Source: Candidatus Altimarinota bacterium (GTDB taxonomy: Bacteria > Patescibacteriota > Gracilibacteria > JAHISY01). From it: DNA of 52,717 nucleotides. How positions within the stretch are numbered: the first letter of the stretch is position 1; every line of letters begins with the position of its first letter. The DNA is taken from assembly GCA_021735425.1 (NCBI GenBank), contig JAIPGZ010000007.1, forward strand, positions 1 through 52,717, given 5' to 3'. The translations under genes were made by a program, and so were the position numbers. The notes beneath the pieces are model-generated. The model did no database searches. It had not been told where the DNA came from and saw only the letters and a program-made list of their open reading frames with translations. This document shows, one piece after another, positions 1 to 52,717 of this stretch.

Positions 1-1
1 G

Positions 2-688
2 GAGAAAATCGAGGTGGAACAACCAGAACACAGCCCCCCTGCTAAGGGGGGAGATCCGACGCCGCAGCGTAGGGTCGGGGGGTCTGCGAGCAAACAGCAG
101 GAATCTTTAAATTCGGTGCCGTCTTCACCCGACCCCTCTGTCCTTCGGACATCTCCCCTTGGCAGGGGAGCAACTTTCGGTAACCTCCTTGCCAAAATCA
201 CCACCCTCCGCACCGAAACCCGCGCCCAGATTGGCAAGCTTGAAATTAAAGAGGAAGAGGTTTTTCAACAAATCCCAGTAGAGGAAATAATTCCCCCCTG
301 CCAAGGGGGGTGTCCCGATGAAATCGGGACGGGGGGTCGGGTTGATGAAATCTCAACTCTTGTTCCTGAAACCCCCGCACCAGAGATTCCTGAACCTGAA
401 ACCCCCGTTGTTGAAAATATTGCGAAGCCTGCGCCAACGGAAACTGAAACTCCGACTGTCGAACCTGTCATCGAACCTGTCGAGACGGAACCTCTGCCCG
501 AACCCGAATCTGAACCCACACCTGAACCCGTGCCTGTAGCGGAGGTTACCCAACCTCCGATTGCGCCTGTAGCCGAGGTTTCTCAACCTCGGACTGAACC
601 GCAGGTTCAGCAAACCATCGAGCAAAACGAGCCTCAAATTGTTGAACAACCCGAACCCCAAACCGCGCCCCCAAACCCACCAAACTAG
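2..688 (+). CDS. Pro/Glu-rich low-complexity protein, C-terminal part (5' end outside window)
   Basis: The frame is open to the left edge of the window, so this is probably the C-terminal tail of a longer protein; the first internal start is a GTG at 14. From about codon 100 the protein is almost entirely Pro, Glu, Thr and Val in short repeats such as PEPEPEP and VEPVIEPVE. That suggests an extended, disordered, acidic linker or tail, as in cell-surface or envelope-spanning proteins. No signal peptide, membrane segment or catalytic motif is visible. The first 115 codons are unusual because three GC-rich hairpin repeats (34-83, 127-172 and 293-341) are read as protein. No function can be assigned. 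The next gene, cysE, is on the other strand, so this gene ends its own transcription unit. Confidence 0.6.
   Translation, partial: EKIEVEQPEHSPPAKGGDPTPQRRVGGSASKQQESLNSVPSSPDPSVLRTSPLGRGATFGNLLAKITTLRTETRAQIGKLEIKEEEVFQQIPVEEIIPPCQGGCPDEIGTGGRVDEISTLVPETPAPEIPEPETPVVENIAKPAPTETETPTVEPVIEPVETEPLPEPESEPTPEPVPVAEVTQPPIAPVAEVSQPRTEPQVQQTIEQNEPQIVEQPEPQTAPPNPPN
34..83 (+). repeat. GC-rich two-hairpin repeat, copy 1, inside coding sequence
   Basis: The first hairpin is CCCCCC-TGCTAA-GGGGGG at 34-51. It is followed by a CCGAC...GTCGG hairpin and a GGGGGGT tail. Related copies lie at 127-172 (opposite orientation) and 293-341. Confidence 0.7.
127..172 (-). repeat. GC-rich two-hairpin repeat, copy 2, inverted, inside coding sequence
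   Basis: Read on the minus strand this is the same pattern as the neighbouring copies: CTCCCCTGCCAAGGGGAG, then GTCCGAAGGAC, then GGGGTCGGGT. It is translated as part of the Pro/Glu-rich protein. Confidence 0.65.
293..341 (+). repeat. GC-rich two-hairpin repeat, copy 3, inside coding sequence
   Basis: The first hairpin is CCCCCCTGCCAAGGGGGG. The second is GTCCCGAT-GAA-ATCGGGAC, followed by GGGGGGTCGGGTT. The reading frame stays open through it, giving the peptide PPCQGGCPDEIGTGGRVDE. Confidence 0.7.
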
Positions 689-900
689 CCTAAGCGGAGA
701 ACACTTGTTTCAAGCACTCTGCTCGTTTTTTGCTGAAAAATGACTCCAAAAACCTGTACTTTTACCCCCTCCAGCTACAGGTTTTCAGCGTCTTTAGGCT
801 TACACAAGGGTAAAAAATGGTGTACACCCTAATCTGGCTTTATTTAAGACCAGAAGTGTGCTATAATGTGTAGCACACACTACTAAAAATACAGGTTTTT
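687..900. other. Non-coding gap with nested inverted repeats
   Basis: This 220-nt gap holds no convincing gene. AGCCTAA at 687-693 pairs with TTAGGCT at 794-800. GCTGAAAA at 732-739 can pair with TTTTCAGC at 782-789. AAAACCTGTA at 749-758 pairs with TACAGGTTTT at 776-785, and again with a second copy of that arm at 890-900. Together 687-800 can fold into one long imperfect hairpin. A separate 8-bp palindrome, GTGTGCTA/TAGCACAC (856-863 and 871-878), surrounds a perfect TATAAT at 862-867, so a promoter with a symmetrical operator is possible. No transcript is evident. Confidence 0.5.
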
Positions 901-911
901 GATACCCACTC

Positions 912-1457
912 TTACTTTTTAATCCTCCCCTGTTTTTTCTTTTTGAGAATTTTCCCCAAACTCCCCGCCACGACTCCCCTCTTCGGCACATCGTTAATCA
1001 CGACCGCCAAAGCTCCAATCTTCGCATCATCGCCGACTTTGACCGGACCGAGGATTTTGGCACCAGCACCGATGACGACCCGATTACCAATCGTCGGATG
1101 TCTTTTAGTGCAACCATTCGCCTTCCACCAACCGAGCGCGCCGAGCGTGACATCGTGGTAAAGCATCACGTCATCGCCAATCACCGCGGTCTCACCAATC
1201 ACGACGCCGTAACCATGGTCGATGAAAAAGCCTTTGCCTATTTGAGCACCGGGATGAATCTCAATTCCGGTAATAAATCTGGCAATTTGTGAAATCAGCC
1301 GCGGGATAAATGGAATTTTCAGCGCAGCGAGCGGATGGGCAATCCGGTGAAAAACGAGTGCCCACAAACCAGGGTAAAGCAAAATCTCCGCCTTGCGAAA
1401 AATATTCCCCTGTAACGCAGGATCTTTCGCAATCGCAGCCTTGAGCCAGATAAACAT
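912..1457 (-). CDS. cysE: Serine O-acetyltransferase
   Basis: The enzyme makes O-acetylserine from serine and acetyl-CoA, the first committed step of cysteine synthesis in the cytoplasm. The 181-residue protein has a short helical N-terminus and then the left-handed beta-helix typical of the family. Hallmarks are [19 protein letters not shown] with the catalytic-type His, [10 protein letters not shown], and [20 protein letters not shown]. The short length matches the compact EpsC/CysE type rather than the 270-residue enteric form. The partner CysK is about 35 kb away beside metA and metY, so the cysteine genes are split. The start ATG directly follows CCCTAAA repeats and has no Shine-Dalgarno sequence. 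The basic tail [10 protein letters not shown] is unusual. Confidence 0.92.
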
Positions 1458-1478
1458 TTTAGGGTTTAGGTTCTAGGG

Positions 1479-1493
1479 TTTAGGGTTTAGTAA
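1479..1493 (+). repeat. Left arm of inverted repeat flanking a four-helix-bundle cassette
   Basis: TTTAGGGTTTAGTAA here is the exact reverse complement of 1916-1930. It is the inner end of a CCCTAAA-type repeat run starting about 1459. Confidence 0.75.
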
Positions 1494-1528
1494 TTTTCAA
1501 CGATAAGCTGTTTGAAATTCTTGATCAT
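1487..1528 (-). pseudogene. Truncated four-helix-bundle gene remnant (first 10 codons)
   Basis: On the minus strand the sequence reads MIKNFKQLIV and then ENY-stop. The first ten residues match the start of the intact neighbour (MIKNFKELIV) with one change. It lies directly downstream of that gene, head to tail, and is cut off where the CCCTAAA repeat begins. This is a leftover 5' end of a second tandem copy. Confidence 0.7.
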
Positions 1529-1537
1529 GGTTTTTCA

Positions 1538-1912
1538 CTATACCTTAACCCCCAACGGGTTTAGTAATTTTTTCCGAATCACGGTCAACATTTTACCAAC
1601 TTCTTCTAAATTAGTAAGTAATTTTTTGACTTGTTCTTCGTTTAAAAAATTAAATTCTTTCGAAAGTAAAATTTGAGTTTCTAACTCCGCACAAGACCCA
1701 AGCGAGTTACTCAAAAAATGTGCATAGTCTTTTCGAGTTGACCTGGCATATCCTTCCGCAATATTTGAGACAATTGAAACTGCGCACCTTCGCATTTGAG
1801 ATTTTAAGCCATATTCTTCACTCCGCGGAAAGTTTTCGGTAAATTCATAAACACTCTTCGTTAAAGAAAAAGCCTTTTGCCAAACGATAAGTTCTTTAAA
1901 ATTTTTAATCAT
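1538..1912 (-). CDS. Four-helix bundle protein (S23/IVS-like)
   Basis: This 124-residue protein belongs to the small four-helix-bundle family first seen in 23S rRNA intervening sequences and related to the Avd protein of diversity-generating retroelements. Family hallmarks are FKELIVWQKAFSLTKSVYEFTENFP, YGLKSQMRRCAVSIVSNIAEGYAR, and FLSNSLGSCAELETQILLSKEFNFL. Its biological role is not established, though the fold is basic and pentamer-forming in studied relatives. No reverse transcriptase or rRNA gene is nearby. The gene is bracketed by a perfect 15-bp inverted repeat (1479-1493 and 1916-1930) and followed by a truncated tandem copy, so it looks like a dispersed cassette. Two further intact relatives are at 10616 and 16626, and a decayed one at 48326. 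Confidence 0.85.
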   Translation of the reverse strand: MIKNFKELIVWQKAFSLTKSVYEFTENFPRSEEYGLKSQMRRCAVSIVSNIAEGYARSTRKDYAHFLSNSLGSCAELETQILLSKEFNFLNEEQVKKLLTNLEEVGKMLTVIRKKLLNPLGVKV

Positions 1913-1915
1913 CTC

Positions 1916-1930
1916 TTACTAAACCCTAAA
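1916..1930 (+). repeat. Right arm of inverted repeat flanking a four-helix-bundle cassette
   Basis: TTACTAAACCCTAAA is the reverse complement of 1479-1493. The surrounding 1916-1950 continues as degenerate CCCTAAAACCTAACCC repeats up to the valS stop. Confidence 0.75.
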
Positions 1931-1953
1931 ACCTAACCCCTGTACCCTAACCC

Positions 1954-4605
1954 TTATCCCAAAATCTTGAGTCGCTCTTCAATTTTCTGAATTTTGTCTT
2001 CGACCGATGCCAGCTTGGCTCGCTCAGAATCAACCACATTTTTCGGGGCACGCTTCGTGAAATCCTCGTTAGCCAATTTTTTGGCAATCACCGCGAGGTA
2101 AATTTCAGATTCTTTCAAATCGCTTTTCAAACGCTTTTTCTCGACCTTCGGGTCAAGCAATTTCGCGAGCGGGAAATAAATTTCCAGTCCAGCGTCGAAT
2201 TTAGCGACCGCATTTTTAACTTTTTGACCAGATTTTTTGACTACTAGTGAGCTCAAACGCGCCAGTTTTTTGATTTCGCTCGCCTGTTTTTTGATGAATT
2301 TTTCAAATTTACCGGCGTGAATGACCACTGTAATTTTGCGCGCCGGCTCGACATTCATCTCGGCACGCACCGAGCGAATCGCGGAAATAATGGCGAGAAT
2401 AATTTGCATCTCCTCCTCCACTTTGGAATTAATTTGAGCTTTAATCGGCTTGGGATATTTTTCATTCGCGAGCAATTTGGGTTTCTTCTTCGCTGGCTGA
2501 AAGTTCTCCCAAAGTTTTTCAGTGACAAAAGGAACGAAGGGATGCGCGAGACGAAGAATCTGCGCAAGGGTGTGAGCGAGAATCTTTTTGTTCGGTTTTT
2601 CTTTGGTCAGCTCGAGGTACCAATCACAGAAATCATGCCAAATAAAATCTTGAATCTTGCCAGCCACCTCACCAAAAGCGTATTTCTCGAAAGCCTGATT
2701 AGTCTCGTCAATCAGTCGGTTCAGCCTCGAAAGAATCCATCGATCAGGCAAAGTCCGCGCCGCCGGACTTTTCGGAATTTCGATATTTTTGCCAAGCACT
2801 CCGAAAACATAGCGCGAGGCATTCCAAATCTTATTGACGAAATTACGCTGACCAGTAACTTTTGTTTCGCTGAATTTCAAATCATTGCCGGGAGTCGAAC
2901 CTACGACCAACGAAAGCCGAAGCGCATCGCAGCCGTATTTTTCAATCATTTCAATCGGATCAATGCCATTATTTAAACTTTTAGACATTTTACGACCCAG
3001 CTCATCGCGCACTAATCCATGTAAATAAACCGTCTTGAAAGGCGACTTACCCGTGAATTCCGCACCGAGCATCACCATCCGCGCCACCCAGAAAAAGAGA
3101 ATGTCGTAACCAGTTTCGAGCACTGTGTTGGGATAGAAAGACCGAAAATCTTTCGTATTTTTGGGCCAACCAAGCGTAGCGAATGGCCACAGACCACTTG
3201 AAAACCAAGTGTCAAGTACATCGGGATCTTGGACTAGATTGAGATTCCCACAGCTCGGACACTTTTTTGGTGGCTTTTCTGAAACAATTACGCGTTGGCA
3301 ACCCTCTTTTTTGCGAATTCTTTTATCAGCAAATTCGGGAACTTTTTTGCAATACCAAACCGGCAGTTGATGTCCCCACCAAAGCTGGCGGGAGATGCAC
3401 CAGTCGCGAATCTCGTCCAGCCAACGGGTAAATTCTTTTTCAAAGCGCGCCGGCACAAATTCGATTTGCTTTTTTTTAACTATTTTCAAAGCCTTCTCTG
3501 CGAGCGGCTGCATTTTGACAAACCACTGCATCGATTCCAGCGGCTCGATGACTGAGTCGCAGCGGCTGCAATGTCCGACCGAGTGATCATGTTTTTCGAT
3601 TTTTTCGAGATTACCGATGTCGTCGAGATATTTGATAACTGCTTTGCGCGCTTCATGCAAAGGCATCCCGACGAAGCGCCTCCCCGCGTTTTTCGTCATT
3701 TTGCCGTGCGGACCAATCACGACGATCGATTCCAAATGGTGATCTTTGCCAATCGCGGCGTCGAGCTGATCGTGCGCCGGGGTAATCTTGACTGCGCCAG
3801 TACCGAATTTCATTTCGACCCTCTTGTCGGCAATCACTTTGATTTCCCGATTTACGATGGGGAGAATCAATTCTTTGCCAATGAAATCTTGGTAGCGTTT
3901 ATCGTCAGGGTGAACGGCGACAGCAGTGTCACCGAGCATCGTCTCAGGACGAGTCGTCGCGACACAAATCGAACGGTCGGTCGCCGAAACAAAGTAGCGA
4001 ATAAAATAAAGATTCCCCTCCTCCTCACGGTGTTCGACTTCGATGTCGGAAAGAACTGTTTTGCAACGAGGGCACCAGTTCACCAATCTTTTGTCGCGAT
4101 AAATTAATTTCTTTTTATAAAGTTGAATGAAGGCTTTAGTCACTGCTGCAGAACGCTCATCATCGAGAGTGAAGGCCTCCCGCTCCCAATCACAGCTCGC
4201 GCCCATTTTATGAATTTGATTGGAAATGCGAGCATGGTATTTCTTTTTCCAATCCCAAACTTTTTCGATAAATTTTTCGCGACCGAGATTCTCACGAGAA
4301 AGTCCTTTTTCGAGCAATCTTTTCTCAACCACATTTTGCGTCGCAATCCCCGCATGATCTGTCCCCGGCAACCAAAGCACGTCCATTCCTGTCATCCGTT
4401 GATGGCGAGCAATGATGTCTTCAATCGTGAGTGTGATCGCGTGACCGAGATGCAAAGCACCAGTCACATTCGCCGGCGGCATCATCATTGTGAAATTTTT
4501 CTTTTTGGCTTTGCCGACAGCCTTCCCTACGCCGAATTCAGTCCATTTCTGAGAAACATCTCTTTCCACATCATTCGGAATGTAAGCCTTCTCGATTTCG
4601 CTCAT
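1954..4605 (-). CDS. valS: Valyl-tRNA synthetase
   Basis: This class I aminoacyl-tRNA synthetase charges tRNA-Val with valine in the cytoplasm. The protein is about 883 residues from the chosen start MSEIEKAYIPNDVERDVSQKW, within the usual range. The HIGH-type motif appears in PPANVTGALHLGHA near the N-terminus. The large editing (CP1) domain includes TTRPETMLGDTAV and GTDHAGIATQ, and the KMSKS motif is in GRKMSKSLNNGIDP. A tRNA-binding anticodon domain and a C-terminal coiled coil (KVEKKRLKSDLKESE onward) complete the family layout. A longer reading from a GTG at 4623 is possible, but a TATGCT -10-like box at 4615-4620 overlaps it, which favours the internal ATG at 4605. The mRNA would be nearly leaderless. 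Confidence 0.95.
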   Translation of the reverse strand: MSEIEKAYIPNDVERDVSQKWTEFGVGKAVGKAKKKNFTMMMPPANVTGALHLGHAITLTIEDIIARHQRMTGMDVLWLPGTDHAGIATQNVVEKRLLEKGLSRENLGREKFIEKVWDWKKKYHARISNQIHKMGASCDWEREAFTLDDERSAAVTKAFIQLYKKKLIYRDKRLVNWCPRCKTVLSDIEVEHREEEGNLYFIRYFVSATDRSICVATTRPETMLGDTAVAVHPDDKRYQDFIGKELILPIVNREIKVIADKRVEMKFGTGAVKITPAHDQLDAAIGKDHHLESIVVIGPHGKMTKNAGRRFVGMPLHEARKAVIKYLDDIGNLEKIEKHDHSVGHCSRCDSVIEPLESMQWFVKMQPLAEKALKIVKKKQIEFVPARFEKEFTRWLDEIRDWCISRQLWWGHQLPVWYCKKVPEFADKRIRKKEGCQRVIVSEKPPKKCPSCGNLNLVQDPDVLDTWFSSGLWPFATLGWPKNTKDFRSFYPNTVLETGYDILFFWVARMVMLGAEFTGKSPFKTVYLHGLVRDELGRKMSKSLNNGIDPIEMIEKYGCDALRLSLVVGSTPGNDLKFSETKVTGQRNFVNKIWNASRYVFGVLGKNIEIPKSPAARTLPDRWILSRLNRLIDETNQAFEKYAFGEVAGKIQDFIWHDFCDWYLELTKEKPNKKILAHTLAQILRLAHPFVPFVTEKLWENFQPAKKKPKLLANEKYPKPIKAQINSKVEEEMQIILAIISAIRSVRAEMNVEPARKITVVIHAGKFEKFIKKQASEIKKLARLSSLVVKKSGQKVKNAVAKFDAGLEIYFPLAKLLDPKVEKKRLKSDLKESEIYLAVIAKKLANEDFTKRAPKNVVDSERAKLASVEDKIQKIEERLKILG

Positions 4606-4710
4606 AACTCGCTTAGCATACACAAATTTTAGATTTTGGTTAAGCTGCAGGTGAATAAAAAAGTTGTATCGTGGCTTTTGAAAGCGAATAAATTGGCTAC
4701 TAAAGCAAGC

Positions 4711-4738
4711 TTGTTAAAAAATGAAAACGTTTTAGAAT
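4711..4738 (+). promoter_or_regulatory. Promoter for the ACP-like/glycosyltransferase unit
   Basis: TTGTTA (4711-4716) and TAGAAT (4733-4738) are separated by 16 nt. Transcription would start near 4745, giving a leader of about 16 nt before the ATG at 4761. A GCTAAAAT at 4752-4759 is too close to the ATG to serve that start. Confidence 0.5.
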
Positions 4739-4760
4739 CAATATGAATTAAGCTAAAATT

Positions 4761-5120
4761 ATGGGTTTCCGACTTTCACCAAATTCGCTACACGTTCAGA
4801 CTGAGAGTAGTGTCCCAATTTCACCAGCACTGCCACCTAAAAAAACCGCTGAAGAGCTTAAAAAAGAAAATGCCGCCTTACGTAAAGCGGTTGGCAAAAC
4901 GCTCGAGTTCAATCACAAAAACTTCCTTGAAATGACGACCAAAATCTTGCAAGAAGAATTTAAGGTTCCACCAGAAAAAATAACTCCTGAGGCGAAAATT
5001 TTTGAAGACCTAGGACTGCAAAGAGCTAAACTGAGAAGCTTTTTACTTTTTCTAAAAATAGAGTTTAATCGTGAGTTTACCGTCCCAAAATCCGGAACAC
5101 TCAGCGGATTCCTTAGATAA
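4761..5120 (+). CDS. Acyl-carrier-protein-like protein lacking the attachment serine
   Basis: The C-terminal 65 residues align by eye with acyl carrier proteins: ILQEEFKVPPEKITPEAKIFEDLG matches the first helix and loop, and FLLFLKIEFNREFTV followed by GTLSGFL matches helices 2-4. The place of the conserved Asp-Ser-Leu that carries phosphopantetheine reads LQRAKL, so no Ser is available and the protein should not carry an acyl arm. The N-terminal 55 residues are Pro-rich and then form a Lys/Glu-rich helix. The gene overlaps the glycosyltransferase downstream by 50 nt in another frame, suggesting coupled expression. It may be a scaffold or binding partner of the glycosyltransferase. Function is inferred only from resemblance. 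Confidence 0.55.
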   Translation: MGFRLSPNSLHVQTESSVPISPALPPKKTAEELKKENAALRKAVGKTLEFNHKNFLEMTTKILQEEFKVPPEKITPEAKIFEDLGLQRAKLRSFLLFLKIEFNREFTVPKSGTLSGFLR

Positions 5121-6144
5121 GTTTGCTGCTAAAATCCCCTGCGTGAATCCCAAAGTTAGCATCGGAATCGTTTTGTTCGGAGAGAAGTATTCGCAGGAAA
5201 TGCTGCCTAGCTTAGTGCAGCAAGATTATCCAAATGTTGAATTTCTCCTACTCGACCAAGAGGAAGATAAATGGAGTGCGAGTAAGTTTATCGAGGAAAA
5301 AATGCCTGCGATTTTCCACGATCCGCGTGTAAAAATCGAACGCGGTCGGAATCTCTGGCACTCCGGCGGTCATAATAAATTGATTCACAAAGCTTTAGAC
5401 GGTGGCGCCGATTATTACATCTGCGGGAGTAACGACATGCTCTACCCGCCCGATTTAGTTTCGCGAACTATTATCGAACTGGAAAAACCTGAGCATTCGA
5501 AATTCGGTAGCGCCACGGTGAAGCTATTGCAGTGGGATTTCGAAAACAAAAAGAAAACTAAAACTATCGACAGCTGTGGAATCGGAATCCGAAAATCCCA
5601 CTACTTCTACGACCGCGGACAAGGCGCGAAAGATGGCGGGCAGTTCGATCAACAGCGGGAAATTTTCGGAGCTAGCGGTGCTCTGACAATCTTGCGCAAA
5701 ACCGCTCTTCAGTCCATCGAGACTCAGAACAATTTTTTTGATGAAAAGCTTCACTACAAAAATGATGTCGATCTCGCTTATCGCTTGCAGTGGCTCGGCT
5801 GGAAATCTCTCTTTATTCCAAGCGTGGAAGTATTTCACGATCGACAGTTAAACCGAGAATCTTCACTTTTTCAATTTATCGAGAAGCGTAGAAAAGTAGC
5901 ACGGTGGGCCAAAGAATCTTCGCTCTGGGGTCACCTTGTCGTTCTCGAAAAAAATTTTTCGGCAAATTTTTCATGGCAGGTGAAATGTGCAACTCGTTTT
6001 TATAACTTCAAAAAAATAATTTATTTCATTTTTTGCGAACCATATTTGCTTAAACAATTTTGGAAAATCCGAGAAATAAAGGCAGAATTACGAAAATCTA
6101 GAAAAAATGTTAGCGTCGACAAAATTGAAAAATTCATGAATTAA
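5071..6144 (+). CDS. Glycosyltransferase family 2
   Basis: A GT-A fold inverting sugar transferase, probably acting at the cytoplasmic face on surface polysaccharide. The fold begins VSIGIVLFGEKYSQEMLPSLVQQDYPNVEFLLLDQ, the usual start of GT2 enzymes. It continues with GGHNKLIHKAL and YYICGSNDMLYPPDLV, where the expected DxD is replaced by SND. The acceptor region has GASGALTILRKTAL and KNDVDLAYRLQWLGWKSLFIPSVEVFHD with the catalytic-base type Asp. The C-terminal 90 residues are basic and aromatic and could lie on the membrane. The start is a GTG inside the preceding gene; the next in-frame ATG would remove the first beta strand. It pairs with the second glycosyltransferase at 6204. Confidence 0.82.
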   Translation: MSLPSQNPEHSADSLDKFAAKIPCVNPKVSIGIVLFGEKYSQEMLPSLVQQDYPNVEFLLLDQEEDKWSASKFIEEKMPAIFHDPRVKIERGRNLWHSGGHNKLIHKALDGGADYYICGSNDMLYPPDLVSRTIIELEKPEHSKFGSATVKLLQWDFENKKKTKTIDSCGIGIRKSHYFYDRGQGAKDGGQFDQQREIFGASGALTILRKTALQSIETQNNFFDEKLHYKNDVDLAYRLQWLGWKSLFIPSVEVFHDRQLNRESSLFQFIEKRRKVARWAKESSLWGHLVVLEKNFSANFSWQVKCATRFYNFKKIIYFIFCEPYLLKQFWKIREIKAELRKSRKNVSVDKIEKFMN

Positions 6145-6203
6145 AAATTGTTTTGAAATTTAAAACTTCAAATTAGGACTACCCTATTCCCCTATTTCAC
6201 CCA

Positions 6204-7028
6204 ATGAAAGCTTCTGTAATTATTCTCGATTTTTTGAAAAGTAAACGCGTCGTCGAAAACGTCGAGAGCATCCAAAAACAACTCGTAAACTTTCCGATTG
6301 AAATAATCGTGGTGGATAACTCACGGAATGAAGCCAACGCGAAAAAGCTTCGAGAGCTGGAGAAATTCGAAAATGTGAAGCTTATTTTCAACGATGAAAA
6401 TCTCGGCTACACCCGCGGTACGAATCGCGGAGTCCGAGACGCGACTGGTGAATACCTCTTCATCGTGAATCCCGACATCATTTGGAGTAACCCGCAGACT
6501 CTTCAAAAAATGGTCGACTTCCTCGACGCGAACCCGCAAGTAGGAATCGTCGGACCAAAACAGATCAACGATACTGACGGGAAAGTCGCGATGACAGTAC
6601 GAGCCTTTCCGAAATTATTTTTACAAATTGCGCGTAGAACCTGGCTACGTAAGCTTCCGGGAGTCCGAAAAAAGGTAGAGTTCGACGAAATGCAGCATCT
6701 CGATTATGACAAAACTCAACCCGTCGATTGGCTGCAGTCTAGCTTCGTCGCCGTGAGGAAAAATCTATGGGAGAAATTCGGCGGACTAGACGAAGGCTAT
6801 TTCCTCTTCATGAGCGACCCCGACATCTGCTGGAAGTGCTGGGAATCTGGATTCGAAGTGATTTACTATCCGGAGGTGACTGTCCATGCCGACGGACTAC
6901 GCTGCTCAGCCGGAGGCTTCCTTAGTTTTTTTGGTAAATGGACTCTGCGCCAGCACCTCCGCGACGCTGTGAGATATCACATTAAATATCGCGGGAAGAA
7001 GAGTCCTCGGACTAAGCATGAAACATGA
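6204..7028 (+). CDS. Glycosyltransferase family 2 (rhamnosyltransferase-like)
   Basis: A second GT2 enzyme of 274 residues, resembling WbbL/rhamnosyltransferase-type proteins. Motifs are IIVVDNSRNEANAKKLREL, FNDENLGYTRGTNRGV (nucleotide-sugar region), GEYLFIVNPDIIW (DxD position as NPD), and WLQSSFVAVRKNLWEKFGGLDEGYFLFMSDPDICWK with the catalytic-type Asp. It probably adds a deoxysugar or hexose to a lipid-linked glycan. No membrane segment is obvious. A 59-nt A/T-rich gap separates it from the upstream glycosyltransferase. The last codons (CAT GAA ACA TGA) are made by an ATGAAAC-type repeat, so the protein ends in KHET, the same ending as the convergent gene downstream. Confidence 0.85.
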   Translation: MKASVIILDFLKSKRVVENVESIQKQLVNFPIEIIVVDNSRNEANAKKLRELEKFENVKLIFNDENLGYTRGTNRGVRDATGEYLFIVNPDIIWSNPQTLQKMVDFLDANPQVGIVGPKQINDTDGKVAMTVRAFPKLFLQIARRTWLRKLPGVRKKVEFDEMQHLDYDKTQPVDWLQSSFVAVRKNLWEKFGGLDEGYFLFMSDPDICWKCWESGFEVIYYPEVTVHADGLRCSAGGFLSFFGKWTLRQHLRDAVRYHIKYRGKKSPRTKHET

Positions 7029-7281
7029 AACACGTAACATGAAACATTTTGGTTTAGACATAATATAGCTAAACAAATATAAATCAGCGCATGTTTGAAA
7101 AATTCGCGCACTGTGATTTAAAAACTAATAAAAACATCTTTACCGCTCTTTAAAGCTCTTTATGATCCTTCCAGATGAAAGAATGTAGTTGTGTAGAAGA
7201 CAGTATTCTGATTGATGTTATGCAGGATTGAAGTTGTTTAGCTATACATGCTGCTTTATAATTCATGCTTTATGTTTCATG
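7017..7281. repeat. Inverted-repeat-bounded intergenic element between convergent genes
   Basis: CATGAAACATGAAACA repeats at the left (7017-7050) face TTTATGTTTCATG at the right (to 7281). Inside, TATAGCTAAACAA at 7064-7076 is perfectly inverted at 7234-7246. The interior also carries CTCTTTAAAGCTCTTTATGATCCTTC (written here as a run of related short words), similar to stretches at 18646 and 48274. No gene is visible. The outer repeats encode the last residues of both flanking genes. Confidence 0.6.
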
Positions 7282-9642
7282 AGTATAAAAATCCGGCAGT
7301 AATTTCGCCGGGCGGATTTCAGGAATCTTCGTAAGCTTCTCGACATCCTCGATACGAATTTTTCCGAGATAAAGTTTTTTAAGGTCTCCCCCGTTGTCAA
7401 CGAATTGTTGAATCTTTTGTAGACCGCTGAAATAAATCGCCTCCTTGGTGAAACCGCCAGCTTGTGAAGCATCACGCAAACCGCGTTTTATTTTGACCGC
7501 TGTTTTCCAAGCTCGCTCGTCCGAAAAATTGTGTTTTTTGACGAAATCGAAAATTTGACGAAATGATTTTTCGGCAGATTCAGCGACGGCGAGGAAACTC
7601 AAAACCGGCCAAAATTCTTTTTCGTGAGCAGCCTGCAAAACTAAGTTTTGGTTGAAAATCGCAAGTCCCTCCTCGGTCTCGAGATAATTGCCAACTCCCC
7701 GCGAAAAAATTTCGTAATTTTGATTTTTGCCATTTTCGCCACGCAAAATATGAGTCTCGACTTCGTGGGCAATCGTCGAACGCAGTCTTTCGGGCGACCA
7801 CTTTGCGAGCGAGCGAATGAAAAGTGTCCCCGATTTGCCAGCGAGCGCATCGGCAACAAGATCTTCGCGAAAAACAAATTTCCAATTTTTGAGATTGTAT
7901 TTTTCAAAAACTTTTTGAAATTCGAGAGTGGCAGCCTCAGCGTCAATCGTGGATTTTTCGGCGGGAAATTTTTTGGGTTTGCCGGCGAGAATTTTTTGCG
8001 CTTTTTGGATGTTTTCCTCCGAAGGGAATCCGTAAAGTTGACATGAAAGCTCGGTAAAATTTTCGCGACCGAGACTTTGGAGTAATTTTATTTTTTGAGA
8101 AATTTCAATTTTTTTCTCTTGAAAAATCTTCCCCAAACCGTCGCTCGGAATTTTGATCGCGTCGAGATTGGCGAGCAAAAGATCGGGGTCGAATTTGAGT
8201 TGGCGATAATTGAAAACCGGATCGTAGCTTGACGAGGCGAAAAATTTTTTCTTTTCGGCAAGCAAATTCGTCGGCTTGAGATAATGCAGTAGCTTGATTT
8301 TTTTATCAATTTCCGTCAGAGCTTTATCAATCGCATGAAAATCAATTTTAGGAATTTCATCCTTCTGCTTTTCTTTTGGGAGAATTTTTTCCTCGCGAGA
8401 AATCGGATTGATGAGAAAATTACCAAGGTCACGCCTCCCGAGAATCACTTTGTAATTAGCTTTAGTTAAATCTTCTTTTTCTGCGACCGTGGTAATCCGT
8501 TCTCCGCCCAAGATAATTTTGAGATGAATTTGTTTAGCACTTTCCCCGACTGGTAATAAATGTAATTTTTCAGCTAATTGCGCGTCAATCGCGGTAGTCT
8601 CATGAGTGGCATCCAGTTCAGCCTTCACTCGATGGGATTTCTCTTTTAGTAAAATTTCGCAGTCCTCAATGTAATCGACGACTGTTTTTTTTGGGTACTT
8701 TTTCTTTTTAATTTTCGATTTTCCGAAAAGCTCTTTACTGAGCTTGACCCCTTTTTCGGGCGACTCGACCTTCAAGCCTTTGATCCTTTCTAATCTTTCT
8801 TTGAGCGGCGCCAGATTCGCGATCTGCACCATCAACCCAGCACGAGCGTTGACCTCAAGCAAAACTGGTCCATCTTTCGAATCGACAACGAGATCGGCAG
8901 CAAGATAACCGAGATTTGTGTGAATTTGCGCCTCGCTCGCAATTTTGAGAATCTCGTCGAAAAAAGGAATCACATGCCCCGCGGCCGGAATCCCGCCCGG
9001 CAGTTCGGTCAAAAGTTTGTTGAATTGGACAGCGTGAGTCGTCTTACCAGCAGCCAAATCAATCCCGAGACCAATACCACCAAGATGAACATTTGCCTTG
9101 CCGTTCGATTCGGGTGTCGGAATCCGCAGCATCGCCATCACTGGAATCAGATTGTGGACGATAACTCGAACATCCGGTAGACCTTCGACTTTTAGTCCAG
9201 GTATGAATTCAACGGAATTGACACGCGATTCGAAAAAGGCGATGTCGGGTAATGACGCGATGGAATATTCTCCGTCGAGAATATCACTAATATGTTCGCG
9301 TAAATCTGCTTCGGTAATTTTATCTCCACCAATTTTTTGCCAAACCCCGTCAAGAATTTTTTCAGTGATGACGACAATCCCCTCTCCGCCATAACCAGCG
9401 TTGGGCTTGAGTACAAAAGATTCGGGTAAGGTCGAAAAGTCGAATTTTTCTAAATCTTGGTAACTACGAATCGCGGCAATCAGCTTCGGAACTGGAACTC
9501 CACGAGTCGAGAGAAATTGTTTCGTCGCCAGTTTGGAATCCGCCATCCGCACCGCCTTTTTGCGATTAAAGGGTTTGAGATATTCCAAATTACGGGAATT
9601 AATCCCCAAAACTCCGTGATCTTTTAAAAACGAAAACGCCAT
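7270..9642 (-). CDS. ATP-grasp / retropepsin-like / DUF1704 metallopeptidase fusion
   Basis: A 790-residue protein with three recognisable parts. Residues 1-290 are an ATP-grasp ligase of the RimK/glutathione-synthetase type, with FVLKPNAGYGGEGIVV (about 76-91) and the metal-binding LLEVNARAGL (about 261-270). Residues about 318-415 resemble the retropepsin-like RimB/Zn_protease family, ending LGRRDLGNFLINP, but the catalytic DTG position reads DAT. Residues about 440-790 are a DUF1704 domain, with HEVETH at 626-631 (an HExxxH zinc motif) and EEGLA at about 657-661, the QEGLA-type motif. DUF1704 includes the vertebrate tubulin tyrosine carboxypeptidases MATCAP, so a ligase and a peptidase acting on the same peptide tail is plausible. 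The ATG overlaps the leuD stop by one base (TGATG), so the two are co-translated. Confidence 0.75.
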   Translation of the reverse strand: MAFSFLKDHGVLGINSRNLEYLKPFNRKKAVRMADSKLATKQFLSTRGVPVPKLIAAIRSYQDLEKFDFSTLPESFVLKPNAGYGGEGIVVITEKILDGVWQKIGGDKITEADLREHISDILDGEYSIASLPDIAFFESRVNSVEFIPGLKVEGLPDVRVIVHNLIPVMAMLRIPTPESNGKANVHLGGIGLGIDLAAGKTTHAVQFNKLLTELPGGIPAAGHVIPFFDEILKIASEAQIHTNLGYLAADLVVDSKDGPVLLEVNARAGLMVQIANLAPLKERLERIKGLKVESPEKGVKLSKELFGKSKIKKKKYPKKTVVDYIEDCEILLKEKSHRVKAELDATHETTAIDAQLAEKLHLLPVGESAKQIHLKIILGGERITTVAEKEDLTKANYKVILGRRDLGNFLINPISREEKILPKEKQKDEIPKIDFHAIDKALTEIDKKIKLLHYLKPTNLLAEKKKFFASSSYDPVFNYRQLKFDPDLLLANLDAIKIPSDGLGKIFQEKKIEISQKIKLLQSLGRENFTELSCQLYGFPSEENIQKAQKILAGKPKKFPAEKSTIDAEAATLEFQKVFEKYNLKNWKFVFREDLVADALAGKSGTLFIRSLAKWSPERLRSTIAHEVETHILRGENGKNQNYEIFSRGVGNYLETEEGLAIFNQNLVLQAAHEKEFWPVLSFLAVAESAEKSFRQIFDFVKKHNFSDERAWKTAVKIKRGLRDASQAGGFTKEAIYFSGLQKIQQFVDNGGDLKKLYLGKIRIEDVEKLTKIPEIRPAKLLPDFYTHET

Positions 9643-10124
9643 CAAATCTGATTTAGTAAGCCTCCGGCGGTGACAATTTTTTGTAAAAACTCAGGGAGCG
9701 GCGAAAAGTCAAATTCAGTTTTTTGAGTGAGATTGAGAATTTTAGAATTTCCCACATCGATTTCAATTTCATCATTCTCGGAAAACTTTTGGGAAGCATT
9801 TTCTAAAACAAAAGTTGGGAGACCAAAGTTAATTGAATTGCGAAAAAAAATCCGCGCGAAACTTTCGGCGACGACGGCCTTCACTCCGACACCAGCGAGT
9901 GCCCAGACAGCGTGCTCACGCGAACTCCCACAACCGAAATTATTGCCCGCGACGACAATCGGGCTTTCGGTGGATTTTAATTTTTCACCGCCAATCGCCT
10001 CCAAGGCATGCGCTGCTAATTCTGTGGAATCAGAAGTCGTCAGATACTTCGCAGGAATGATGAGGTCGGTATCGATGTCGCTTTGGGGAAACACACACGC
10101 GTTTCCATGAATTACTTTATTCAT
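9642..10124 (-). CDS. leuD: 3-isopropylmalate dehydratase small subunit
   Basis: With LeuC, this subunit isomerises 2-isopropylmalate to 3-isopropylmalate in leucine synthesis; LeuC is not in the window. The 160-residue length fits the short archaeal/bacterial LeuD form. Key segments are FPQSDIDTDLIIPAKYL and VVAGNNFGCGSSREHAVWAL (the swivelling domain's substrate loop), followed by AESFARIFFRNSINFGLP. The start is supported by a GCTAAAAT box at 10131-10138 on the minus strand, ending 6 nt before the ATG, which implies a leaderless message. leuA lies about 0.9 kb away but on the other strand. A homoaconitase small subunit is the main alternative. Confidence 0.9.
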   Translation of the reverse strand: MNKVIHGNACVFPQSDIDTDLIIPAKYLTTSDSTELAAHALEAIGGEKLKSTESPIVVAGNNFGCGSSREHAVWALAGVGVKAVVAESFARIFFRNSINFGLPTFVLENASQKFSENDEIEIDVGNSKILNLTQKTEFDFSPLPEFLQKIVTAGGLLNQI

Positions 10125-10136
10125 ACGATTATTTTA
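10125..10136 (-). promoter_or_regulatory. Leaderless-type promoter of leuD
   Basis: On the minus strand TTTTGCTAAAAT (extended -10 with TGC) ends at 10131, followed by 6 nt and the ATG. Transcription would start at or next to the start codon. Confidence 0.55.
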
Positions 10137-10256
10137 GCAAAACACCACGGATTCTCTATTCCCTAGAACCTAAAACCTATAACTTGAATAACCGATTTGC
10201 TCACGCATAAAAAGTTTCCTAAACTTGTTCCAGTTTTATTTTTTAATCTCAAAAAA

Positions 10257-10511
10257 ATGAGCAGCACTCCTTTTCGCACGATGAAAGCGGTTTATGTTTA
10301 CATCGCCGCACTCATCGGTCTCGTCGTCGTCTCCACTGGAGTTTATGGTTTATTGGAATACATCATGAGCATCCTTTTTCTCGGTGTCGGTTTTGATGCG
10401 GCTTATGTCATTACCCCACTAACTAGGATAATCACTGGTCTGTTTGTAATGGTGCCACATTGGGGAATTGGTCATCACTTTCACCTCCTCGAGAGTAAGA
10501 AGAAGAAATAG
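10257..10511 (+). CDS. Small two-helix membrane protein
   Basis: I chose the ATG at 10257 (MSSTPFRTMK), although an open reading extends to 10197. The 84-residue product has a first hydrophobic segment VYVYIAALIGLVVVSTGVYGLL, a second around YVITPLTRIITGLFVMVPHWGIG, and a charged tail LLESKKKK that should face the cytoplasm. No catalytic motif is visible and I do not recognise a characterised family. A strong terminator follows 20 nt after the stop, so it forms a single-gene unit. Confidence 0.6.
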   Translation: MSSTPFRTMKAVYVYIAALIGLVVVSTGVYGLLEYIMSILFLGVGFDAAYVITPLTRIITGLFVMVPHWGIGHHFHLLESKKKK

Positions 10512-10531
10512 CCGAATTTGAGAAAAACTTA

Positions 10532-10561
10532 AAAAGCCTTCTCGAATTCGGGAGGGCTTTT
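10532..10561 (+). terminator. Intrinsic terminator
   Basis: AAAAGCCTTCTCG and CGGGAGGGCTTTT form a 13-bp stem (two G-U pairs) around an AATT loop. The 3' arm ends in T4. It follows the small membrane protein gene. Confidence 0.85.
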
Positions 10562-10587
10562 GTGAGAATTTACAATAACCAATTTTT

Positions 10588-10600
10588 AATTTCCAAATAA
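10588..10600 (+). repeat. Left arm of inverted repeat flanking a four-helix-bundle cassette
   Basis: AATTTCCAAATAA is the exact reverse complement of 10976-10988 on the other side of the four-helix-bundle gene. The same word family recurs at 52488-52565. Confidence 0.7.
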
Positions 10601-10615
10601 TTTTCAAGCAATAAA

Positions 10616-10972
10616 ATGGACTACGATCTCGAAGAACGAACAGCAAAATTTGGAGAAGATGCGATTATTTTTTTGAGAACAATCCCGCGCGATGAAATCA
10701 CCCGCCCATTAATTTCACAATTAATTCGTTCAGCCACCTCTGTCGGAGCAAATTATTATGAAGCCAACGAAGCTGCCTCCAAAAAAGATTTTCGCAATAA
10801 AATTTGTATCTGCAAAAAAGAAGCGAACGAAAGCAAACATTGGTTGCGAATGATCGCAAAAGCAGCACCCGATTCGGCAAAACGCGCGAGGGAACTGTGG
10901 AAAGAGACGCAAGAGTTGGTACTAATATTCGCAGCGATTGTAAAAAAATGTGATGAATCAGTTGGAAATTAG
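10616..10972 (+). CDS. Four-helix bundle protein (S23/IVS-like)
   Basis: A 118-residue member of the four-helix-bundle family, recognised by LISQLIRSATSVGANYYEANEAASKKDFRNKICICKKEANESKHWLRMI, in which the conserved SxxSVGANYxEA segment leads into the second helix. It differs from the 1538 copy in subtype (the DLEERTAKFGEDAI start, without the VWQKA motif) and is closer to the one at 16626. Function is unknown. A 13-bp perfect inverted repeat flanks it (10588-10600 and 10976-10988), the same organisation as at 1538, although the repeat word is different. It sits alone between a terminator and leuA, so it could share a transcript with leuA. Confidence 0.85.
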   Translation: MDYDLEERTAKFGEDAIIFLRTIPRDEITRPLISQLIRSATSVGANYYEANEAASKKDFRNKICICKKEANESKHWLRMIAKAAPDSAKRARELWKETQELVLIFAAIVKKCDESVGN

Positions 10973-10975
10973 AAT

Positions 10976-10988
10976 TTATTTGGAAATT
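10976..10988 (+). repeat. Right arm of inverted repeat flanking a four-helix-bundle cassette
   Basis: TTATTTGGAAATT mirrors 10588-10600. It is followed by further GGAAATT/GAATTGGAAAA words up to the leuA start. Confidence 0.7.
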
Positions 10989-11023
10989 GGTGAATTGGAA
11001 AATGGAAATTAATCTTCTCTGAA

Positions 11024-12598
11024 ATGCCCCAACAAATCATAAAGATCTTCGACACTACACTGCGCGACGGCGAGCAATGTCCCGGCGCGAGCCTGAATCA
11101 CGACGAGAAGCTGAAAATCGCCAAGCAGCTCGAAAACTTGGGTGTAGATATTATTGAAGCGGGCTTCCCCATCGCCTCGCCCGACGATTTCCGCGCGGTG
11201 AATGCAATCGCCAAAGTAGTGAAAAAGTCAACAATTTGCGGTTTAGCGAGAGCTACTGAGAAGGATATTCAAACCGCCTTCGACGCGATCAAACCAGCAC
11301 CCAAAAAACGAATTCATCTTTTCCTCGCGACAAGCGACATGCACTTGAAGTACAAGTTAAAGATCTCTCGTGAAGAAGCTTTGGAGAAAATCGCAGCGAT
11401 GGTGAAGTTTGCGCGAAGTTTATGCAACGATGTGGAATTCAGCCCGGAGGATGCCTCCCGCAGCGATTTGAAATTTCTTTACCAAGCTTTGGAGGTAGCG
11501 ATTCGGGCCGGCGCAACAACCCTGAATATCCCAGATACCGTGGGTTATTCGACACCGACGGAATTTGGAGAATTTATTCGTGATATTCGGAAAAATACGC
11601 GCGGTGTGAAAAATGTGACAATCTCGGTCCACTGTCACGACGATCTCGGTTTGGCAGTCGCGAATTCTCTTGAAGCGGTGAGGAACGGCGCGCGACAGGT
11701 CGAATGCACGATTAATGGAATCGGCGAGCGAGCGGGCAATACGAGTTTGGAAGAAATCGTGATGGCCATCCGGACTCGGAAAGATATTTTTAAAGATTTG
11801 AAAACTCGGATTAAGCCGCGCGAAATTTTCCGAACCAGTAAATTAGTTTCGAATCTGACCGGCTTCGTAATCCCACCGAATAAGGCAATCGTCGGCTCGA
11901 ACGCTTTCGCCCACGAGAGCGGAATTCACCAGCACGGCATTCTCGCGAAACGGGAGACTTACGAAATCATGAAGGCTCAAGACATCGGACTCGATCGGAA
12001 TAAATTGGTTTTAGGGAAACATTCCGGGCGCGCGGCTTTAATCGCGAGAATGATTGAACTCGGTTTCCAATTAACTCAAAAAGAAATCGACAAAACTTTC
12101 AATCGCTTCAAAATGTTGGCAGATAAAAAGAAAGAAATTTTCGACGAAGATTTGGAAGCTTTGGTGATGAATGAAATCAGTGAAGCTGCAGCCGAGTGGA
12201 AAGTGGAATCTGTCGAAGTGATTTCTGGCAACAAGAAAAAACCCTTCGCTGATGTAGTTTTGAAAAATTCCGCCGGCAAGAAATTCCACAAAACTTCACG
12301 CGGGACAGGTCCAGTCGACGCTGCCTATTCTGCCGTGAATAAGGTGATTGGCGAAAAAGTGCGGCTGCTGGAGTTTCGAATGGACGCCGTCAGCGAGGGC
12401 ATTGACGCCCAGGCCACCGTCGCGGTGAAAGTCGAGACTACGGGCGGCCTGTCCTCCGAAGCTCGAAGAGCGAAGGGGGGCAAAACCTACACCGGCAAAG
12501 GCAGCCATACCGACATCGTGATGGCGAGCGTCCGCAGTTATGTGAATGCTTTAAACAAGATCGTTGCGGGAAAGGAGCGGATGAAAGTGGTCTTGTGA
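11024..12598 (+). CDS. leuA: 2-isopropylmalate synthase
   Basis: Condenses 2-oxoisovalerate with acetyl-CoA, the first step of leucine synthesis. The catalytic TIM barrel starts IIKIFDTTLRDGEQCPGASL (metal-binding Asp in TTLRDGEQ). It continues through VEFSPEDASRSD, ISVHCHDDLGLAVANSLEAVRNGARQVECTINGIGERAGN (metal-binding HxH and the GER motif) and FAHESGIHQHGILA. From about residue 390 to the end lies the LeuA dimer/allosteric domain, with GTGPVDAAYSAV and GKGSHTDIVMASVRSYVNALNK, so leucine feedback inhibition is likely. At 524 residues it is the full-length type. No leader peptide or terminator precedes it, unlike metA. It is followed tail to tail by an opposing gene after only 13 nt. Confidence 0.96.
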   Translation: MPQQIIKIFDTTLRDGEQCPGASLNHDEKLKIAKQLENLGVDIIEAGFPIASPDDFRAVNAIAKVVKKSTICGLARATEKDIQTAFDAIKPAPKKRIHLFLATSDMHLKYKLKISREEALEKIAAMVKFARSLCNDVEFSPEDASRSDLKFLYQALEVAIRAGATTLNIPDTVGYSTPTEFGEFIRDIRKNTRGVKNVTISVHCHDDLGLAVANSLEAVRNGARQVECTINGIGERAGNTSLEEIVMAIRTRKDIFKDLKTRIKPREIFRTSKLVSNLTGFVIPPNKAIVGSNAFAHESGIHQHGILAKRETYEIMKAQDIGLDRNKLVLGKHSGRAALIARMIELGFQLTQKEIDKTFNRFKMLADKKKEIFDEDLEALVMNEISEAAAEWKVESVEVISGNKKKPFADVVLKNSAGKKFHKTSRGTGPVDAAYSAVNKVIGEKVRLLEFRMDAVSEGIDAQATVAVKVETTGGLSSEARRAKGGKTYTGKGSHTDIVMASVRSYVNALNKIVAGKERMKVVL

Positions 12599-12611
12599 AA
12601 ATCTTATGTTT

Positions 12612-13079
12612 TTAAATATCAATCGTCGCCTTCCCCGTCACTCTCCTCTCCCATTCTGGCCAGATTTGTAAAACCTCACCGCTCTCCGTCACCTCAACTC
12701 CATAGTGATTTTGCTTTGAATGTTGAATTAAAACTACTTTTGAGATAATCCCTTTTTTGAGCAAAAAAACACAAAACATCTCGCTCAAAAATTGACAATA
12801 GTGTGCTCTTTTTTTGGCACGCAAGATTGATAAAGTATTAGCACAGGCAACCCCATCGCTCATCTGAATGCAGTCAACGACCGTCTTCCTAATTTCCTCG
12901 CGTGTAGGCTTTGGTATACCTCTAGCCTCATAGCTTTGATTTAACAATATGAGCCAATAAGGAATCCGAAATCTTCCTAGGTGCTGCCCTACACCCAATT
13001 CTTGACTTGAAAGCATCTCAAAAAAATCCTCCATCAGTTCAGCTGGTGGCTTTGTCCCGACAACTTCAGCTTGATTCAA
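12612..13079 (-). CDS. Hypothetical protein
   Basis: A 155-residue protein that I do not recognise. It is mixed in composition, with a helical central part (REEIRKTVVDCIQMSDGVACANTLSILRAKKRAHYCQFLSEMF is partly hydrophobic) and a C-terminal part reading LIQHSKQNHYGVEVTESGEVLQIWPEWER that could be beta-rich. There is no signal peptide or clear membrane helix. The likely start is a TTG at 13079. An upstream TAATTT box at 13086-13091 (minus) ends 6 nt before it, the same spacing seen for many genes here. The gene sits just downstream of fumarase on the same strand, with a hairpin between them. Its role is unknown. Confidence 0.55.
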   Translation of the reverse strand: MNQAEVVGTKPPAELMEDFFEMLSSQELGVGQHLGRFRIPYWLILLNQSYEARGIPKPTREEIRKTVVDCIQMSDGVACANTLSILRAKKRAHYCQFLSEMFCVFLLKKGIISKVVLIQHSKQNHYGVEVTESGEVLQIWPEWERRVTGKATIDI

Positions 13080-13087
13080 TCAATAAA

Positions 13088-13114
13088 ATTAAGTGCTTCA
13101 TTAGAACACTTAAT
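13088..13114 (-). terminator. Hairpin after fumarase, possible weak terminator
   Basis: ATTAAGTG and CACTTAAT form an 8-bp stem with an 11-nt loop, followed on the minus strand by TTTATTG. The last T-rich part doubles as the -10 box of the next gene. Confidence 0.45.
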
Positions 13115-13122
13115 TAAAATTT

Positions 13123-14541
13123 TTACAATTTCCCACCCTTTGCATCCATCCCCACTACCGCCAGGAAATCTTCCACCTCAATCTCCCACAGTGCCTCCGG
13201 CATGCCGAATTCCTCTAGAAAATCCACGCCACAGACTTTTTTGATTGAGCTGGCGTAAAAAGCTCCGCAGCCGCCAATCGCGTGAAGATAAACCGCGCCG
13301 AACTTTTTTAAAGCTTTTTGCGTAGTCACCCCCATCCCACCTTTGCCGATGAAAACTCGTACCCCAGTTTTTTCTAAAAATTTCGAAGTGAAAGAATCCA
13401 GCCGCGCCGAGGTCGTCGGTCCCGCCGCGACAGCCCGCCAATTCTTGCCCTTTTTCATCATGATTGGTCCGCAATGAAAAACTCCCAAGCCTGACAAATT
13501 TTTAGGTAATTTCTGCCGCGAAACCAAAGCGTGGACTTGGTCTCGTGCGGTGAAAAGTTTTCCAGAAATCGCGACGACCTCACCAACTCGAAGTTTCCGA
13601 ACTTCTTTTTCCGAGATTGGAAGTTGAATCTTTTTAATCTTCGTTAGCTTTAAGTTTTCCGACAAAACCTTTTTAGAAAAATCGTCATGTAAAAATTCTC
13701 CTTTTGAGTCAAGACTAATTTTCCCCCGCCGCGTCGCCCAGCAAGAATAAGCCAGCGTCACGAAATAACTCGCGGGATGGCGATTGAGCGTGGCAATTTT
13801 GCAGTCGAGTAGCGTCGTCGCACCGCCGAGACCCATCGCCCCAATCTTGGTGGCATTCGCCGCACGGATAATCTCCGCCTCGAGTTTTGCCAATTCTGGA
13901 TTTGAATTTTCTGTACCAATTTTTTGAAGCAATTTTTTTTTCGCGAGAGTAAGTCCCGCAGCACGGTCTCCCCCGATGACAATTGAAATAATTGCGGGCG
14001 AGCAACCCTTCCCTCCCGTTTTTTTAATCCAACCTAAAACAACTTTTTTCACACCGTCCAAATCACGCCCTGCCAAACCGGAATCAGTTTCCGCTGGTAG
14101 CGAAAATTGTGCCGACACGTTTTCGCTCCCGCCGCCTTTGAGCAAAAGAGCAATTTCAATTTCCGAATTTTGGGAAATCTCGAATTCGATTTTGGGCAGA
14201 TTTCCAACATTTTTGCCGGAGAGAATCTCGACAGAATTATCCCGCAGAACCCCCTCTTGCGTCGCTTTCTTCGTCGCAGCGAGAATCGCTTTCTCGATTA
14301 CCTTCCACTTCGCAGGATTAGCCTTAACGAAAAAAGTCGGAAAGCCAGTGTCCTGACAAATCGGAGTTTTTTGCTTTTGAGCCAACTCAATATTTTTGAG
14401 AATCACCGCCAAACTTAATTTGCTGCGAAAATTTTTACTTTCTAAATTGCGAGCCTGAATCAAGGCTTCGGCAACATCAGCAGGAAGATTCGTCGAGGTT
14501 TCGCGAATTAATTCGAAAATACTTTGAGTAAACACCTGCAC
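13123..14541 (-). CDS. Fumarate hydratase class I, fused alpha and beta domains
   Basis: Interconverts fumarate and malate using a [4Fe-4S] cluster. The N-terminal two thirds are the alpha-type domain, with TPICQDTGFPTFFVKAN (first cluster Cys region), GGSENVSAQF, GCSPAIISIVIGGDRAAGL and GAMGLGGATTLLDCKIA. The C-terminal third is the beta-type domain, with ISGKLFTARDQVHA, GVFHCGPIMMKKGKNW and FIGKGGMGVTTQ. In many anaerobes these are separate subunits of about 280 and 190 residues, whereas here they form one 472-residue chain. A GTG at 14541 or one at 14535 could start it. The latter is 6 nt after a TAAAAT box at 14542-14547 (minus), matching the local leaderless spacing. Tartrate dehydratase is the alternative family member. 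Confidence 0.9.
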   Translation of the reverse strand: MQVFTQSIFELIRETSTNLPADVAEALIQARNLESKNFRSKLSLAVILKNIELAQKQKTPICQDTGFPTFFVKANPAKWKVIEKAILAATKKATQEGVLRDNSVEILSGKNVGNLPKIEFEISQNSEIEIALLLKGGGSENVSAQFSLPAETDSGLAGRDLDGVKKVVLGWIKKTGGKGCSPAIISIVIGGDRAAGLTLAKKKLLQKIGTENSNPELAKLEAEIIRAANATKIGAMGLGGATTLLDCKIATLNRHPASYFVTLAYSCWATRRGKISLDSKGEFLHDDFSKKVLSENLKLTKIKKIQLPISEKEVRKLRVGEVVAISGKLFTARDQVHALVSRQKLPKNLSGLGVFHCGPIMMKKGKNWRAVAAGPTTSARLDSFTSKFLEKTGVRVFIGKGGMGVTTQKALKKFGAVYLHAIGGCGAFYASSIKKVCGVDFLEEFGMPEALWEIEVEDFLAVVGMDAKGGKL

Positions 14542-14760
14542 ATTTTAACCTAGACGCAAAAACAGCCCTCACAAGTGAAAGCTGTCTTCTAATTCAGAAA
14601 CTTCAATTGCAAGCAACCTCGGTAACTGAACTGCTTATAGTTTATCAAATTTACGAGTAAATTGCAAATCTTTTTAGAAAATTTCTGCTTTTCTGAACCC
14701 GAACTAATTTTAAAATAAAAATATTCCACCCTCCATTTTCTAAAATCCAATTTCCAATCT

Positions 14761-14845
14761 TGGTGCCCGGGGAGGGAATCGAACCCTCATGAGTTGCCCC
14801 ACACGATTTTGAGTCGTGCGCGTCTACCAATTCCGCCACCCGGGC
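14761..14845 (-). tRNA. tRNA-Leu(CAA)
   Basis: On the minus strand the gene starts GCCCGGGTGGCGGAATTGGT and ends CCCGGGC-A-CCA, with the 3' CCA encoded. The acceptor stem GCCCGGG/CCCGGGC is perfect. The anticodon arm CACGA-CTCAAAA-TCGTG gives anticodon CAA, reading UUG. A long variable arm (TGGGGCAACTCA region) and the GGTTCGATTCC T-loop are typical of leucine tRNA. It begins 12 nt after the yqeY stop on the same strand, so the two may be co-transcribed. Confidence 0.95.
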
Positions 14846-14857
14846 ATTTTTGCGATT

Positions 14858-15307
14858 TTACTCGAAACTTTTTTCGACACAATTTTTAACGATTGAGCCG
14901 TCAGCACTGTCCCCCACCTCTTTCATCACCGCGCCGATCAGCATTCCCATTTTTGATTTATCGAAAATCTGGAGTTCCGCTTTCTTGGTCGCAACTATTT
15001 CAGCGATTTTTTCAGGAGCAATTTGTGCCGGCAGATATTTTTCGAGCAGCGGAATCTCGGATTTTTCCCTCGCTGCCAATTCTGTCCGACCGCCTTTTTC
15101 AAATTGTTCAATCGAGTCGTACCGCTGCTTCACCATCCTTTTTAGAATTTTGACAATCTCATCGTCCGACAATTCTTTCTTTTCGGAACCGGCCACTTCT
15201 GCTTTCATAATTTCGGCTTTCAACATTCGGAGAACTTCTTTTTCGAGTTCGGCTGAATTTTTCATCGCGACGGTCAAATCGGCGACAATTTGGGATTTCA
15301 AGTTCAT
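14858..15307 (-). CDS. yqeY: GatB/YqeY-domain protein
   Basis: A 149-residue stand-alone version of the helical tail domain of the GatB subunit of the tRNA-dependent amidotransferase; these proteins are thought to contact tRNA. Recognisable parts are LKSQIVADLTVAMKN, LRMLKAEIMKAEV, LSDDEIVKILKRMVKQRYDSIEQFEKGGRTELAAREKSEIPLLEKYLP, and the C-terminal GMLIGAVMKEVGDSADGSIVKNCVEK. Its exact cell role is not known. It lies directly upstream of a tRNA gene on the same strand. A TGCTAAAAT box at 15329-15337 (minus) gives a leader of about 14 nt. It is divergent from obgE, whose TAGAAT lies in the same 33-nt gap. Confidence 0.9.
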   Translation of the reverse strand: MNLKSQIVADLTVAMKNSAELEKEVLRMLKAEIMKAEVAGSEKKELSDDEIVKILKRMVKQRYDSIEQFEKGGRTELAAREKSEIPLLEKYLPAQIAPEKIAEIVATKKAELQIFDKSKMGMLIGAVMKEVGDSADGSIVKNCVEKSFE

Positions 15308-15340
15308 CAGCTAGAATTAAGTTCTCGAATTTTAGCAGAA

Positions 15341-16606
15341 ATGTTTTTAGATGAAGTCGAAATCTCGATTCGCGCTGGCAAGGGTGGAAATGGTTGCGTC
15401 AGTTTCCACCGCGAAAAATATGTCGTAAAAGGTGGTCCCGACGGCGGCAATGGCGGTCATGGTGGCAATGTTTTGATTCGCGCGACAGCAAACAAAAATA
15501 CTTTGCATCATTTCAAGGGCGTCAAACTCTTCGCGGCGAAAAATGGCAATGGCGGCGAAGGTGGCAATCGTGCTGGCAGAGCCGGTCAAGATTTGGTTTT
15601 AGAAGTTCCGGTCGGGACTTTGATTCTGGAAAATGGAAAGTTGATCGTTGATTTGATACAAGATGGAGAAACCTTCCTCGCGACTCGCGGCGGACTCGGC
15701 GGTAAAGGTAACGCCAATTTTTGCAGCTCGACCCGCCAACTCCCCCGTTTCGCGGAATTGGGCGAACCCGGTGAAGAAAAAGATTTGAAGCTTGAGCTCA
15801 AACTTTTGGCGGATGTCGGAATCATCGGACTTCCCTCTGTCGGAAAATCAACTCTAATCTCAGTCGTCTCAGCGGCGCGACCGAAAATCGCGGACTACCA
15901 CTTCACCACACTCACTCCGAATCTCGGCGTCGTAAATCACCGCGGCGAGACTTTCGTCGTCTCCGATATGCCAGGCTTGATCAAAGGTGCCTCGCAGGGC
16001 AAAGGTCTAGGACATCAATTCCTCAAGCACGCCGAGCGAGTGCGGATTTTTTGGCACCTCGTCGACAGTAATTCACCAAAACCATTGACCGACTGGCGGA
16101 CGATTCGCGAAGAGTTGCGTAAATTCAATCCTGAGCTGGCGCAGATTCCCGAAGTTTTAGTTTTGTCGAAAGCTGATCTTGCAGAAAATAATTCGCTCCA
16201 AAAATTGGCAGCGAAATTCGGAGAAAAAACCGATTCAAAAATTTTTGTAATTTCCGCGCCAACCCATCGCGGTGTCGAGGAACTTTTGAATTTTTCACTC
16301 GAAATTTTGGCGCAAACAAAATCCACCAAACCAGAGGTCAAAAAAGAACTCCCCATTTTTCGACCCCACATGGAGGCTCAATCCAAAGCCTACGCTGTAA
16401 AAAAGAAAAACAAAAAGCTTTTTATCGTGACCGGCCCGCGCATCGAGCAAATCGCAGTAATGTCGAATTTCGCGAACCCTGAAGCAGTCGCGCGAGTACA
16501 AGACGTTTTAGAAAAATTCGGCATCGGTCGGGAAATCCGCCGACTCGGTGGAGCAGAAGGAGTGAAAATCGAAATCGCGGGAAAAATTTTGGTGTGGTGG
16601 GGCTAG
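15341..16606 (+). CDS. obgE: Obg-family GTPase
   Basis: A ribosome-associated GTPase linked to 50S assembly and stress control. The start MFLDEVEISIRAGKGGNGCVSF at 15341 fits the family exactly; an upstream in-frame start at 15290 would overlap yqeY and is rejected. Residues 1-157 are the glycine-rich Obg domain (GGPDGGNGGHGGNV, GGRAGQ-like repeats). The G domain has GLPSVGKST (P-loop), FTTLTPNLGVV (switch I) and DMPGLIKGA (switch II). The guanine-specificity motif reads LSKADL, with Ser in place of the usual Asn of NKxD. A C-terminal OCT domain follows (KKLFIVTGPRIEQIA through EIAGKILVWWG). At 421 residues it is full length. A four-helix-bundle gene follows directly. Confidence 0.95.
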   Translation: MFLDEVEISIRAGKGGNGCVSFHREKYVVKGGPDGGNGGHGGNVLIRATANKNTLHHFKGVKLFAAKNGNGGEGGNRAGRAGQDLVLEVPVGTLILENGKLIVDLIQDGETFLATRGGLGGKGNANFCSSTRQLPRFAELGEPGEEKDLKLELKLLADVGIIGLPSVGKSTLISVVSAARPKIADYHFTTLTPNLGVVNHRGETFVVSDMPGLIKGASQGKGLGHQFLKHAERVRIFWHLVDSNSPKPLTDWRTIREELRKFNPELAQIPEVLVLSKADLAENNSLQKLAAKFGEKTDSKIFVISAPTHRGVEELLNFSLEILAQTKSTKPEVKKELPIFRPHMEAQSKAYAVKKKNKKLFIVTGPRIEQIAVMSNFANPEAVARVQDVLEKFGIGREIRRLGGAEGVKIEIAGKILVWWG

Positions 16607-16625
16607 GAATTTAAGATTTTTTATT

Positions 16626-16982
16626 TTGGATAAAAATGAATTGAAAGATCGAACAAAAAAATTCGCCTTAAGGATAATTAAATTGGTGGGAAAACTACCA
16701 AAAAATGTAGTGGGGTGGACAATTGGCAAACAACTAATTCGTTGCGGAACTTCGGTTGCAGCAAATTATCGTGCCGTTTGTTTGGCAAAATCTCGCGCCG
16801 ACTTCATCGCGAAACTCGGAATAGTCGTCGAGGAAGCAGATGAAAGTATTTTTTGGATTGAATTGTTGATTGAAAGTAAAATCATGCCAGCAAAATTATT
16901 GGAATCACTTTTGCAAGAAGCCAAAGAAATTACAGCAATTATGATTGCCTCAAAAAAATCAGCTTCTAAAAAGAAATTTTAA
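16626..16982 (+). CDS. Four-helix bundle protein (S23/IVS-like)
   Basis: A 118-residue family member, clearly recognised by LKDRTKKFALRIIKLVGKLPKN, IGKQLIRCGTSVAANYRAVCLAKSRADFIAKLGIVVEEADESIFWIELLIE and the C-terminal LLQEAKEITAIMIASKKSA. The start is a TTG at 16626; no ATG is available in frame, and the protein begins at the family's usual N-terminus. It lies 19 nt after obgE and 51 nt before pth, in the same direction, so it may ride on that transcript. A/T-rich flanks (GGAATTTAAGATTTT upstream, ATTAAATTTTCATATTCC downstream) are loosely inverted copies of each other. Function is unknown. It is the third intact copy in the window. Confidence 0.87.
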   Translation: MDKNELKDRTKKFALRIIKLVGKLPKNVVGWTIGKQLIRCGTSVAANYRAVCLAKSRADFIAKLGIVVEEADESIFWIELLIESKIMPAKLLESLLQEAKEITAIMIASKKSASKKKF

Positions 16983-17033
16983 ATAATAAATATTCAATAT
17001 TAAATTTTCATATTCCAGCACTAAATTATTTCA

Positions 17034-17582
17034 ATGAAACTCATACTCGGTCTCGGTAATCCTGCAGAAAAATACGCCTCGACTCGACACAATTTTGGTT
17101 TTCGAGCGCTCGATGCTTTTGCTGAACAATTCGAATTTCCTAATTTCAAATTCGATAAAAAATTTAAGGCAGAAATTTCGGAGAAAAAAATTGGGGACGA
17201 CAAAATTATTTTGGTCAAACCTCAAACTTTCATGAATTTGAGTGGTGAAAGTGCCACCCAACTTTTGAGTTTTTATAAACCCCACCTCCATGATTTTTTA
17301 ACGATTTACGACGATGTCGATTTACCATTCGGAAGTTTGCGATTTCGAGAGGGTGGCAGTAGCGGCGGACACAACGGCGTGAAAAGTTTGATTCAGCACT
17401 TCGGGACAGAAAATTTCGCGCGACTGAAGCTCGGCACCAGCAGCGAATTACTCACCGTCATGCCAACTGAAGAATTCGTTTTGGGCAAATTTTCTTCAGA
17501 CGAGGAAAAAGCAATTCCAGCAATTTTGGCAAAAGCAGTTGCCGAGATTGAGAAATTCTTAGAGAATCAGTCAGGAGTCTAA
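17034..17582 (+). CDS. pth: Peptidyl-tRNA hydrolase
   Basis: Cleaves peptidyl-tRNA released from stalled ribosomes. The 182-residue protein shows the family signature MKLILGLGNPAEKYASTRHNFGFRALDAF, with the catalytic His in TRHNFG. It continues with LVKPQTFMNLSGESA (Asn of the active site), IYDDVDLPFGSLRFREGGSSGGHNGVKSLIQHFGTENFARLKLG (catalytic Asp and the GGHNG substrate loop), and FVLGKFSSDEEKAI. The ATG has no Shine-Dalgarno sequence. It is followed after 10 nt by trpD in the same direction, so the two are likely co-transcribed although they are unrelated in function. Confidence 0.95.
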   Translation: MKLILGLGNPAEKYASTRHNFGFRALDAFAEQFEFPNFKFDKKFKAEISEKKIGDDKIILVKPQTFMNLSGESATQLLSFYKPHLHDFLTIYDDVDLPFGSLRFREGGSSGGHNGVKSLIQHFGTENFARLKLGTSSELLTVMPTEEFVLGKFSSDEEKAIPAILAKAVAEIEKFLENQSGV

Positions 17583-17592
17583 CCAATTAAAA

Positions 17593-18606
17593 ATGTTAGA
17601 ACAATTTATCGAGAAGCTACGCGGCGGCGGCAATCTTTTGAAAGCCGAGGCAGCGGAAGCGATGAAAATAATCATGGAAGGGCATGCCAGTCCGCAGTCT
17701 CTAGCGGAGTACCTAATCCTCTTATCTGACAAAGGCGAAACCTCGGACGAAATCGCTGGCAGTGCCGAAGTAATGCACGATCATGCAGTGAGAATCGCTC
17801 CCGACCGCGAACCACTCGTCGATGTCTGCGGGACAGGCGGAGATGAAAGCAATACTTTTAATGTTTCGACAACCGTGGCCTTCGTCGTAGCCGGAGCGGG
17901 AGTCGCCGTCGCAAAACACGGTAATCGCTCAGTCAGCTCAAATTCTGGCAGCGCCTGTGTGCTGACCGCACTAGGAGTCGAGATTAATTTGTCACCAGAA
18001 AAAGTCCAACAATCAATCGAAGATGTCGGGATTGGCTTCATGTACGCCGTAAATTTTCACCCTGCCATGAAACACGCCGCGATGGTGAGGCAACAGCTCA
18101 AACGGAGAACTATTTTCAATCTACTCGGACCGTTGACGAATCCTGCCGGCGCGAAACATCAACTCGTCGGAGTCTTCGCCGCAAACCTGGTGACAAAAAT
18201 GGCCGAGGTTTTACGAAAGCTAGAGCACAATCACGCCATCGTCATCCATGGTGATGGTCTGGATGAGCTCACCACGACTGGCGGGGAAAACACCGCTTTC
18301 GAGCTGAAAAATGGCGAAGTGGAATATCTCAAAATCCGACCGACAGAATTAGGAATCCCTGTTGCTAACCGCGCCGAATTGGCAGGCAAAGACGCTGAAT
18401 ACAACGCCACCATCACACGCGCTATTCTCGATGGCGAAGGCGGAGCTCCAAGAAATATTGTAATTTTGAATGCCGCGGCAGCGTTGAAAGCAGCAGACAA
18501 AGTAGACTCTTTAGAAGAGGGCATCAAAATGGCAGAGGAATCGATCGATAGTGGCGCAGCGAAAGAAAAACTAGAAGCGTTGATTAATTTCACTCAAAAA
18601 GCATAA
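17593..18606 (+). CDS. trpD: Anthranilate phosphoribosyltransferase
   Basis: Transfers the phosphoribosyl group of PRPP to anthranilate in tryptophan synthesis. The 337-residue length is standard. The PRPP loop is VCGTGGDESNTFNVST, the KHGNRSVSSNSGSACVLTALGV segment binds PRPP and anthranilate, and GFMYAVNFHPAMKHAAMVRQQLKRRTIFNLLGPLTNPA carries the family fingerprint. GDGLDELTTTG, which holds metal-binding acidic residues, completes the active site. No other trp gene is in the window, so the gene either belongs to a scattered pathway or serves a different phosphoribosyl transfer, as in TrpD2-like proteins, although the motifs favour true TrpD. It lies between pth and a ferredoxin. Confidence 0.92.
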   Translation: MLEQFIEKLRGGGNLLKAEAAEAMKIIMEGHASPQSLAEYLILLSDKGETSDEIAGSAEVMHDHAVRIAPDREPLVDVCGTGGDESNTFNVSTTVAFVVAGAGVAVAKHGNRSVSSNSGSACVLTALGVEINLSPEKVQQSIEDVGIGFMYAVNFHPAMKHAAMVRQQLKRRTIFNLLGPLTNPAGAKHQLVGVFAANLVTKMAEVLRKLEHNHAIVIHGDGLDELTTTGGENTAFELKNGEVEYLKIRPTELGIPVANRAELAGKDAEYNATITRAILDGEGGAPRNIVILNAAAALKAADKVDSLEEGIKMAEESIDSGAAKEKLEALINFTQKA

Positions 18607-18634
18607 GTAATTGAAGATTGAAGAAATTGATTCT

Positions 18635-18690
18635 TATTAAAAAATCCTTATAATCCTGAAAGCTCTTTATTATCTTTATAATCCTTCAAC
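18635..18690. repeat. ATAATCCTT-type short repeat run upstream of ferredoxin
   Basis: Words such as CTTATAATCC, GAAAGCTCTTTA and TTATAATCCTTC occur here. Similar words appear in the intergenic element at 7136-7180 and, inverted, at 48274-48318 before the decayed four-helix-bundle gene. Confidence 0.5.
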
Positions 18691-18691
18691 A

Positions 18692-18895
18692 ATGAACGAT
18701 AATTCCAAACCTGTTTCGGTGACTGACGCCTGCATCGGCTGCGGTATTTGCGCGACCATCGCGCCAAACATTTTCGAAATGAATTCCGAAACAAATTTGA
18801 GCCAAGTGAAATCCGACGCTGATTTGGGAAATTTAGAAAAGACGAAAGAAGCGGCAGCGGCTTGTCCAGTCGCGGCAATCGAAGTAGAGGAATAA
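18692..18895 (+). CDS. Ferredoxin, single [4Fe-4S] cluster type
   Basis: A 67-residue electron carrier. It has CIGCGIC (CxxCxxC, about residues 14-20) followed by a distal CP in AAACPVAAIEV, four cysteines that would hold one [4Fe-4S] cluster, as in the monocluster Fer4 family of Thermotoga and Clostridium. The protein is acidic, as expected for a ferredoxin. No partner oxidoreductase is adjacent, so its client is unknown; the Fe-S enzymes fumarase and PurF elsewhere in the window are not redox partners. It starts at an ATG without a Shine-Dalgarno sequence and ends 25 nt before pcrA. Confidence 0.9.
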   Translation: MNDNSKPVSVTDACIGCGICATIAPNIFEMNSETNLSQVKSDADLGNLEKTKEAAAACPVAAIEVEE

Positions 18896-18908
18896 TTTTC
18901 ACATTTGC

Positions 18909-18920
18909 TAAACTCCCTCG
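18909..18920 (+). promoter_or_regulatory. Leaderless-type promoter of pcrA
   Basis: An extended -10, TTTGCTAAACT, ends at 18914 and is followed by 6 nt and the GTG start at 18921. Confidence 0.5.
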
Positions 18921-21050
18921 GTGAATTCTGAGGAAATTTTAGCGAGTCTGAATCCAGCGCAAGTCGAAGCAGTCAAAACTGTGACTGGACCGTTACTCGT
19001 AGTCGCCGGCGCAGGATCTGGCAAAACACGAGCGCTCACCCACCGCATCGCGAATTTGATTGAAAACGGAATTTCACCGCATCGAATCTTGGCGGTGACT
19101 TTCACGAATAAAGCCGCGGGAGAAATGAAAAATCGAGTTCGGGAAATGCTCGGAGAGCAAGTCGCGATGCCGACAGTTGGAACTTTTCATTCAGTTTGCG
19201 TCCAAGTGCTACGGCGGGAAATTCATCACCTCGGACGCGAAAATAATTTTTTGATTTACGACGACACCGATCAGAAACTCCTGATGAAACGAATTTTCAA
19301 AGAAAAAAATATTGAAGAAAAAGAATTCAACCCACGCGCAATTTTGTCGGCAATTTCAGCGGCGAAGTCGCGATTAATCGGACCATCAAAATTCGTCGGC
19401 GGCTCACGCTTCGGCAATCTCGCGGCTGAGCTTTATCCGCTTTATGAAAAAAAATTGGCGGAAGCGAATGCTCTCGACTTCGACGACTTACTTTTAAAAG
19501 TTGTTGAGCTTTTGGAAAAATTCCCGCCAATTCTTGAGAAATATCAGGAAAAATGGCACTTCCTGAGTGTCGATGAATATCAAGACACCAATCTCGCCCA
19601 AGCCCGAATTACAAATTTGTTGGCAGAAAAATATCGAAATCTTTGCGTCATCGGCGATCCAGATCAATCGATTTACAGTTGGCGAGGTGCCGATATCGCA
19701 AATATTCGCGACTTTAAACAAAAATATCCCGAGGCGAAAATTGTAAAACTCGAACAAAATTATCGCTCGACGACGACAATTTTAGCGGCAGCGAATGCCG
19801 TGATTTCGCGCAACGGCAACCGGGATGACAAAAAACTTTGGAGTGCGAAGGAGGGCGGCGAGAAAATTTTTTTACTGGAGTTGTCCGACGAACGGGAAGA
19901 GGCGGAATTCATCGCAGGAGAGATTGAGCGCAAAATTCGAGAGACGAATTTCTTTTACCGCGACTTTGTGATTTTGTACCGAACGAACGCCCAAAGCCGG
20001 GTTATCGAAGAAGTTTTTCTCCGGCACGGTTTGCCGCACCGAATCGTCGGCGGGGTGAAATTTTATTCTCGGAAAGAGATTAAAGATGTTTTGGGTTATT
20101 TGAAAGTGATTCAGAATCCCCGCGACGATCTCAGTTTGCTGAGAATTTTGAATGTCCCGTCACGCAAAATCGGTCTGCGAACAGTCGAGGTTTTGCAAAA
20201 TCTAGCGACCCAAATTGGCGGTGGCATCTGGGATGCGCTGCGAAATTGTCGGCAAACAGAAATTCCAGAAGGGAAAAAAGAAACGCTCGAAAGATTCGTT
20301 CGACTAATCGAGGAATTGCAAAAATTGAATCGCACAAATTCGGCAACGAGTCTAATTAAAAATGTTTTGGCACGAACGAAGCTGAAAGACTGGTGGCTGC
20401 AAGACGGCGAGCTCGAGGGTGAGACTCGGGTTGAAAATGTTTTAGAATTAATCTCGGTCGCAGCAAAATACGATGCACTTGAGCCAACTGTTTCACTCGC
20501 AACCTTCTTGGAAGAAATTTCGCTCCTCAGCGACGCCGACCAAATTGAGGAAAAAGAAAATTCGGTGCTGCTAATGAGCCTGCACGCCGCGAAAGGTTTG
20601 GAATTCCCCGTCGTTTTCATCGCTGGTTTGGAACAAAACATCTTTCCGCATTCGCGCAGCTTGCTCGATCCACGACAGCTCGAGGAGGAAAGAAGATTAT
20701 TTTACGTCGGAATCACTAGGGCAATGGAAAATCTTTTTCTTTTGAGAGCGCGGCAGAGAATGTTTTTTGGCGAGATGCAGATGAACGCGGCAAGCGAATT
20801 TTTGATCGACATTCCAGAAAATCTTTTGGCAGAGGAGTCACGAAAGAAGCTTAAAAAAATAGGTTTCGGTGAAAAAATGTTGCCCGACGAATCAGCGCAA
20901 TTACCCGAATTCGCAGTCGGCGACCGCGTCGCCCATCCGGTCTTCGGCGAGGGCACGGTGAAAAATATTTTAGGTGGCGTAATCGAAGTCACTTTCCCAA
21001 TCGGGGTAAAAAAATTGGCAACCTCAATCGCACCGCTGAGGAAGATATAA
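18921..21050 (+). CDS. pcrA: UvrD/PcrA-type DNA helicase
   Basis: A superfamily 1A 3'-5' helicase for DNA repair and removal of replication obstacles. Starting at the GTG of 18921, the 709-residue protein has LNPAQVEAVKTVTGPLLVVAGAGSGKTRAL (Q motif and Walker A), VTFTNKAAGEMKNRV (motif Ia), FLSVDEYQDTN (Walker B, motif II), VIGDPDQSIYSWRGAD (motif III) and LEQNYRSTTTIL (motif IV). Further on are LMSLHAAKGLEFPVVFIAGLEQNIFPH (motif V) and EERRLFYVGITRAMENLFLL (motif VI). The end, GDRVAHPVFGEGTVKNILGGVIEVTFPIGVKKLATSIAPLRKI, is the PcrA C-terminal Tudor-like tail that binds RNA polymerase in known homologues. A second copy of the last codons survives at 21188-21231. Confidence 0.95.
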   Translation: MNSEEILASLNPAQVEAVKTVTGPLLVVAGAGSGKTRALTHRIANLIENGISPHRILAVTFTNKAAGEMKNRVREMLGEQVAMPTVGTFHSVCVQVLRREIHHLGRENNFLIYDDTDQKLLMKRIFKEKNIEEKEFNPRAILSAISAAKSRLIGPSKFVGGSRFGNLAAELYPLYEKKLAEANALDFDDLLLKVVELLEKFPPILEKYQEKWHFLSVDEYQDTNLAQARITNLLAEKYRNLCVIGDPDQSIYSWRGADIANIRDFKQKYPEAKIVKLEQNYRSTTTILAAANAVISRNGNRDDKKLWSAKEGGEKIFLLELSDEREEAEFIAGEIERKIRETNFFYRDFVILYRTNAQSRVIEEVFLRHGLPHRIVGGVKFYSRKEIKDVLGYLKVIQNPRDDLSLLRILNVPSRKIGLRTVEVLQNLATQIGGGIWDALRNCRQTEIPEGKKETLERFVRLIEELQKLNRTNSATSLIKNVLARTKLKDWWLQDGELEGETRVENVLELISVAAKYDALEPTVSLATFLEEISLLSDADQIEEKENSVLLMSLHAAKGLEFPVVFIAGLEQNIFPHSRSLLDPRQLEEERRLFYVGITRAMENLFLLRARQRMFFGEMQMNAASEFLIDIPENLLAEESRKKLKKIGFGEKMLPDESAQLPEFAVGDRVAHPVFGEGTVKNILGGVIEVTFPIGVKKLATSIAPLRKI

Positions 21051-21075
21051 AATCTCTTTAACGAATCCTATTTCT

Positions 21076-21187
21076 AAAATCCTCCCTAGCCCTCCTTTGC
21101 CAAAGGAGGGAACTAAGGTCGCTTCGCGACTTTTTTATTTGGCAGGGACAAAGCCCCTCTTTCGTAAAGAGGGGTTGGGGAGATTTT
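21076..21187. repeat. MITE-like element with three hairpins
   Basis: The ends are inverted: AAAATCCTCCCTAGCCC on the left against GGGGTTGGGGAGATTTT on the right. Inside are CCTCCTTTG-C-CAAAGGAGG at 21091-21109, GTCGC-TTC-GCGAC followed by TTTTTT at 21119-21137 (terminator-like), and CCCCTCTTT-CGT-AAAGAGGGG at 21154-21174. There is no coding capacity. The hairpins resemble the GC-rich repeats in the gene at 2-688. The T-run could end pcrA transcription. Confidence 0.65.
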
Positions 21188-21231
21188 ATAAAAGCCTCAC
21201 TTCGATAGCGCCGTTGAGGAAGATTGACTAG
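21188..21231 (+). pseudogene. Remnant of a second pcrA 3' end
   Basis: Read in frame this gives YKSLTSIAPLRKID-stop, matching the end of PcrA (KKLATSIAPLRKI). Where the two align over TSIAPLRKI, the codon differences are synonymous (TCA/TCG, ATC/ATA, GCA/GCG, CTG/TTG, ATA/ATT). It lies immediately beyond the 112-bp element. Confidence 0.65.
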
Positions 21232-21240
21232 AATAAAGTT

Positions 21241-21264
21241 ATGAGATTAATCCAATTAAAATGA
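21241..21264 (+). CDS. Leaderless upstream mini-ORF overlapping the next start
   Basis: ATG-AGA-TTA-ATC-CAA-TTA-AAA-TGA encodes MRLIQLK. A TAGAAT box at 21229-21234 ends 6 nt before its ATG, the spacing of the leaderless genes here. Its TGA overlaps the ATG of the following gene (ATGA at 21261-21264), so ribosomes ending here could restart on that gene. It is probably a translation-coupling device rather than a functional peptide. Confidence 0.45.
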   Translation: MRLIQLK

Positions 21265-21968
21265 AAAGTTTTGTTTTAAGCGCAGACTTATTGGGGTTTA
21301 AAAAAATGGTCAAAAATTTAAACGAAGAAGAGTTAGACCAAAGATTAAATGTATGGATCAAGTTAGTTGAAGAATTAATTCGAGAATTCAAAATCACAAG
21401 ATTTAAAATGTTTTCAGACACTTTAGTAGTATCAACAGATCCGACTAAAGAAGGTTTTGGATCTTTGATTAAATTTTCTAAAGCTGCTTTAGAAAGGGGC
21501 ATAATTAAATCATTTCCGATTAGAGGTGGCATAGCTTATGGTGACATAAGCTGGGGTAAAGAAATAATTAGCGGAAAAGCGTTGATAAAGGCTTACGAAA
21601 TCGAAAAAAGCCAAGAATGGATAGGTATTACTTGCGAGAATGGGATTCCCCACCTAGAGGATTATTGGAGTATTGAAAATTTAATCACTTACCCTACCCC
21701 AAAAAAACAAAATGATGTGATTGAACTTCATCCAATAATTTCTTGGGAAATACCTAAACTAAACGACTTAACAAAAATTTTGACAAAAGGGGGACTAGCT
21801 AAAAAAGGAGAATCTCTTTACTGGGATTTCGGTCATAAAACATCAAATACAATTCAGTTGAAATTTTACAAAGAAATATTAGAAAAAAATAAGAAGGACC
21901 CGAGCAAATTTTTAGGAATACTCCCTGCAGAATTAATAGAAATTGAATTAGAAAAGCATCCAAATTAA
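21261..21968 (+). CDS. Class III nucleotide-cyclase-like domain protein
   Basis: A 235-residue protein whose layout resembles class III nucleotidyl cyclases. FVLSADLLGFKKMVKN carries the first metal-type Asp, FKMFSDTLVVST corresponds to the second (usually KxxGD, here MFSD), and FPIRGGIAYGDISWGKEIISGKALIKAYEIEKSQEWIGI corresponds to the RxGIxxG...G...A..LE stretch. No dimerisation partner, sensor or membrane segment is visible. Codon use is much more A/T-rich than in the flanking pcrA and purF, which suggests horizontal transfer. Such stand-alone cyclase-like proteins are found in accessory regions and some relatives (Pycsar) act in phage defence, but no effector gene is adjacent. Function is therefore open. 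Confidence 0.5.
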   Translation: MKSFVLSADLLGFKKMVKNLNEEELDQRLNVWIKLVEELIREFKITRFKMFSDTLVVSTDPTKEGFGSLIKFSKAALERGIIKSFPIRGGIAYGDISWGKEIISGKALIKAYEIEKSQEWIGITCENGIPHLEDYWSIENLITYPTPKKQNDVIELHPIISWEIPKLNDLTKILTKGGLAKKGESLYWDFGHKTSNTIQLKFYKEILEKNKKDPSKFLGILPAELIEIELEKHPN

Positions 21969-22057
21969 GATTTGTCGAATCCACCGGACTCTTTTCTTTG
22001 AATTTCGTACAAAAAAATAATCAGCGAAATCACAAAAATCAGCGTAATCCGAGTTCA

Positions 22058-22120
22058 GACTTTGCTGCATTTACGGCGTAAACGCGCCTTAAATGTAACA
22101 TTTTTGACTAAAGCAAAGTC
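22058..22120. other. Two-tier inverted repeat at the cyclase/purF junction
   Basis: GACTTTGCT at 22058-22066 pairs perfectly with AGCAAAGTC at 22112-22120. CATTTACGGCG at 22068-22078 pairs with CGCCTTAAATG at 22085-22095 with one mismatch. The right outer arm lies in the last codons of purF. It may stop transcription from both sides, but there is no long T-run. The rest of 21969-22107 shows no gene. Confidence 0.5.
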
Positions 22121-23592
22121 ATCTGCTGCTTCCCTTGATTTTCCTTCCTCCGCGAACAACCGCGGCATTTTTCGATTTTCGCGAGATACTTGGCGTCAAT
22201 GCCTTTCGTCGGGTACTTGCCGTCAAAACAAGCAGTGCAAAAATGTGGAATTTTAGTTTTTTCAAATTCGCAGGATTTGATCAAGTCCGGTAGCGAAAGA
22301 TAAAAAACTCCGTCAGCTTTCAACTTTTTGGCGATTTGCGAGATAGAAAGTTTATTGGCAATAAATTCTTTTTTGCTCGGCATATCAACCCCGTAGACAC
22401 AGGGCGACCGTAGCGGCGGAGAAGCCGAGGCAAAGTAAACTTTTTTAGCACCGGCAGAGCGAACCATCTCAACAATCTGGCGCGAAGTGTTGCCGCGGAC
22501 AACCGAATCATCAACCAGTAAAACATTTTTATTCCGCAACTCAAGTGGTAGCGGAATCAGTTTGTGGCGAATCGATTTTTGGCGTTTGGCTTGCGTCGAC
22601 ATGATGAAAGTCCGCCCAATGTAACGATTTTTAATCAGCCCTTCACGGTAATTGACACCCAACGCTGACGCGACTGTAAGCGCCGAAGTCCGAGAAGTAT
22701 CGGGCACTGGCACAACGACATCGATTTGAATCTTCGATTTTTTTATTTCAACAGCCAAATATTCCCCTGCCCGCAGCCGCGCTCGGTAAACGGAAATATC
22801 ATCAATCGTAGCATCCGGTCGTGCGAGGTAAACAAATTCAAAAATACAGGGCGCCCACTTTTTGGGAACCAATTGCTCGCGAGCAATTTTGCCGGAAGAC
22901 GACAACCAAACCGCCTCCCCGGGCTGAACGTCGCCGAGATTTTCAAAACCGAGAGCTGTCAGCGCCGGATTTTCTGATGCCGCCGCCAATTCATCTTGGC
23001 GCTTCCCTCGACGTCTGCCGACTGAAAGCGGTCGCAAACCGTGCTGATCGCGAATCGCGAGGATACCGTAACCAGCGACAAGAATCACCGCCGCATAACT
23101 ACCGGCAGCCCGTTGAACAGTTTTTTTCGCGGCTGCAAAAAGTTTGGATAACGAAAACTTGGTCATTTTTTGTTTACGCAATTCCCGCGAAAAAACATTT
23201 AGAAGAATTTCCGAATCGCTCGGTGTGTTGAGATGTCTCCCTTCCCGCGCTAACTCTTTGCGCAATTTATCAGTATTGGTCAAATTGCCGTTGTGGACTA
23301 AACCTAAACCGAATGGTGAATTGACAAAAAACGGTTGGGCTTCCTCGGCGGAATAACTGCCAGCCGTCGGATAACGGACATGGCCGATACCAATCGAGCC
23401 ACGCAGCTCGGAAATATCTGCCGCGAGAATAACGTCGCGAACCAAACCAGCTCCCCGCTTGGTGTGAAATTGATTACCATCGAAAGTCATCATTCCGGCG
23501 GCATCCTGACCGCGATGCTGCAAAGTCGCCAGCCCATCGTAAAGCTCGCCGAAAACTTCATTTTCACCCGCGATGCCGATTACTCCACACAT
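22108..23592 (-). CDS. purF: Amidophosphoribosyltransferase
   Basis: Makes phosphoribosylamine from PRPP and glutamine, the first step of purine synthesis. The mature N-terminal nucleophile is the Cys of MCGVIGIAGENEVFGELYDGLATLQHRGQDAAG (class II glutamine amidotransferase). GSYSAEEAQPF and LVHNGNLTN line the glutaminase site. The PRPP-binding loop is VLLVDDSVVRGNTS in the phosphoribosyltransferase half. The four cysteines that hold a [4Fe-4S] cluster in the Bacillus-type enzyme appear present, in WAPCIFEFVYLARPD, RSPCVYGVDMPS and FCTACFDGKYPT, with a further CRGC near the C-terminus. At 494 residues it is somewhat longer than usual because of a basic tail. No other pur gene is in the window; folD lies just upstream and supplies one-carbon units. 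Confidence 0.95.
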   Translation of the reverse strand: MCGVIGIAGENEVFGELYDGLATLQHRGQDAAGMMTFDGNQFHTKRGAGLVRDVILAADISELRGSIGIGHVRYPTAGSYSAEEAQPFFVNSPFGLGLVHNGNLTNTDKLRKELAREGRHLNTPSDSEILLNVFSRELRKQKMTKFSLSKLFAAAKKTVQRAAGSYAAVILVAGYGILAIRDQHGLRPLSVGRRRGKRQDELAAASENPALTALGFENLGDVQPGEAVWLSSSGKIAREQLVPKKWAPCIFEFVYLARPDATIDDISVYRARLRAGEYLAVEIKKSKIQIDVVVPVPDTSRTSALTVASALGVNYREGLIKNRYIGRTFIMSTQAKRQKSIRHKLIPLPLELRNKNVLLVDDSVVRGNTSRQIVEMVRSAGAKKVYFASASPPLRSPCVYGVDMPSKKEFIANKLSISQIAKKLKADGVFYLSLPDLIKSCEFEKTKIPHFCTACFDGKYPTKGIDAKYLAKIEKCRGCSRRKENQGKQQMTLL

Positions 23593-23714
23593 AGATCTAA
23601 TTTTTAATTAAAAATTTTAAATTTCAAAACAATTTTTAATTTTTTAATATTGAAATGTTTTAAACCTTTAAAATTTAAGCATTTAATCTTGTTTTAAAAT
23701 TTGAAACTTGAAAT
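23593..23714. repeat. A/T-rich TTTAAAATTT-type repeat spacer between purF and folD
   Basis: The spacer is built of words such as TTAATTAAAAATTTTAAATTTCAAAAC and TTTGAAACTTGAAATTTAAAA (variants of one motif, both orientations). The same motif appears at 6145-6175. No gene or clear promoter is visible. Confidence 0.5.
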
Positions 23715-24542
23715 TTAAAATTTATTTTGCGAAGCGAAATAGGTGTTTTCTATCAAAATCGCTACCGTCATCGGTCCGACTCCACCCGGTACAGGAGTAA
23801 TCGCGGAGGCAATTTTTTTGACCGAATCGAAGTCGACATCCCCTACTAATCCTGTGTCAACTTTCGCACAACCACAATCAACGACGACACAGTTCCTTTT
23901 TAACATCTTCGCGCGAATCAATTTAGGAACACCTGTCGCAGAAATGACGATGTCCGCATTTTTCGTGAAGCTCGCCAAATTTTTGGTAAATTCGTGACAG
24001 ACAGTGACCGTCGCGTCGCGGTTGATGAGAAGCATCGCGAGCGGCTTCCCGACGATATTGGAATGACCAACAACTACAACATTTTTGCTTTTTAAAGGGA
24101 TCTTGTAGAAATCCAACAAACGCAGAATCCCCGCCGGCGTAGCAGGCAGCAACGTCGACAAATCAAGCAAACCACGCCCAAGATTGAGCGGATGGAAACC
24201 ATCAACATCTTTGGCAGGAGAAATTTTTTCTAGAATTTTGCGGGTTGAAATTTGGCGTGGCAATGGTAACTGAACAATGAAGCCTTGAATTTTTTTGTCA
24301 CGATTTAATTTTTCAATTTCCTGTAAAAGCTGCTTCTCGGAAATCGAGGTCGGAAAATTTTTTTCGTAAAAACGCATCCCGACCTTCTCTGCCGCTAGCT
24401 TCTTTTGGTGCACATAAACCAAACTCGCAGAATGCCGACCAACGATGATTACAGCTAAACCAATTTTTAATTTTTTCGCGACGATTTTCCGTTTAACCGA
24501 ATTGAGAATTTTCGCGGAAAGTTTTTTACCATCGAGAATCAT
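23715..24542 (-). CDS. folD: Methylenetetrahydrofolate dehydrogenase / cyclohydrolase
   Basis: A bifunctional enzyme interconverting 5,10-methylene- and 10-formyl-tetrahydrofolate with NADP. The 275-residue protein has LAVIIVGRHSASLVYVHQKKLAAEKVGMRF with the catalytic Lys of YxxxK, then GFIVQLPLPRQIS, PAKDVDGFHPLNLGRGL, and the dinucleotide loop VVVVGHSNIVGKPLAMLLINRDATVTVCH. The end ITPVPGGVGPMTVAILIENT is a near-perfect family signature. It yields 10-formyl-THF for purines and for Fmt, which is also encoded in this window. The 5' leader is only about 30 nt and consists mainly of a terminator-like hairpin at 24547-24571, so expression may be attenuated or the message protected. Confidence 0.95.
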   Translation of the reverse strand: MILDGKKLSAKILNSVKRKIVAKKLKIGLAVIIVGRHSASLVYVHQKKLAAEKVGMRFYEKNFPTSISEKQLLQEIEKLNRDKKIQGFIVQLPLPRQISTRKILEKISPAKDVDGFHPLNLGRGLLDLSTLLPATPAGILRLLDFYKIPLKSKNVVVVGHSNIVGKPLAMLLINRDATVTVCHEFTKNLASFTKNADIVISATGVPKLIRAKMLKRNCVVVDCGCAKVDTGLVGDVDFDSVKKIASAITPVPGGVGPMTVAILIENTYFASQNKF

Positions 24543-24546
24543 TGGA

Positions 24547-24584
24547 GAAAAGAAAAACCTCGAAAGCGAGGCGAGCCTATTTTA
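24547..24584 (-). promoter_or_regulatory. folD promoter with terminator-like leader hairpin
   Basis: On the minus strand TAAAAT (24584 to 24579) is followed at the expected start point by CCTCG-CTTT-CGAGG (24571 to 24558) and then TTTTTCTTTTC. The whole leader before the folD ATG is about 30 nt. No minus-strand gene lies upstream that this terminator could serve. Confidence 0.5.
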
Positions 24585-24665
24585 ATGAGAAAAAATGAAG
24601 AATTCAAATCATAGCGGAGACGAAGTTCTTGAATAAAAAGATGATTCAAAAAAATTATCTTGCTA

Positions 24666-24695
24666 TTGACAAAGATAGATAAAAAATATTAAAAT
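24666..24695 (+). promoter_or_regulatory. Distal promoter of the pilus operon
   Basis: A consensus TTGACA at 24666-24671 and TAAAAT at 24690-24695 are separated by 18 nt. The stretch ATATTAAAATCAAGTCTT is repeated exactly at 48593-48610 in another promoter. Confidence 0.65.
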
Positions 24696-24728
24696 CAAGT
24701 CTTCAATTGTTTCCAAATACGCTTTCTG

Positions 24729-24757
24729 TTGTTTTTTAAGCGGAATCGTGCTAAAAT
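24729..24757 (+). promoter_or_regulatory. Proximal promoter of the pilus operon
   Basis: TTGTTT at 24729-24734, a 17-nt spacer and an extended -10 TGCTAAAAT ending at 24757. The start point would be near 24764, about 30 nt before the first gene. Confidence 0.6.
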
Positions 24758-24794
24758 AACAAGAATTTATTACTAAAAATTAAATTTTATTCTC

Positions 24795-26579
24795 ATGTCC
24801 ACCTCAGCAAAAAACCCCAACGAAAACCCTAAAAAGTCCTCGTTTTGGGAAAGGCTCAGCGAGAAGCAATCTTCGGAAGAAGGCAGCTCTCTCGTAAATG
24901 CGATTGTCAAACAAGCCGAAAAAGAAGCTAGTGGCAGCGGAAAACACAATTCCGCGCTCAACAGTCTTAAAGCAGAAAGTGAAAGAAAAGAGCGTGCGCA
25001 TATGATGCTCGCTAACGCTAAAACTGTGCTCGGCTTCGTAATCATAGCCATCATCTCAGTCTGGCTTTATTTCTTTGCCATGCTGCATGAAAGCAATTAT
25101 TTTCATGCAAAAATCGGCAAAGAAAATCTGACGACTGAGCTAAATCGTAAAGCTGCAATTTTAGATCAAATTCTCACCGACAAACGAGACACTATAAAAT
25201 TCAGCAAACTTTTGCGTGTAGAAAATCTCGCAAATCAGGTTCTCGTAATTGACATCGATGACCCCGTTTTAAATTACGAACGACCGCAAGGAGAAAAAGT
25301 CACTCCCCGTGACGACTCTGCGGAAATACTTATTAAAACGGTCAATTTGGACGGAAGTGTGGTTTACCATGCGGAAACGGAAATTCGCAGTCTCGAAGAT
25401 GCCCGCGATATCCGTATAGAAAAAATTCGTAGTGCCCTCATGGAAATCTCTAAAACAGCAGAGGAGCTGCAGACTGCAATCAAGAGCGATCCAGAAATAG
25501 AGGAAAATCTAACAGCTTTAACTAATGAAATCACAACAATAGATGTCGAAGAAAAAGACTTTCCATCTGCTCCGTTGAAAAATCACCTAGCCACAGCACA
25601 ATCCTTGGCTAAAGAAATTTTAAGGAAAGTTAAAAAAATAAACCTTGATAACCTGGTAACAGACATTAAAAAACAAGTTCAGGCAATTGACACGACAGGA
25701 ACAGGAGTGCAAACAAAAGAAATAGTAGTAGGACTGCAGGCTAGTCTAAATAGAATATCCGCCCAACAACCAAGCAGCTTGATAACTGCCCTAAATGAGA
25801 CGAAAGTAATTAATGTCAAAAATATCCCCGAAAACGAAATTTATCAAAAAATAATTCGTATCATCGGAGACCCTCAGGATGAAAAAAATAATTCCGATTT
25901 GTCGACTGCTTCAACCATCGCACCCAACCTAGATCGCATAAACACAATTGATGACATCAGGAAAGGACGAATCCCGTGGTCAAACGTGATTGAGCAAACT
26001 GACAAAATTGTTCGACTTGGTGCCGATTTGAAAAGAGATACAGAAGGCACCCCGCTTGATTCTCGCCGAGATATCGATCCAGATGGACAACTCGTAAGCT
26101 TATCTTCTTACACTGGCAAATCAGCCAAAGGCGAAATCGAAATTAGTGGAGAGGTGTTTGGAGAAGCCAATTATGACAAAAAAAGCTTCACTCTGCTCTC
26201 CGATCTTATCGATGCTTTTGAGTCCAGTAAGGACTTCCAGGACGTCTCTGGATTCTCTTTTTCAAAAAGTGAGGATCGCCAAGGACGTATCTTGTCCCCT
26301 TTGAGCCTCAAACTCACTCTGCAGGATCCGGCTGTCTTCGATTCGCGTGACATTAATCAAACCGAAGAGAAGAAAGTCAAATCAGACACTATTCAAACTG
26401 AAATCAAAAATATTGACGTCGAAGCCGTCAAAGAAATTGACTTTTCTTTCTCTGGCAAATCTAAGACCGAAGATATTCAAGCTGCCAATACGGAATCCAA
26501 TCTTGATGAGCACAAGCGAGCCTCAGCAGGAGAGTTTATTGATGCTTTCGAAGCTCTTCATATTATTCTTAATAATTAA
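24795..26579 (+). CDS. Bitopic membrane protein of the pilus cluster (PilN position)
   Basis: A 594-residue protein opening the pilus operon. Residues 1-70 are hydrophilic and charged, residues about 76-96 (TVLGFVIIAIISVWLYFFAML) form one membrane helix, and the rest should be outside. The outer part begins with a coiled-coil-like stretch (ENLTTELNRKAAILDQILTDKRDTIKFSKLL) and has several helical Glu/Lys-rich regions. It occupies the place of PilN, upstream of a PilO-like protein, but is about three times larger and I see no specific PilN motif. The long C-terminal part includes repeated SFSKSEDRQGRILSPLSLKLTLQDP-like beta segments. It is likely a structural part of the pilus base; the assignment rests mainly on context. 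Confidence 0.6.
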   Translation: MSTSAKNPNENPKKSSFWERLSEKQSSEEGSSLVNAIVKQAEKEASGSGKHNSALNSLKAESERKERAHMMLANAKTVLGFVIIAIISVWLYFFAMLHESNYFHAKIGKENLTTELNRKAAILDQILTDKRDTIKFSKLLRVENLANQVLVIDIDDPVLNYERPQGEKVTPRDDSAEILIKTVNLDGSVVYHAETEIRSLEDARDIRIEKIRSALMEISKTAEELQTAIKSDPEIEENLTALTNEITTIDVEEKDFPSAPLKNHLATAQSLAKEILRKVKKINLDNLVTDIKKQVQAIDTTGTGVQTKEIVVGLQASLNRISAQQPSSLITALNETKVINVKNIPENEIYQKIIRIIGDPQDEKNNSDLSTASTIAPNLDRINTIDDIRKGRIPWSNVIEQTDKIVRLGADLKRDTEGTPLDSRRDIDPDGQLVSLSSYTGKSAKGEIEISGEVFGEANYDKKSFTLLSDLIDAFESSKDFQDVSGFSFSKSEDRQGRILSPLSLKLTLQDPAVFDSRDINQTEEKKVKSDTIQTEIKNIDVEAVKEIDFSFSGKSKTEDIQAANTESNLDEHKRASAGEFIDAFEALHIILNN

Positions 26580-26594
26580 ATTAAACTTTTTCAA

Positions 26595-27251
26595 ATGACA
26601 AAATACATCACTCGACTCGAACAAGGCGCCCAAATTCGTTTTGGGCTTTCAGCAGTAATTGTTCTGCTAGCTAGCTTTTTTATAATTTGGCCGAATTATC
26701 AAAAATTTGTCGCAACTCGAAAAAACATTATCCTAACCGATCAAAAGATTGCCAACGAGGAAATCGAACTAGAAACGGAACGTGATATTTATCGAGCCCT
26801 CAAGACTCAATACAACACAGAAGCAATCTTGAGCGATAAAACGATTTCGACTATCCTGCCAAAAAATGCAGAGGAGACTAATATCGTAAGAGAACTAGAA
26901 AAAAAGGCTAACGAGCTCGCTGGCGATGATAAATCATTTGTTTTAGAAAAAGTAAATTTTGGTAAAAATACCGCACAAAAAGACTCCGACTACTTTGTCC
27001 TACCAATCAAAATCTCTATTTCTGGTAGCGAAGAGAAAATTATGACCTTTTTACGTTATCTCGAAAAAACTGGCAGTATTTCTGCAGAAGTTGGAAAAGC
27101 GACTCGTCTGCTCGACATCAAAGATATCAGCATAGATCTCAAAAATCGTGGCGCTCAGACAGAAATGGAAAATAATATTACTGCTGATTTGTCCATCGAC
27201 AGCTACAGCTTACCCACCTCGGAAGAAATTGCCGCTGCGAAAACAAAATAA
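26595..27251 (+). CDS. PilO-like pilus alignment protein
   Basis: This 218-residue protein has a short cytoplasmic start, one membrane helix (IRFGLSAVIVLLASFFIIWPNY, about residues 13-34), a coiled coil (KNIILTDQKIANEEIELETERDIYRALKTQY), and a ferredoxin-like outer domain. The outer domain includes FVLPIKISISGSEEKIMTFLRYLEKTGSISAEV, which resembles the PilO pattern of KLxxxGxYxxLxxFLxxLE. PilO and PilN form the inner-membrane alignment complex that links the ATPase platform to the periplasm in type IV pili. It lies 15 nt after the large membrane protein and 35 nt before pilB. Sequence identity within this family is low, so confidence is moderate. Confidence 0.7.
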   Translation: MTKYITRLEQGAQIRFGLSAVIVLLASFFIIWPNYQKFVATRKNIILTDQKIANEEIELETERDIYRALKTQYNTEAILSDKTISTILPKNAEETNIVRELEKKANELAGDDKSFVLEKVNFGKNTAQKDSDYFVLPIKISISGSEEKIMTFLRYLEKTGSISAEVGKATRLLDIKDISIDLKNRGAQTEMENNITADLSIDSYSLPTSEEIAAAKTK

Positions 27252-27286
27252 AAAGTGAGATTAAAGAACGGCAAAACAAAAATAAA

Positions 27287-28588
27287 ATGACCGATAAAAT
27301 TGCAGCATTACAGAACGCAATTATCGCAAGTGACGTCCCGCAAATCGCGGAAGACGTCGTCAACTGTGCGATTGACGTCGGCGCCTCGGACATTCACATC
27401 GAACCGTCTGAATACACCATCAGAATCCGCTTCCGAGTAGATGGAATTCTCCGCCAGATTGTGGAATATCCACCCTCAATACATTCAGCCCTAGTGAGCA
27501 GATTAAAAATCATGGGCAACCTGAAAATAGATGAAAGCCGAATTCCACAAGACGGCAGAGTCCAGGTGACCACTCCGGAGGGAAAGGAGCTCGACCTTCG
27601 TCTTTCGACCCTCCCGACCGTCCACGGTGAAAAAATCGTAATGAGGTTACAAGATCGCAGCCGCAGAACACCGAAACTCGAAGAGCTTGGTATCGAGCCT
27701 CACAATCTTAAAATCTTGAAAAGGGCAATCTCCGCACCAAACGGGATTCTCCTCACAACCGGTCCGACCGGTTCGGGGAAGACAACCACTCTCTATTCCT
27801 GCCTTGATATCTTGAATACTCCCGAGGTCAATATCATGACCATCGAGGACCCAGTCGAAATCCAAATGGACGGACTGAACCAGAGTCAGGTCCACCCGGC
27901 GATTAATTATACTTTCGCCTACGGTCTCCGAACTGGGCTGCGGCAAGATCCTGACATCATCATGGTCGGAGAAATCCGGGATCGAGAAACAATCGAAGTC
28001 GCAGTGGAAGCTGCGCTCACCGGACATCTCGTGCTTTCAACAATTCACACAAACTCGGCGGTCTCGACTATCACCCGCTTACTAGACATGGATGTCCCCG
28101 CCTTTCTCATCACCGCAACGGTAAACGCCATCATCGCCCAAAGACTTGTCCGAAAAATTTGTGAGAAATGCAAAAAGGAAGATGTGCTTACACCCGCTGT
28201 CGAGAAAAAATTGAGAAAAGCAATCTCGACGATGAATCTGGCCCAACGGAAAAGACTTAAGTTGGAAGATGAGAGTACTCCATTAAAAATATATCACGGT
28301 GAAGGCTGCGACCAATGTGGTGACAGTGGATACAAAGGCAGAATGGGATTGTATGAAATTCTCGAGATGAGCAACCAACTTAAGAATTTAATTCTCAAAA
28401 GTGCCTCTCCGCTCGAGATTGAAGCCCAATCAATCGCAGAAGGAATGAAAACTCTTGAACACGATGGTGTAGAAAAAATTCTGGCTGGAGTCACCACACC
28501 TGAAGAAGTTTACGCAGTAGCCCGCGCGACAGAGGATGAATCCGAAGATGATGATACCGATGAAATAGAAAAAAATCTTGAAAAATAA
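27287..28588 (+). CDS. pilB: Type IV pilus assembly ATPase (PilB/GspE family)
   Basis: A hexameric secretion ATPase that drives pilus extension at the cytoplasmic face. The 433-residue protein has ASDIHIEPSEYTIRIRFRVDG (N2 domain), Walker A GPTGSGKT at 159-166, the Asp box around IMTIEDPVEIQ, and Walker B IIMVGEIRDRETIEVAVEAALTGHLVLSTIHTN with the His box. A zinc-binding CEKCKK...GCDQCGDSGYKGRMGLYEI tetracysteine is the mark of PilB/GspE rather than PilT. It lacks the usual N-terminal MshEN/N1 domain, so it is about 130 residues shorter than E. coli or Thermus PilB. The acidic tail DESEDDDTDEIEKN is unusual. pilC follows after 10 nt. Confidence 0.92.
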   Translation: MTDKIAALQNAIIASDVPQIAEDVVNCAIDVGASDIHIEPSEYTIRIRFRVDGILRQIVEYPPSIHSALVSRLKIMGNLKIDESRIPQDGRVQVTTPEGKELDLRLSTLPTVHGEKIVMRLQDRSRRTPKLEELGIEPHNLKILKRAISAPNGILLTTGPTGSGKTTTLYSCLDILNTPEVNIMTIEDPVEIQMDGLNQSQVHPAINYTFAYGLRTGLRQDPDIIMVGEIRDRETIEVAVEAALTGHLVLSTIHTNSAVSTITRLLDMDVPAFLITATVNAIIAQRLVRKICEKCKKEDVLTPAVEKKLRKAISTMNLAQRKRLKLEDESTPLKIYHGEGCDQCGDSGYKGRMGLYEILEMSNQLKNLILKSASPLEIEAQSIAEGMKTLEHDGVEKILAGVTTPEEVYAVARATEDESEDDDTDEIEKNLEK

Positions 28589-28598
28589 TCCCTAAAAA

Positions 28599-29927
28599 AT
28601 GCAATTTGATTACACAGCTCGCGACAAAAACGGTAAAGAAATCACTGGCACAATCAGCGCGACGAGTAAACTCGAAGCTGCCGACAAACTTTTTAACGAA
28701 AAAAGATTAAATGTCGTCAGCCTAGAACAAGCCGATACAAAGAAGGATCCTGAGAAAAAACCAAACACGGCTCCTAGCACAAAATCGAATTCTAAAATTA
28801 CTAAAAATTCGGGGCACTCGGCACAGGGGTTTATGAATTCGATTAATGAGTTCCTCGCCACCCACGCCAAAGTCTTACCGAAAGACAAAGCCATTGTTTT
28901 TCTTCTACTGGCAGTGATGATCAACGCTGGACTCTCAATTGTGAAAGCTTTGAAAATTTTAAGCAAACAAAGTGAAAACCCAAAGCTTAAAATGGTTTTG
29001 GAAGACATCGCCAAAAAAGTGGAAGGCGGGGTGCGCTTTTCTGATGGACTGAAGGAATACAGCGAAATCTTTTTAGAATCTGAAATTGGAATGATTGAAG
29101 CCGGTGAAGCTTCTGGGCAATTAAATAAAACCCTCGTCAATCTCGCTACTGAAACAGAAAAGTCTTCTGGCCTTTCTAAAAAAATAAAATCGGCAATGAT
29201 TTATCCGGCCGTAGTGGTCACGATCTTAATCGGCGCAGTTTTTTTGGTAATGACAATGGTAATTCCAAAACTCGGCGAACTTTTTTCAGGCGCGGGAGCC
29301 GAGTTGCCATTCGCGACACAATTATTAGTCAATACTTCGAATTGGTTCATCGGAGATACTCTTATCATGCCAAATTGGTTGTGGTTAATCTGCATAATGG
29401 TAGGTGGCGTAATTCTCATTAATTGGTGGAAAAAAACTCCGACCGGCAAAGTAAGCTGGGACCGCTTCTTATTAAATCTTCCTATCTTTGGGATGTTGAA
29501 TAAAAAAGCTGCCTTGGCTTCTTTTTCACGGCAATTGGCCTTACTTTCGGATTCAGGAGTAGCTATTGTTTGCTCCTTAGAGATTACAGCGAATGCCGTC
29601 GGTAATGAAGTTTACCGGCTGCGTTTATTAGAGGTGAAAGCTGACGTAGAACGCGGTATCGCAATTCATAAAAGCATCGAGGGAGATAAACTTTTCCCCG
29701 ATCTGGTAGTCAGTATGATTGCAGTCGGTGAACAAACCGCCCAGCTTGGAGCTGTCACACAGAAAATTGCTGTCTTCTATGACGAAGAAGTCGATACTTA
29801 TGTCAAAAATCTTTCGACAATCATGGAACCAGTAATAATCGTGGTAATCGGTGTGATGGTCGGAGGTCTCGTCGCAGCTATTATGCAGCCGATTATGGAG
29901 CTAACCGATGTAGCTGCGTTAGCGTAG
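28599..29927 (+). CDS. pilC: Type IV pilus inner-membrane platform protein
   Basis: The polytopic GspF/PilC platform that couples PilB to pilin insertion. The 442-residue protein starts with YTARDKNGKEITGTISATSKLEAADKLFNEKRLNVVSLE, the typical soluble head. Two GspF repeats follow, each with a helical bundle ending in membrane segments (SAMIYPAVVVTILIGAVFLVMTMVIPKL and LSTIMEPVIIVVIGVMVGGLVAAIMQPIMEL). Signature pieces are GLSIVKALKILSKQSENPKLK and GEASGQLNKTLVNLA. A Lys/Pro/Ser-rich linker (residues about 48-70) sits between head and first repeat. No pilin, prepilin peptidase or PilM is in the window, so the operon is only part of the machinery. It is convergent with topA. Confidence 0.93.
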   Translation: MQFDYTARDKNGKEITGTISATSKLEAADKLFNEKRLNVVSLEQADTKKDPEKKPNTAPSTKSNSKITKNSGHSAQGFMNSINEFLATHAKVLPKDKAIVFLLLAVMINAGLSIVKALKILSKQSENPKLKMVLEDIAKKVEGGVRFSDGLKEYSEIFLESEIGMIEAGEASGQLNKTLVNLATETEKSSGLSKKIKSAMIYPAVVVTILIGAVFLVMTMVIPKLGELFSGAGAELPFATQLLVNTSNWFIGDTLIMPNWLWLICIMVGGVILINWWKKTPTGKVSWDRFLLNLPIFGMLNKKAALASFSRQLALLSDSGVAIVCSLEITANAVGNEVYRLRLLEVKADVERGIAIHKSIEGDKLFPDLVVSMIAVGEQTAQLGAVTQKIAVFYDEEVDTYVKNLSTIMEPVIIVVIGVMVGGLVAAIMQPIMELTDVAALA

Positions 29928-29949
29928 GTTGGTTATTTATTGATAATCA

Positions 29950-30040
29950 TTGGTCATTAGTCGTCCGGACCATGGCACTAACAATTTATAAACCCTCTGT
30001 TTATTTCGAATTACCTACTAATGACTAATTAATCATTAGC
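29950..30040. repeat. TCATTAGT/ACTAATGA inverted-repeat spacer between pilC and topA
   Basis: GGTCATTAGTCG near 29961 and CTACTAATGACTAATTAATCATTAG near 30012 are mirror-image words forming a possible bidirectional terminator. No gene is seen in the 122-nt spacer. Confidence 0.4.
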
Positions 30041-30049
30041 TAATAACTT

Positions 30050-32302
30050 TTAGGCTTTCCTTTCTTTCGCACATTTCATGCAAATCAATTTTTCATTTTT
30101 GCCAAGTTTGTGAACTATGACCCCTCCACACTCGCAGGGCGTTTTTTGGGGTTCGTCCCAACTGGCAAATTTACAGTCGGGGTAATTAGTACAACCCCAG
30201 AACTTCTTTTTCGTTTTACGGGCAAACTTTTCGGTAATCTCGCCCTTTCCGCAATCGGGACATTTAATCCCCATTCCATTAGCTTTCTTTTCAATAAACT
30301 TGCAGTCAGGATAGCCCGAACAGCCGACGAACATCCCGAAGCGTCCACGCTTGACTGTCAAAAGCTTGCCGCATTCCGGACATTTTTGGTCTTTAATTTT
30401 CTCGTTGAGCTCAATCTCCGCAGCTTCCTGTTTTTTGTCGAGCGGCTTGGCATTTTTGCAATCTGGGTAAGCAGAACAGCTGAGAAATTTTCCGAAGCGG
30501 CCTAATTTGATAACCATCGGTTTACCGCATTTGTCACAAATCTCATCCGTCGTCTCATTCACCACATCCTCTTTTTTGATGGAATCAGTTTTTTCGATGA
30601 CTTCGGTGTGAAAGGGCTTGTAAAAATCTTTCATAATTTCCACCCAACGGTGCTGTCCTTCAGCAATTTCATCGAGTTGTAACTCCATCTTCGCGGTGAA
30701 TTGGAAATCTACGATTTTAGGAAAGTGCTTGACCAAAAAATCATTCACGACCATCCCGGTGTCAGTTGGCTTCAACGCTCGTCCTTCTTTTTCGACATAA
30801 CCGCGATTTTGAACTGTGGAAATCGTCGGCGCGTAAGTCGACGGTCGTCCGATTCCCTCCGCTTCTAATTTTTTAATCAAAGTCGCCTCAGTGTAGCGCG
30901 CTGGTGGCTTCGTAAAATGTTGTTCGCTTTTTAATTCGAGCAATTTTTGAACTTCATTCTCAAGAATCTCGGGAAGTAATTTTTCGGAATCTTCTTTCGC
31001 CTCCTCCTCGGAATCGTAACCGACAGAATAAGCCGCCAGCCAACCAGCAAATTTCACAATCTGTCCCGTCGCACGAAAAATATAGTCTTTCGCGGAAATA
31101 TCGACACCAGTCTGATCAAGTACCGCGTCCTCCATCTGACAGGCAAGGAAGCGCTGCCAAATTAATTCGTAAAGTCGGAAAGCGTCGTCTTCTAATTTAC
31201 CCTTCAAACTTTCTGGGAAGCGTGCCGGATCGGTCGGTCGAATTGCTTCATGTGCCTCTTGCGCGCCCTTCGCCTTTTTAGTGAACGAGCGCACTTTTTC
31301 TGGCACGAAATTTTTACCGAACTTGTTTTCAATCACCGTTCGCGCCGACTTCGCTGCAGAGGCTGCGAGATTGGTGGAATCTGTCCTCATGTAAGTAATC
31401 AAACCTTCATCCACGTCGGAACCTTCGTACAGTCTTTGTGCCAGCATCATAGTTTTTTTGACCGAGAAACCGAGCTTCCGAGAAGCCTCAGCCTGCAAGG
31501 TCGAGGTAATAAATGGCGCCGCTGGCCTACGAATTCTTTCTTTTTTATCAATTTTTGAGACTTTGAATTCCGACTTTTTTAAATCGAGCTGAATCTTTTC
31601 CGCTTCATTTTTGGTTTTAACTTCGGCTTTTCTCTGCCCTGAGCCTGTCGAAGGGTTGGAATCGATTTTAGAAAGTTCAGCGGTGAATCGATCCCCTCGT
31701 GGTGTCTCGAGATCCGCACCAAGCGTCCAATATTCGACTGGATTGAATTTATCGACTTCTCTTTCACGTTCGACGATAAGTCGAACCGCGACAGATTGAA
31801 CTCGTCCAGCAGAAAGCCCATAACGAATCTTTTTCCAAATCAGCGGCGACAACTCGTAACCCATTAAACGGTCAAGAACCCGTCGTGCCTGCTGCGCGTC
31901 GATTAAATTGCGATCAAGCTCGCGCGGATTTTTAAGCGCCGCCTCAATCGCCGCTTTGGTAATTTCATGGAAAACAATCCGCGGCGTTTTAATCGTTTTC
32001 GGAATTTTGAGCGCCGCGAGAAGATGCCACGCAATCGCCTCTCCTTCGCGATCTTCATCAGTTGCGAGAATGATTTCGTCGGCCGACTTGGCCAACTTTG
32101 TCAGCTCGGCAATCACTTTCGTTTTGTCACGAGAGAGAATATATTCTGGTAGGAAAGTCCCGCCCTCGGTATCAATCCCCATTTTGGATTTCGGTAAATC
32201 ACGAACATGCCCCATCGAGGCACGAACTGTGAATTTCGGTCCGAGAAATTTCGTGATTGTCCGCGCTTTTGCAGGACTCTCGACGATGACGAGTTTATTC
32301 AT
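30050..32302 (-). CDS. topA: DNA topoisomerase I
   Basis: A type IA topoisomerase that relaxes negative supercoils. The Toprim domain starts NKLVIVESPAKARTITKFLG, with the metal-binding acidic cluster in EIILATDEDREGEAIAWHLL. The active-site Tyr is in GLITYMRTDSTNLA. The C-terminus carries zinc ribbons of the type CDKCGKPMVIKLGRFGKFLSCSAYPDC, CPECGKLL...CSGYPDC, CPDCGKGEI...CTNYPDC, and a last CECGG...CMKC, so four fingers bind single-stranded DNA. At 750 residues it is average length. Uniquely, a widespread 19-bp repeat at 31637-31655 is read in frame as NPSTGSGQ between two beta strands of the body (after TAELSKIDS). It faces the paralogous membrane protein pair upstream. Confidence 0.96.
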   Translation of the reverse strand: MNKLVIVESPAKARTITKFLGPKFTVRASMGHVRDLPKSKMGIDTEGGTFLPEYILSRDKTKVIAELTKLAKSADEIILATDEDREGEAIAWHLLAALKIPKTIKTPRIVFHEITKAAIEAALKNPRELDRNLIDAQQARRVLDRLMGYELSPLIWKKIRYGLSAGRVQSVAVRLIVEREREVDKFNPVEYWTLGADLETPRGDRFTAELSKIDSNPSTGSGQRKAEVKTKNEAEKIQLDLKKSEFKVSKIDKKERIRRPAAPFITSTLQAEASRKLGFSVKKTMMLAQRLYEGSDVDEGLITYMRTDSTNLAASAAKSARTVIENKFGKNFVPEKVRSFTKKAKGAQEAHEAIRPTDPARFPESLKGKLEDDAFRLYELIWQRFLACQMEDAVLDQTGVDISAKDYIFRATGQIVKFAGWLAAYSVGYDSEEEAKEDSEKLLPEILENEVQKLLELKSEQHFTKPPARYTEATLIKKLEAEGIGRPSTYAPTISTVQNRGYVEKEGRALKPTDTGMVVNDFLVKHFPKIVDFQFTAKMELQLDEIAEGQHRWVEIMKDFYKPFHTEVIEKTDSIKKEDVVNETTDEICDKCGKPMVIKLGRFGKFLSCSAYPDCKNAKPLDKKQEAAEIELNEKIKDQKCPECGKLLTVKRGRFGMFVGCSGYPDCKFIEKKANGMGIKCPDCGKGEITEKFARKTKKKFWGCTNYPDCKFASWDEPQKTPCECGGVIVHKLGKNEKLICMKCAKERKA
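31637..31655 (-). repeat. Dispersed short repeat inserted in frame in topA
   Basis: The 19-bp word CCCTTCGACAGGCTCAGGG (minus strand) is a sequence known to recur in many bacterial genomes. Here it encodes NPSTGSG within the topA reading frame. Confidence 0.75.
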
Positions 32303-32386
32303 TTTAATTTTGGGGAAATGTAAACGCGGAAAAGCCTACTTGAAAATGGCTCAAAAAAGCAAATGCAGATTAAGTCTCGATAAAAC

Positions 32387-32416
32387 AAAAACCCCACATC
32401 TCTGCAGGGTTTTTTA
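32387..32416 (-). terminator. Intrinsic terminator (usable in both directions)
   Basis: AAAAACCC and GGGTTTTT form an 8-bp stem around a 12-nt loop. On the minus strand it is followed by TGTTTTATC and would end transcription from the two membrane-protein genes before topA. Confidence 0.75.
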
Positions 32417-32468
32417 TTAATCCACCGTGTCTATCCTTACTAGCTTTAGCAACCCTACAAACCTTCCC

Positions 32469-32852
32469 TTAGGCGAAATAACCCGTGTAAATAAGTTGAG
32501 AGCCAATCAAAAGCATAACCACCATCCCCACTTGCATCAAAGTCTTGTTTTTTAACACTGAGTGGGAAATCTTGAAAAGAAAATTAGGAATGACGAGAAA
32601 AGTAGCGCCTTTGATAAGACTGCTCCAGCCGAAGAATGTAACCAAACCGGCTGCGGACCATTCCCAAATGTTGTGATTAAGAACGACGATGAGTCCAAGA
32701 ATCATTACGATAATTCCAGTGAAGTACGTGATGCCCTCGTGTTTTTCGAAATCTTTAATTATTTTTTCGTAGAACTTCGGATGAAGAAGAAAACCAATCG
32801 CCATCGCGGCAAGAGTCGGGCCCATGACTTGGGCCAAGAGAGTGGTACTCAT
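32469..32852 (-). CDS. Small integral membrane protein, paralogue A
   Basis: A 127-residue protein with about four hydrophobic stretches: LAQVMGPTLAAMAIGFLL, YFTGIIVMILGLIVVLNHNIW, GLVTFFGWSSLIKGATFLVIPNFL and VGMVVMLLIGSQLIYTGYF. The conserved IIKDFEKHEG between the first two helices is also found in the neighbour. It is about two-thirds identical to the product at 32903-33286, so a tandem duplication is clear. I do not recognise a characterised family; it recalls uncharacterised small DUF membrane proteins. Both copies share the leader TTATTCTCTAACC-CACAAAAATGA. The two probably form one transcription unit ending at the terminator at 32387. Confidence 0.7.
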   Translation of the reverse strand: MSTTLLAQVMGPTLAAMAIGFLLHPKFYEKIIKDFEKHEGITYFTGIIVMILGLIVVLNHNIWEWSAAGLVTFFGWSSLIKGATFLVIPNFLFKISHSVLKNKTLMQVGMVVMLLIGSQLIYTGYFA

Positions 32853-32902
32853 TTTTGTGAGGGTTAGAGAATAAAAAAAACTTGTCCCGCTGAGTTACGG
32901 AA

Positions 32903-33286
32903 TCAAGCAAAATAACCGAAATACGAAAGATAAATTCCGGCGACTAGCCAAATAGTCATCGCAACATTCATCGTCATTCCACAACTAAGAACAGATTTAG
33001 AAATCTTGAAAAGTAGATTTGGGACAACGAGAAAAGTAGCGCCCTTGATGAGAGTGCTCCAACCCACGAGAGTAATCAAACCTGCCGCAGAAAATTCCCA
33101 AACATTATGATTCAAGACAATGATTAAACCTAAGATCATAATTATGATTCCCGTTAAATAAGTCAATCCTTCGCTTTTCTCGAAATCCTTCATGATTGTT
33201 TTGATGATTTTCGGATTAAGGGAAAAACCAATCGCGACTGCCACGACGACGGGCCCAATGATTTGAGCCAGAGTGCTTGTAGTCAT
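32903..33286 (-). CDS. Small integral membrane protein, paralogue B
   Basis: A 127-residue protein from the ATG at 33286 (MTTSTLAQIIGP); a longer reading to 33325 exists but the paralogue supports the shorter one. It has four hydrophobic stretches, IIGPVVVAVAIGFSL, YLTGIIIMILGLIIVLNHNVW, ITLVGWSTLIKGATFLVVPNLLF and MTIWLVAGIYLSYFGYF, and the loop KDFEKSEG. It sits 50 nt upstream of its paralogue on the same strand. A promoter with TTGCAA and TACAAT lies at 33318-33347. Function is unknown; the strong conservation of the IVVLNHNxWE segment in both copies suggests it matters. Confidence 0.7.
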   Translation of the reverse strand: MTTSTLAQIIGPVVVAVAIGFSLNPKIIKTIMKDFEKSEGLTYLTGIIIMILGLIIVLNHNVWEFSAAGLITLVGWSTLIKGATFLVVPNLLFKISKSVLSCGMTMNVAMTIWLVAGIYLSYFGYFA

Positions 33287-33317
33287 TTTTGTGGAGGTTA
33301 GAGAATAAACGAGCGTA

Positions 33318-33347
33318 TTGTACACAAATTGTGTTCAGCTTTGCAAA
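33318..33347 (-). promoter_or_regulatory. Promoter of the paralogous membrane protein pair
   Basis: On the minus strand TTGCAA (33347-33342), an 18-nt spacer and TACAAT (33323-33318). The spacer includes the near-palindrome ACACAATTTGTGT. Confidence 0.5.
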
Positions 33348-33377
33348 TACAAAAATCCAAGAAAGGATTCCCGACCT

Positions 33378-33493
33378 TGGGAAATTTTTATCTACCCGAA
33401 CTGCCAACGGAACGAACTTAAAAAAATCCAGTGAGCGCAGTGAGCATTGGATTTTTTAGTGAGTGAGTTGACGCAGTTCGTAAAAATTTCCCA
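33378..33493. repeat. Large nested inverted repeat, MITE-like
   Basis: Outer arms TGGGAAATTTTTA (33378-33390) and TAAAAATTTCCCA (33481-33493) match perfectly. CGAACTGC (33397-33404) pairs with GCAGTTCG (33473-33480). An inner AAAAAATCCA (33421-33430) pairs with TGGATTTTTT (33448-33457), around GTGAGCGCAGTGAGCA. There is no coding potential. Confidence 0.75.
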
Positions 33494-33513
33494 CAGGCGG
33501 GCAGTTTTTTGTA

Positions 33514-33539
33514 ATACTTTTTTGCTGTCAAAAAAGTAT
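33514..33539. repeat. Second hairpin in the rmuC downstream gap
   Basis: ATACTTTTTTG and CAAAAAAGTAT form a perfect 11-bp stem with a CTGT loop. It lacks a following T-run on either strand, so it is a weak candidate for termination of rmuC. Confidence 0.65.
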
Positions 33540-33591
33540 CAGCTCCCTAAGAGATGTTTATTAGGTTTAGCGATTATTTTTTTAAAAAATA

Positions 33592-34686
33592 TTATTCCAG
33601 AGGAAGTTTACCTCCCTTATCTTCCTCAGCCACTTCCGCCAACGGCAGCGCATCGCTGTACTCCCCGACTCGATCAATCTTTCCTTCTAGCCTCGTGTAA
33701 CCACCCGCCACCTCATCCATCTTGGTTTTTGCGTTACCAATGTGCTTATTGAGCACACTCAAGTTTTCACCAAACTTCCCCGCTTCGGTCTTCACCCCTG
33801 CGATTAAGGAAAGTACCTTCTTGGCATTCTCTTCGAATTTCTCAGACTGAAAAGCTATCAAGACAACGCGCAAGAAATAGAAAAAGGAGTTCGGAGAAAC
33901 CAGTTGGATATTTTTACTGCGTGCATATTTAGAAACTTCGGCATTCTCACTGGCTTCGTTGTAAATCGATTCCGCTGGCAGATACATCACTGCGAAATCT
34001 GTCGTACCTTCCTCAGGCTTGATATATTTCTTGGCAATCGCATCTACATGTTTTTTCACATCTTTGCCAAACTCTTTGCGAAATCCTTCCGCCGCTTTAT
34101 CGTCATTGGAGTTGCGCATCTTGTCGAAGTTTTCGAGCGGAAATTTAGAGTCCACTGGAATAATCCCATTCTTAGTTTTAATCACGGCGTCCACCGCTTC
34201 ACCTGAAGAAAACTGATACTGTAAACCCCACTTTTCCTGGGGCAAAGCCTCCGCCAACATTTCTTTCAGCCCTTCCTCGCCTAAATTTCCTCGTCTTTTC
34301 GAATGCTTGAGGAAATTGGTAAGTGACTCCACCGAACTTCGAATTTCAGCCATTTTGCCAAGCTCACCCGAAACTTTCGCAATTTCGCGCGCCGCACCGT
34401 CAAGTCGCGCATCGAGCTTTTTCGTGTTGTCGGTTAATTTCTGATCGACTGAGTCATTTAAATTCGCAAATTTATTTTCCAATAATTCCAATGTCTTCAT
34501 TGTCTCCTTCCTAGACTCCCCACCCTGATGATTTACCTCTTTGCGCAAATTTTCAATCACATCTAGCATTAGTCTTTGCGATGAATCATCTTCTGGTTTT
34601 TTTAGGTCTTCAAATTTTTTATGCACGAAAAAAGCGAAAGCAGTGAAGGCAACAAAAATCGCGGCGGCAAGAAAATAGATTTCCAT
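33592..34686 (-). CDS. rmuC: DNA recombination protein RmuC homologue
   Basis: RmuC proteins limit recombination at inverted repeats and have a nuclease-like core. Starting at the ATG of 34686 the product is 364 residues. It has a membrane helix at once (MEIYFLAAAIFVAFTAFAFFVHKKF), a long coiled coil (LENKFANLNDSVDQKLTDNTKKLDARLDGAAREIAKV), and the RmuC domain with RGNLGEEGLKEMLAEALP, DAVIKTKNGIIPVDSKFPLENF and YLPAESIYNEA. A longer reading from 34716 is disfavoured because a TAGAAT box (34699-34694) ends exactly 7 nt before the shorter start. It diverges from the metA operon. The hairpin-rich region lies just downstream. Confidence 0.9.
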   Translation of the reverse strand: MEIYFLAAAIFVAFTAFAFFVHKKFEDLKKPEDDSSQRLMLDVIENLRKEVNHQGGESRKETMKTLELLENKFANLNDSVDQKLTDNTKKLDARLDGAAREIAKVSGELGKMAEIRSSVESLTNFLKHSKRRGNLGEEGLKEMLAEALPQEKWGLQYQFSSGEAVDAVIKTKNGIIPVDSKFPLENFDKMRNSNDDKAAEGFRKEFGKDVKKHVDAIAKKYIKPEEGTTDFAVMYLPAESIYNEASENAEVSKYARSKNIQLVSPNSFFYFLRVVLIAFQSEKFEENAKKVLSLIAGVKTEAGKFGENLSVLNKHIGNAKTKMDEVAGGYTRLEGKIDRVGEYSDALPLAEVAEEDKGGKLPLE

Positions 34687-34710
34687 AAGTTGCATTCTAA
34701 CAAAATAAGC

Positions 34711-34738
34711 TTGCATTTACCTTTAAAAAAGCTAAAAT
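34711..34738 (+). promoter_or_regulatory. Promoter of the metA leader
   Basis: TTGCAT (34711-34716), a 16-nt spacer and GCTAAAAT ending at 34738. The start codon of the leader peptide follows after 7 nt, so the transcript should begin at or just before that AUG. Confidence 0.65.
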
Positions 34739-34745
34739 AAACACA

Positions 34746-34793
34746 ATGTTTTCTACACGCAATAGCAACGCAATGATGATGCAACTCTCCTGA
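34746..34793 (+). CDS. Methionine-rich leader peptide of the metA operon
   Basis: The 15-residue peptide is MFSTRNSNAMMMQLS. Codons 10-12 are three consecutive AUG (34773-34781). It starts 7 nt after a -10 box, so it should be translated from the very 5' end. Its stop codon (34791-34793) overlaps the antiterminator strand GAGAGCTT (34792-34799). A ribosome paused at the Met codons leaves that strand free, and one that reaches the stop codon covers it. This is the arrangement of amino-acid attenuators such as trp, his and leu, here with methionine as the sensed residue. The peptide is not expected to have another role. Confidence 0.7.
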   Translation: MFSTRNSNAMMMQLS

Positions 34794-34850
34794 GAGCTTG
34801 CTTCTTCCGTGTGTAGAAATCTAAGCTCTCCAAGTCGAGAGCTTTTTTAT
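34750..34850 (+). promoter_or_regulatory. Methionine attenuator (antiterminator and alternative folds)
   Basis: GAGAGCTT occurs twice, at 34792-34799 and 34837-34844. Both can pair with AAGCTCTC at 34823-34830, giving either an antiterminator (first copy) or a terminator (second copy). An outer helix TTTCTACAC (34750-34758) with GTGTAGAAA (34811-34819), extended to 11 bp with one G-U, and AGCAA (34764-34768) with TTGCT (34798-34802), would hide the first copy when the leader is not translated. No T-box or SAM-riboswitch signature is seen. Confidence 0.7.
34823..34850 (+). terminator. Attenuator terminator upstream of metA
   Basis: AAGCTCTC-CAAGTC-GAGAGCTT forms an 8-bp stem and is followed by TTTTAT. 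It lies between the leader peptide and metA with no other gene to terminate. Confidence 0.85.
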
Positions 34851-34884
34851 TTAGTAAAATTCTACCAACTACTAACTATTCAAA

Positions 34885-35790
34885 ATGCCAATCCGAATCC
34901 CCAATAATTTACCGGCCAAAAAATTACTCGCCAAAGAGAATATTTTTGTGATGGGTGAAAAACGCGCGGCGAAGCAAGACATTCGACCACTCGAGATCGC
35001 GCTACTAAACCTCATGCCGACCAAAGTAGAGACTGAAACTCAGCTCGCGCGAGTCCTAGGCAACACTCCCCTGCAGGTCAATTTCACATTGCTCACGACA
35101 GATTCCTACCAGCCCAAGCATACTTCGAAGCAGCATCTCATTTCTTTTTACAAAACTTTCGCTGATGTCAAAGATAAGAAGTTCGACGGCTTAGTCGTGA
35201 CTGGTGCTCCTGTGGAATTATTAGACTGGTCAGAAGTGAAGTACTGGGATGAATTGAAGCGAATTTTCGATTGGAGTGTCACGAATGTTTGTTCTTCGTT
35301 ATTTATTTGCTGGGGAGCCCAGGCAGCCTTACAGCACTTCCATAAAGTCCCTAAACATAAATTACCGCAAAAAAAATTCGGTGTGTTTCTGCATCGTGTG
35401 AAAAAAAAGAATGCAATCTTGTTGCGTGGTTTCGATGAGGAATTTTGGGTGCCAGTGTCGCGCAATACTGAAACTCGCGCCGAAGATCTGAAAAAAGTGA
35501 AAGACCTGGAAATCCTCGCTGATTCCAAAGATTCCGGCGTCTACCTCGTGAGGAATAAAAAACGCAAACAGATTTTTGCCTTCAACCATCCCGAGTATGA
35601 CCGTGAAACTTTGCTGACTGAATTCGAACGTGACCGCGCCAAAGATGCGAATTTCCCAGAGCCAGAAAATTACTTCGATGAAAAAGGTAAACTTCTCATG
35701 CGCTGGCAAGCTCATACCACTCTGCTTTTTTCTAATTGGTTGAATTATTACGTTTACCAAGAAACTCCGTTTGATCTTTCTAAGATTTAA
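34885..35790 (+). CDS. metA: Homoserine O-acyltransferase (MetA family, probably acetyl-CoA dependent)
   Basis: Activates homoserine for methionine synthesis. The 301-residue protein is a typical MetA, with PIRIPNNLPAKKLLAKENIFVM, RPLEIALLNLMPTKVETETQLARVLGNTPLQV, the nucleophile Cys142 in SSLFICWGAQAAL, and His/Glu in FNHPEYDRETL. Residue 111 is Glu (TGAPVE111LLDW). In the family, Glu at 111 goes with acetyl-CoA use and Gly with succinyl-CoA, so homoserine O-acetyltransferase is inferred. That agrees with metY downstream, which uses O-acetylhomoserine. Expression appears to be governed by the upstream Met leader attenuator. The ATG has no Shine-Dalgarno sequence. cysK follows after 9 nt. Confidence 0.94.
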   Translation: MPIRIPNNLPAKKLLAKENIFVMGEKRAAKQDIRPLEIALLNLMPTKVETETQLARVLGNTPLQVNFTLLTTDSYQPKHTSKQHLISFYKTFADVKDKKFDGLVVTGAPVELLDWSEVKYWDELKRIFDWSVTNVCSSLFICWGAQAALQHFHKVPKHKLPQKKFGVFLHRVKKKNAILLRGFDEEFWVPVSRNTETRAEDLKKVKDLEILADSKDSGVYLVRNKKRKQIFAFNHPEYDRETLLTEFERDRAKDANFPEPENYFDEKGKLLMRWQAHTTLLFSNWLNYYVYQETPFDLSKI

Positions 35791-35799
35791 TTCCTCGAA

Positions 35800-36732
35800 A
35801 TGACTAAAAAATCTCACCCCAAAATCGCGGAAAATCTGAGTGAGTTGGTTGGCAACACTCCACTCGTGAAATTGCACCAGAATACGAAAGCGACCATCCT
35901 CGCGAAACTCGAGTCGTTTAATCCAGCAGCGAGCGTCAAAGACCGCATCGGCGTCGCGATGATCGAAGCGGCAGAGCAAGCTGGTCAGCTGAAAAAAGAT
36001 TCCGTCATCGTCGAGCCAACGAGCGGCAACACCGGCATCGCCCTCGCCTGGGTCGCGGCAGCGCGCGGTTATCGTATCAAACTGGTGATGCCCGAAACGA
36101 TGAGCGTCGAGCGACGTAAATTGATGACTCAATTCGGCGCAGAGCTAGTCCTCACCAACGGTGTAGACGGAATACCAGGAGCAATCGCGAAAGCGGAAGA
36201 ACTCGTGGCAAACAATCCAAAGGCCATTTTGCTCAATCAATTCAAAAATCCGGCGAATCCCGAAATCCACCGACAGACAACTGCGGAAGAAATTTGGGAA
36301 GACACGGATGGCAAGATTGATATCTTCGTCGCAGGAATCGGTACTGGCGGCACCATCACCGGCATTGGCGAGGTGTTGAAAAAAAATAATCCAGCAATCA
36401 AAATCGTAGCCGTTGAGCCAACCGATTCGCCAGTTTTAAATAGTGGGAAACCCGGTCCACACAAAATTCAGGGTATCGGCGCGGGTTTCATTCCGGAAAT
36501 TCTGAACACTGAAATTTACGATGAAGTCTTGCCGATTAGTAATGCTGACGCCTTCGCAGTCGCCAAAAAACTGGCGCGCGAGGAAGGTCTATTAATTGGA
36601 ATTTCGAGTGGCGCAGCAGTAGCTGCCGCAATCGAAGTCGCGAATCGCGAGAAAAATTCTGGCAAAATTATTGTTGTGATTCTGCCCGACACCGGTGAGC
36701 GTTATCTTTCAACCGAACTTTTTGAAAACTAA
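35800..36732 (+). CDS. cysK: Cysteine synthase A
   Basis: A PLP enzyme making cysteine from O-acetylserine and sulfide. The 310-residue protein has [13 protein letters not shown], the PLP Lys in [19 protein letters not shown], the substrate loop [15 protein letters not shown], the phosphate-binding [16 protein letters not shown], and [15 protein letters not shown] near the end. It lacks the heme and CBS domains of cystathionine beta-synthase, which is the main alternative. Its position between metA and metY puts sulfide assimilation into both cysteine and homocysteine under the same methionine-controlled transcript. The donor CysE is encoded at 912-1457. Confidence 0.94.
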
Positions 36733-36742
36733 TTTTTTTGAT

Positions 36743-36755
36743 TAAACTATCTCCA
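36743..36755 (+). promoter_or_regulatory. Possible internal leaderless-type promoter of metY
   Basis: TAAACT at 36743-36748 ends 7 nt before the metY ATG at 36756. No good -35 is evident, so it may be chance. Confidence 0.3.
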
Positions 36756-38021
36756 ATGACTCCAAAAAAACTACATCCCGAAACTTTGGCAATCCACGCT
36801 GGTCGCACGGAAAATGAAGCGAACGCTTGCGCGACGCCGATTTATCAGACCGCGAGCTTCAATTTTGATTCAACGAAAGATGCGGCGGAACTTTTCGCAT
36901 TGAAAAAAGCGGGCAATATTTACACGCGAATGGGTAACCCAACCACCGAAATTTTAGAAAAACGCATCGCGGCAATCGAAGGTGGCTCGGCAGCCGTCGC
37001 GACCGCAAGTGGCATGGCCGCAATCTCGCTTGCAATTTTGACTTTGGCGAAATCCGGCGATCACATTATTTCCTCGACCGCACTTTACGGCGGGACGGAA
37101 ACTTTGTTTCGCCACACGCTGCCAAAATTTGGAATCGAGGTCGAATTCGTCGAGCAATTGGATGCTGTGAAATTGGCAAAACTAATTCGACCCGAAACTC
37201 GGGCAATTTATTTCGAAACAATCGGCAACCCAGCAGGTGAAGTTTTGGACTTTGCAGAAATCGCGAAAGTCGCGAAAAAGTTCAAAATCCCAATCGTCGT
37301 AGACAATACTTTTGCTCCGATTTTTTGCCAGCCAATTAAGTTTGGCGCAAATGTCGTCATCCACTCTCTGACGAAATGGATTGGCGGACACGGCACCTCA
37401 ATCGGCGGAATTTTGGTAGACGGCGGAAATTTCGATTGGAAGGTTAATCCAGAATTCGCGAAAAAAGATGAAAGCTACCACGGTTTGAGGTTCGGAAGCT
37501 TGGGAAAAGTCGCCTTCGCGACGAAAGCTCGCGTCGACGGTTTGCGGAATCTCGGAGCCTGCCTCTCCCCTTTCAACGCGTGGCAATTTTTGCTCGGCGT
37601 CGAGACACTCGGTTTGCGGATTCGGAAGCATTCGGAAAACGCCATCGCCCTCGCTAAATTTTTGGCGAAACATCCGAAAGTCGCGTGGGTCGATTTCGTC
37701 GGTCGGCGGGGTCACTCTTCTCATAAAAATGCGCGGAAATATTTTGAAGACGGTTTTGGTTCAGTTTTCACTTTCGGTTTAAAAAAAGGTGAAAAAGCCG
37801 GCGTGAAATTTATCAACTCGGTCGAACTAGCAAGCCACCTCGCCAATGTCGGTGATGCCAAAACTTTAGTAATTCACCCCGCCTCGACGACCCATTCGCA
37901 GTCTTCGAAAAAAGCCCTGAAGGCAGCCGGGATTCGACCGGAAATGATTCGCGTCTCGGTCGGTCTTGAGCACATCGAAGATATCAAAGCGGATTTCGCG
38001 CAGGCTTTAAAAAAAGCTTAA
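36756..38021 (+). CDS. metY: O-acetylhomoserine sulfhydrylase
   Basis: A PLP enzyme of the Cys/Met metabolism family that forms homocysteine directly from O-acetylhomoserine and sulfide. The 421-residue protein begins MTPKKLHPETLAIHAGRTENEANACATPIYQTASFNFDS. It has YTRMGNPTTEILEKRIAAIEGG, the PLP region VVDNTFAPIFCQPIKFGANVVIHSLTKWIGGHGTSIGG (Lys of SLTKW) and HPASTTHSQ. The GGHGTSIGGxxVDGGNFDW stretch and the length favour MetY over MetB (about 380 residues). It is last in the metA-cysK-metY operon, after a 23-nt gap. I rejected a slightly longer non-ATG start at 36738. Confidence 0.93.
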   Translation: MTPKKLHPETLAIHAGRTENEANACATPIYQTASFNFDSTKDAAELFALKKAGNIYTRMGNPTTEILEKRIAAIEGGSAAVATASGMAAISLAILTLAKSGDHIISSTALYGGTETLFRHTLPKFGIEVEFVEQLDAVKLAKLIRPETRAIYFETIGNPAGEVLDFAEIAKVAKKFKIPIVVDNTFAPIFCQPIKFGANVVIHSLTKWIGGHGTSIGGILVDGGNFDWKVNPEFAKKDESYHGLRFGSLGKVAFATKARVDGLRNLGACLSPFNAWQFLLGVETLGLRIRKHSENAIALAKFLAKHPKVAWVDFVGRRGHSSHKNARKYFEDGFGSVFTFGLKKGEKAGVKFINSVELASHLANVGDAKTLVIHPASTTHSQSSKKALKAAGIRPEMIRVSVGLEHIEDIKADFAQALKKA

Positions 38022-38082
38022 AAAAAAACCGTTCTGAATGTCCGAATTGGGAAGCTTAAACAATACGCCGAAAAAGAAAAAA

Positions 38083-38637
38083 TTATTCGATTGGAATCTC
38101 TGCCGCAGCAACTTCCTCCACAATATCGACAATTTTGCGAGCCGCACCAATTTTTTGGAGAAAGGCAATCACCGGCTGGGGTAAATATTTTTGTAAATCG
38201 GAACCCTTTGCAATCTCCTCGCGAACAACCGTCGCTGAAATCGCATATTTTTTCTTGGTTTTGATAATTTTCTTTTTACCGTTTTTGCGGAAAAGTTTTT
38301 CCACGCGCGGATTATCAGTAATCGCGACTGCCTCGAAATCAGGACAAGTTTTGACGAAATGACCAACCCACTTTTCGTCATTTTCGAGATCAGTCAGTGG
38401 AACAACTTTGAATTTTTCCGGCTTCACTTTTAAATCGTCAAGTGTTGCCTTCACCATAGCGTGTCGCTCTCCCACCGTGAAAGGATTCTCTAAAGTGCGG
38501 AACTTATCACTCGAACCAATAACCACCAAAACTTGATCAAATTTGGGCAACAAATCTTCGATTACGGAAAGATGCCCTCGATGAAAAGGCTGAAAGCGAC
38601 CGACGAAAGCAACTCTTTTGACTTTTTTGGCAGGCAT
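38083..38637 (-). CDS. NadM-like nicotinamide-nucleotide adenylyltransferase
   Basis: A nucleotidyltransferase of the cytidylyltransferase fold, 184 residues. The ATP-binding motif is FVGRFQPFHRGHLSVIEDLL (HxGH) and the second motif is ISATVVREEI, which corresponds to ISxTxxR. VVIGSSDKFRTLENPFTVGERHAMVKATL matches the archaeal NMN adenylyltransferase (NadM) pattern. It would make NAD from NMN and ATP. The C-terminal helix and Glu/Ala-rich tail are ordinary. It is convergent with metY. On the minus strand a TGCTAAAAT box lies 23 nt before the ATG. A phosphopantetheine adenylyltransferase is less likely because the motif spacing fits NadM. Confidence 0.82.
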   Translation of the reverse strand: MPAKKVKRVAFVGRFQPFHRGHLSVIEDLLPKFDQVLVVIGSSDKFRTLENPFTVGERHAMVKATLDDLKVKPEKFKVVPLTDLENDEKWVGHFVKTCPDFEAVAITDNPRVEKLFRKNGKKKIIKTKKKYAISATVVREEIAKGSDLQKYLPQPVIAFLQKIGAARKIVDIVEEVAAAEIPIE

Positions 38638-38689
38638 GAGAAATAAGTTTTGAGGACCTAATTTTAGCAGAAATCCTCGAAAAATAAAG

Positions 38690-41600
38690 CTATTTGATTT
38701 CTACTGTATTCCTTCCTGAAATTATGGTTTTCCCTTCCGCGTCGCGCGCCTTGAAATAAAGCTCATACTCGCCAACAACTAAATTCTCCCATTCGACGGA
38801 AAAAGTTTCGCCCGTCGGATTGTCGAGCGAGGCAAAAGTAATTTTTTCGTTTGTGACGAGATTGCGAACAATAAAGTCGATTTTTTGAGGAACGAATTTG
38901 GCGCGATCAATCTGAACGACAACTTCAATTTTGGATTTTTCGATCGGAATTTGAGAGGCATTTTCTGGAAAAATAATCGCAAAATCATCGACGTTTCCAT
39001 CACCCTCGACGACTCGAAAAGTGACCGAATCACTCACTGTAAATCCCGATGTGTCAGTCGCGACAATCTTGAGGGCGTGATTCCCGAGCGAGATTGAATT
39101 ACGGATTGTCAGCAGCGCTTCATATGGTGGTGCGTAAGTTTCAGAAAATTGACTACCATCGAAAGAAAAAGAAACTTTCGCGACATCGCCACCGGCGTCA
39201 TACGCGTCAGCTTTTACGAGGAAAGTTGAACCACGAGAAATTTCAGAATTTTCTGTCGGAGCAGTAATTTTCGCCGTCGGAACTTGAGTATCGTCACCGA
39301 TAGTAACCTCGACTGAAGACGAATCAGCATAATAAAGTTTGTCAAAAACTTTAGCAGTAAGATTGACCTTATCTCCATCTTTAAGCTTCAGAGAAATCGG
39401 GATAACACCCTTCCATGGCGGAGTAAGCGCGACTGCTACTAAATCTCCGTCACGATAAAATTCCACCTTTTCCACCCCATGCGGCGCGCTGGCATCAACC
39501 CAAACCCCAATTGAAGATTTTTGAATGGTGGAATTTGAAATCGGCGAAACAATCGTAATCGAGGGTTTTTCTTTTGCAGTTTCGGCAGTATGGACAATAT
39601 CAAATTCTGTCGGCGGGAGCGAAAATGCCGAATCCTCGCCATAAGCCGATTTAATCCAAGCACGAACCGGCTTTTCCCATTCCGGGTCGTAATCACGCTC
39701 GGAGTGAAGATTAATAAATTTCTTTTTAATAAGCGCTGACTCAGGAGTCAGCTCAGTCGGCAATTTTCCCGAAGCCGCATCGACCGTAACTTCGACAAAA
39801 GCATTATCTACTTCGAGCGGCACCGTCGTGTCAATAAAGTTTTCTACGACAATTTGATTGACCGGAGTCGTGGCAGAAGCAAGCTTACCGGTCAGCCGAG
39901 AAACGCTCCGCTGGACAATTCCTTCCGGAACTTTAAAATTTTTGACTGGTAAATTTTTATGAGCAAAATCCATGAAACCTTTCCAAATCGGAGAGGCGGA
40001 AGTGAGTCCCGTTCCTGAAACGCCCATTGGTGTACCGTCATTATTGCCCATCCATGCCGCCACAGTCATTTGCGAAGTGAAACCAATCGTCCAAACATCG
40101 CCTGGCAAGATGAGCTCTTCGGAAATCTTTTTATTGGCAGTGCCAGTTTTGGCGCCATTCGGACGGTCGGTGAGATTGAGGTAATGATTCCAACTTTCCG
40201 GTCGTGAAGTCGGATCAGAAAGAATATTGGTCATCAGATAAGCAATCGCCGGATCCAAAACCTGTTTCCTCTCTGGCTTCTCAAATTCTTCAATCACATT
40301 ACCTCGTGAGTCGGTAATTTTTAGAATCGGATTAAGTTCAACCGCCTCACCACCATTGGCAAAGACGGAATAAGCTTTCACCATCTCAATCATCGGAATC
40401 TCCGCCGCGCCGAGCGCAACCGTCGGTCCGTAGCGTTCATCGGAGAAAATACTCGAAATCCCAAGCTGATGCGCCGTCTCGACGACTGCCAATTCACCAG
40501 CCAAAATCGCCATTTTGACTGCCGGAATGTTGCGTGAATTACCAATCGCCCTACGCATACTAAGTGGTCCCATGAAAGTCCCGTCATAATTTTGGGGAGT
40601 ATACTCATCCGTCCCTTTGCCGAAATTGGTCTCGACATCCCAAAAAACTGAAGCGGGCGTGTAACCCTGTTTCAACCCAGCAGTGTAAGCAATCGGCTTG
40701 AAACTCGAGCCGGGCTGGCGCGGACGGGTCGTCAAGTTGGTCGCACCGTCATTACCGTAACCGTCCTCCCGTAAAGATTCGAAATAATCGCGGGAACCAA
40801 CCATCGCGAGAATTTGACCAGTCTCGTTATCGACTGCGAGAAGTGAAGCGTTCGTCGCATCAAAGCGATTTGCACCCCAGACGACGTCACCTTCGGAATC
40901 TTCCGATTGAGGAAATTGAGCGGCAATTAATTCTTCTGCTTTCGACTGTAAATTGGAATCGAGCGTCGTAAAAACCCGCAACCCACCTCGCTCGACGATA
41001 TCTTTATCGAATTTTTCCTCAAGAATGTCGCGCACAAAAAAGACAAAATGTGGAGCCTTGATTGCTTCGCGGTAAGCGGTGAATTGCAAATTATTCGACT
41101 CTTGCCAGGCAGTTGCGAATTCGGATTTCGTGATAAAGCCCAAATCCAACATCCGCTGTAAAACATAATCTTTACGACCGGTCTCGTAATCCGGATCGTC
41201 AATTGAATCACAAGTCGCCGCAACAACAGTCTCTATTTTGGCGAAATCTTTTTTGGTCGCGGTGAAATTCGATTCATTTTTGGTAGAAACTTCCTCGCCA
41301 TTCACGAGAACTTGGAACTTCTGATTACCGGAAATAATGTTGAAATCCTCGGAAAATTTGGATTCGAAAAACTCGCCTTTTTCAAGAATCCCTTCTTTTT
41401 TAATTTCCCCATCGATTGAAATTTTGAGCCAAACCTCCCCGGTCGCCTGGATTTTCACTTTTAAATCCGCTGAATTCTCAACCTCGACGGTTTCCGGATC
41501 GGCCACCTTACCGCAACTGCCCATCAAAAAGTCAGGATTTTGACCGTAGGGTGAATATTTGGACGGTCGCTGCGGAAGCGCCGCGAGGACTGCAGCTTCA

Positions 41601-42274
41601 GCCAGGCTAAGATCTTCGGAATTTTTATTGAAAAAAGTTTGGGCAGCAGCCTGAATTCCGTAAGCATTGCCACCGTAAGGAATCCGATTCAAATACATGC
41701 CGAGAATCTCGTCTTTAGTGAATTTATTTTCAAACTTGATGGACAACATCAATTCCTGCAATTTGCGCCAATAAGTTTTTTCGGGGGAGAGGTAGGCATT
41801 TTTGACGAATTGTTGAGTAATCGTCGAGCCCCCACCAATAAAATCGCCAATACCTAACTCACCTAGAACCGCGCGAATAATTCCGTCGACATCGAAACCG
41901 TGATGATTGTAAAAATTATCATCTTCGGCAGCGATTGTCGCCAACTTCACCGTCTCGGGAATCTTTTCGAACGGAATCTCAAAACGATTTTCGTCACCAT
42001 GAATCGTGTAGAGCTCGCTCCCTTCCCGGTCGTAAATAATCGTCGACTGAGAGGCAAACAGAGCATCTACATTATCGATATCGGGCAGAATGGGCGTAAA
42101 AACAAACTGCCCAATTTGAAGGATTGTCAGGACAATCCAAACTCGAAATAAAAATAGGAGCAGCAAAATACCGCCGAAAATCAGTCCCAACTTTTTCCAT
42201 TTTCCTTGCGAATTTCTCAGCGCCTCGGAATTTCTTATCCGCCGCAAAATCGAAGCTTTGATTTTATTCTCCAT
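38690..42274 (-). CDS. Class A penicillin-binding protein with RodZ-like insert and Ig-like tail
   Basis: A bifunctional peptidoglycan synthase of 1194 residues. One membrane anchor lies at about 29-52. The glycosyltransferase (GT51) domain has catalytic Glu117 in AAEDDNFYNHHGFD and GGSTITQQFVKNAYLS (148-163). The transpeptidase has SSFK at 523-526, SRN at 580-582 and KTGT at 709-712. Between them, residues about 268-332 (LKVKIQATGEVWLKISIDGE...GNQKFQVLVNGEEVS) resemble the RodZ C-terminal (DUF4115) beta domain, which is not normal in PBP1A. After about 900 there are three Ig-like (Big_9-type) repeats, ITIVSPISNSTIQ, KITAPTENSEISRG and IIFPENASQIPIEK. A TAAAAT box ends 7 nt before the ATG. 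Confidence 0.93.
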   Translation of the reverse strand: MENKIKASILRRIRNSEALRNSQGKWKKLGLIFGGILLLLFLFRVWIVLTILQIGQFVFTPILPDIDNVDALFASQSTIIYDREGSELYTIHGDENRFEIPFEKIPETVKLATIAAEDDNFYNHHGFDVDGIIRAVLGELGIGDFIGGGSTITQQFVKNAYLSPEKTYWRKLQELMLSIKFENKFTKDEILGMYLNRIPYGGNAYGIQAAAQTFFNKNSEDLSLAEAAVLAALPQRPSKYSPYGQNPDFLMGSCGKVADPETVEVENSADLKVKIQATGEVWLKISIDGEIKKEGILEKGEFFESKFSEDFNIISGNQKFQVLVNGEEVSTKNESNFTATKKDFAKIETVVAATCDSIDDPDYETGRKDYVLQRMLDLGFITKSEFATAWQESNNLQFTAYREAIKAPHFVFFVRDILEEKFDKDIVERGGLRVFTTLDSNLQSKAEELIAAQFPQSEDSEGDVVWGANRFDATNASLLAVDNETGQILAMVGSRDYFESLREDGYGNDGATNLTTRPRQPGSSFKPIAYTAGLKQGYTPASVFWDVETNFGKGTDEYTPQNYDGTFMGPLSMRRAIGNSRNIPAVKMAILAGELAVVETAHQLGISSIFSDERYGPTVALGAAEIPMIEMVKAYSVFANGGEAVELNPILKITDSRGNVIEEFEKPERKQVLDPAIAYLMTNILSDPTSRPESWNHYLNLTDRPNGAKTGTANKKISEELILPGDVWTIGFTSQMTVAAWMGNNDGTPMGVSGTGLTSASPIWKGFMDFAHKNLPVKNFKVPEGIVQRSVSRLTGKLASATTPVNQIVVENFIDTTVPLEVDNAFVEVTVDAASGKLPTELTPESALIKKKFINLHSERDYDPEWEKPVRAWIKSAYGEDSAFSLPPTEFDIVHTAETAKEKPSITIVSPISNSTIQKSSIGVWVDASAPHGVEKVEFYRDGDLVAVALTPPWKGVIPISLKLKDGDKVNLTAKVFDKLYYADSSSVEVTIGDDTQVPTAKITAPTENSEISRGSTFLVKADAYDAGGDVAKVSFSFDGSQFSETYAPPYEALLTIRNSISLGNHALKIVATDTSGFTVSDSVTFRVVEGDGNVDDFAIIFPENASQIPIEKSKIEVVVQIDRAKFVPQKIDFIVRNLVTNEKITFASLDNPTGETFSVEWENLVVGEYELYFKARDAEGKTIISGRNTVEIK

Positions 42275-42298
42275 CTGCGGAATTTTACCACCTCGGAC

Positions 42299-43420
42299 TC
42301 AATTCTTCATTCTTGTGTCCAAAAACTCTTCCGCAAAGTCGTCCGTCATCCCCGCCACGAAATCCGCTACGACCACCTCCTTCGGATCGATTTTTAACCG
42401 TGCCCGAAATTCAGCCGGTAGCAATTTCGGATTCGCAAAAATCGTCGTGAAAAGTTTTTCGAGAATATCACCACCAGCGTCGCTCGGTTTTTTCACTTTT
42501 GGATTGAAATAAAAATTTTGACGCAAAAAAATCCGTAACTCCTCCAAGCCCTTTTGAGTCTCGGGAGAAAATGCGACCAAAACTTTTGGGAAATTTCTAA
42601 CCTCGACTAAATTTTTCACCCCACTTGCGACTAAATTTTTGGAGCTGGTTTTCAGCAAATCAGTCGTCAGTAAATCAATCACCCCGCTCGAAACTCGATG
42701 ATTGAAGGCCTCGTCAGGCAGCTTGGAATCAACTTTAGCGATTGCCTTTTGCCATAATTTTAAACTTTTCAAATCTTCGCGAACAAAAATTTTGCCCCGT
42801 AAACCGTCATCCAAGTCGTGATTCGTATAAGCAATCTCGTCGGCCAAATTCACAATTTGCGCCTCAATTGATGGTTGTCCCCCACCTTTTTCCGGAGAAT
42901 CGTAAATCGTGGAATGTTTGGCTAACCCGTCGAGCAAATCGAGTGTCAAATTCAAACCGTCGAAGCCGACATATTTTTTTTCAATTTTCTCGAGAATACG
43001 ACGCGACTGAAAATTATGTTCGAAACCTTTGCCGAATTTTTGAAGGAGTGCATTGAGTCGTTCCTCGCCGACGTGCCCGAAAGGGGTGTGTCCGAGATCA
43101 TGCGCCAGCGCGATTGCCCCAGCGAGATCCTCGTTGACAGCTAAATTTCGGGCAAGGTTCCGGGAAATTTGGGAAACTTCGAGGGTGTGGGAAAGCCGAT
43201 TGCGGAAATGGTCACCGTGATGCGCGACGAAAACCTGCGTCTTTCCTCGCAGTCGGCGGAAAGCTTTGGAGTGGATAATCCTCGCATCGTCCCGTTGAAA
43301 CTGGGTGCGGAATTCATCGTGGTTGTCGGGAAATTTCCTCTTGGCGACATCGGAAAAAGTCGCATAAGAAGCCAAATTCTCCCGTTCGCGTTTTTCGAGA
43401 TCAGTTCGTTTCAATAACAT
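42299..43420 (-). CDS. dgt: dGTPase-like HD-domain triphosphohydrolase
   Basis: Hydrolyses dNTPs (dGTP in known members) to nucleoside and triphosphate. The chosen start MLLKRTDLEKRERENLASYATFSDVAKRKFP at 43420 gives 373 residues. The HD signature runs from RNRLSHTLEVSQISRNLARNL (first His) through AIALAHDLGHTPFGHVGEERLN (HD) and LADEIAYTNHDLDDGLR (last Asp). DEFRTQFQRDDARIIHSKAFRRLRGKTQVF is the N-terminal family signature. A longer reading to 43456 runs into the upstream gene and is rejected. A TAAAAT box (43433-43428) ends 7 nt before the ATG and lies inside the last codons of the transposase gene upstream. Confidence 0.92.
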   Translation of the reverse strand: MLLKRTDLEKRERENLASYATFSDVAKRKFPDNHDEFRTQFQRDDARIIHSKAFRRLRGKTQVFVAHHGDHFRNRLSHTLEVSQISRNLARNLAVNEDLAGAIALAHDLGHTPFGHVGEERLNALLQKFGKGFEHNFQSRRILEKIEKKYVGFDGLNLTLDLLDGLAKHSTIYDSPEKGGGQPSIEAQIVNLADEIAYTNHDLDDGLRGKIFVREDLKSLKLWQKAIAKVDSKLPDEAFNHRVSSGVIDLLTTDLLKTSSKNLVASGVKNLVEVRNFPKVLVAFSPETQKGLEELRIFLRQNFYFNPKVKKPSDAGGDILEKLFTTIFANPKLLPAEFRARLKIDPKEVVVADFVAGMTDDFAEEFLDTRMKN

Positions 43421-43998
43421 CACCCACATTTTAGGTTTTCTTCGTCTTTTTCCCAATTAGCCGGATTAGTGAGAATGTAGTCTTGAATATTGCCGTGTTC
43501 TTTGTCACCGGAAATAATGTGGTCGTAGAAACGAGATTGCCAAGCGAAATTAACAAATCCAGCCATGTGTATCCGTTTTGTGGTTACCCCTTTAAAACCA
43601 CGTATTATTGATGATAAATTATTCAATTGTGGTCCAAATTTATTCTGATAATTGATTGATTCTCGTAGAGACGCATTGCAATGCGTCTCTACGTTTTTAT
43701 TGTGCATCGATTTATTTTCACCCCAATTGTCAATAATTAAAATACCGTGTAAGTGATTTGGCATAACAACCCAAAAATCTAATTTAACATTCTTGCGAAT
43801 TTCTACGGTTCTTTCCCATTCTTCCGCAACAATTTCTCCAATCGGAGACAAAACCATTTCCTTGTCGTGAATCTCGCCAAAAAATTCTTCTTTGTTTTTT
43901 GTGCAAATCGTCACAAAATAATAGCTATCTTGAGAATAATCCCAACCCCTTAGGCGAGTAGATTTGATGCGGTATTTTTTTTGGAATAATTGGGTCAC
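43420..43998 (-). CDS. REP-associated tyrosine transposase (Y1/IS200-like)
   Basis: A 192-residue single-strand transposase of the RAYT family. The N-terminus YRIKSTRLRGWDYSQDSYYFVTICTKNKEEFFGEI is typical, the HUH metal motif is FWVVMPNHLHGILII, and the nucleophile Tyr is in NIQDYILTNPANW. RAYTs act on short palindromic (REP-like) elements rather than on their own ends. The reading frame contains such a palindrome (43664-43693), encoding NVETHCNASLRES. A related palindrome is at 49366-49393. The gene starts with a GTG 8 nt after fmt, its TGA overlaps the dgt ATG by one base, and no terminal repeats mark an insertion sequence. It is probably a domesticated or immobile copy. Confidence 0.9.
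   Translation of the reverse strand: MTQLFQKKYRIKSTRLRGWDYSQDSYYFVTICTKNKEEFFGEIHDKEMVLSPIGEIVAEEWERTVEIRKNVKLDFWVVMPNHLHGILIIDNWGENKSMHNKNVETHCNASLRESINYQNKFGPQLNNLSSIIRGFKGVTTKRIHMAGFVNFAWQSRFYDHIISGDKEHGNIQDYILTNPANWEKDEENLKCG
43664..43693. repeat. REP-like perfect palindrome inside the transposase gene
   Basis: A 28-bp perfect palindrome whose left half is GTAGAGACGCATTG, extended to 30 bp by flanking C/G. It is translated in frame in the transposase. It shares the outer GTAGA-A/G-ACG arm and TGC core with the palindrome at 49366-49393. Confidence 0.85.
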
Positions 43999-44006
43999 GA
44001 AAAAAA

Positions 44007-44927
44007 TTACCCTAATTCAGCACCAACAAAATTCGAATCCCCATGTGCAAAATCCTCCGCCGCGAGAATCTTTTTACCCGCGAGTTGAACTTTTTTTAGC
44101 TGAATCGCCCCATCAATTGTTTTTACAAAAACCTTTCCTTCAAACTCAAATACTTCTCCGTTTTTCTGAACACCGTATTCTGTGTTCTGTATTCTGTATT
44201 CTATTAATTTCAAAATCTTCCCCTCGTACTCACACCAAACTCCCGGCCAGCCCGCGAACGCTCTTTTTTTGCGGACAAGAATTTCGGTCGAATCTTTTTC
44301 CCAGTCAAGCTTCCCGTCTTCTTTTTTAATCTTGCCGCAAAACGTCGCCTCCGAATCATCCTGCGCAATCGGCTGCAGCTGACCACCTGCAATCTTCTGT
44401 AAAATTTCCGGAAATTTATTTCCCAGCTCTGCCAACTCGTCACTTAGCTCAAGTGAATTTTTTTCGCCTATTTCGATTTCCTCCTGCGCGAAAATATCTC
44501 CCGAGTCCAACTGCTCGGAAATCTGCATGAAAGTCACTCCTGTTTTTTCTTCGCCTGCCAAAATGGAAGACTGAATCGGCGACGCTCCGCGAAATTTCGG
44601 CAACAGTGAAGCATGTAAATTCACACAGCCAAACTGCGGCACATTCAAAGCTTCATTCGGCAAAATCATCCCGTAAGCTACAACAACTAAAAAATCTAAT
44701 CCTTCTAAGTCAGCCTTTTTTAATTTCTCAGGCTGCAGCACCTCCACTCCGTTTTCCTCTGCGAAAACTTTCACTGGCGGTGGAACCAAAGCCTGCCCTC
44801 TGCCTGCCGGCTTATCCGGCTGCGTGAAAACTTTCACTACTTCTATTCCCTCATCCGCAATCAAAGTTCTCAAGCTCTCAACCGCGAAATCCGGAGTCCC
44901 CGCGAAAGCAATTTTGAGTTTCTGCAT
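44007..44927 (-). CDS. fmt: Methionyl-tRNA formyltransferase
   Basis: Formylates initiator Met-tRNA using 10-formyl-THF. The 306-residue protein begins MQKLKIAFAGTPDFAVESLRTLI. The catalytic region has VVAYGMILPNEALNVPQFGCVNLHASLLPKFRGASPIQSSILAGEEKTGVTFMQISEQLDSGDIF, including the Asn/His/Asp triad of the formyltransferase core. The C-terminal OB-like domain (KRAFAGWPGVWCEYEGKILKL) binds tRNA. I chose the start at 44927 over a much longer reading because a GCTAAAAT box (44942-44935, minus) ends 7 nt before it and rbfA diverges at 44956. The C-terminal part contains a mildly repetitive EYRIQNTEYGVQKN insert from an AATTCTGTATTC-type repeat. FolD is encoded in the same window. Confidence 0.95.
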   Translation of the reverse strand: MQKLKIAFAGTPDFAVESLRTLIADEGIEVVKVFTQPDKPAGRGQALVPPPVKVFAEENGVEVLQPEKLKKADLEGLDFLVVVAYGMILPNEALNVPQFGCVNLHASLLPKFRGASPIQSSILAGEEKTGVTFMQISEQLDSGDIFAQEEIEIGEKNSLELSDELAELGNKFPEILQKIAGGQLQPIAQDDSEATFCGKIKKEDGKLDWEKDSTEILVRKKRAFAGWPGVWCEYEGKILKLIEYRIQNTEYGVQKNGEVFEFEGKVFVKTIDGAIQLKKVQLAGKKILAAEDFAHGDSNFVGAELG

Positions 44928-44955
44928 CGCTAGAATTTTAGCGTAAAATCGCGGC
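44928..44955. promoter_or_regulatory. Divergent leaderless-type promoter pair of fmt and rbfA
   Basis: Only 28 nt separate the two start codons. ATTTTA at 44935-44940 is TAAAAT on the minus strand, 7 nt before the fmt ATG. TAAAAT at 44944-44949 is 6 nt before the rbfA ATG. Each -35 region would lie in or near the other gene's start. Confidence 0.65.
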
Positions 44956-45276
44956 ATGGATTTCACTCGCCGCGAGCAACTCGAAAAACATCTCGAAAAA
45001 ATGATTGGTGGGATTGTGCCAAGATTTTTTCCAGCGCAAAAATTCGGCTTTGTGAGTGTCGCTTTTGTGCAAATCGCCCGCGGCCTCGATTCAGCAAAAG
45101 TCGGCTGCGCGGTCGAGCGCAACAAACACCAATTTGATGAATTCGCGCGCAAAGTTATCGGCGCGATTCAAAAAGAAGTTAATCAAAATTTACCGCGCAA
45201 AAAAATACCAAAAATTATCCTCGAGCTAGATCGCACAAACGAGCTTTTAGCGAAAATTGACCAGTTAAAAAATTAA
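44956..45276 (+). CDS. rbfA: Ribosome-binding factor A
   Basis: A cold-shock-type 30S maturation factor with a KH-like fold. The 106-residue protein has REQLEKHLEKMIGGIVPRFF, then FVSVAFVQIARGLDSAKVGCAVE (family VTxVxxSxDLxxAxVYVS), DEFARKVIGAIQKEVNQNLPRKKIPKIILELDRTNELLAKIDQL (family GxIRxxLxxxLxxRxxPxLxFxxDxSxExxxxI). The match is strong but the N-terminus is shorter than usual and lacks the classical RxxRV start. It is divergent from fmt across a 28-nt promoter region. An uncharacterised gene follows 33 nt later. Confidence 0.8.
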   Translation: MDFTRREQLEKHLEKMIGGIVPRFFPAQKFGFVSVAFVQIARGLDSAKVGCAVERNKHQFDEFARKVIGAIQKEVNQNLPRKKIPKIILELDRTNELLAKIDQLKN

Positions 45277-45309
45277 AGATAAACTGTAATCTTATATTTT
45301 TTTAAAAAA

Positions 45310-45618
45310 ATGACTAAAAATTTAGGTTTTCAAAATAAAAACAATCTGACTAATTGGACCGAGCATCATCTCGCTTTTCCTCAAGAATCTGTCGGAATAA
45401 TCAAAACACAGATTAATTTTGTTTTAAATCTTGCAAAAAGATTTCCCGAAGAAACCGCGGATTGCCGAAAAAAGATTCTAGAATTATTAGCTTTTGGCGA
45501 AACACTTTTGATCGAACGCAAAAAAATCACCGATGCGTTGTTTCCTCAAAAGCGAGAATTTTTCTACAAAATATTAACTGGTCGGAAACTTAAAATCCCA
45601 ACCAGTCATTCGCGGTGA
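45310..45618 (+). CDS. Hypothetical protein
   Basis: A 102-residue basic, helical protein that I do not recognise. It begins MTKNLGFQNKNNLTNWTEHHLAFPQESVGIIKTQINFVLNLAKRFPEE. The rest (KKILELLAFGETLLIERKKITDALFPQKREFFYKILTGRKLKIP) could be one long amphipathic helix and a short beta end. No membrane segment or metal site is visible. It overlaps dapB tail to tail by 29 nt, and the last eight codons are the reverse strand of dapB. It follows rbfA in the same direction, so it may share that transcript. Confidence 0.5.
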   Translation: MTKNLGFQNKNNLTNWTEHHLAFPQESVGIIKTQINFVLNLAKRFPEETADCRKKILELLAFGETLLIERKKITDALFPQKREFFYKILTGRKLKIPTSHSR

Positions 45619-46351
45619 AGACCTCTGCTTCACCTTTTTTGACAAGCCACTCCCCCGCTGAAACTGAACCTGCAGCATAACCATCGCGGTTTTTGCCTAT
45701 ATGCGTGAGGGTAATCGCGTCACTGCCTCCATCGAAAGCCACCTCGTGAACCCCGACGACTTTGCCGATGCGGGCTGAGGAAATTTGCAGCTTGTCGGCT
45801 GGCACTGGCTGCTCTGCGTTGTCGAGGATAATTTCTTTCTTTTCTGGGAAATTGGCTAAAACTTTCTGGGCAATCTCCCGCGCTGTCCCACTCGGTGCAT
45901 CCGCTTTGCCTGTGTGGTGAATTTCTCGTAGCGCCACGTCAAAATCTTTGCCAGTCAAGAGCTGCGCCGCCTTCTCCACGATTGCGTAGAAAGTGTTCAC
46001 TCCCACACTAAAATTCCCAGCATAAATCAAACCAACTCGCGCTACCTTCACAATTTCCTCAACTTCTGGAAGCGAATCATACCAACCCGTCGTGCCAACG
46101 ACGATTTGAACTTTGGCTTCAGCCAATTTGCGAATATTTTCGAGAACAACATCGGGGTGCGTAAAATCAATCGCCACTTCCGCGCCGTTTAAAGTTTCTT
46201 TGGAAATCTCAGTAGCAACATTTTTGGGCTTGTCCTTCGTAGCCTTGACGAAGAAGGGATCGATTTTGGCAACGATCTCGTGACCAGCAGTACTAGCCGC
46301 TAACTCAACCGCCTGACCCATTTTTCCGTAACCGATGATCGCAATTTTCAT
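45590..46351 (-). CDS. dapB: 4-hydroxy-tetrahydrodipicolinate reductase
   Basis: Reduces the dihydrodipicolinate precursor with NAD(P)H in the diaminopimelate/lysine pathway, which also feeds peptidoglycan. The 253-residue protein starts MKIAIIGYGKMGQAVELAASTAGHEIVAKID (Rossmann loop GxGxMG). VVGTTGWYD, NFSVGVNTFYAIVEKAAQLL and the catalytic region LREIHHTGKADAPSGTAREIA (HH and K) are all present. The end DAITLTHIGKNRDGYAAGSVSAGEWLVKK matches the family tail. A TAATAT box (46363-46358, minus) ends 6 nt before the ATG, suggesting a leaderless message. No other dap gene is in the window. Confidence 0.94.
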   Translation of the reverse strand: MKIAIIGYGKMGQAVELAASTAGHEIVAKIDPFFVKATKDKPKNVATEISKETLNGAEVAIDFTHPDVVLENIRKLAEAKVQIVVGTTGWYDSLPEVEEIVKVARVGLIYAGNFSVGVNTFYAIVEKAAQLLTGKDFDVALREIHHTGKADAPSGTAREIAQKVLANFPEKKEIILDNAEQPVPADKLQISSARIGKVVGVHEVAFDGGSDAITLTHIGKNRDGYAAGSVSAGEWLVKKGEAEVFTANDWLGF

Positions 46352-46408
46352 CTGAAAATATTAAAAAGTAGGTTTATTTTAAACGCTTTCGTTTTGCGAG
46401 GAAAGCGG

Positions 46409-46414
46409 TAAAAT
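46409..46414 (+). promoter_or_regulatory. Likely -10 box of ftsH
   Basis: GGTAAAAT ends at 46414, 23 nt before the ftsH ATG. This is one of the few promoters here that leaves a short leader. Confidence 0.35.
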
Positions 46415-46437
46415 CTATTCCGCATTTTGATTTTTTT

Positions 46438-48273
46438 ATGAATAAAAACAACAACCATCGCAGCGGACTGACGACCCTGCTAATCCTCGCGCTCATCGCA
46501 GCGAGCCTTTATGTCTTCTTTGGCGAAGAAGACGAAAAGACAGTCGAGGTACCAATCACGACGGTACAGCAACAATTCACTGCTGGCGAGATTGAAAAAA
46601 TAAAGGTCGAAGGTAGCCAGCTGACAATTACTCTGAAGGATGGAGTCGTCGAAGTCGCGACGCGACCACTCGGTGAGAGCCTGAGCGACCTTGGTTTGAA
46701 CGATCCGAATTCTGGTGTCATAGTCGAAGCTGTCGATTCGACCGGCTCGGATTTTTGGCTGAATGTCATTGCCGGTATCATCCCCTTCCTGCTGATCGCC
46801 GCTTTCCTCGTCTACATGATGCGACAGGCGCAAAGTCATAATCAAGGTGCGATGAGCTTCGGACAATCACGCGCGACCGTTTCTGATAAGACGAAAAATA
46901 AAACTACTTTTGCCGACGTCGCTGGCGCCCATGAAGCAAAAGAGGAACTAGTCGAGATTGTCGATTTTTTGAAGAATCCGAAAAAGTACACCACGATGGG
47001 CGCGAAAATTCCGAAAGGCGTGATGCTTTTTGGGCCTCCTGGGACGGGCAAAACTCTGTTGGCGCGAGCAGTGGCCGGCGAAGCGAATGTTCCCTTTTTC
47101 TCGATTTCTGGTTCAGAATTTGTCGAAATGTTTGTCGGAGTCGGCGCGAGTCGCGTCCGCGATTTATTTAAAAAAGCGAAACGCAATGCCCCGGCAATTG
47201 TCTTCGTCGATGAAATCGATGCTGTCGGTCGGCAACGCGGCACCGGCATGGGCGGCGGACATGACGAGCGGGAGCAAACTTTGAATCAAATCCTCACTGA
47301 AATGGACGGTTTCGAGACCGGCACGAATGTCATCGTCATCGCCGCAACGAATCGCCCCGATGTCCTCGACCCTGCTCTACTACGACCAGGAAGATTCGAT
47401 CGAAGGGTGGTAATCGACATCCCCGATATCGGCGAGCGAGAGGAAATTCTCCAAGTTCATTCGAGGAATAAACCCATCGCCCGCGACGCCAATCTCCAAA
47501 AAGTCGCGCGCCAAACTCCCGGCTTCACCGGCGCTGATTTGGAAAACTTGTTAAATGAAGCCGCCATTCTAGCCGCCACAAAAGGTTTGAAAACTATCAC
47601 GCAGACGGAACTGGAAAAATCAATCGAAAAAGTCGCACTCGGACCAGAGAAGAAATCGCGCGTCCTGAGCGACGACGAGAAAAAGGTAACTGCCTTCCAC
47701 GAAGCTGGCCACGCCATCGTCAGTCACGCGCTCCCTTACACCGACCCCGTTCATAAAATCTCGATTGTCTCACGAGGCATGGCCCTCGGCGTGACTTGGT
47801 ACTTGCCAGAAATCGAGCGGAAGCTGCAAAGCGAGTCGCGTTTCCACGATGAATTGGCGAGTCTGCTAGGCGGACACGTCGCGGAAGAATTGGTCTTCGG
47901 CGAAGTCACGACTGGCAGCTCAAATGATTTAGAAAGAGCCAGCAAGCTAGCGCGCGCGATGGTGACGCAATTTGGAATGAGCGAGAAGCTCGGACCAGTA
48001 ATCTACGGTAGCGCCCACGGTAGTATTTTTATCGGCAAAGATTTGATGCACGAACGCGATTATTCGGAGGAAATGGCGAGCAAAATCGATGGTGAGGTTA
48101 AGAAAATTATCGAGACGGCTTACTCGACCGCCAAATCAGTTTTGTCGAAAAATAAAGCCAAACTCAAAAAGATTGCCGAGCGGCTGCTCGAAGTCGAAAC
48201 TCTCGACTCAAAAGAGTTTGAAAAACTTTATGGCACGCCGAAGGCAACCGCCGAGTTTGTTGTTAGAATCTAA
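46438..48273 (+). CDS. ftsH: ATP-dependent zinc metalloprotease
   Basis: A membrane-anchored AAA+ protease that degrades misfolded and regulatory membrane proteins. The 611-residue protein has a first membrane helix ([18 protein letters not shown]), a short outer domain, and a second helix ([22 protein letters not shown], about 107-128). The AAA domain has Walker A GPPGTGKT at 199-206, [13 protein letters not shown] (Walker B) and [18 protein letters not shown] (second region of homology). The zinc motif is [11 protein letters not shown], with the third ligand Asp in [21 protein letters not shown]. Pore and arginine-finger residues look intact. The gene stands alone, followed by repeats and a decayed four-helix-bundle gene. 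Confidence 0.96.
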
Positions 48274-48325
48274 AGAAGGATGGTAAAGATTATAAAGAGC
48301 GATAAGGAGCTTTAAGGAAAAAATT

Positions 48326-48550
48326 ATGGAGTATCAGAATTCTTTTCGAAAGCTAGTGGTGTGGCAAAATGCCAAAAAGCTTATTACACTTATCTACAAG
48401 CTAACTAAGAATTTCCCACGGGAAGCAACTAACTCAAGAAGAGAGACTGGCCAAAGAAGATTGCCGAAAGCTGCTTAAAAGCCTTAGTCATGAAGATAGA
48501 AGAAGTGCCATAAGCAACCACTACGCCGTATGGTGAAGATCCAAAATTAT
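48326..48550 (+). pseudogene. Decayed four-helix bundle (S23/IVS-like) gene
   Basis: The start is intact: MEYQNSFRKLVVWQNAKKLITLIYKLTKNFPRE is the standard N-terminus of the VWQ-type family. It then jumps frame to a stop (ATNSRRETGQRRLPKAA). In another frame the downstream part reads LTQEERLAKEDCRKLLKSLSHED, like the family C-terminus. The middle with the conserved NIAEG segment is missing, so an internal deletion plus frameshift has killed the gene. TTATAAAGAGC-type repeats precede it (48274-48318). Confidence 0.7.
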
Positions 48551-48573
48551 AAAATTTAAAATCTAGAGAAGGA

Positions 48574-48602
48574 TTGCATAAAAAGAAAAACGATATTAAA
48601 AT
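48574..48602 (+). promoter_or_regulatory. Promoter upstream of the small gene at 48622
   Basis: TTGCAT (48574-48579), a 17-nt spacer and TAAAAT (48597-48602). The 18-bp word from 48593 is shared with the promoter at 24687. TTGCAT is also the -35 of the metA leader. Confidence 0.55.
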
Positions 48603-48621
48603 CAAGTCTTATTTTTTAAAT

Positions 48622-48873
48622 ATGAAAATTATGAATAAAGAAGCCAGCGGTATGGATCGCTACAACGCCGAGCAAATCAATAAGGATGTCTGTTTGGCTG
48701 ACGAACTAATAACCCTCTTGGGCAATTTCTCGGAAGGAGATGCCCAAGTAATAGAAACCGGAAAAGTGATTAGAAATGAAATTATTAAAAATGGTCCTGC
48801 ACACCCCATAGAAAGAGCTAAAATGAAACTTCAAATTATTGACTTGGGCTTGATGAAGGCGCAAGCAAGGTAA
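48622..48873 (+). CDS. Small hypothetical protein
   Basis: An 83-residue protein beginning MKIMNKEASGMDRYNAEQINKDVCLADELITLLGNFSEGDAQVIETGKVIRNEI. I took the ATG at 48622, or 48631 as alternative, because an upstream TTG at 48574 lies in the promoter's -35 box. The sequence is helical and acidic, with no membrane segment, and I do not recognise a family. It stands alone between the decayed four-helix-bundle gene and rpiB. It has its own promoter, which argues that it is expressed. Confidence 0.5.
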   Translation: MKIMNKEASGMDRYNAEQINKDVCLADELITLLGNFSEGDAQVIETGKVIRNEIIKNGPAHPIERAKMKLQIIDLGLMKAQAR

Positions 48874-48940
48874 AAAAATAAATTTCAGGATAAATTAAAT
48901 CTCAAAATTATGTTAATCTTCCGATTGCTTAATTTTTGAC

Positions 48941-49369
48941 TTGCTTTTCCTAGCCTCCGACCACGCGGGTTTCCCTCTCAAAGAATCTCTCAAAAAAGTT
49001 TTGACTGAACGAGAGATTACTTTCGAAGATCTTGGAACGAATTCTGAAGAGTCTGTCGATTATCCTGACTTCGGTCATGCTCTCGCGGAGAAAGTTCTGG
49101 AAAATGCTGATAATAAAGGAGTCGGCATCTGTGGTACTGGTCTCGGTATCTCTATGACGCTGAACCGCCACGCTGGCATCCGCGCCGCCCGTTGCGTGAG
49201 TATCGAAGACGCTGAACTTTCACGACAACACAACAACGCCAATGTTTTAGTCTTGGCTGGTCGGCAACTCGACGCAAAACTCGCGGCAGAAATTTTGACG
49301 AAATTTTTGGCAACGGAATTCGAAGGCGGGAGACATAAGAAGCGAGTTGAAAAAATAGATATTGCGTAG
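48941..49369 (+). CDS. rpiB: Ribose-5-phosphate isomerase B
   Basis: Interconverts ribose-5-phosphate and ribulose-5-phosphate in the pentose phosphate pathway. The 142-residue protein starts at a TTG with LFLASDHAGFPLKESLKKVL, lacking only the first residue or two of the usual N-terminus. It has YPDFGHALAEKVL, the active-site Cys in GVGICGTGLGISMTLNRHAGIRAARC, and QHNNANVLVLAGRQL. No upstream ATG is available before a stop. The TAG stop lies inside a 28-bp palindrome (49366-49393). rpe follows after 58 nt, so the two pentose enzymes are neighbours. Confidence 0.93.
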   Translation: MLFLASDHAGFPLKESLKKVLTEREITFEDLGTNSEESVDYPDFGHALAEKVLENADNKGVGICGTGLGISMTLNRHAGIRAARCVSIEDAELSRQHNNANVLVLAGRQLDAKLAAEILTKFLATEFEGGRHKKRVEKIDIA

Positions 49370-49393
49370 AAACGTTGCATGCAACGTTTCTAC
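49366..49393. repeat. REP-like perfect palindrome at the rpiB stop
   Basis: A 28-bp perfect palindrome with left half GTAGAAACGTTGCA. It provides the TAG of rpiB (49367-49369) and could act as a terminator hairpin. It is the same type as the palindrome inside the transposase gene at 43664-43693. Confidence 0.85.
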
Positions 49394-49427
49394 ATCCTAC
49401 TTTTTATTCATAACTATTCCCTAAACC

Positions 49428-50060
49428 CTGAAACCTGAACTCAAAATCGCGCCATCAATTCTCTCCGCCGATTTCGGAAAGCTAAACGAGGAAATTGCTT
49501 CGGTCGAGCCATTTTCTGACTGGCTGCACATCGACGTGATGGACAATCATTTTGTGCCGAACCTCACCATCGGCGCCCCTGTACTTGCGAAGGTCAAAAC
49601 CAAATTATTCAAAGACGTACATCTCATGGTGAGCAACCCTGAAAATTTACTCGAAGATTTCGCGCAAGCGGGAGCCGACGCCATTACAATCCACGCGGAG
49701 ATTGAGGGCGACGTCGCAGCGATGCTGGAAAAAATCAAAGAGCTCGGCTGCCAAGCGGGAATCTCCATCAAGCCGAACACGCCAGTCGCCGCGATTGAGA
49801 AATTTTTACCGAAAGTCGATTTAGTCTTAGTAATGAGTGTGGAACCCGGCTTCGGTGGACAGAGCTTCATGGAATCCGCGTTACCGAAAATTCGTGAACT
49901 CCGCGAAAAAAATCCCGAGCTCGAAATCGCGGTCGATGGCGGGATTAATGCAGAAACTGCGAAGCTCGCAAAAACAGCCGGCGCGAATATTTTGATTGCA
50001 GGGAATTATGTTTTTAAGGCTGAGGATCGAGAGGCGGCTGTGAAGAGTCTGGTTTCTTGA
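49428..50060 (+). CDS. rpe: Ribulose-phosphate 3-epimerase
   Basis: Interconverts ribulose- and xylulose-5-phosphate. The family N-terminus is IAPSILSADFGKLNEEIASVEPFSDWLHIDVMDNHFVPNLTIG, with metal ligands in HIDVMD. Later come DVHLMVSNPENLLEDFAQAGADAITIHAE, VLVMSVEPGFGGQSFMESALPKI and IAVDGGINAETAKLAKTAGANILIAGN. The conserved N-terminus begins before any ATG. The first candidate is a CTG at 49428 (product MKPELKIAPSIL), three codons after an in-frame TAA, giving 210 residues, the usual length. That region is CCCTAAACCCTGAAACCTGAAC, a dispersed repeat type, so the original start codon may have been overwritten. The next ATG at 49536 would delete catalytic residues. Confidence 0.88.
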   Translation: MKPELKIAPSILSADFGKLNEEIASVEPFSDWLHIDVMDNHFVPNLTIGAPVLAKVKTKLFKDVHLMVSNPENLLEDFAQAGADAITIHAEIEGDVAAMLEKIKELGCQAGISIKPNTPVAAIEKFLPKVDLVLVMSVEPGFGGQSFMESALPKIRELREKNPELEIAVDGGINAETAKLAKTAGANILIAGNYVFKAEDREAAVKSLVS

Positions 50061-50394
50061 AAACAAGCGCGACTTTAAGCTCTCCCCTTTTTGATTTTTG
50101 CAGTAGAGTAATAAGAGCTCCTATCCTCTTAGTCTCCTGAGAAACAGTCAATTTTTTTGTTGTCTCTAAATAGTCAACATCATACCGCTCAAACACAACT
50201 TCTTCTGGAATATCTCCATTTAAGATTAAATCTAAAACTCTCACTGTGGGATTAGATCCTTGGACTCTTCCTTTTGAACCTAAGTCTTGCTGAAAGTAGT
50301 TACCCCTTTCTAACAATATCCGAAAATTTTCTAACTCTCCCAGTAAGCTATTGACATCAGCTTCTGTGATTGGAACTTCTTGGCTTTTTCGCAT
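50014..50394 (-). CDS. Hypothetical protein
   Basis: A 126-residue protein that I do not recognise. It begins MRKSQEVPITEADVNSLLGELENFRILLERGNYFQQDL and ends in a Pro-rich KKPDSSQPPLDPQP. A middle stretch (PTVRVLDLILNGDIPEEVVFERYDVDYLETTKKLTVSQETKRIGALITLLQ) looks like mixed helix and strand. No membrane segment or metal site is visible. The gene overlaps the end of rpe tail to tail by 47 nt. It could be a small regulatory or accessory protein of the neighbouring WecA-like gene, but nothing in the sequence says so. Confidence 0.5.
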   Translation of the reverse strand: MRKSQEVPITEADVNSLLGELENFRILLERGNYFQQDLGSKGRVQGSNPTVRVLDLILNGDIPEEVVFERYDVDYLETTKKLTVSQETKRIGALITLLQKSKRGELKVALVFKKPDSSQPPLDPQP

Positions 50395-50457
50395 TTTAAA
50401 AAATTAAAAAATAAGGTGCCATTGTAAATACTGTTTATATAATTTACAAATCAAACT

Positions 50458-51510
50458 TCATGTTAATTTTTTCAGCTTGATTCCTCTCAATCTCCACCCC
50501 ACCCCCAACATCACCACAAATAATCCTCCCAGCGCGAGGAGTTTTCCGAAAGAGTCGTCGATGAAAAGTGCAATTGAACCAAAAGCTGCCGACGCTAGAT
50601 AAACCGCGAGAACGGTTTTGCGTTCGCTGAATCCCGCCGCCAGCAAGCGATGATGCAAATGACCGAAGTCACCGTGGAAAGGTGATTGACCCGAAAAAAT
50701 CCGGCGGAGAATCACCCAAACCGCGTCAAGCAGCGGGAAGCCGAGTACGAGCGCGGCGGTGGCAATCTTGCCTCCCGAGAAAACCGCCAAAGCCGCCAAG
50801 ACGAAACCGAGCAGCATCGAGCCCGAATCGCCGAGGAGAATGCGTGGCGGAGGAAAATTAAAAATGGTGAAAGCCAAAGCCGCCCCGGCGAGAATCCCGG
50901 CGAGCGCGATGACTGCCGATTGATCGAAATAATGGAAACCGGTCCGCGCCGCGAGAAAAAAGATGACGAGCGCCGCCAAGCCGGCGATTCCAGAGGAAAG
51001 CCCCGGCACACCATCGAGCCAGTTTAAAGAGTTCGTCAAAAGCAAAACCCAAGCGACGGTGAAAAGATCGGCGAGTAAAGTGAAATGATATTGCGCTCCG
51101 CCGAACCCGAGATTCCAGTCGAAAGCTACGAGATCAATCACGCCACCAAAAGGATTGGTCAGGTGCGTAATCCCGACTCCCCCGACGACGAGAATCCCAG
51201 CGGCGATAATTTGAAAAAAAAGTCGGACGAGTGGCGGGAGACGAAAGGCGTCGTCGAGGAAAGAAACCGCCGTCAATAAAACCACCCCAACCAGGAGGGA
51301 GAGAACTTCGCGGGACAGCGGGAGGAAAATGAGAGCCGCCGTGATAAAGCCAATGAAAATCGCAATGCCTCCGAAGTAAGGAATCGGCGCTCTCTTCAAA
51401 CCGTATTTTTCAGGAGAATCGAGCAAGCCCCATTGCGGAAAAAACTTCACCGCCGAGAACGTCAGAAACGCGGTCAAGACGAAAGCGAAAACAAAAGGAA
51501 TGAAATTCAC
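50458..51510 (-). CDS. Polyprenyl-phosphate sugar-1-phosphate transferase (WecA/TagO family)
   Basis: An integral membrane enzyme of the MraY/WecA superfamily that puts a sugar-1-phosphate, usually GlcNAc, onto undecaprenyl phosphate to start a surface polymer. The 350-residue protein has about ten hydrophobic helices. Motifs are RAPIPYFGGIAIFIGF, AVSFLDDAFRLPPLVRLFFQIIAAG (DDxxD-like metal region), NSLNWLDGVPGLSSGIAGLA, LLGDSGSMLLGFVLA and the cytoplasmic HGDFGHLHHRLLAAGFSERKTVL, which is the WecA/TagO type rather than MraY. The start is a GTG. A TAAACT box (51522-51517) overlapping the truB stop ends 6 nt before it. It may supply the lipid carrier for the two glycosyltransferases at 5-7 kb. 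Confidence 0.9.
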   Translation of the reverse strand: MNFIPFVFAFVLTAFLTFSAVKFFPQWGLLDSPEKYGLKRAPIPYFGGIAIFIGFITAALIFLPLSREVLSLLVGVVLLTAVSFLDDAFRLPPLVRLFFQIIAAGILVVGGVGITHLTNPFGGVIDLVAFDWNLGFGGAQYHFTLLADLFTVAWVLLLTNSLNWLDGVPGLSSGIAGLAALVIFFLAARTGFHYFDQSAVIALAGILAGAALAFTIFNFPPPRILLGDSGSMLLGFVLAALAVFSGGKIATAALVLGFPLLDAVWVILRRIFSGQSPFHGDFGHLHHRLLAAGFSERKTVLAVYLASAAFGSIALFIDDSFGKLLALGGLFVVMLGVGWRLRGIKLKKLT

Positions 51511-51519
51511 CCAAGGAGT

Positions 51520-52413
51520 TTAGCTAATTTTGCGGAGCGCAAATTCGATTAATTTTTCCGCTGGCAGGTTTTGAGGGAAAACCTTTTCGGGTTTGAGGGA
51601 ATGTTTTTTTTCTTCGAGAACAAGAATCGCTAGAAAACGATTTTCGAAAAAAGCGGCCACTCGCGGCTCACTCGTCCGCGCCGAAATTTTTTGTCCATTT
51701 TGAACTTTTTCCGCCTCGCCCCGTGTCAGACTAATCGGTGGCAGCGGCAGCCCCGCCTCAATCGAGGTAATTTTTTCAGCACGAATCGACCGCAACGGTA
51801 AAGCCCGATTCAGCTCGAAACTACCGACCCGCGTCCTAGTCAATTTGGAAAGATAGCCGCCAGATTCCAGTCGCGCTCCGAGATCACGCGCCAGCGAACG
51901 AATGTAAGTCCCACTCCCACAGCGAACGGAAATCTCGACTTTCGGAAAATTGAAACGATGAATTTTAATTTCGTGAATTTGCACAAGTCGCGGCGGCAAT
52001 TTCATTTTTTCACCCCGTCGTGCAATCTTGTAAGCCGCTTCGCCGGCAATTTTGAGCGCCGAGAATTGCGGAGGAATTTGATGAATCTCACCGATAAATT
52101 CCGGCAGAATTTTTTCGAAATCAGCCTGGTTGAAATTTTGGGAATTCGGAAAATCGGTAAGCTTACCCTCAGCATCGTCAGTAGAACTCGTCGCACCAAA
52201 AGTAATTTCCGCCTCATAAACTTTTTCGGTGTTTTGGATGAACTCTAGAAGACGAGTCGCCGACCCAATCCCGAGCACCAAAACTCCAGTCGCCATCGGA
52301 TCGAGCGTCCCAGCATGCCCAATTTTGCGAATCTTTAGACGCCGCCGCGCGAAAGCCACCGCATCATGCGAGGTAATTCCTTTCGGCTTGTTGATTGGGA
52401 GAAATCCGTCCAT
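51520..52413 (-). CDS. truB: tRNA pseudouridine-55 synthase
   Basis: Makes pseudouridine 55 in tRNAs. The chosen start MDGFLPINKPKGITSHDAVAFARR at 52413 gives 297 residues. The catalytic Asp is in KIGHAGTLDPMATGVLVLGIGSATRLLEFI. YEAEITFGATSSTDDAEG, IGEIHQIPPQFSALKIAGEAAYKIARRGE and VRCGSGTYIRSLARDLGARL follow in family order, and a PUA-like C-terminal domain ends the protein. A longer reading to 52464 is rejected because a TAAAAT box (52426-52421) ends 7 nt before the ATG. The gene is 9 nt upstream of the WecA-like gene. Confidence 0.95.
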   Translation of the reverse strand: MDGFLPINKPKGITSHDAVAFARRRLKIRKIGHAGTLDPMATGVLVLGIGSATRLLEFIQNTEKVYEAEITFGATSSTDDAEGKLTDFPNSQNFNQADFEKILPEFIGEIHQIPPQFSALKIAGEAAYKIARRGEKMKLPPRLVQIHEIKIHRFNFPKVEISVRCGSGTYIRSLARDLGARLESGGYLSKLTRTRVGSFELNRALPLRSIRAEKITSIEAGLPLPPISLTRGEAEKVQNGQKISARTSEPRVAAFFENRFLAILVLEEKKHSLKPEKVFPQNLPAEKLIEFALRKIS

Positions 52414-52487
52414 CAGATTAATTTTAACGGAATCCGGTCGAAATGCCGCGTGAAAGATTCGCAATTTGTTTTTTCAAAAAGACTCCA

Positions 52488-52565
52488 AATTTCCAAATCT
52501 CAATTTTCAATTTTCGAAATAATTTTCAATCTTCAATTTTAAAAATTAAGGTTTATTTGGAAATT
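52488..52565. repeat. Empty inverted-repeat cassette of the GGAAATT type
   Basis: AATTTCCAAAT at 52488-52498 and ATTTGGAAATT at 52555-52565 are perfect mirror images, enclosing 56 nt of A/T-rich sequence. The word family is that flanking the four-helix-bundle gene at 10616, but no gene is inside. Confidence 0.55.
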
Positions 52566-52614
52566 GGAAATTGCGACTTGGGGACTAGTAACATTAAGTG
52601 TTGGTAAAACTGAA

Positions 52615-52640
52615 GAATCGGGCTAATTTAAGCCCCTAAC
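52615..52640. other. Short hairpin before the edge gene
   Basis: GGGCT and AGCCC flank AATTTA at 52620-52635. The hairpin lies just before the zinc-ribbon gene and could be part of an element end or a leader hairpin. Confidence 0.35.
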
Positions 52641-52652
52641 CCTTCAAAAAGT

Positions 52653-52717
52653 ATGCCAGCACAAAAAACATGCCCTCACTGCGGCGTAATCGGTGGAATA
52701 ATTCGTTGGGGTAAAAC
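52653..52717 (+). CDS. Zinc-ribbon protein, N-terminal part (cut by window edge)
   Basis: The product begins MPAQKTCPHCGVIGGIIRWGK and runs off the window. A CxxC pair followed by a Gly-rich turn and a basic IRWGK is the start of a zinc ribbon, as found at the N-terminus of IS1- or IS1595-type transposases and some other DNA-binding proteins. There is too little sequence to choose. The hairpin and repeat-rich DNA upstream would fit an insertion element. Confidence 0.5.
   Translation, partial: MPAQKTCPHCGVIGGIIRWGK

Follow-up and report, generated by a model that had tools for sequence, protein, structure and literature searches.

A methionine-codon leader peptide and predicted transcription attenuator upstream of metA-cysK-metY, with counterparts in a class of Patescibacteria

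The metA-cysK-metY operon in the 52,717-nt stretch of DNA analysed here (hereafter, the window) lies behind a short ORF rich in methionine codons, a set of alternative RNA arms and an intrinsic terminator—an arrangement that we interpret, with high confidence, as a ribosome-mediated transcription attenuator sensing charged elongator Met-tRNA. The leader, its arms, the terminator and their conservation are features of the DNA itself, and the switch between the arms was reproduced by modelling. The hallmarks of an attenuator are met by a leader ORF rich in the residue of the pathway, an antiterminator that competes with the terminator (2:3 versus 3:4 pairing) and the intrinsic terminator; the further criterion, that a stall selects the antiterminator and arrival at the stop codon the terminator, is satisfied in silico only. 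The features of the locus are as follows.

34711..34738, plus strand: promoter, with a -35-like TTGCAT, 16 nt and a -10 TAAAAT; found by pattern, with equivalents in G002, G003 and G004
34746..34793, plus strand: leader ORF MFSTRNSNAMMMQLS with its stop codon, 7 nt after the -10 box; orthologues in G001-G004
34750..34760, plus strand: 5' strand of an outer helix, paired with 34809-34819 in the minimum-energy fold
34773..34781, plus strand: regulatory codons AUG AUG AUG, the putative sensor; two to four consecutive Met codons in 5/5 genus members
34781..34789, plus strand: arm 1, GCAACTCTC, which pairs with arm 2; invariant in five genomes
34792..34801, plus strand: arm 2, GAGAGCTTGC, 5' strand of the antiterminator, overlapping the stop codon (34791-34793); from pair counts
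34809..34819, plus strand: 3' strand of the outer helix, from the minimum-energy fold
34823..34830, plus strand: arm 3, AAGCTCTC, common to the antiterminator (with arm 2) and the terminator (with arm 4)
34837..34850, plus strand: arm 4, GAGAGCTT, and T-run, the 3' strand of the intrinsic terminator; from a terminator scan
34885..35790, plus strand: metA, homoserine O-acetyltransferase/O-succinyltransferase family (MetA); NF047918, 454.9 bits against a cut-off of 460.5, and TIGR01001
35800..36732, plus strand: cysK, cysteine synthase A; TIGR01139, 467.9 bits, above cut-off
36738..38021, plus strand: metY, O-acetylhomoserine/O-acetylserine sulfhydrylase; TIGR01326, 601.4 bits, above cut-off (the true start may be a later in-frame ATG)

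The initial annotation had placed a promoter, a leader ORF, alternative arms and a terminator upstream of these three genes, and each element was recovered. At base level, TTGCAT occupies 34711-34716 and TAAAAT 34733-34738, separated by the proposed spacer of 16; the 15-codon ORF MFSTRNSNAMMMQLS runs from ATG to TGA at 34746-34793 and carries the predicted ATG ATG ATG at 34773-34781; and GAGAGCTT does occur twice (34792-34799 and 34837-34844), with AAGCTCTC at 34823-34830 as the partner of both copies. A terminator scan likewise detected the proposed hairpin at 34823-34844 with its T-run, so that the whole terminator (34823-34850) sits between the leader ORF and the first gene. The promoter pair was found by pattern (2 matches in the window versus 0.1 expected) and fails a generic promoter scan, which needs 9/12 matches. 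The leader RNA folds better than 200/200 dinucleotide shuffles (z = -3.6), and its minimum-energy fold contains the outer helix that had been suggested between 34750-34760 and 34809-34819. One arm had been overlooked: GCAACTCTC (34781-34789) pairs with GAGAGCTTGC (34792-34801), which completes the classical 1:2, 2:3 and 3:4 set of arms 1-4.

On this arrangement, RNA polymerase would start at or beside the AUG and a ribosome would load on the leaderless end of the transcript. With Met-tRNA scarce, the ribosome is expected to halt at the AUG run and mask arm 1, so that arm 2 can pair with arm 3; this would block the terminator and let metA-cysK-metY be transcribed. With ample Met-tRNA, the ribosome should reach the stop codon within arm 2 and release arm 3 to arm 4, and their pairing would stop transcription at the T-run. 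That ribosomes actually stall, that initiation is leaderless, that transcripts terminate and that the system responds to methionine are inferences made without RNA or expression data. Among leaders with a promoter matching at least 9/12, the -10 box lies 7 nt from the start codon in 10/18 and 4-10 nt in the rest, and this spacing suggests that the transcript, whose end was not measured, probably begins at the AUG or a few bases from it; we infer that the leader ORF is probably translated leaderlessly.

The predicted behaviour was modelled by folding the RNA codon by codon, with both the ribosome footprint (up to A-site +11) and the whole RNA upstream of it kept unpaired. For the window, the terminator had a probability of 0.00 at the first Met codon, 0.43 at each of the second and third, and 0.94-0.95 at the following codons up to the stop; immediately before synthesis of arm 4, arm 3 was sequestered at 0.99 with the ribosome at Met versus 0.36 at the stop. 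Across 22 leaders, the antiterminator was lost, in the sense of dropping below its midpoint, 2-8 codons (median 3) after the last Met of the cluster. As a control, the spacer between the footprint at the last Met and arm 3 was shuffled 200 times per leader, and 17/22 leaders were matched by at most 4/200 shuffles (combined p about 1.6e-19, relatedness uncorrected). A further 14 leaders, found via a different gene and mostly from other families, gave differences of 0.47-0.94. The agreement was not uniform: in equilibrium folding the terminator probability stayed high at the Met codons of G318a, G139, G138, G389a and G389b, the arm-3 effect being present in the first four and absent in G389b, and in several leaders only this kinetic measure switches. 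The initial inference—that ribosomes starved of Met-tRNA stall at the AUG triplet and permit read-through—is thus borne out in outline by the modelled switch.

The folding model also bears on what happens without translation. Ribosome-free RNA of the window and most leaders terminates, while that of G001, G004, G144, G133b and G005 prefers the antiterminator; counterparts of the outer helix fold in G002 and G003 and are absent from the minimum-energy folds of G001 and G004. The earlier proposal that the outer helix enforces termination in the absence of translation holds, then, for the window and these two genus relatives, and it does not extend to the five leaders that favour the antiterminator, which implies that the outcome of no translation differs between species. 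The same five leaders lend some weight to an alternative in which the element senses general initiation or slow translation, e.g., the supply of fMet-tRNA or formylation, rather than elongator Met-tRNA: leaderless starts depend on initiator tRNA, and in these leaders a loss of initiation alone would induce as well. If initiation were the signal, however, the start codon alone would suffice, yet runs of 2-6 internal Met codons are maintained just before arm 1, and the free RNA of the window and most leaders terminates. We regard this alternative as improbable, although it is the strongest competitor to a sensor of elongator Met-tRNA.

An equivalent leader was present in 5/5 genus genomes searched and in one genome of a sister genus. 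Two relatives whose MetA proteins are 83 and 81% identical to that of the window (G002 and G003) have MTKSFRAIEMMQLS and MKNSYCAAEMMQLSN at the corresponding position. Two others, G001 and G004, have no metA, and their leaders, MFSLLLANGMMMQLSN and MFSTFSANEMMMMQLSF, were located via the exact motif ATGATGCAACTCTC at a locus flanked, as in the window, by rmuC and a gene for nicotinamide-nucleotide adenylyltransferase; there, an ORF with a NIL domain and a threonine-synthase-like PLP enzyme stand behind the leader in place of metA-cysK-metY. The same locus and leader with other genes indicate that the leader was kept and the operon exchanged. In the sister genus (G005), MKYLSTNSRMMQMMMLLSRGLVFGR, with a GTG start, precedes a MetY/cystathionine-gamma-synthase-like gene. 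The promoters of G002, G003 and G004 read TTGCAT/TTGCTT-16-TATAAT/TAAAAT, and the distance from the end of the -10 hexamer to the AUG is 7 nt in 5/5 genus genomes. Pair counts, made on concatenated arms given that a whole-leader MAFFT alignment misplaces arm 4, showed 94 and 100% of cells paired in the five aligned sequences versus at most 67% in slid controls. One column shifts jointly in arms 2, 3 and 4, from C/G/C to G/C/G, in 2/5 genus members; this covariation rests on a single column, may reflect one event and does not clearly exceed the shuffle controls. Within the family, ATGATGCAACTCTC was rejected as a marker of the regulon, having returned only known leaders and coding noise.

The gene pair behind the Met leaders of G001 and G004 (L128 and L129; NIL, PF09383, and the threonine-synthase-like PLP enzyme, PF00291) is, by inference, a candidate O-phosphohomoserine-dependent homocysteine synthase. 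The homocysteine synthase in question may be MetM-like, with the PLP enzyme belonging to the kind that PMC12172450 attributes to Hasebe et al. 2024. Elsewhere in the window's own genome, two tandem ORFs resembling the MetE C-terminal domain (G000:C19:401-2292; L161 and L166) were noted, and no Met leader with a terminator was seen upstream of them.

Leaders in the wider class were located by pattern and family searches, with no genome-wide census of leaders. The metA gene occurs in 17/353 class genomes, and 14 of these 17, from families f1, f7, f8, f11 and f33, carry a Met-rich leader and a terminator ahead of it (examples are MLFRGFTAMMQMMMQFRSELGSF, MVLLSFSFGMMMNMQMQRPGGVIL and MQKNIMAMGMMMNEETRRSK); the leader stands directly upstream of metA in all but G140, where it precedes a homocysteine S-methyltransferase-metA pair. 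The initial annotation had named relatives with metA but without Met codons or alternative arms as a refutation; both are kept in these 14/17, and the three exceptions share no leader of this kind at all. Homocysteine S-methyltransferase (PF02574) was found in 26 class genomes, with a Met leader and terminator at 15/26 loci, 14 of them directly upstream (G140 is counted in both sets). This search added families f14, f20, f25, f29, f30, f32 and f34, for a total of 12. In relatives without metA the leader thus stands ahead of other methionine genes, and the genes behind leaders—metA-cysK-metY in the window, and PF02574, HTS and Cys_Met_Meta_PP members in relatives—make methionine. A Met leader was also sought at 30 metK and 15 MetE-like loci, where none was found; MetQ was absent. 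TGA is read as sense in part of the class, from which we infer that it may correspond to Gracilibacteria/Absconditabacteria.

Tandem leaders precede metA in G318, two units were found in G316, and in G389, which belongs to a different class of the phylum, Met leaders also come as a tandem pair. Where a single metA gene is preceded by two complete units of leader and terminator in series, these lie at 303-611 of L012 (G318) and, on the minus strand, at 6556-6835 of L058 (G389; reverse-complement coordinates). In two families a Met leader stands before an unassigned FAD/NAD-binding oxidoreductase-like ORF, at 8232-9692 of L056 (G316) and 2809-4211 of L064 (G133; minus strand, reverse-complement coordinates), possibly an unknown methionine or sulfur gene. 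Another, in L139 (G238; 327-1450), precedes a methyltransferase-like ORF, with a homocysteine S-methyltransferase about 1 kb further on.

The methionine bias of the leaders was assessed with one enrichment detector applied identically to every residue (threshold, four residues in eight codons). Met passed in 8/15 class metA upstream regions and any other residue in at most one, and the same detector found a Met leader in 0/32 metA regions from outside the phylum (about 32 genes). Within the leader ORFs, ATGs number 101 in frame versus 1 and 1 in the other frames. The frame of each ORF was picked for its Met content, which biases this census and overstates the contrast, though not to the extent of 101:1:1.

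Methionine genes are classically controlled by SAM riboswitches, and a small-molecule riboswitch for SAM or methionine, with the ORF incidental, has to be weighed; a SAM-I riboswitch does lie just upstream of metA in 2/20 non-phylum loci scanned (L019 and L030). In the window, however, an Rfam scan returned only a tRNA, and no riboswitch or T-box was matched there or at the 18 phylum loci scanned; membership of these covariance-model families was accordingly rejected. Apart from in-frame ATGs and alternative arms, no evident sequence is common to leaders from different families, the ATGs are biased in frame, and the switch point follows the Met codons, all of which speak against a ligand-binding RNA and leave this explanation with even slimmer prospects than one based on initiation. 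The idea of a terminator that arose by chance or is constitutive, beside a spurious ORF, can scarcely be entertained, as the comparative evidence contradicts it. The window's genome holds 18 copies of ATGATGATG, so that an isolated instance means little, but the remaining 17 include no leader plus terminator upstream of a methionine gene, and the arrangement recurs before methionine genes in 12 families and at none of 30 metK loci.

Attenuation by a Met-codon leader remains the preferred reading. Elsewhere, methionine genes are controlled by SAM riboswitches, Met T-boxes and MetJ/MetR-type regulators. The SAM-I riboswitch (RF00162) and the Met T-box also act on these genes through transcription termination; their signals, SAM or uncharged tRNA, are read directly and need no translation, and neither element was found at these loci. 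The trp, his, thr, leu, ilv and phe attenuators of Proteobacteria resemble the present leaders in their short residue-rich ORF, three to four competing arms, intrinsic terminator and biosynthetic operon, but the Met leader uses the initiator amino acid, has its ORF probably at the 5' end of the transcript and belongs to Patescibacteria. Leaderless starts of leader ORFs combined with attenuation are shared with Actinobacteria, namely leuL, trpL and ilvL of Streptomyces lividans (PMC8079986) and the attenuators of Corynebacterium and Mycobacterium (PMC1262725), although no RNA element was reported for actinobacterial methionine operons (PMC1262725). The sole methionine leader peptide matched in the open-access library searched is the weak, putative metL that precedes metNIQ in S. 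lividans, likewise leaderless and proposed to be methionine-dependent (PMC8079986). It differs in having two internal Met, scattered over 29 residues, a transporter operon, no typical terminator and a single species, with neither a Met run nor conserved alternative arms reported (PMC8079986). The suggestion that such a leader is undescribed stands within that library only, and with metL on record; within that scope, the kind is classical attenuation, and we take the Met version, with its class-wide spread, to be new.

We infer that homologous or convergent leaders govern metA, homocysteine S-methyltransferase and MetY-like genes through much of the class, and other methionine genes are probably under such leaders too. 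With less assurance than for the window itself, we lean towards a broader view: much of this Patescibacteria class, which is probably Gracilibacteria, would rely for its methionine regulon on leaderless Met-codon attenuators, some stacked two in series, instead of SAM riboswitches, T-boxes or repressors. The presence of a leader could then flag methionine genes that have escaped recognition; one example would be the NIL plus threonine-synthase-like pair, as a homocysteine synthase. Methionine seems awkward for sensing by a leader peptide since initiation itself requires it; the class-wide set indicates that attenuation can serve for methionine nonetheless. The leaders would give this group, for which metagenomes are almost the only source, a first concrete regulatory circuit. 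They would also offer a test case for the coupling of leaderless translation to RNA polymerase, and a handle on methionine genes where the pathways of a genome are patchy.
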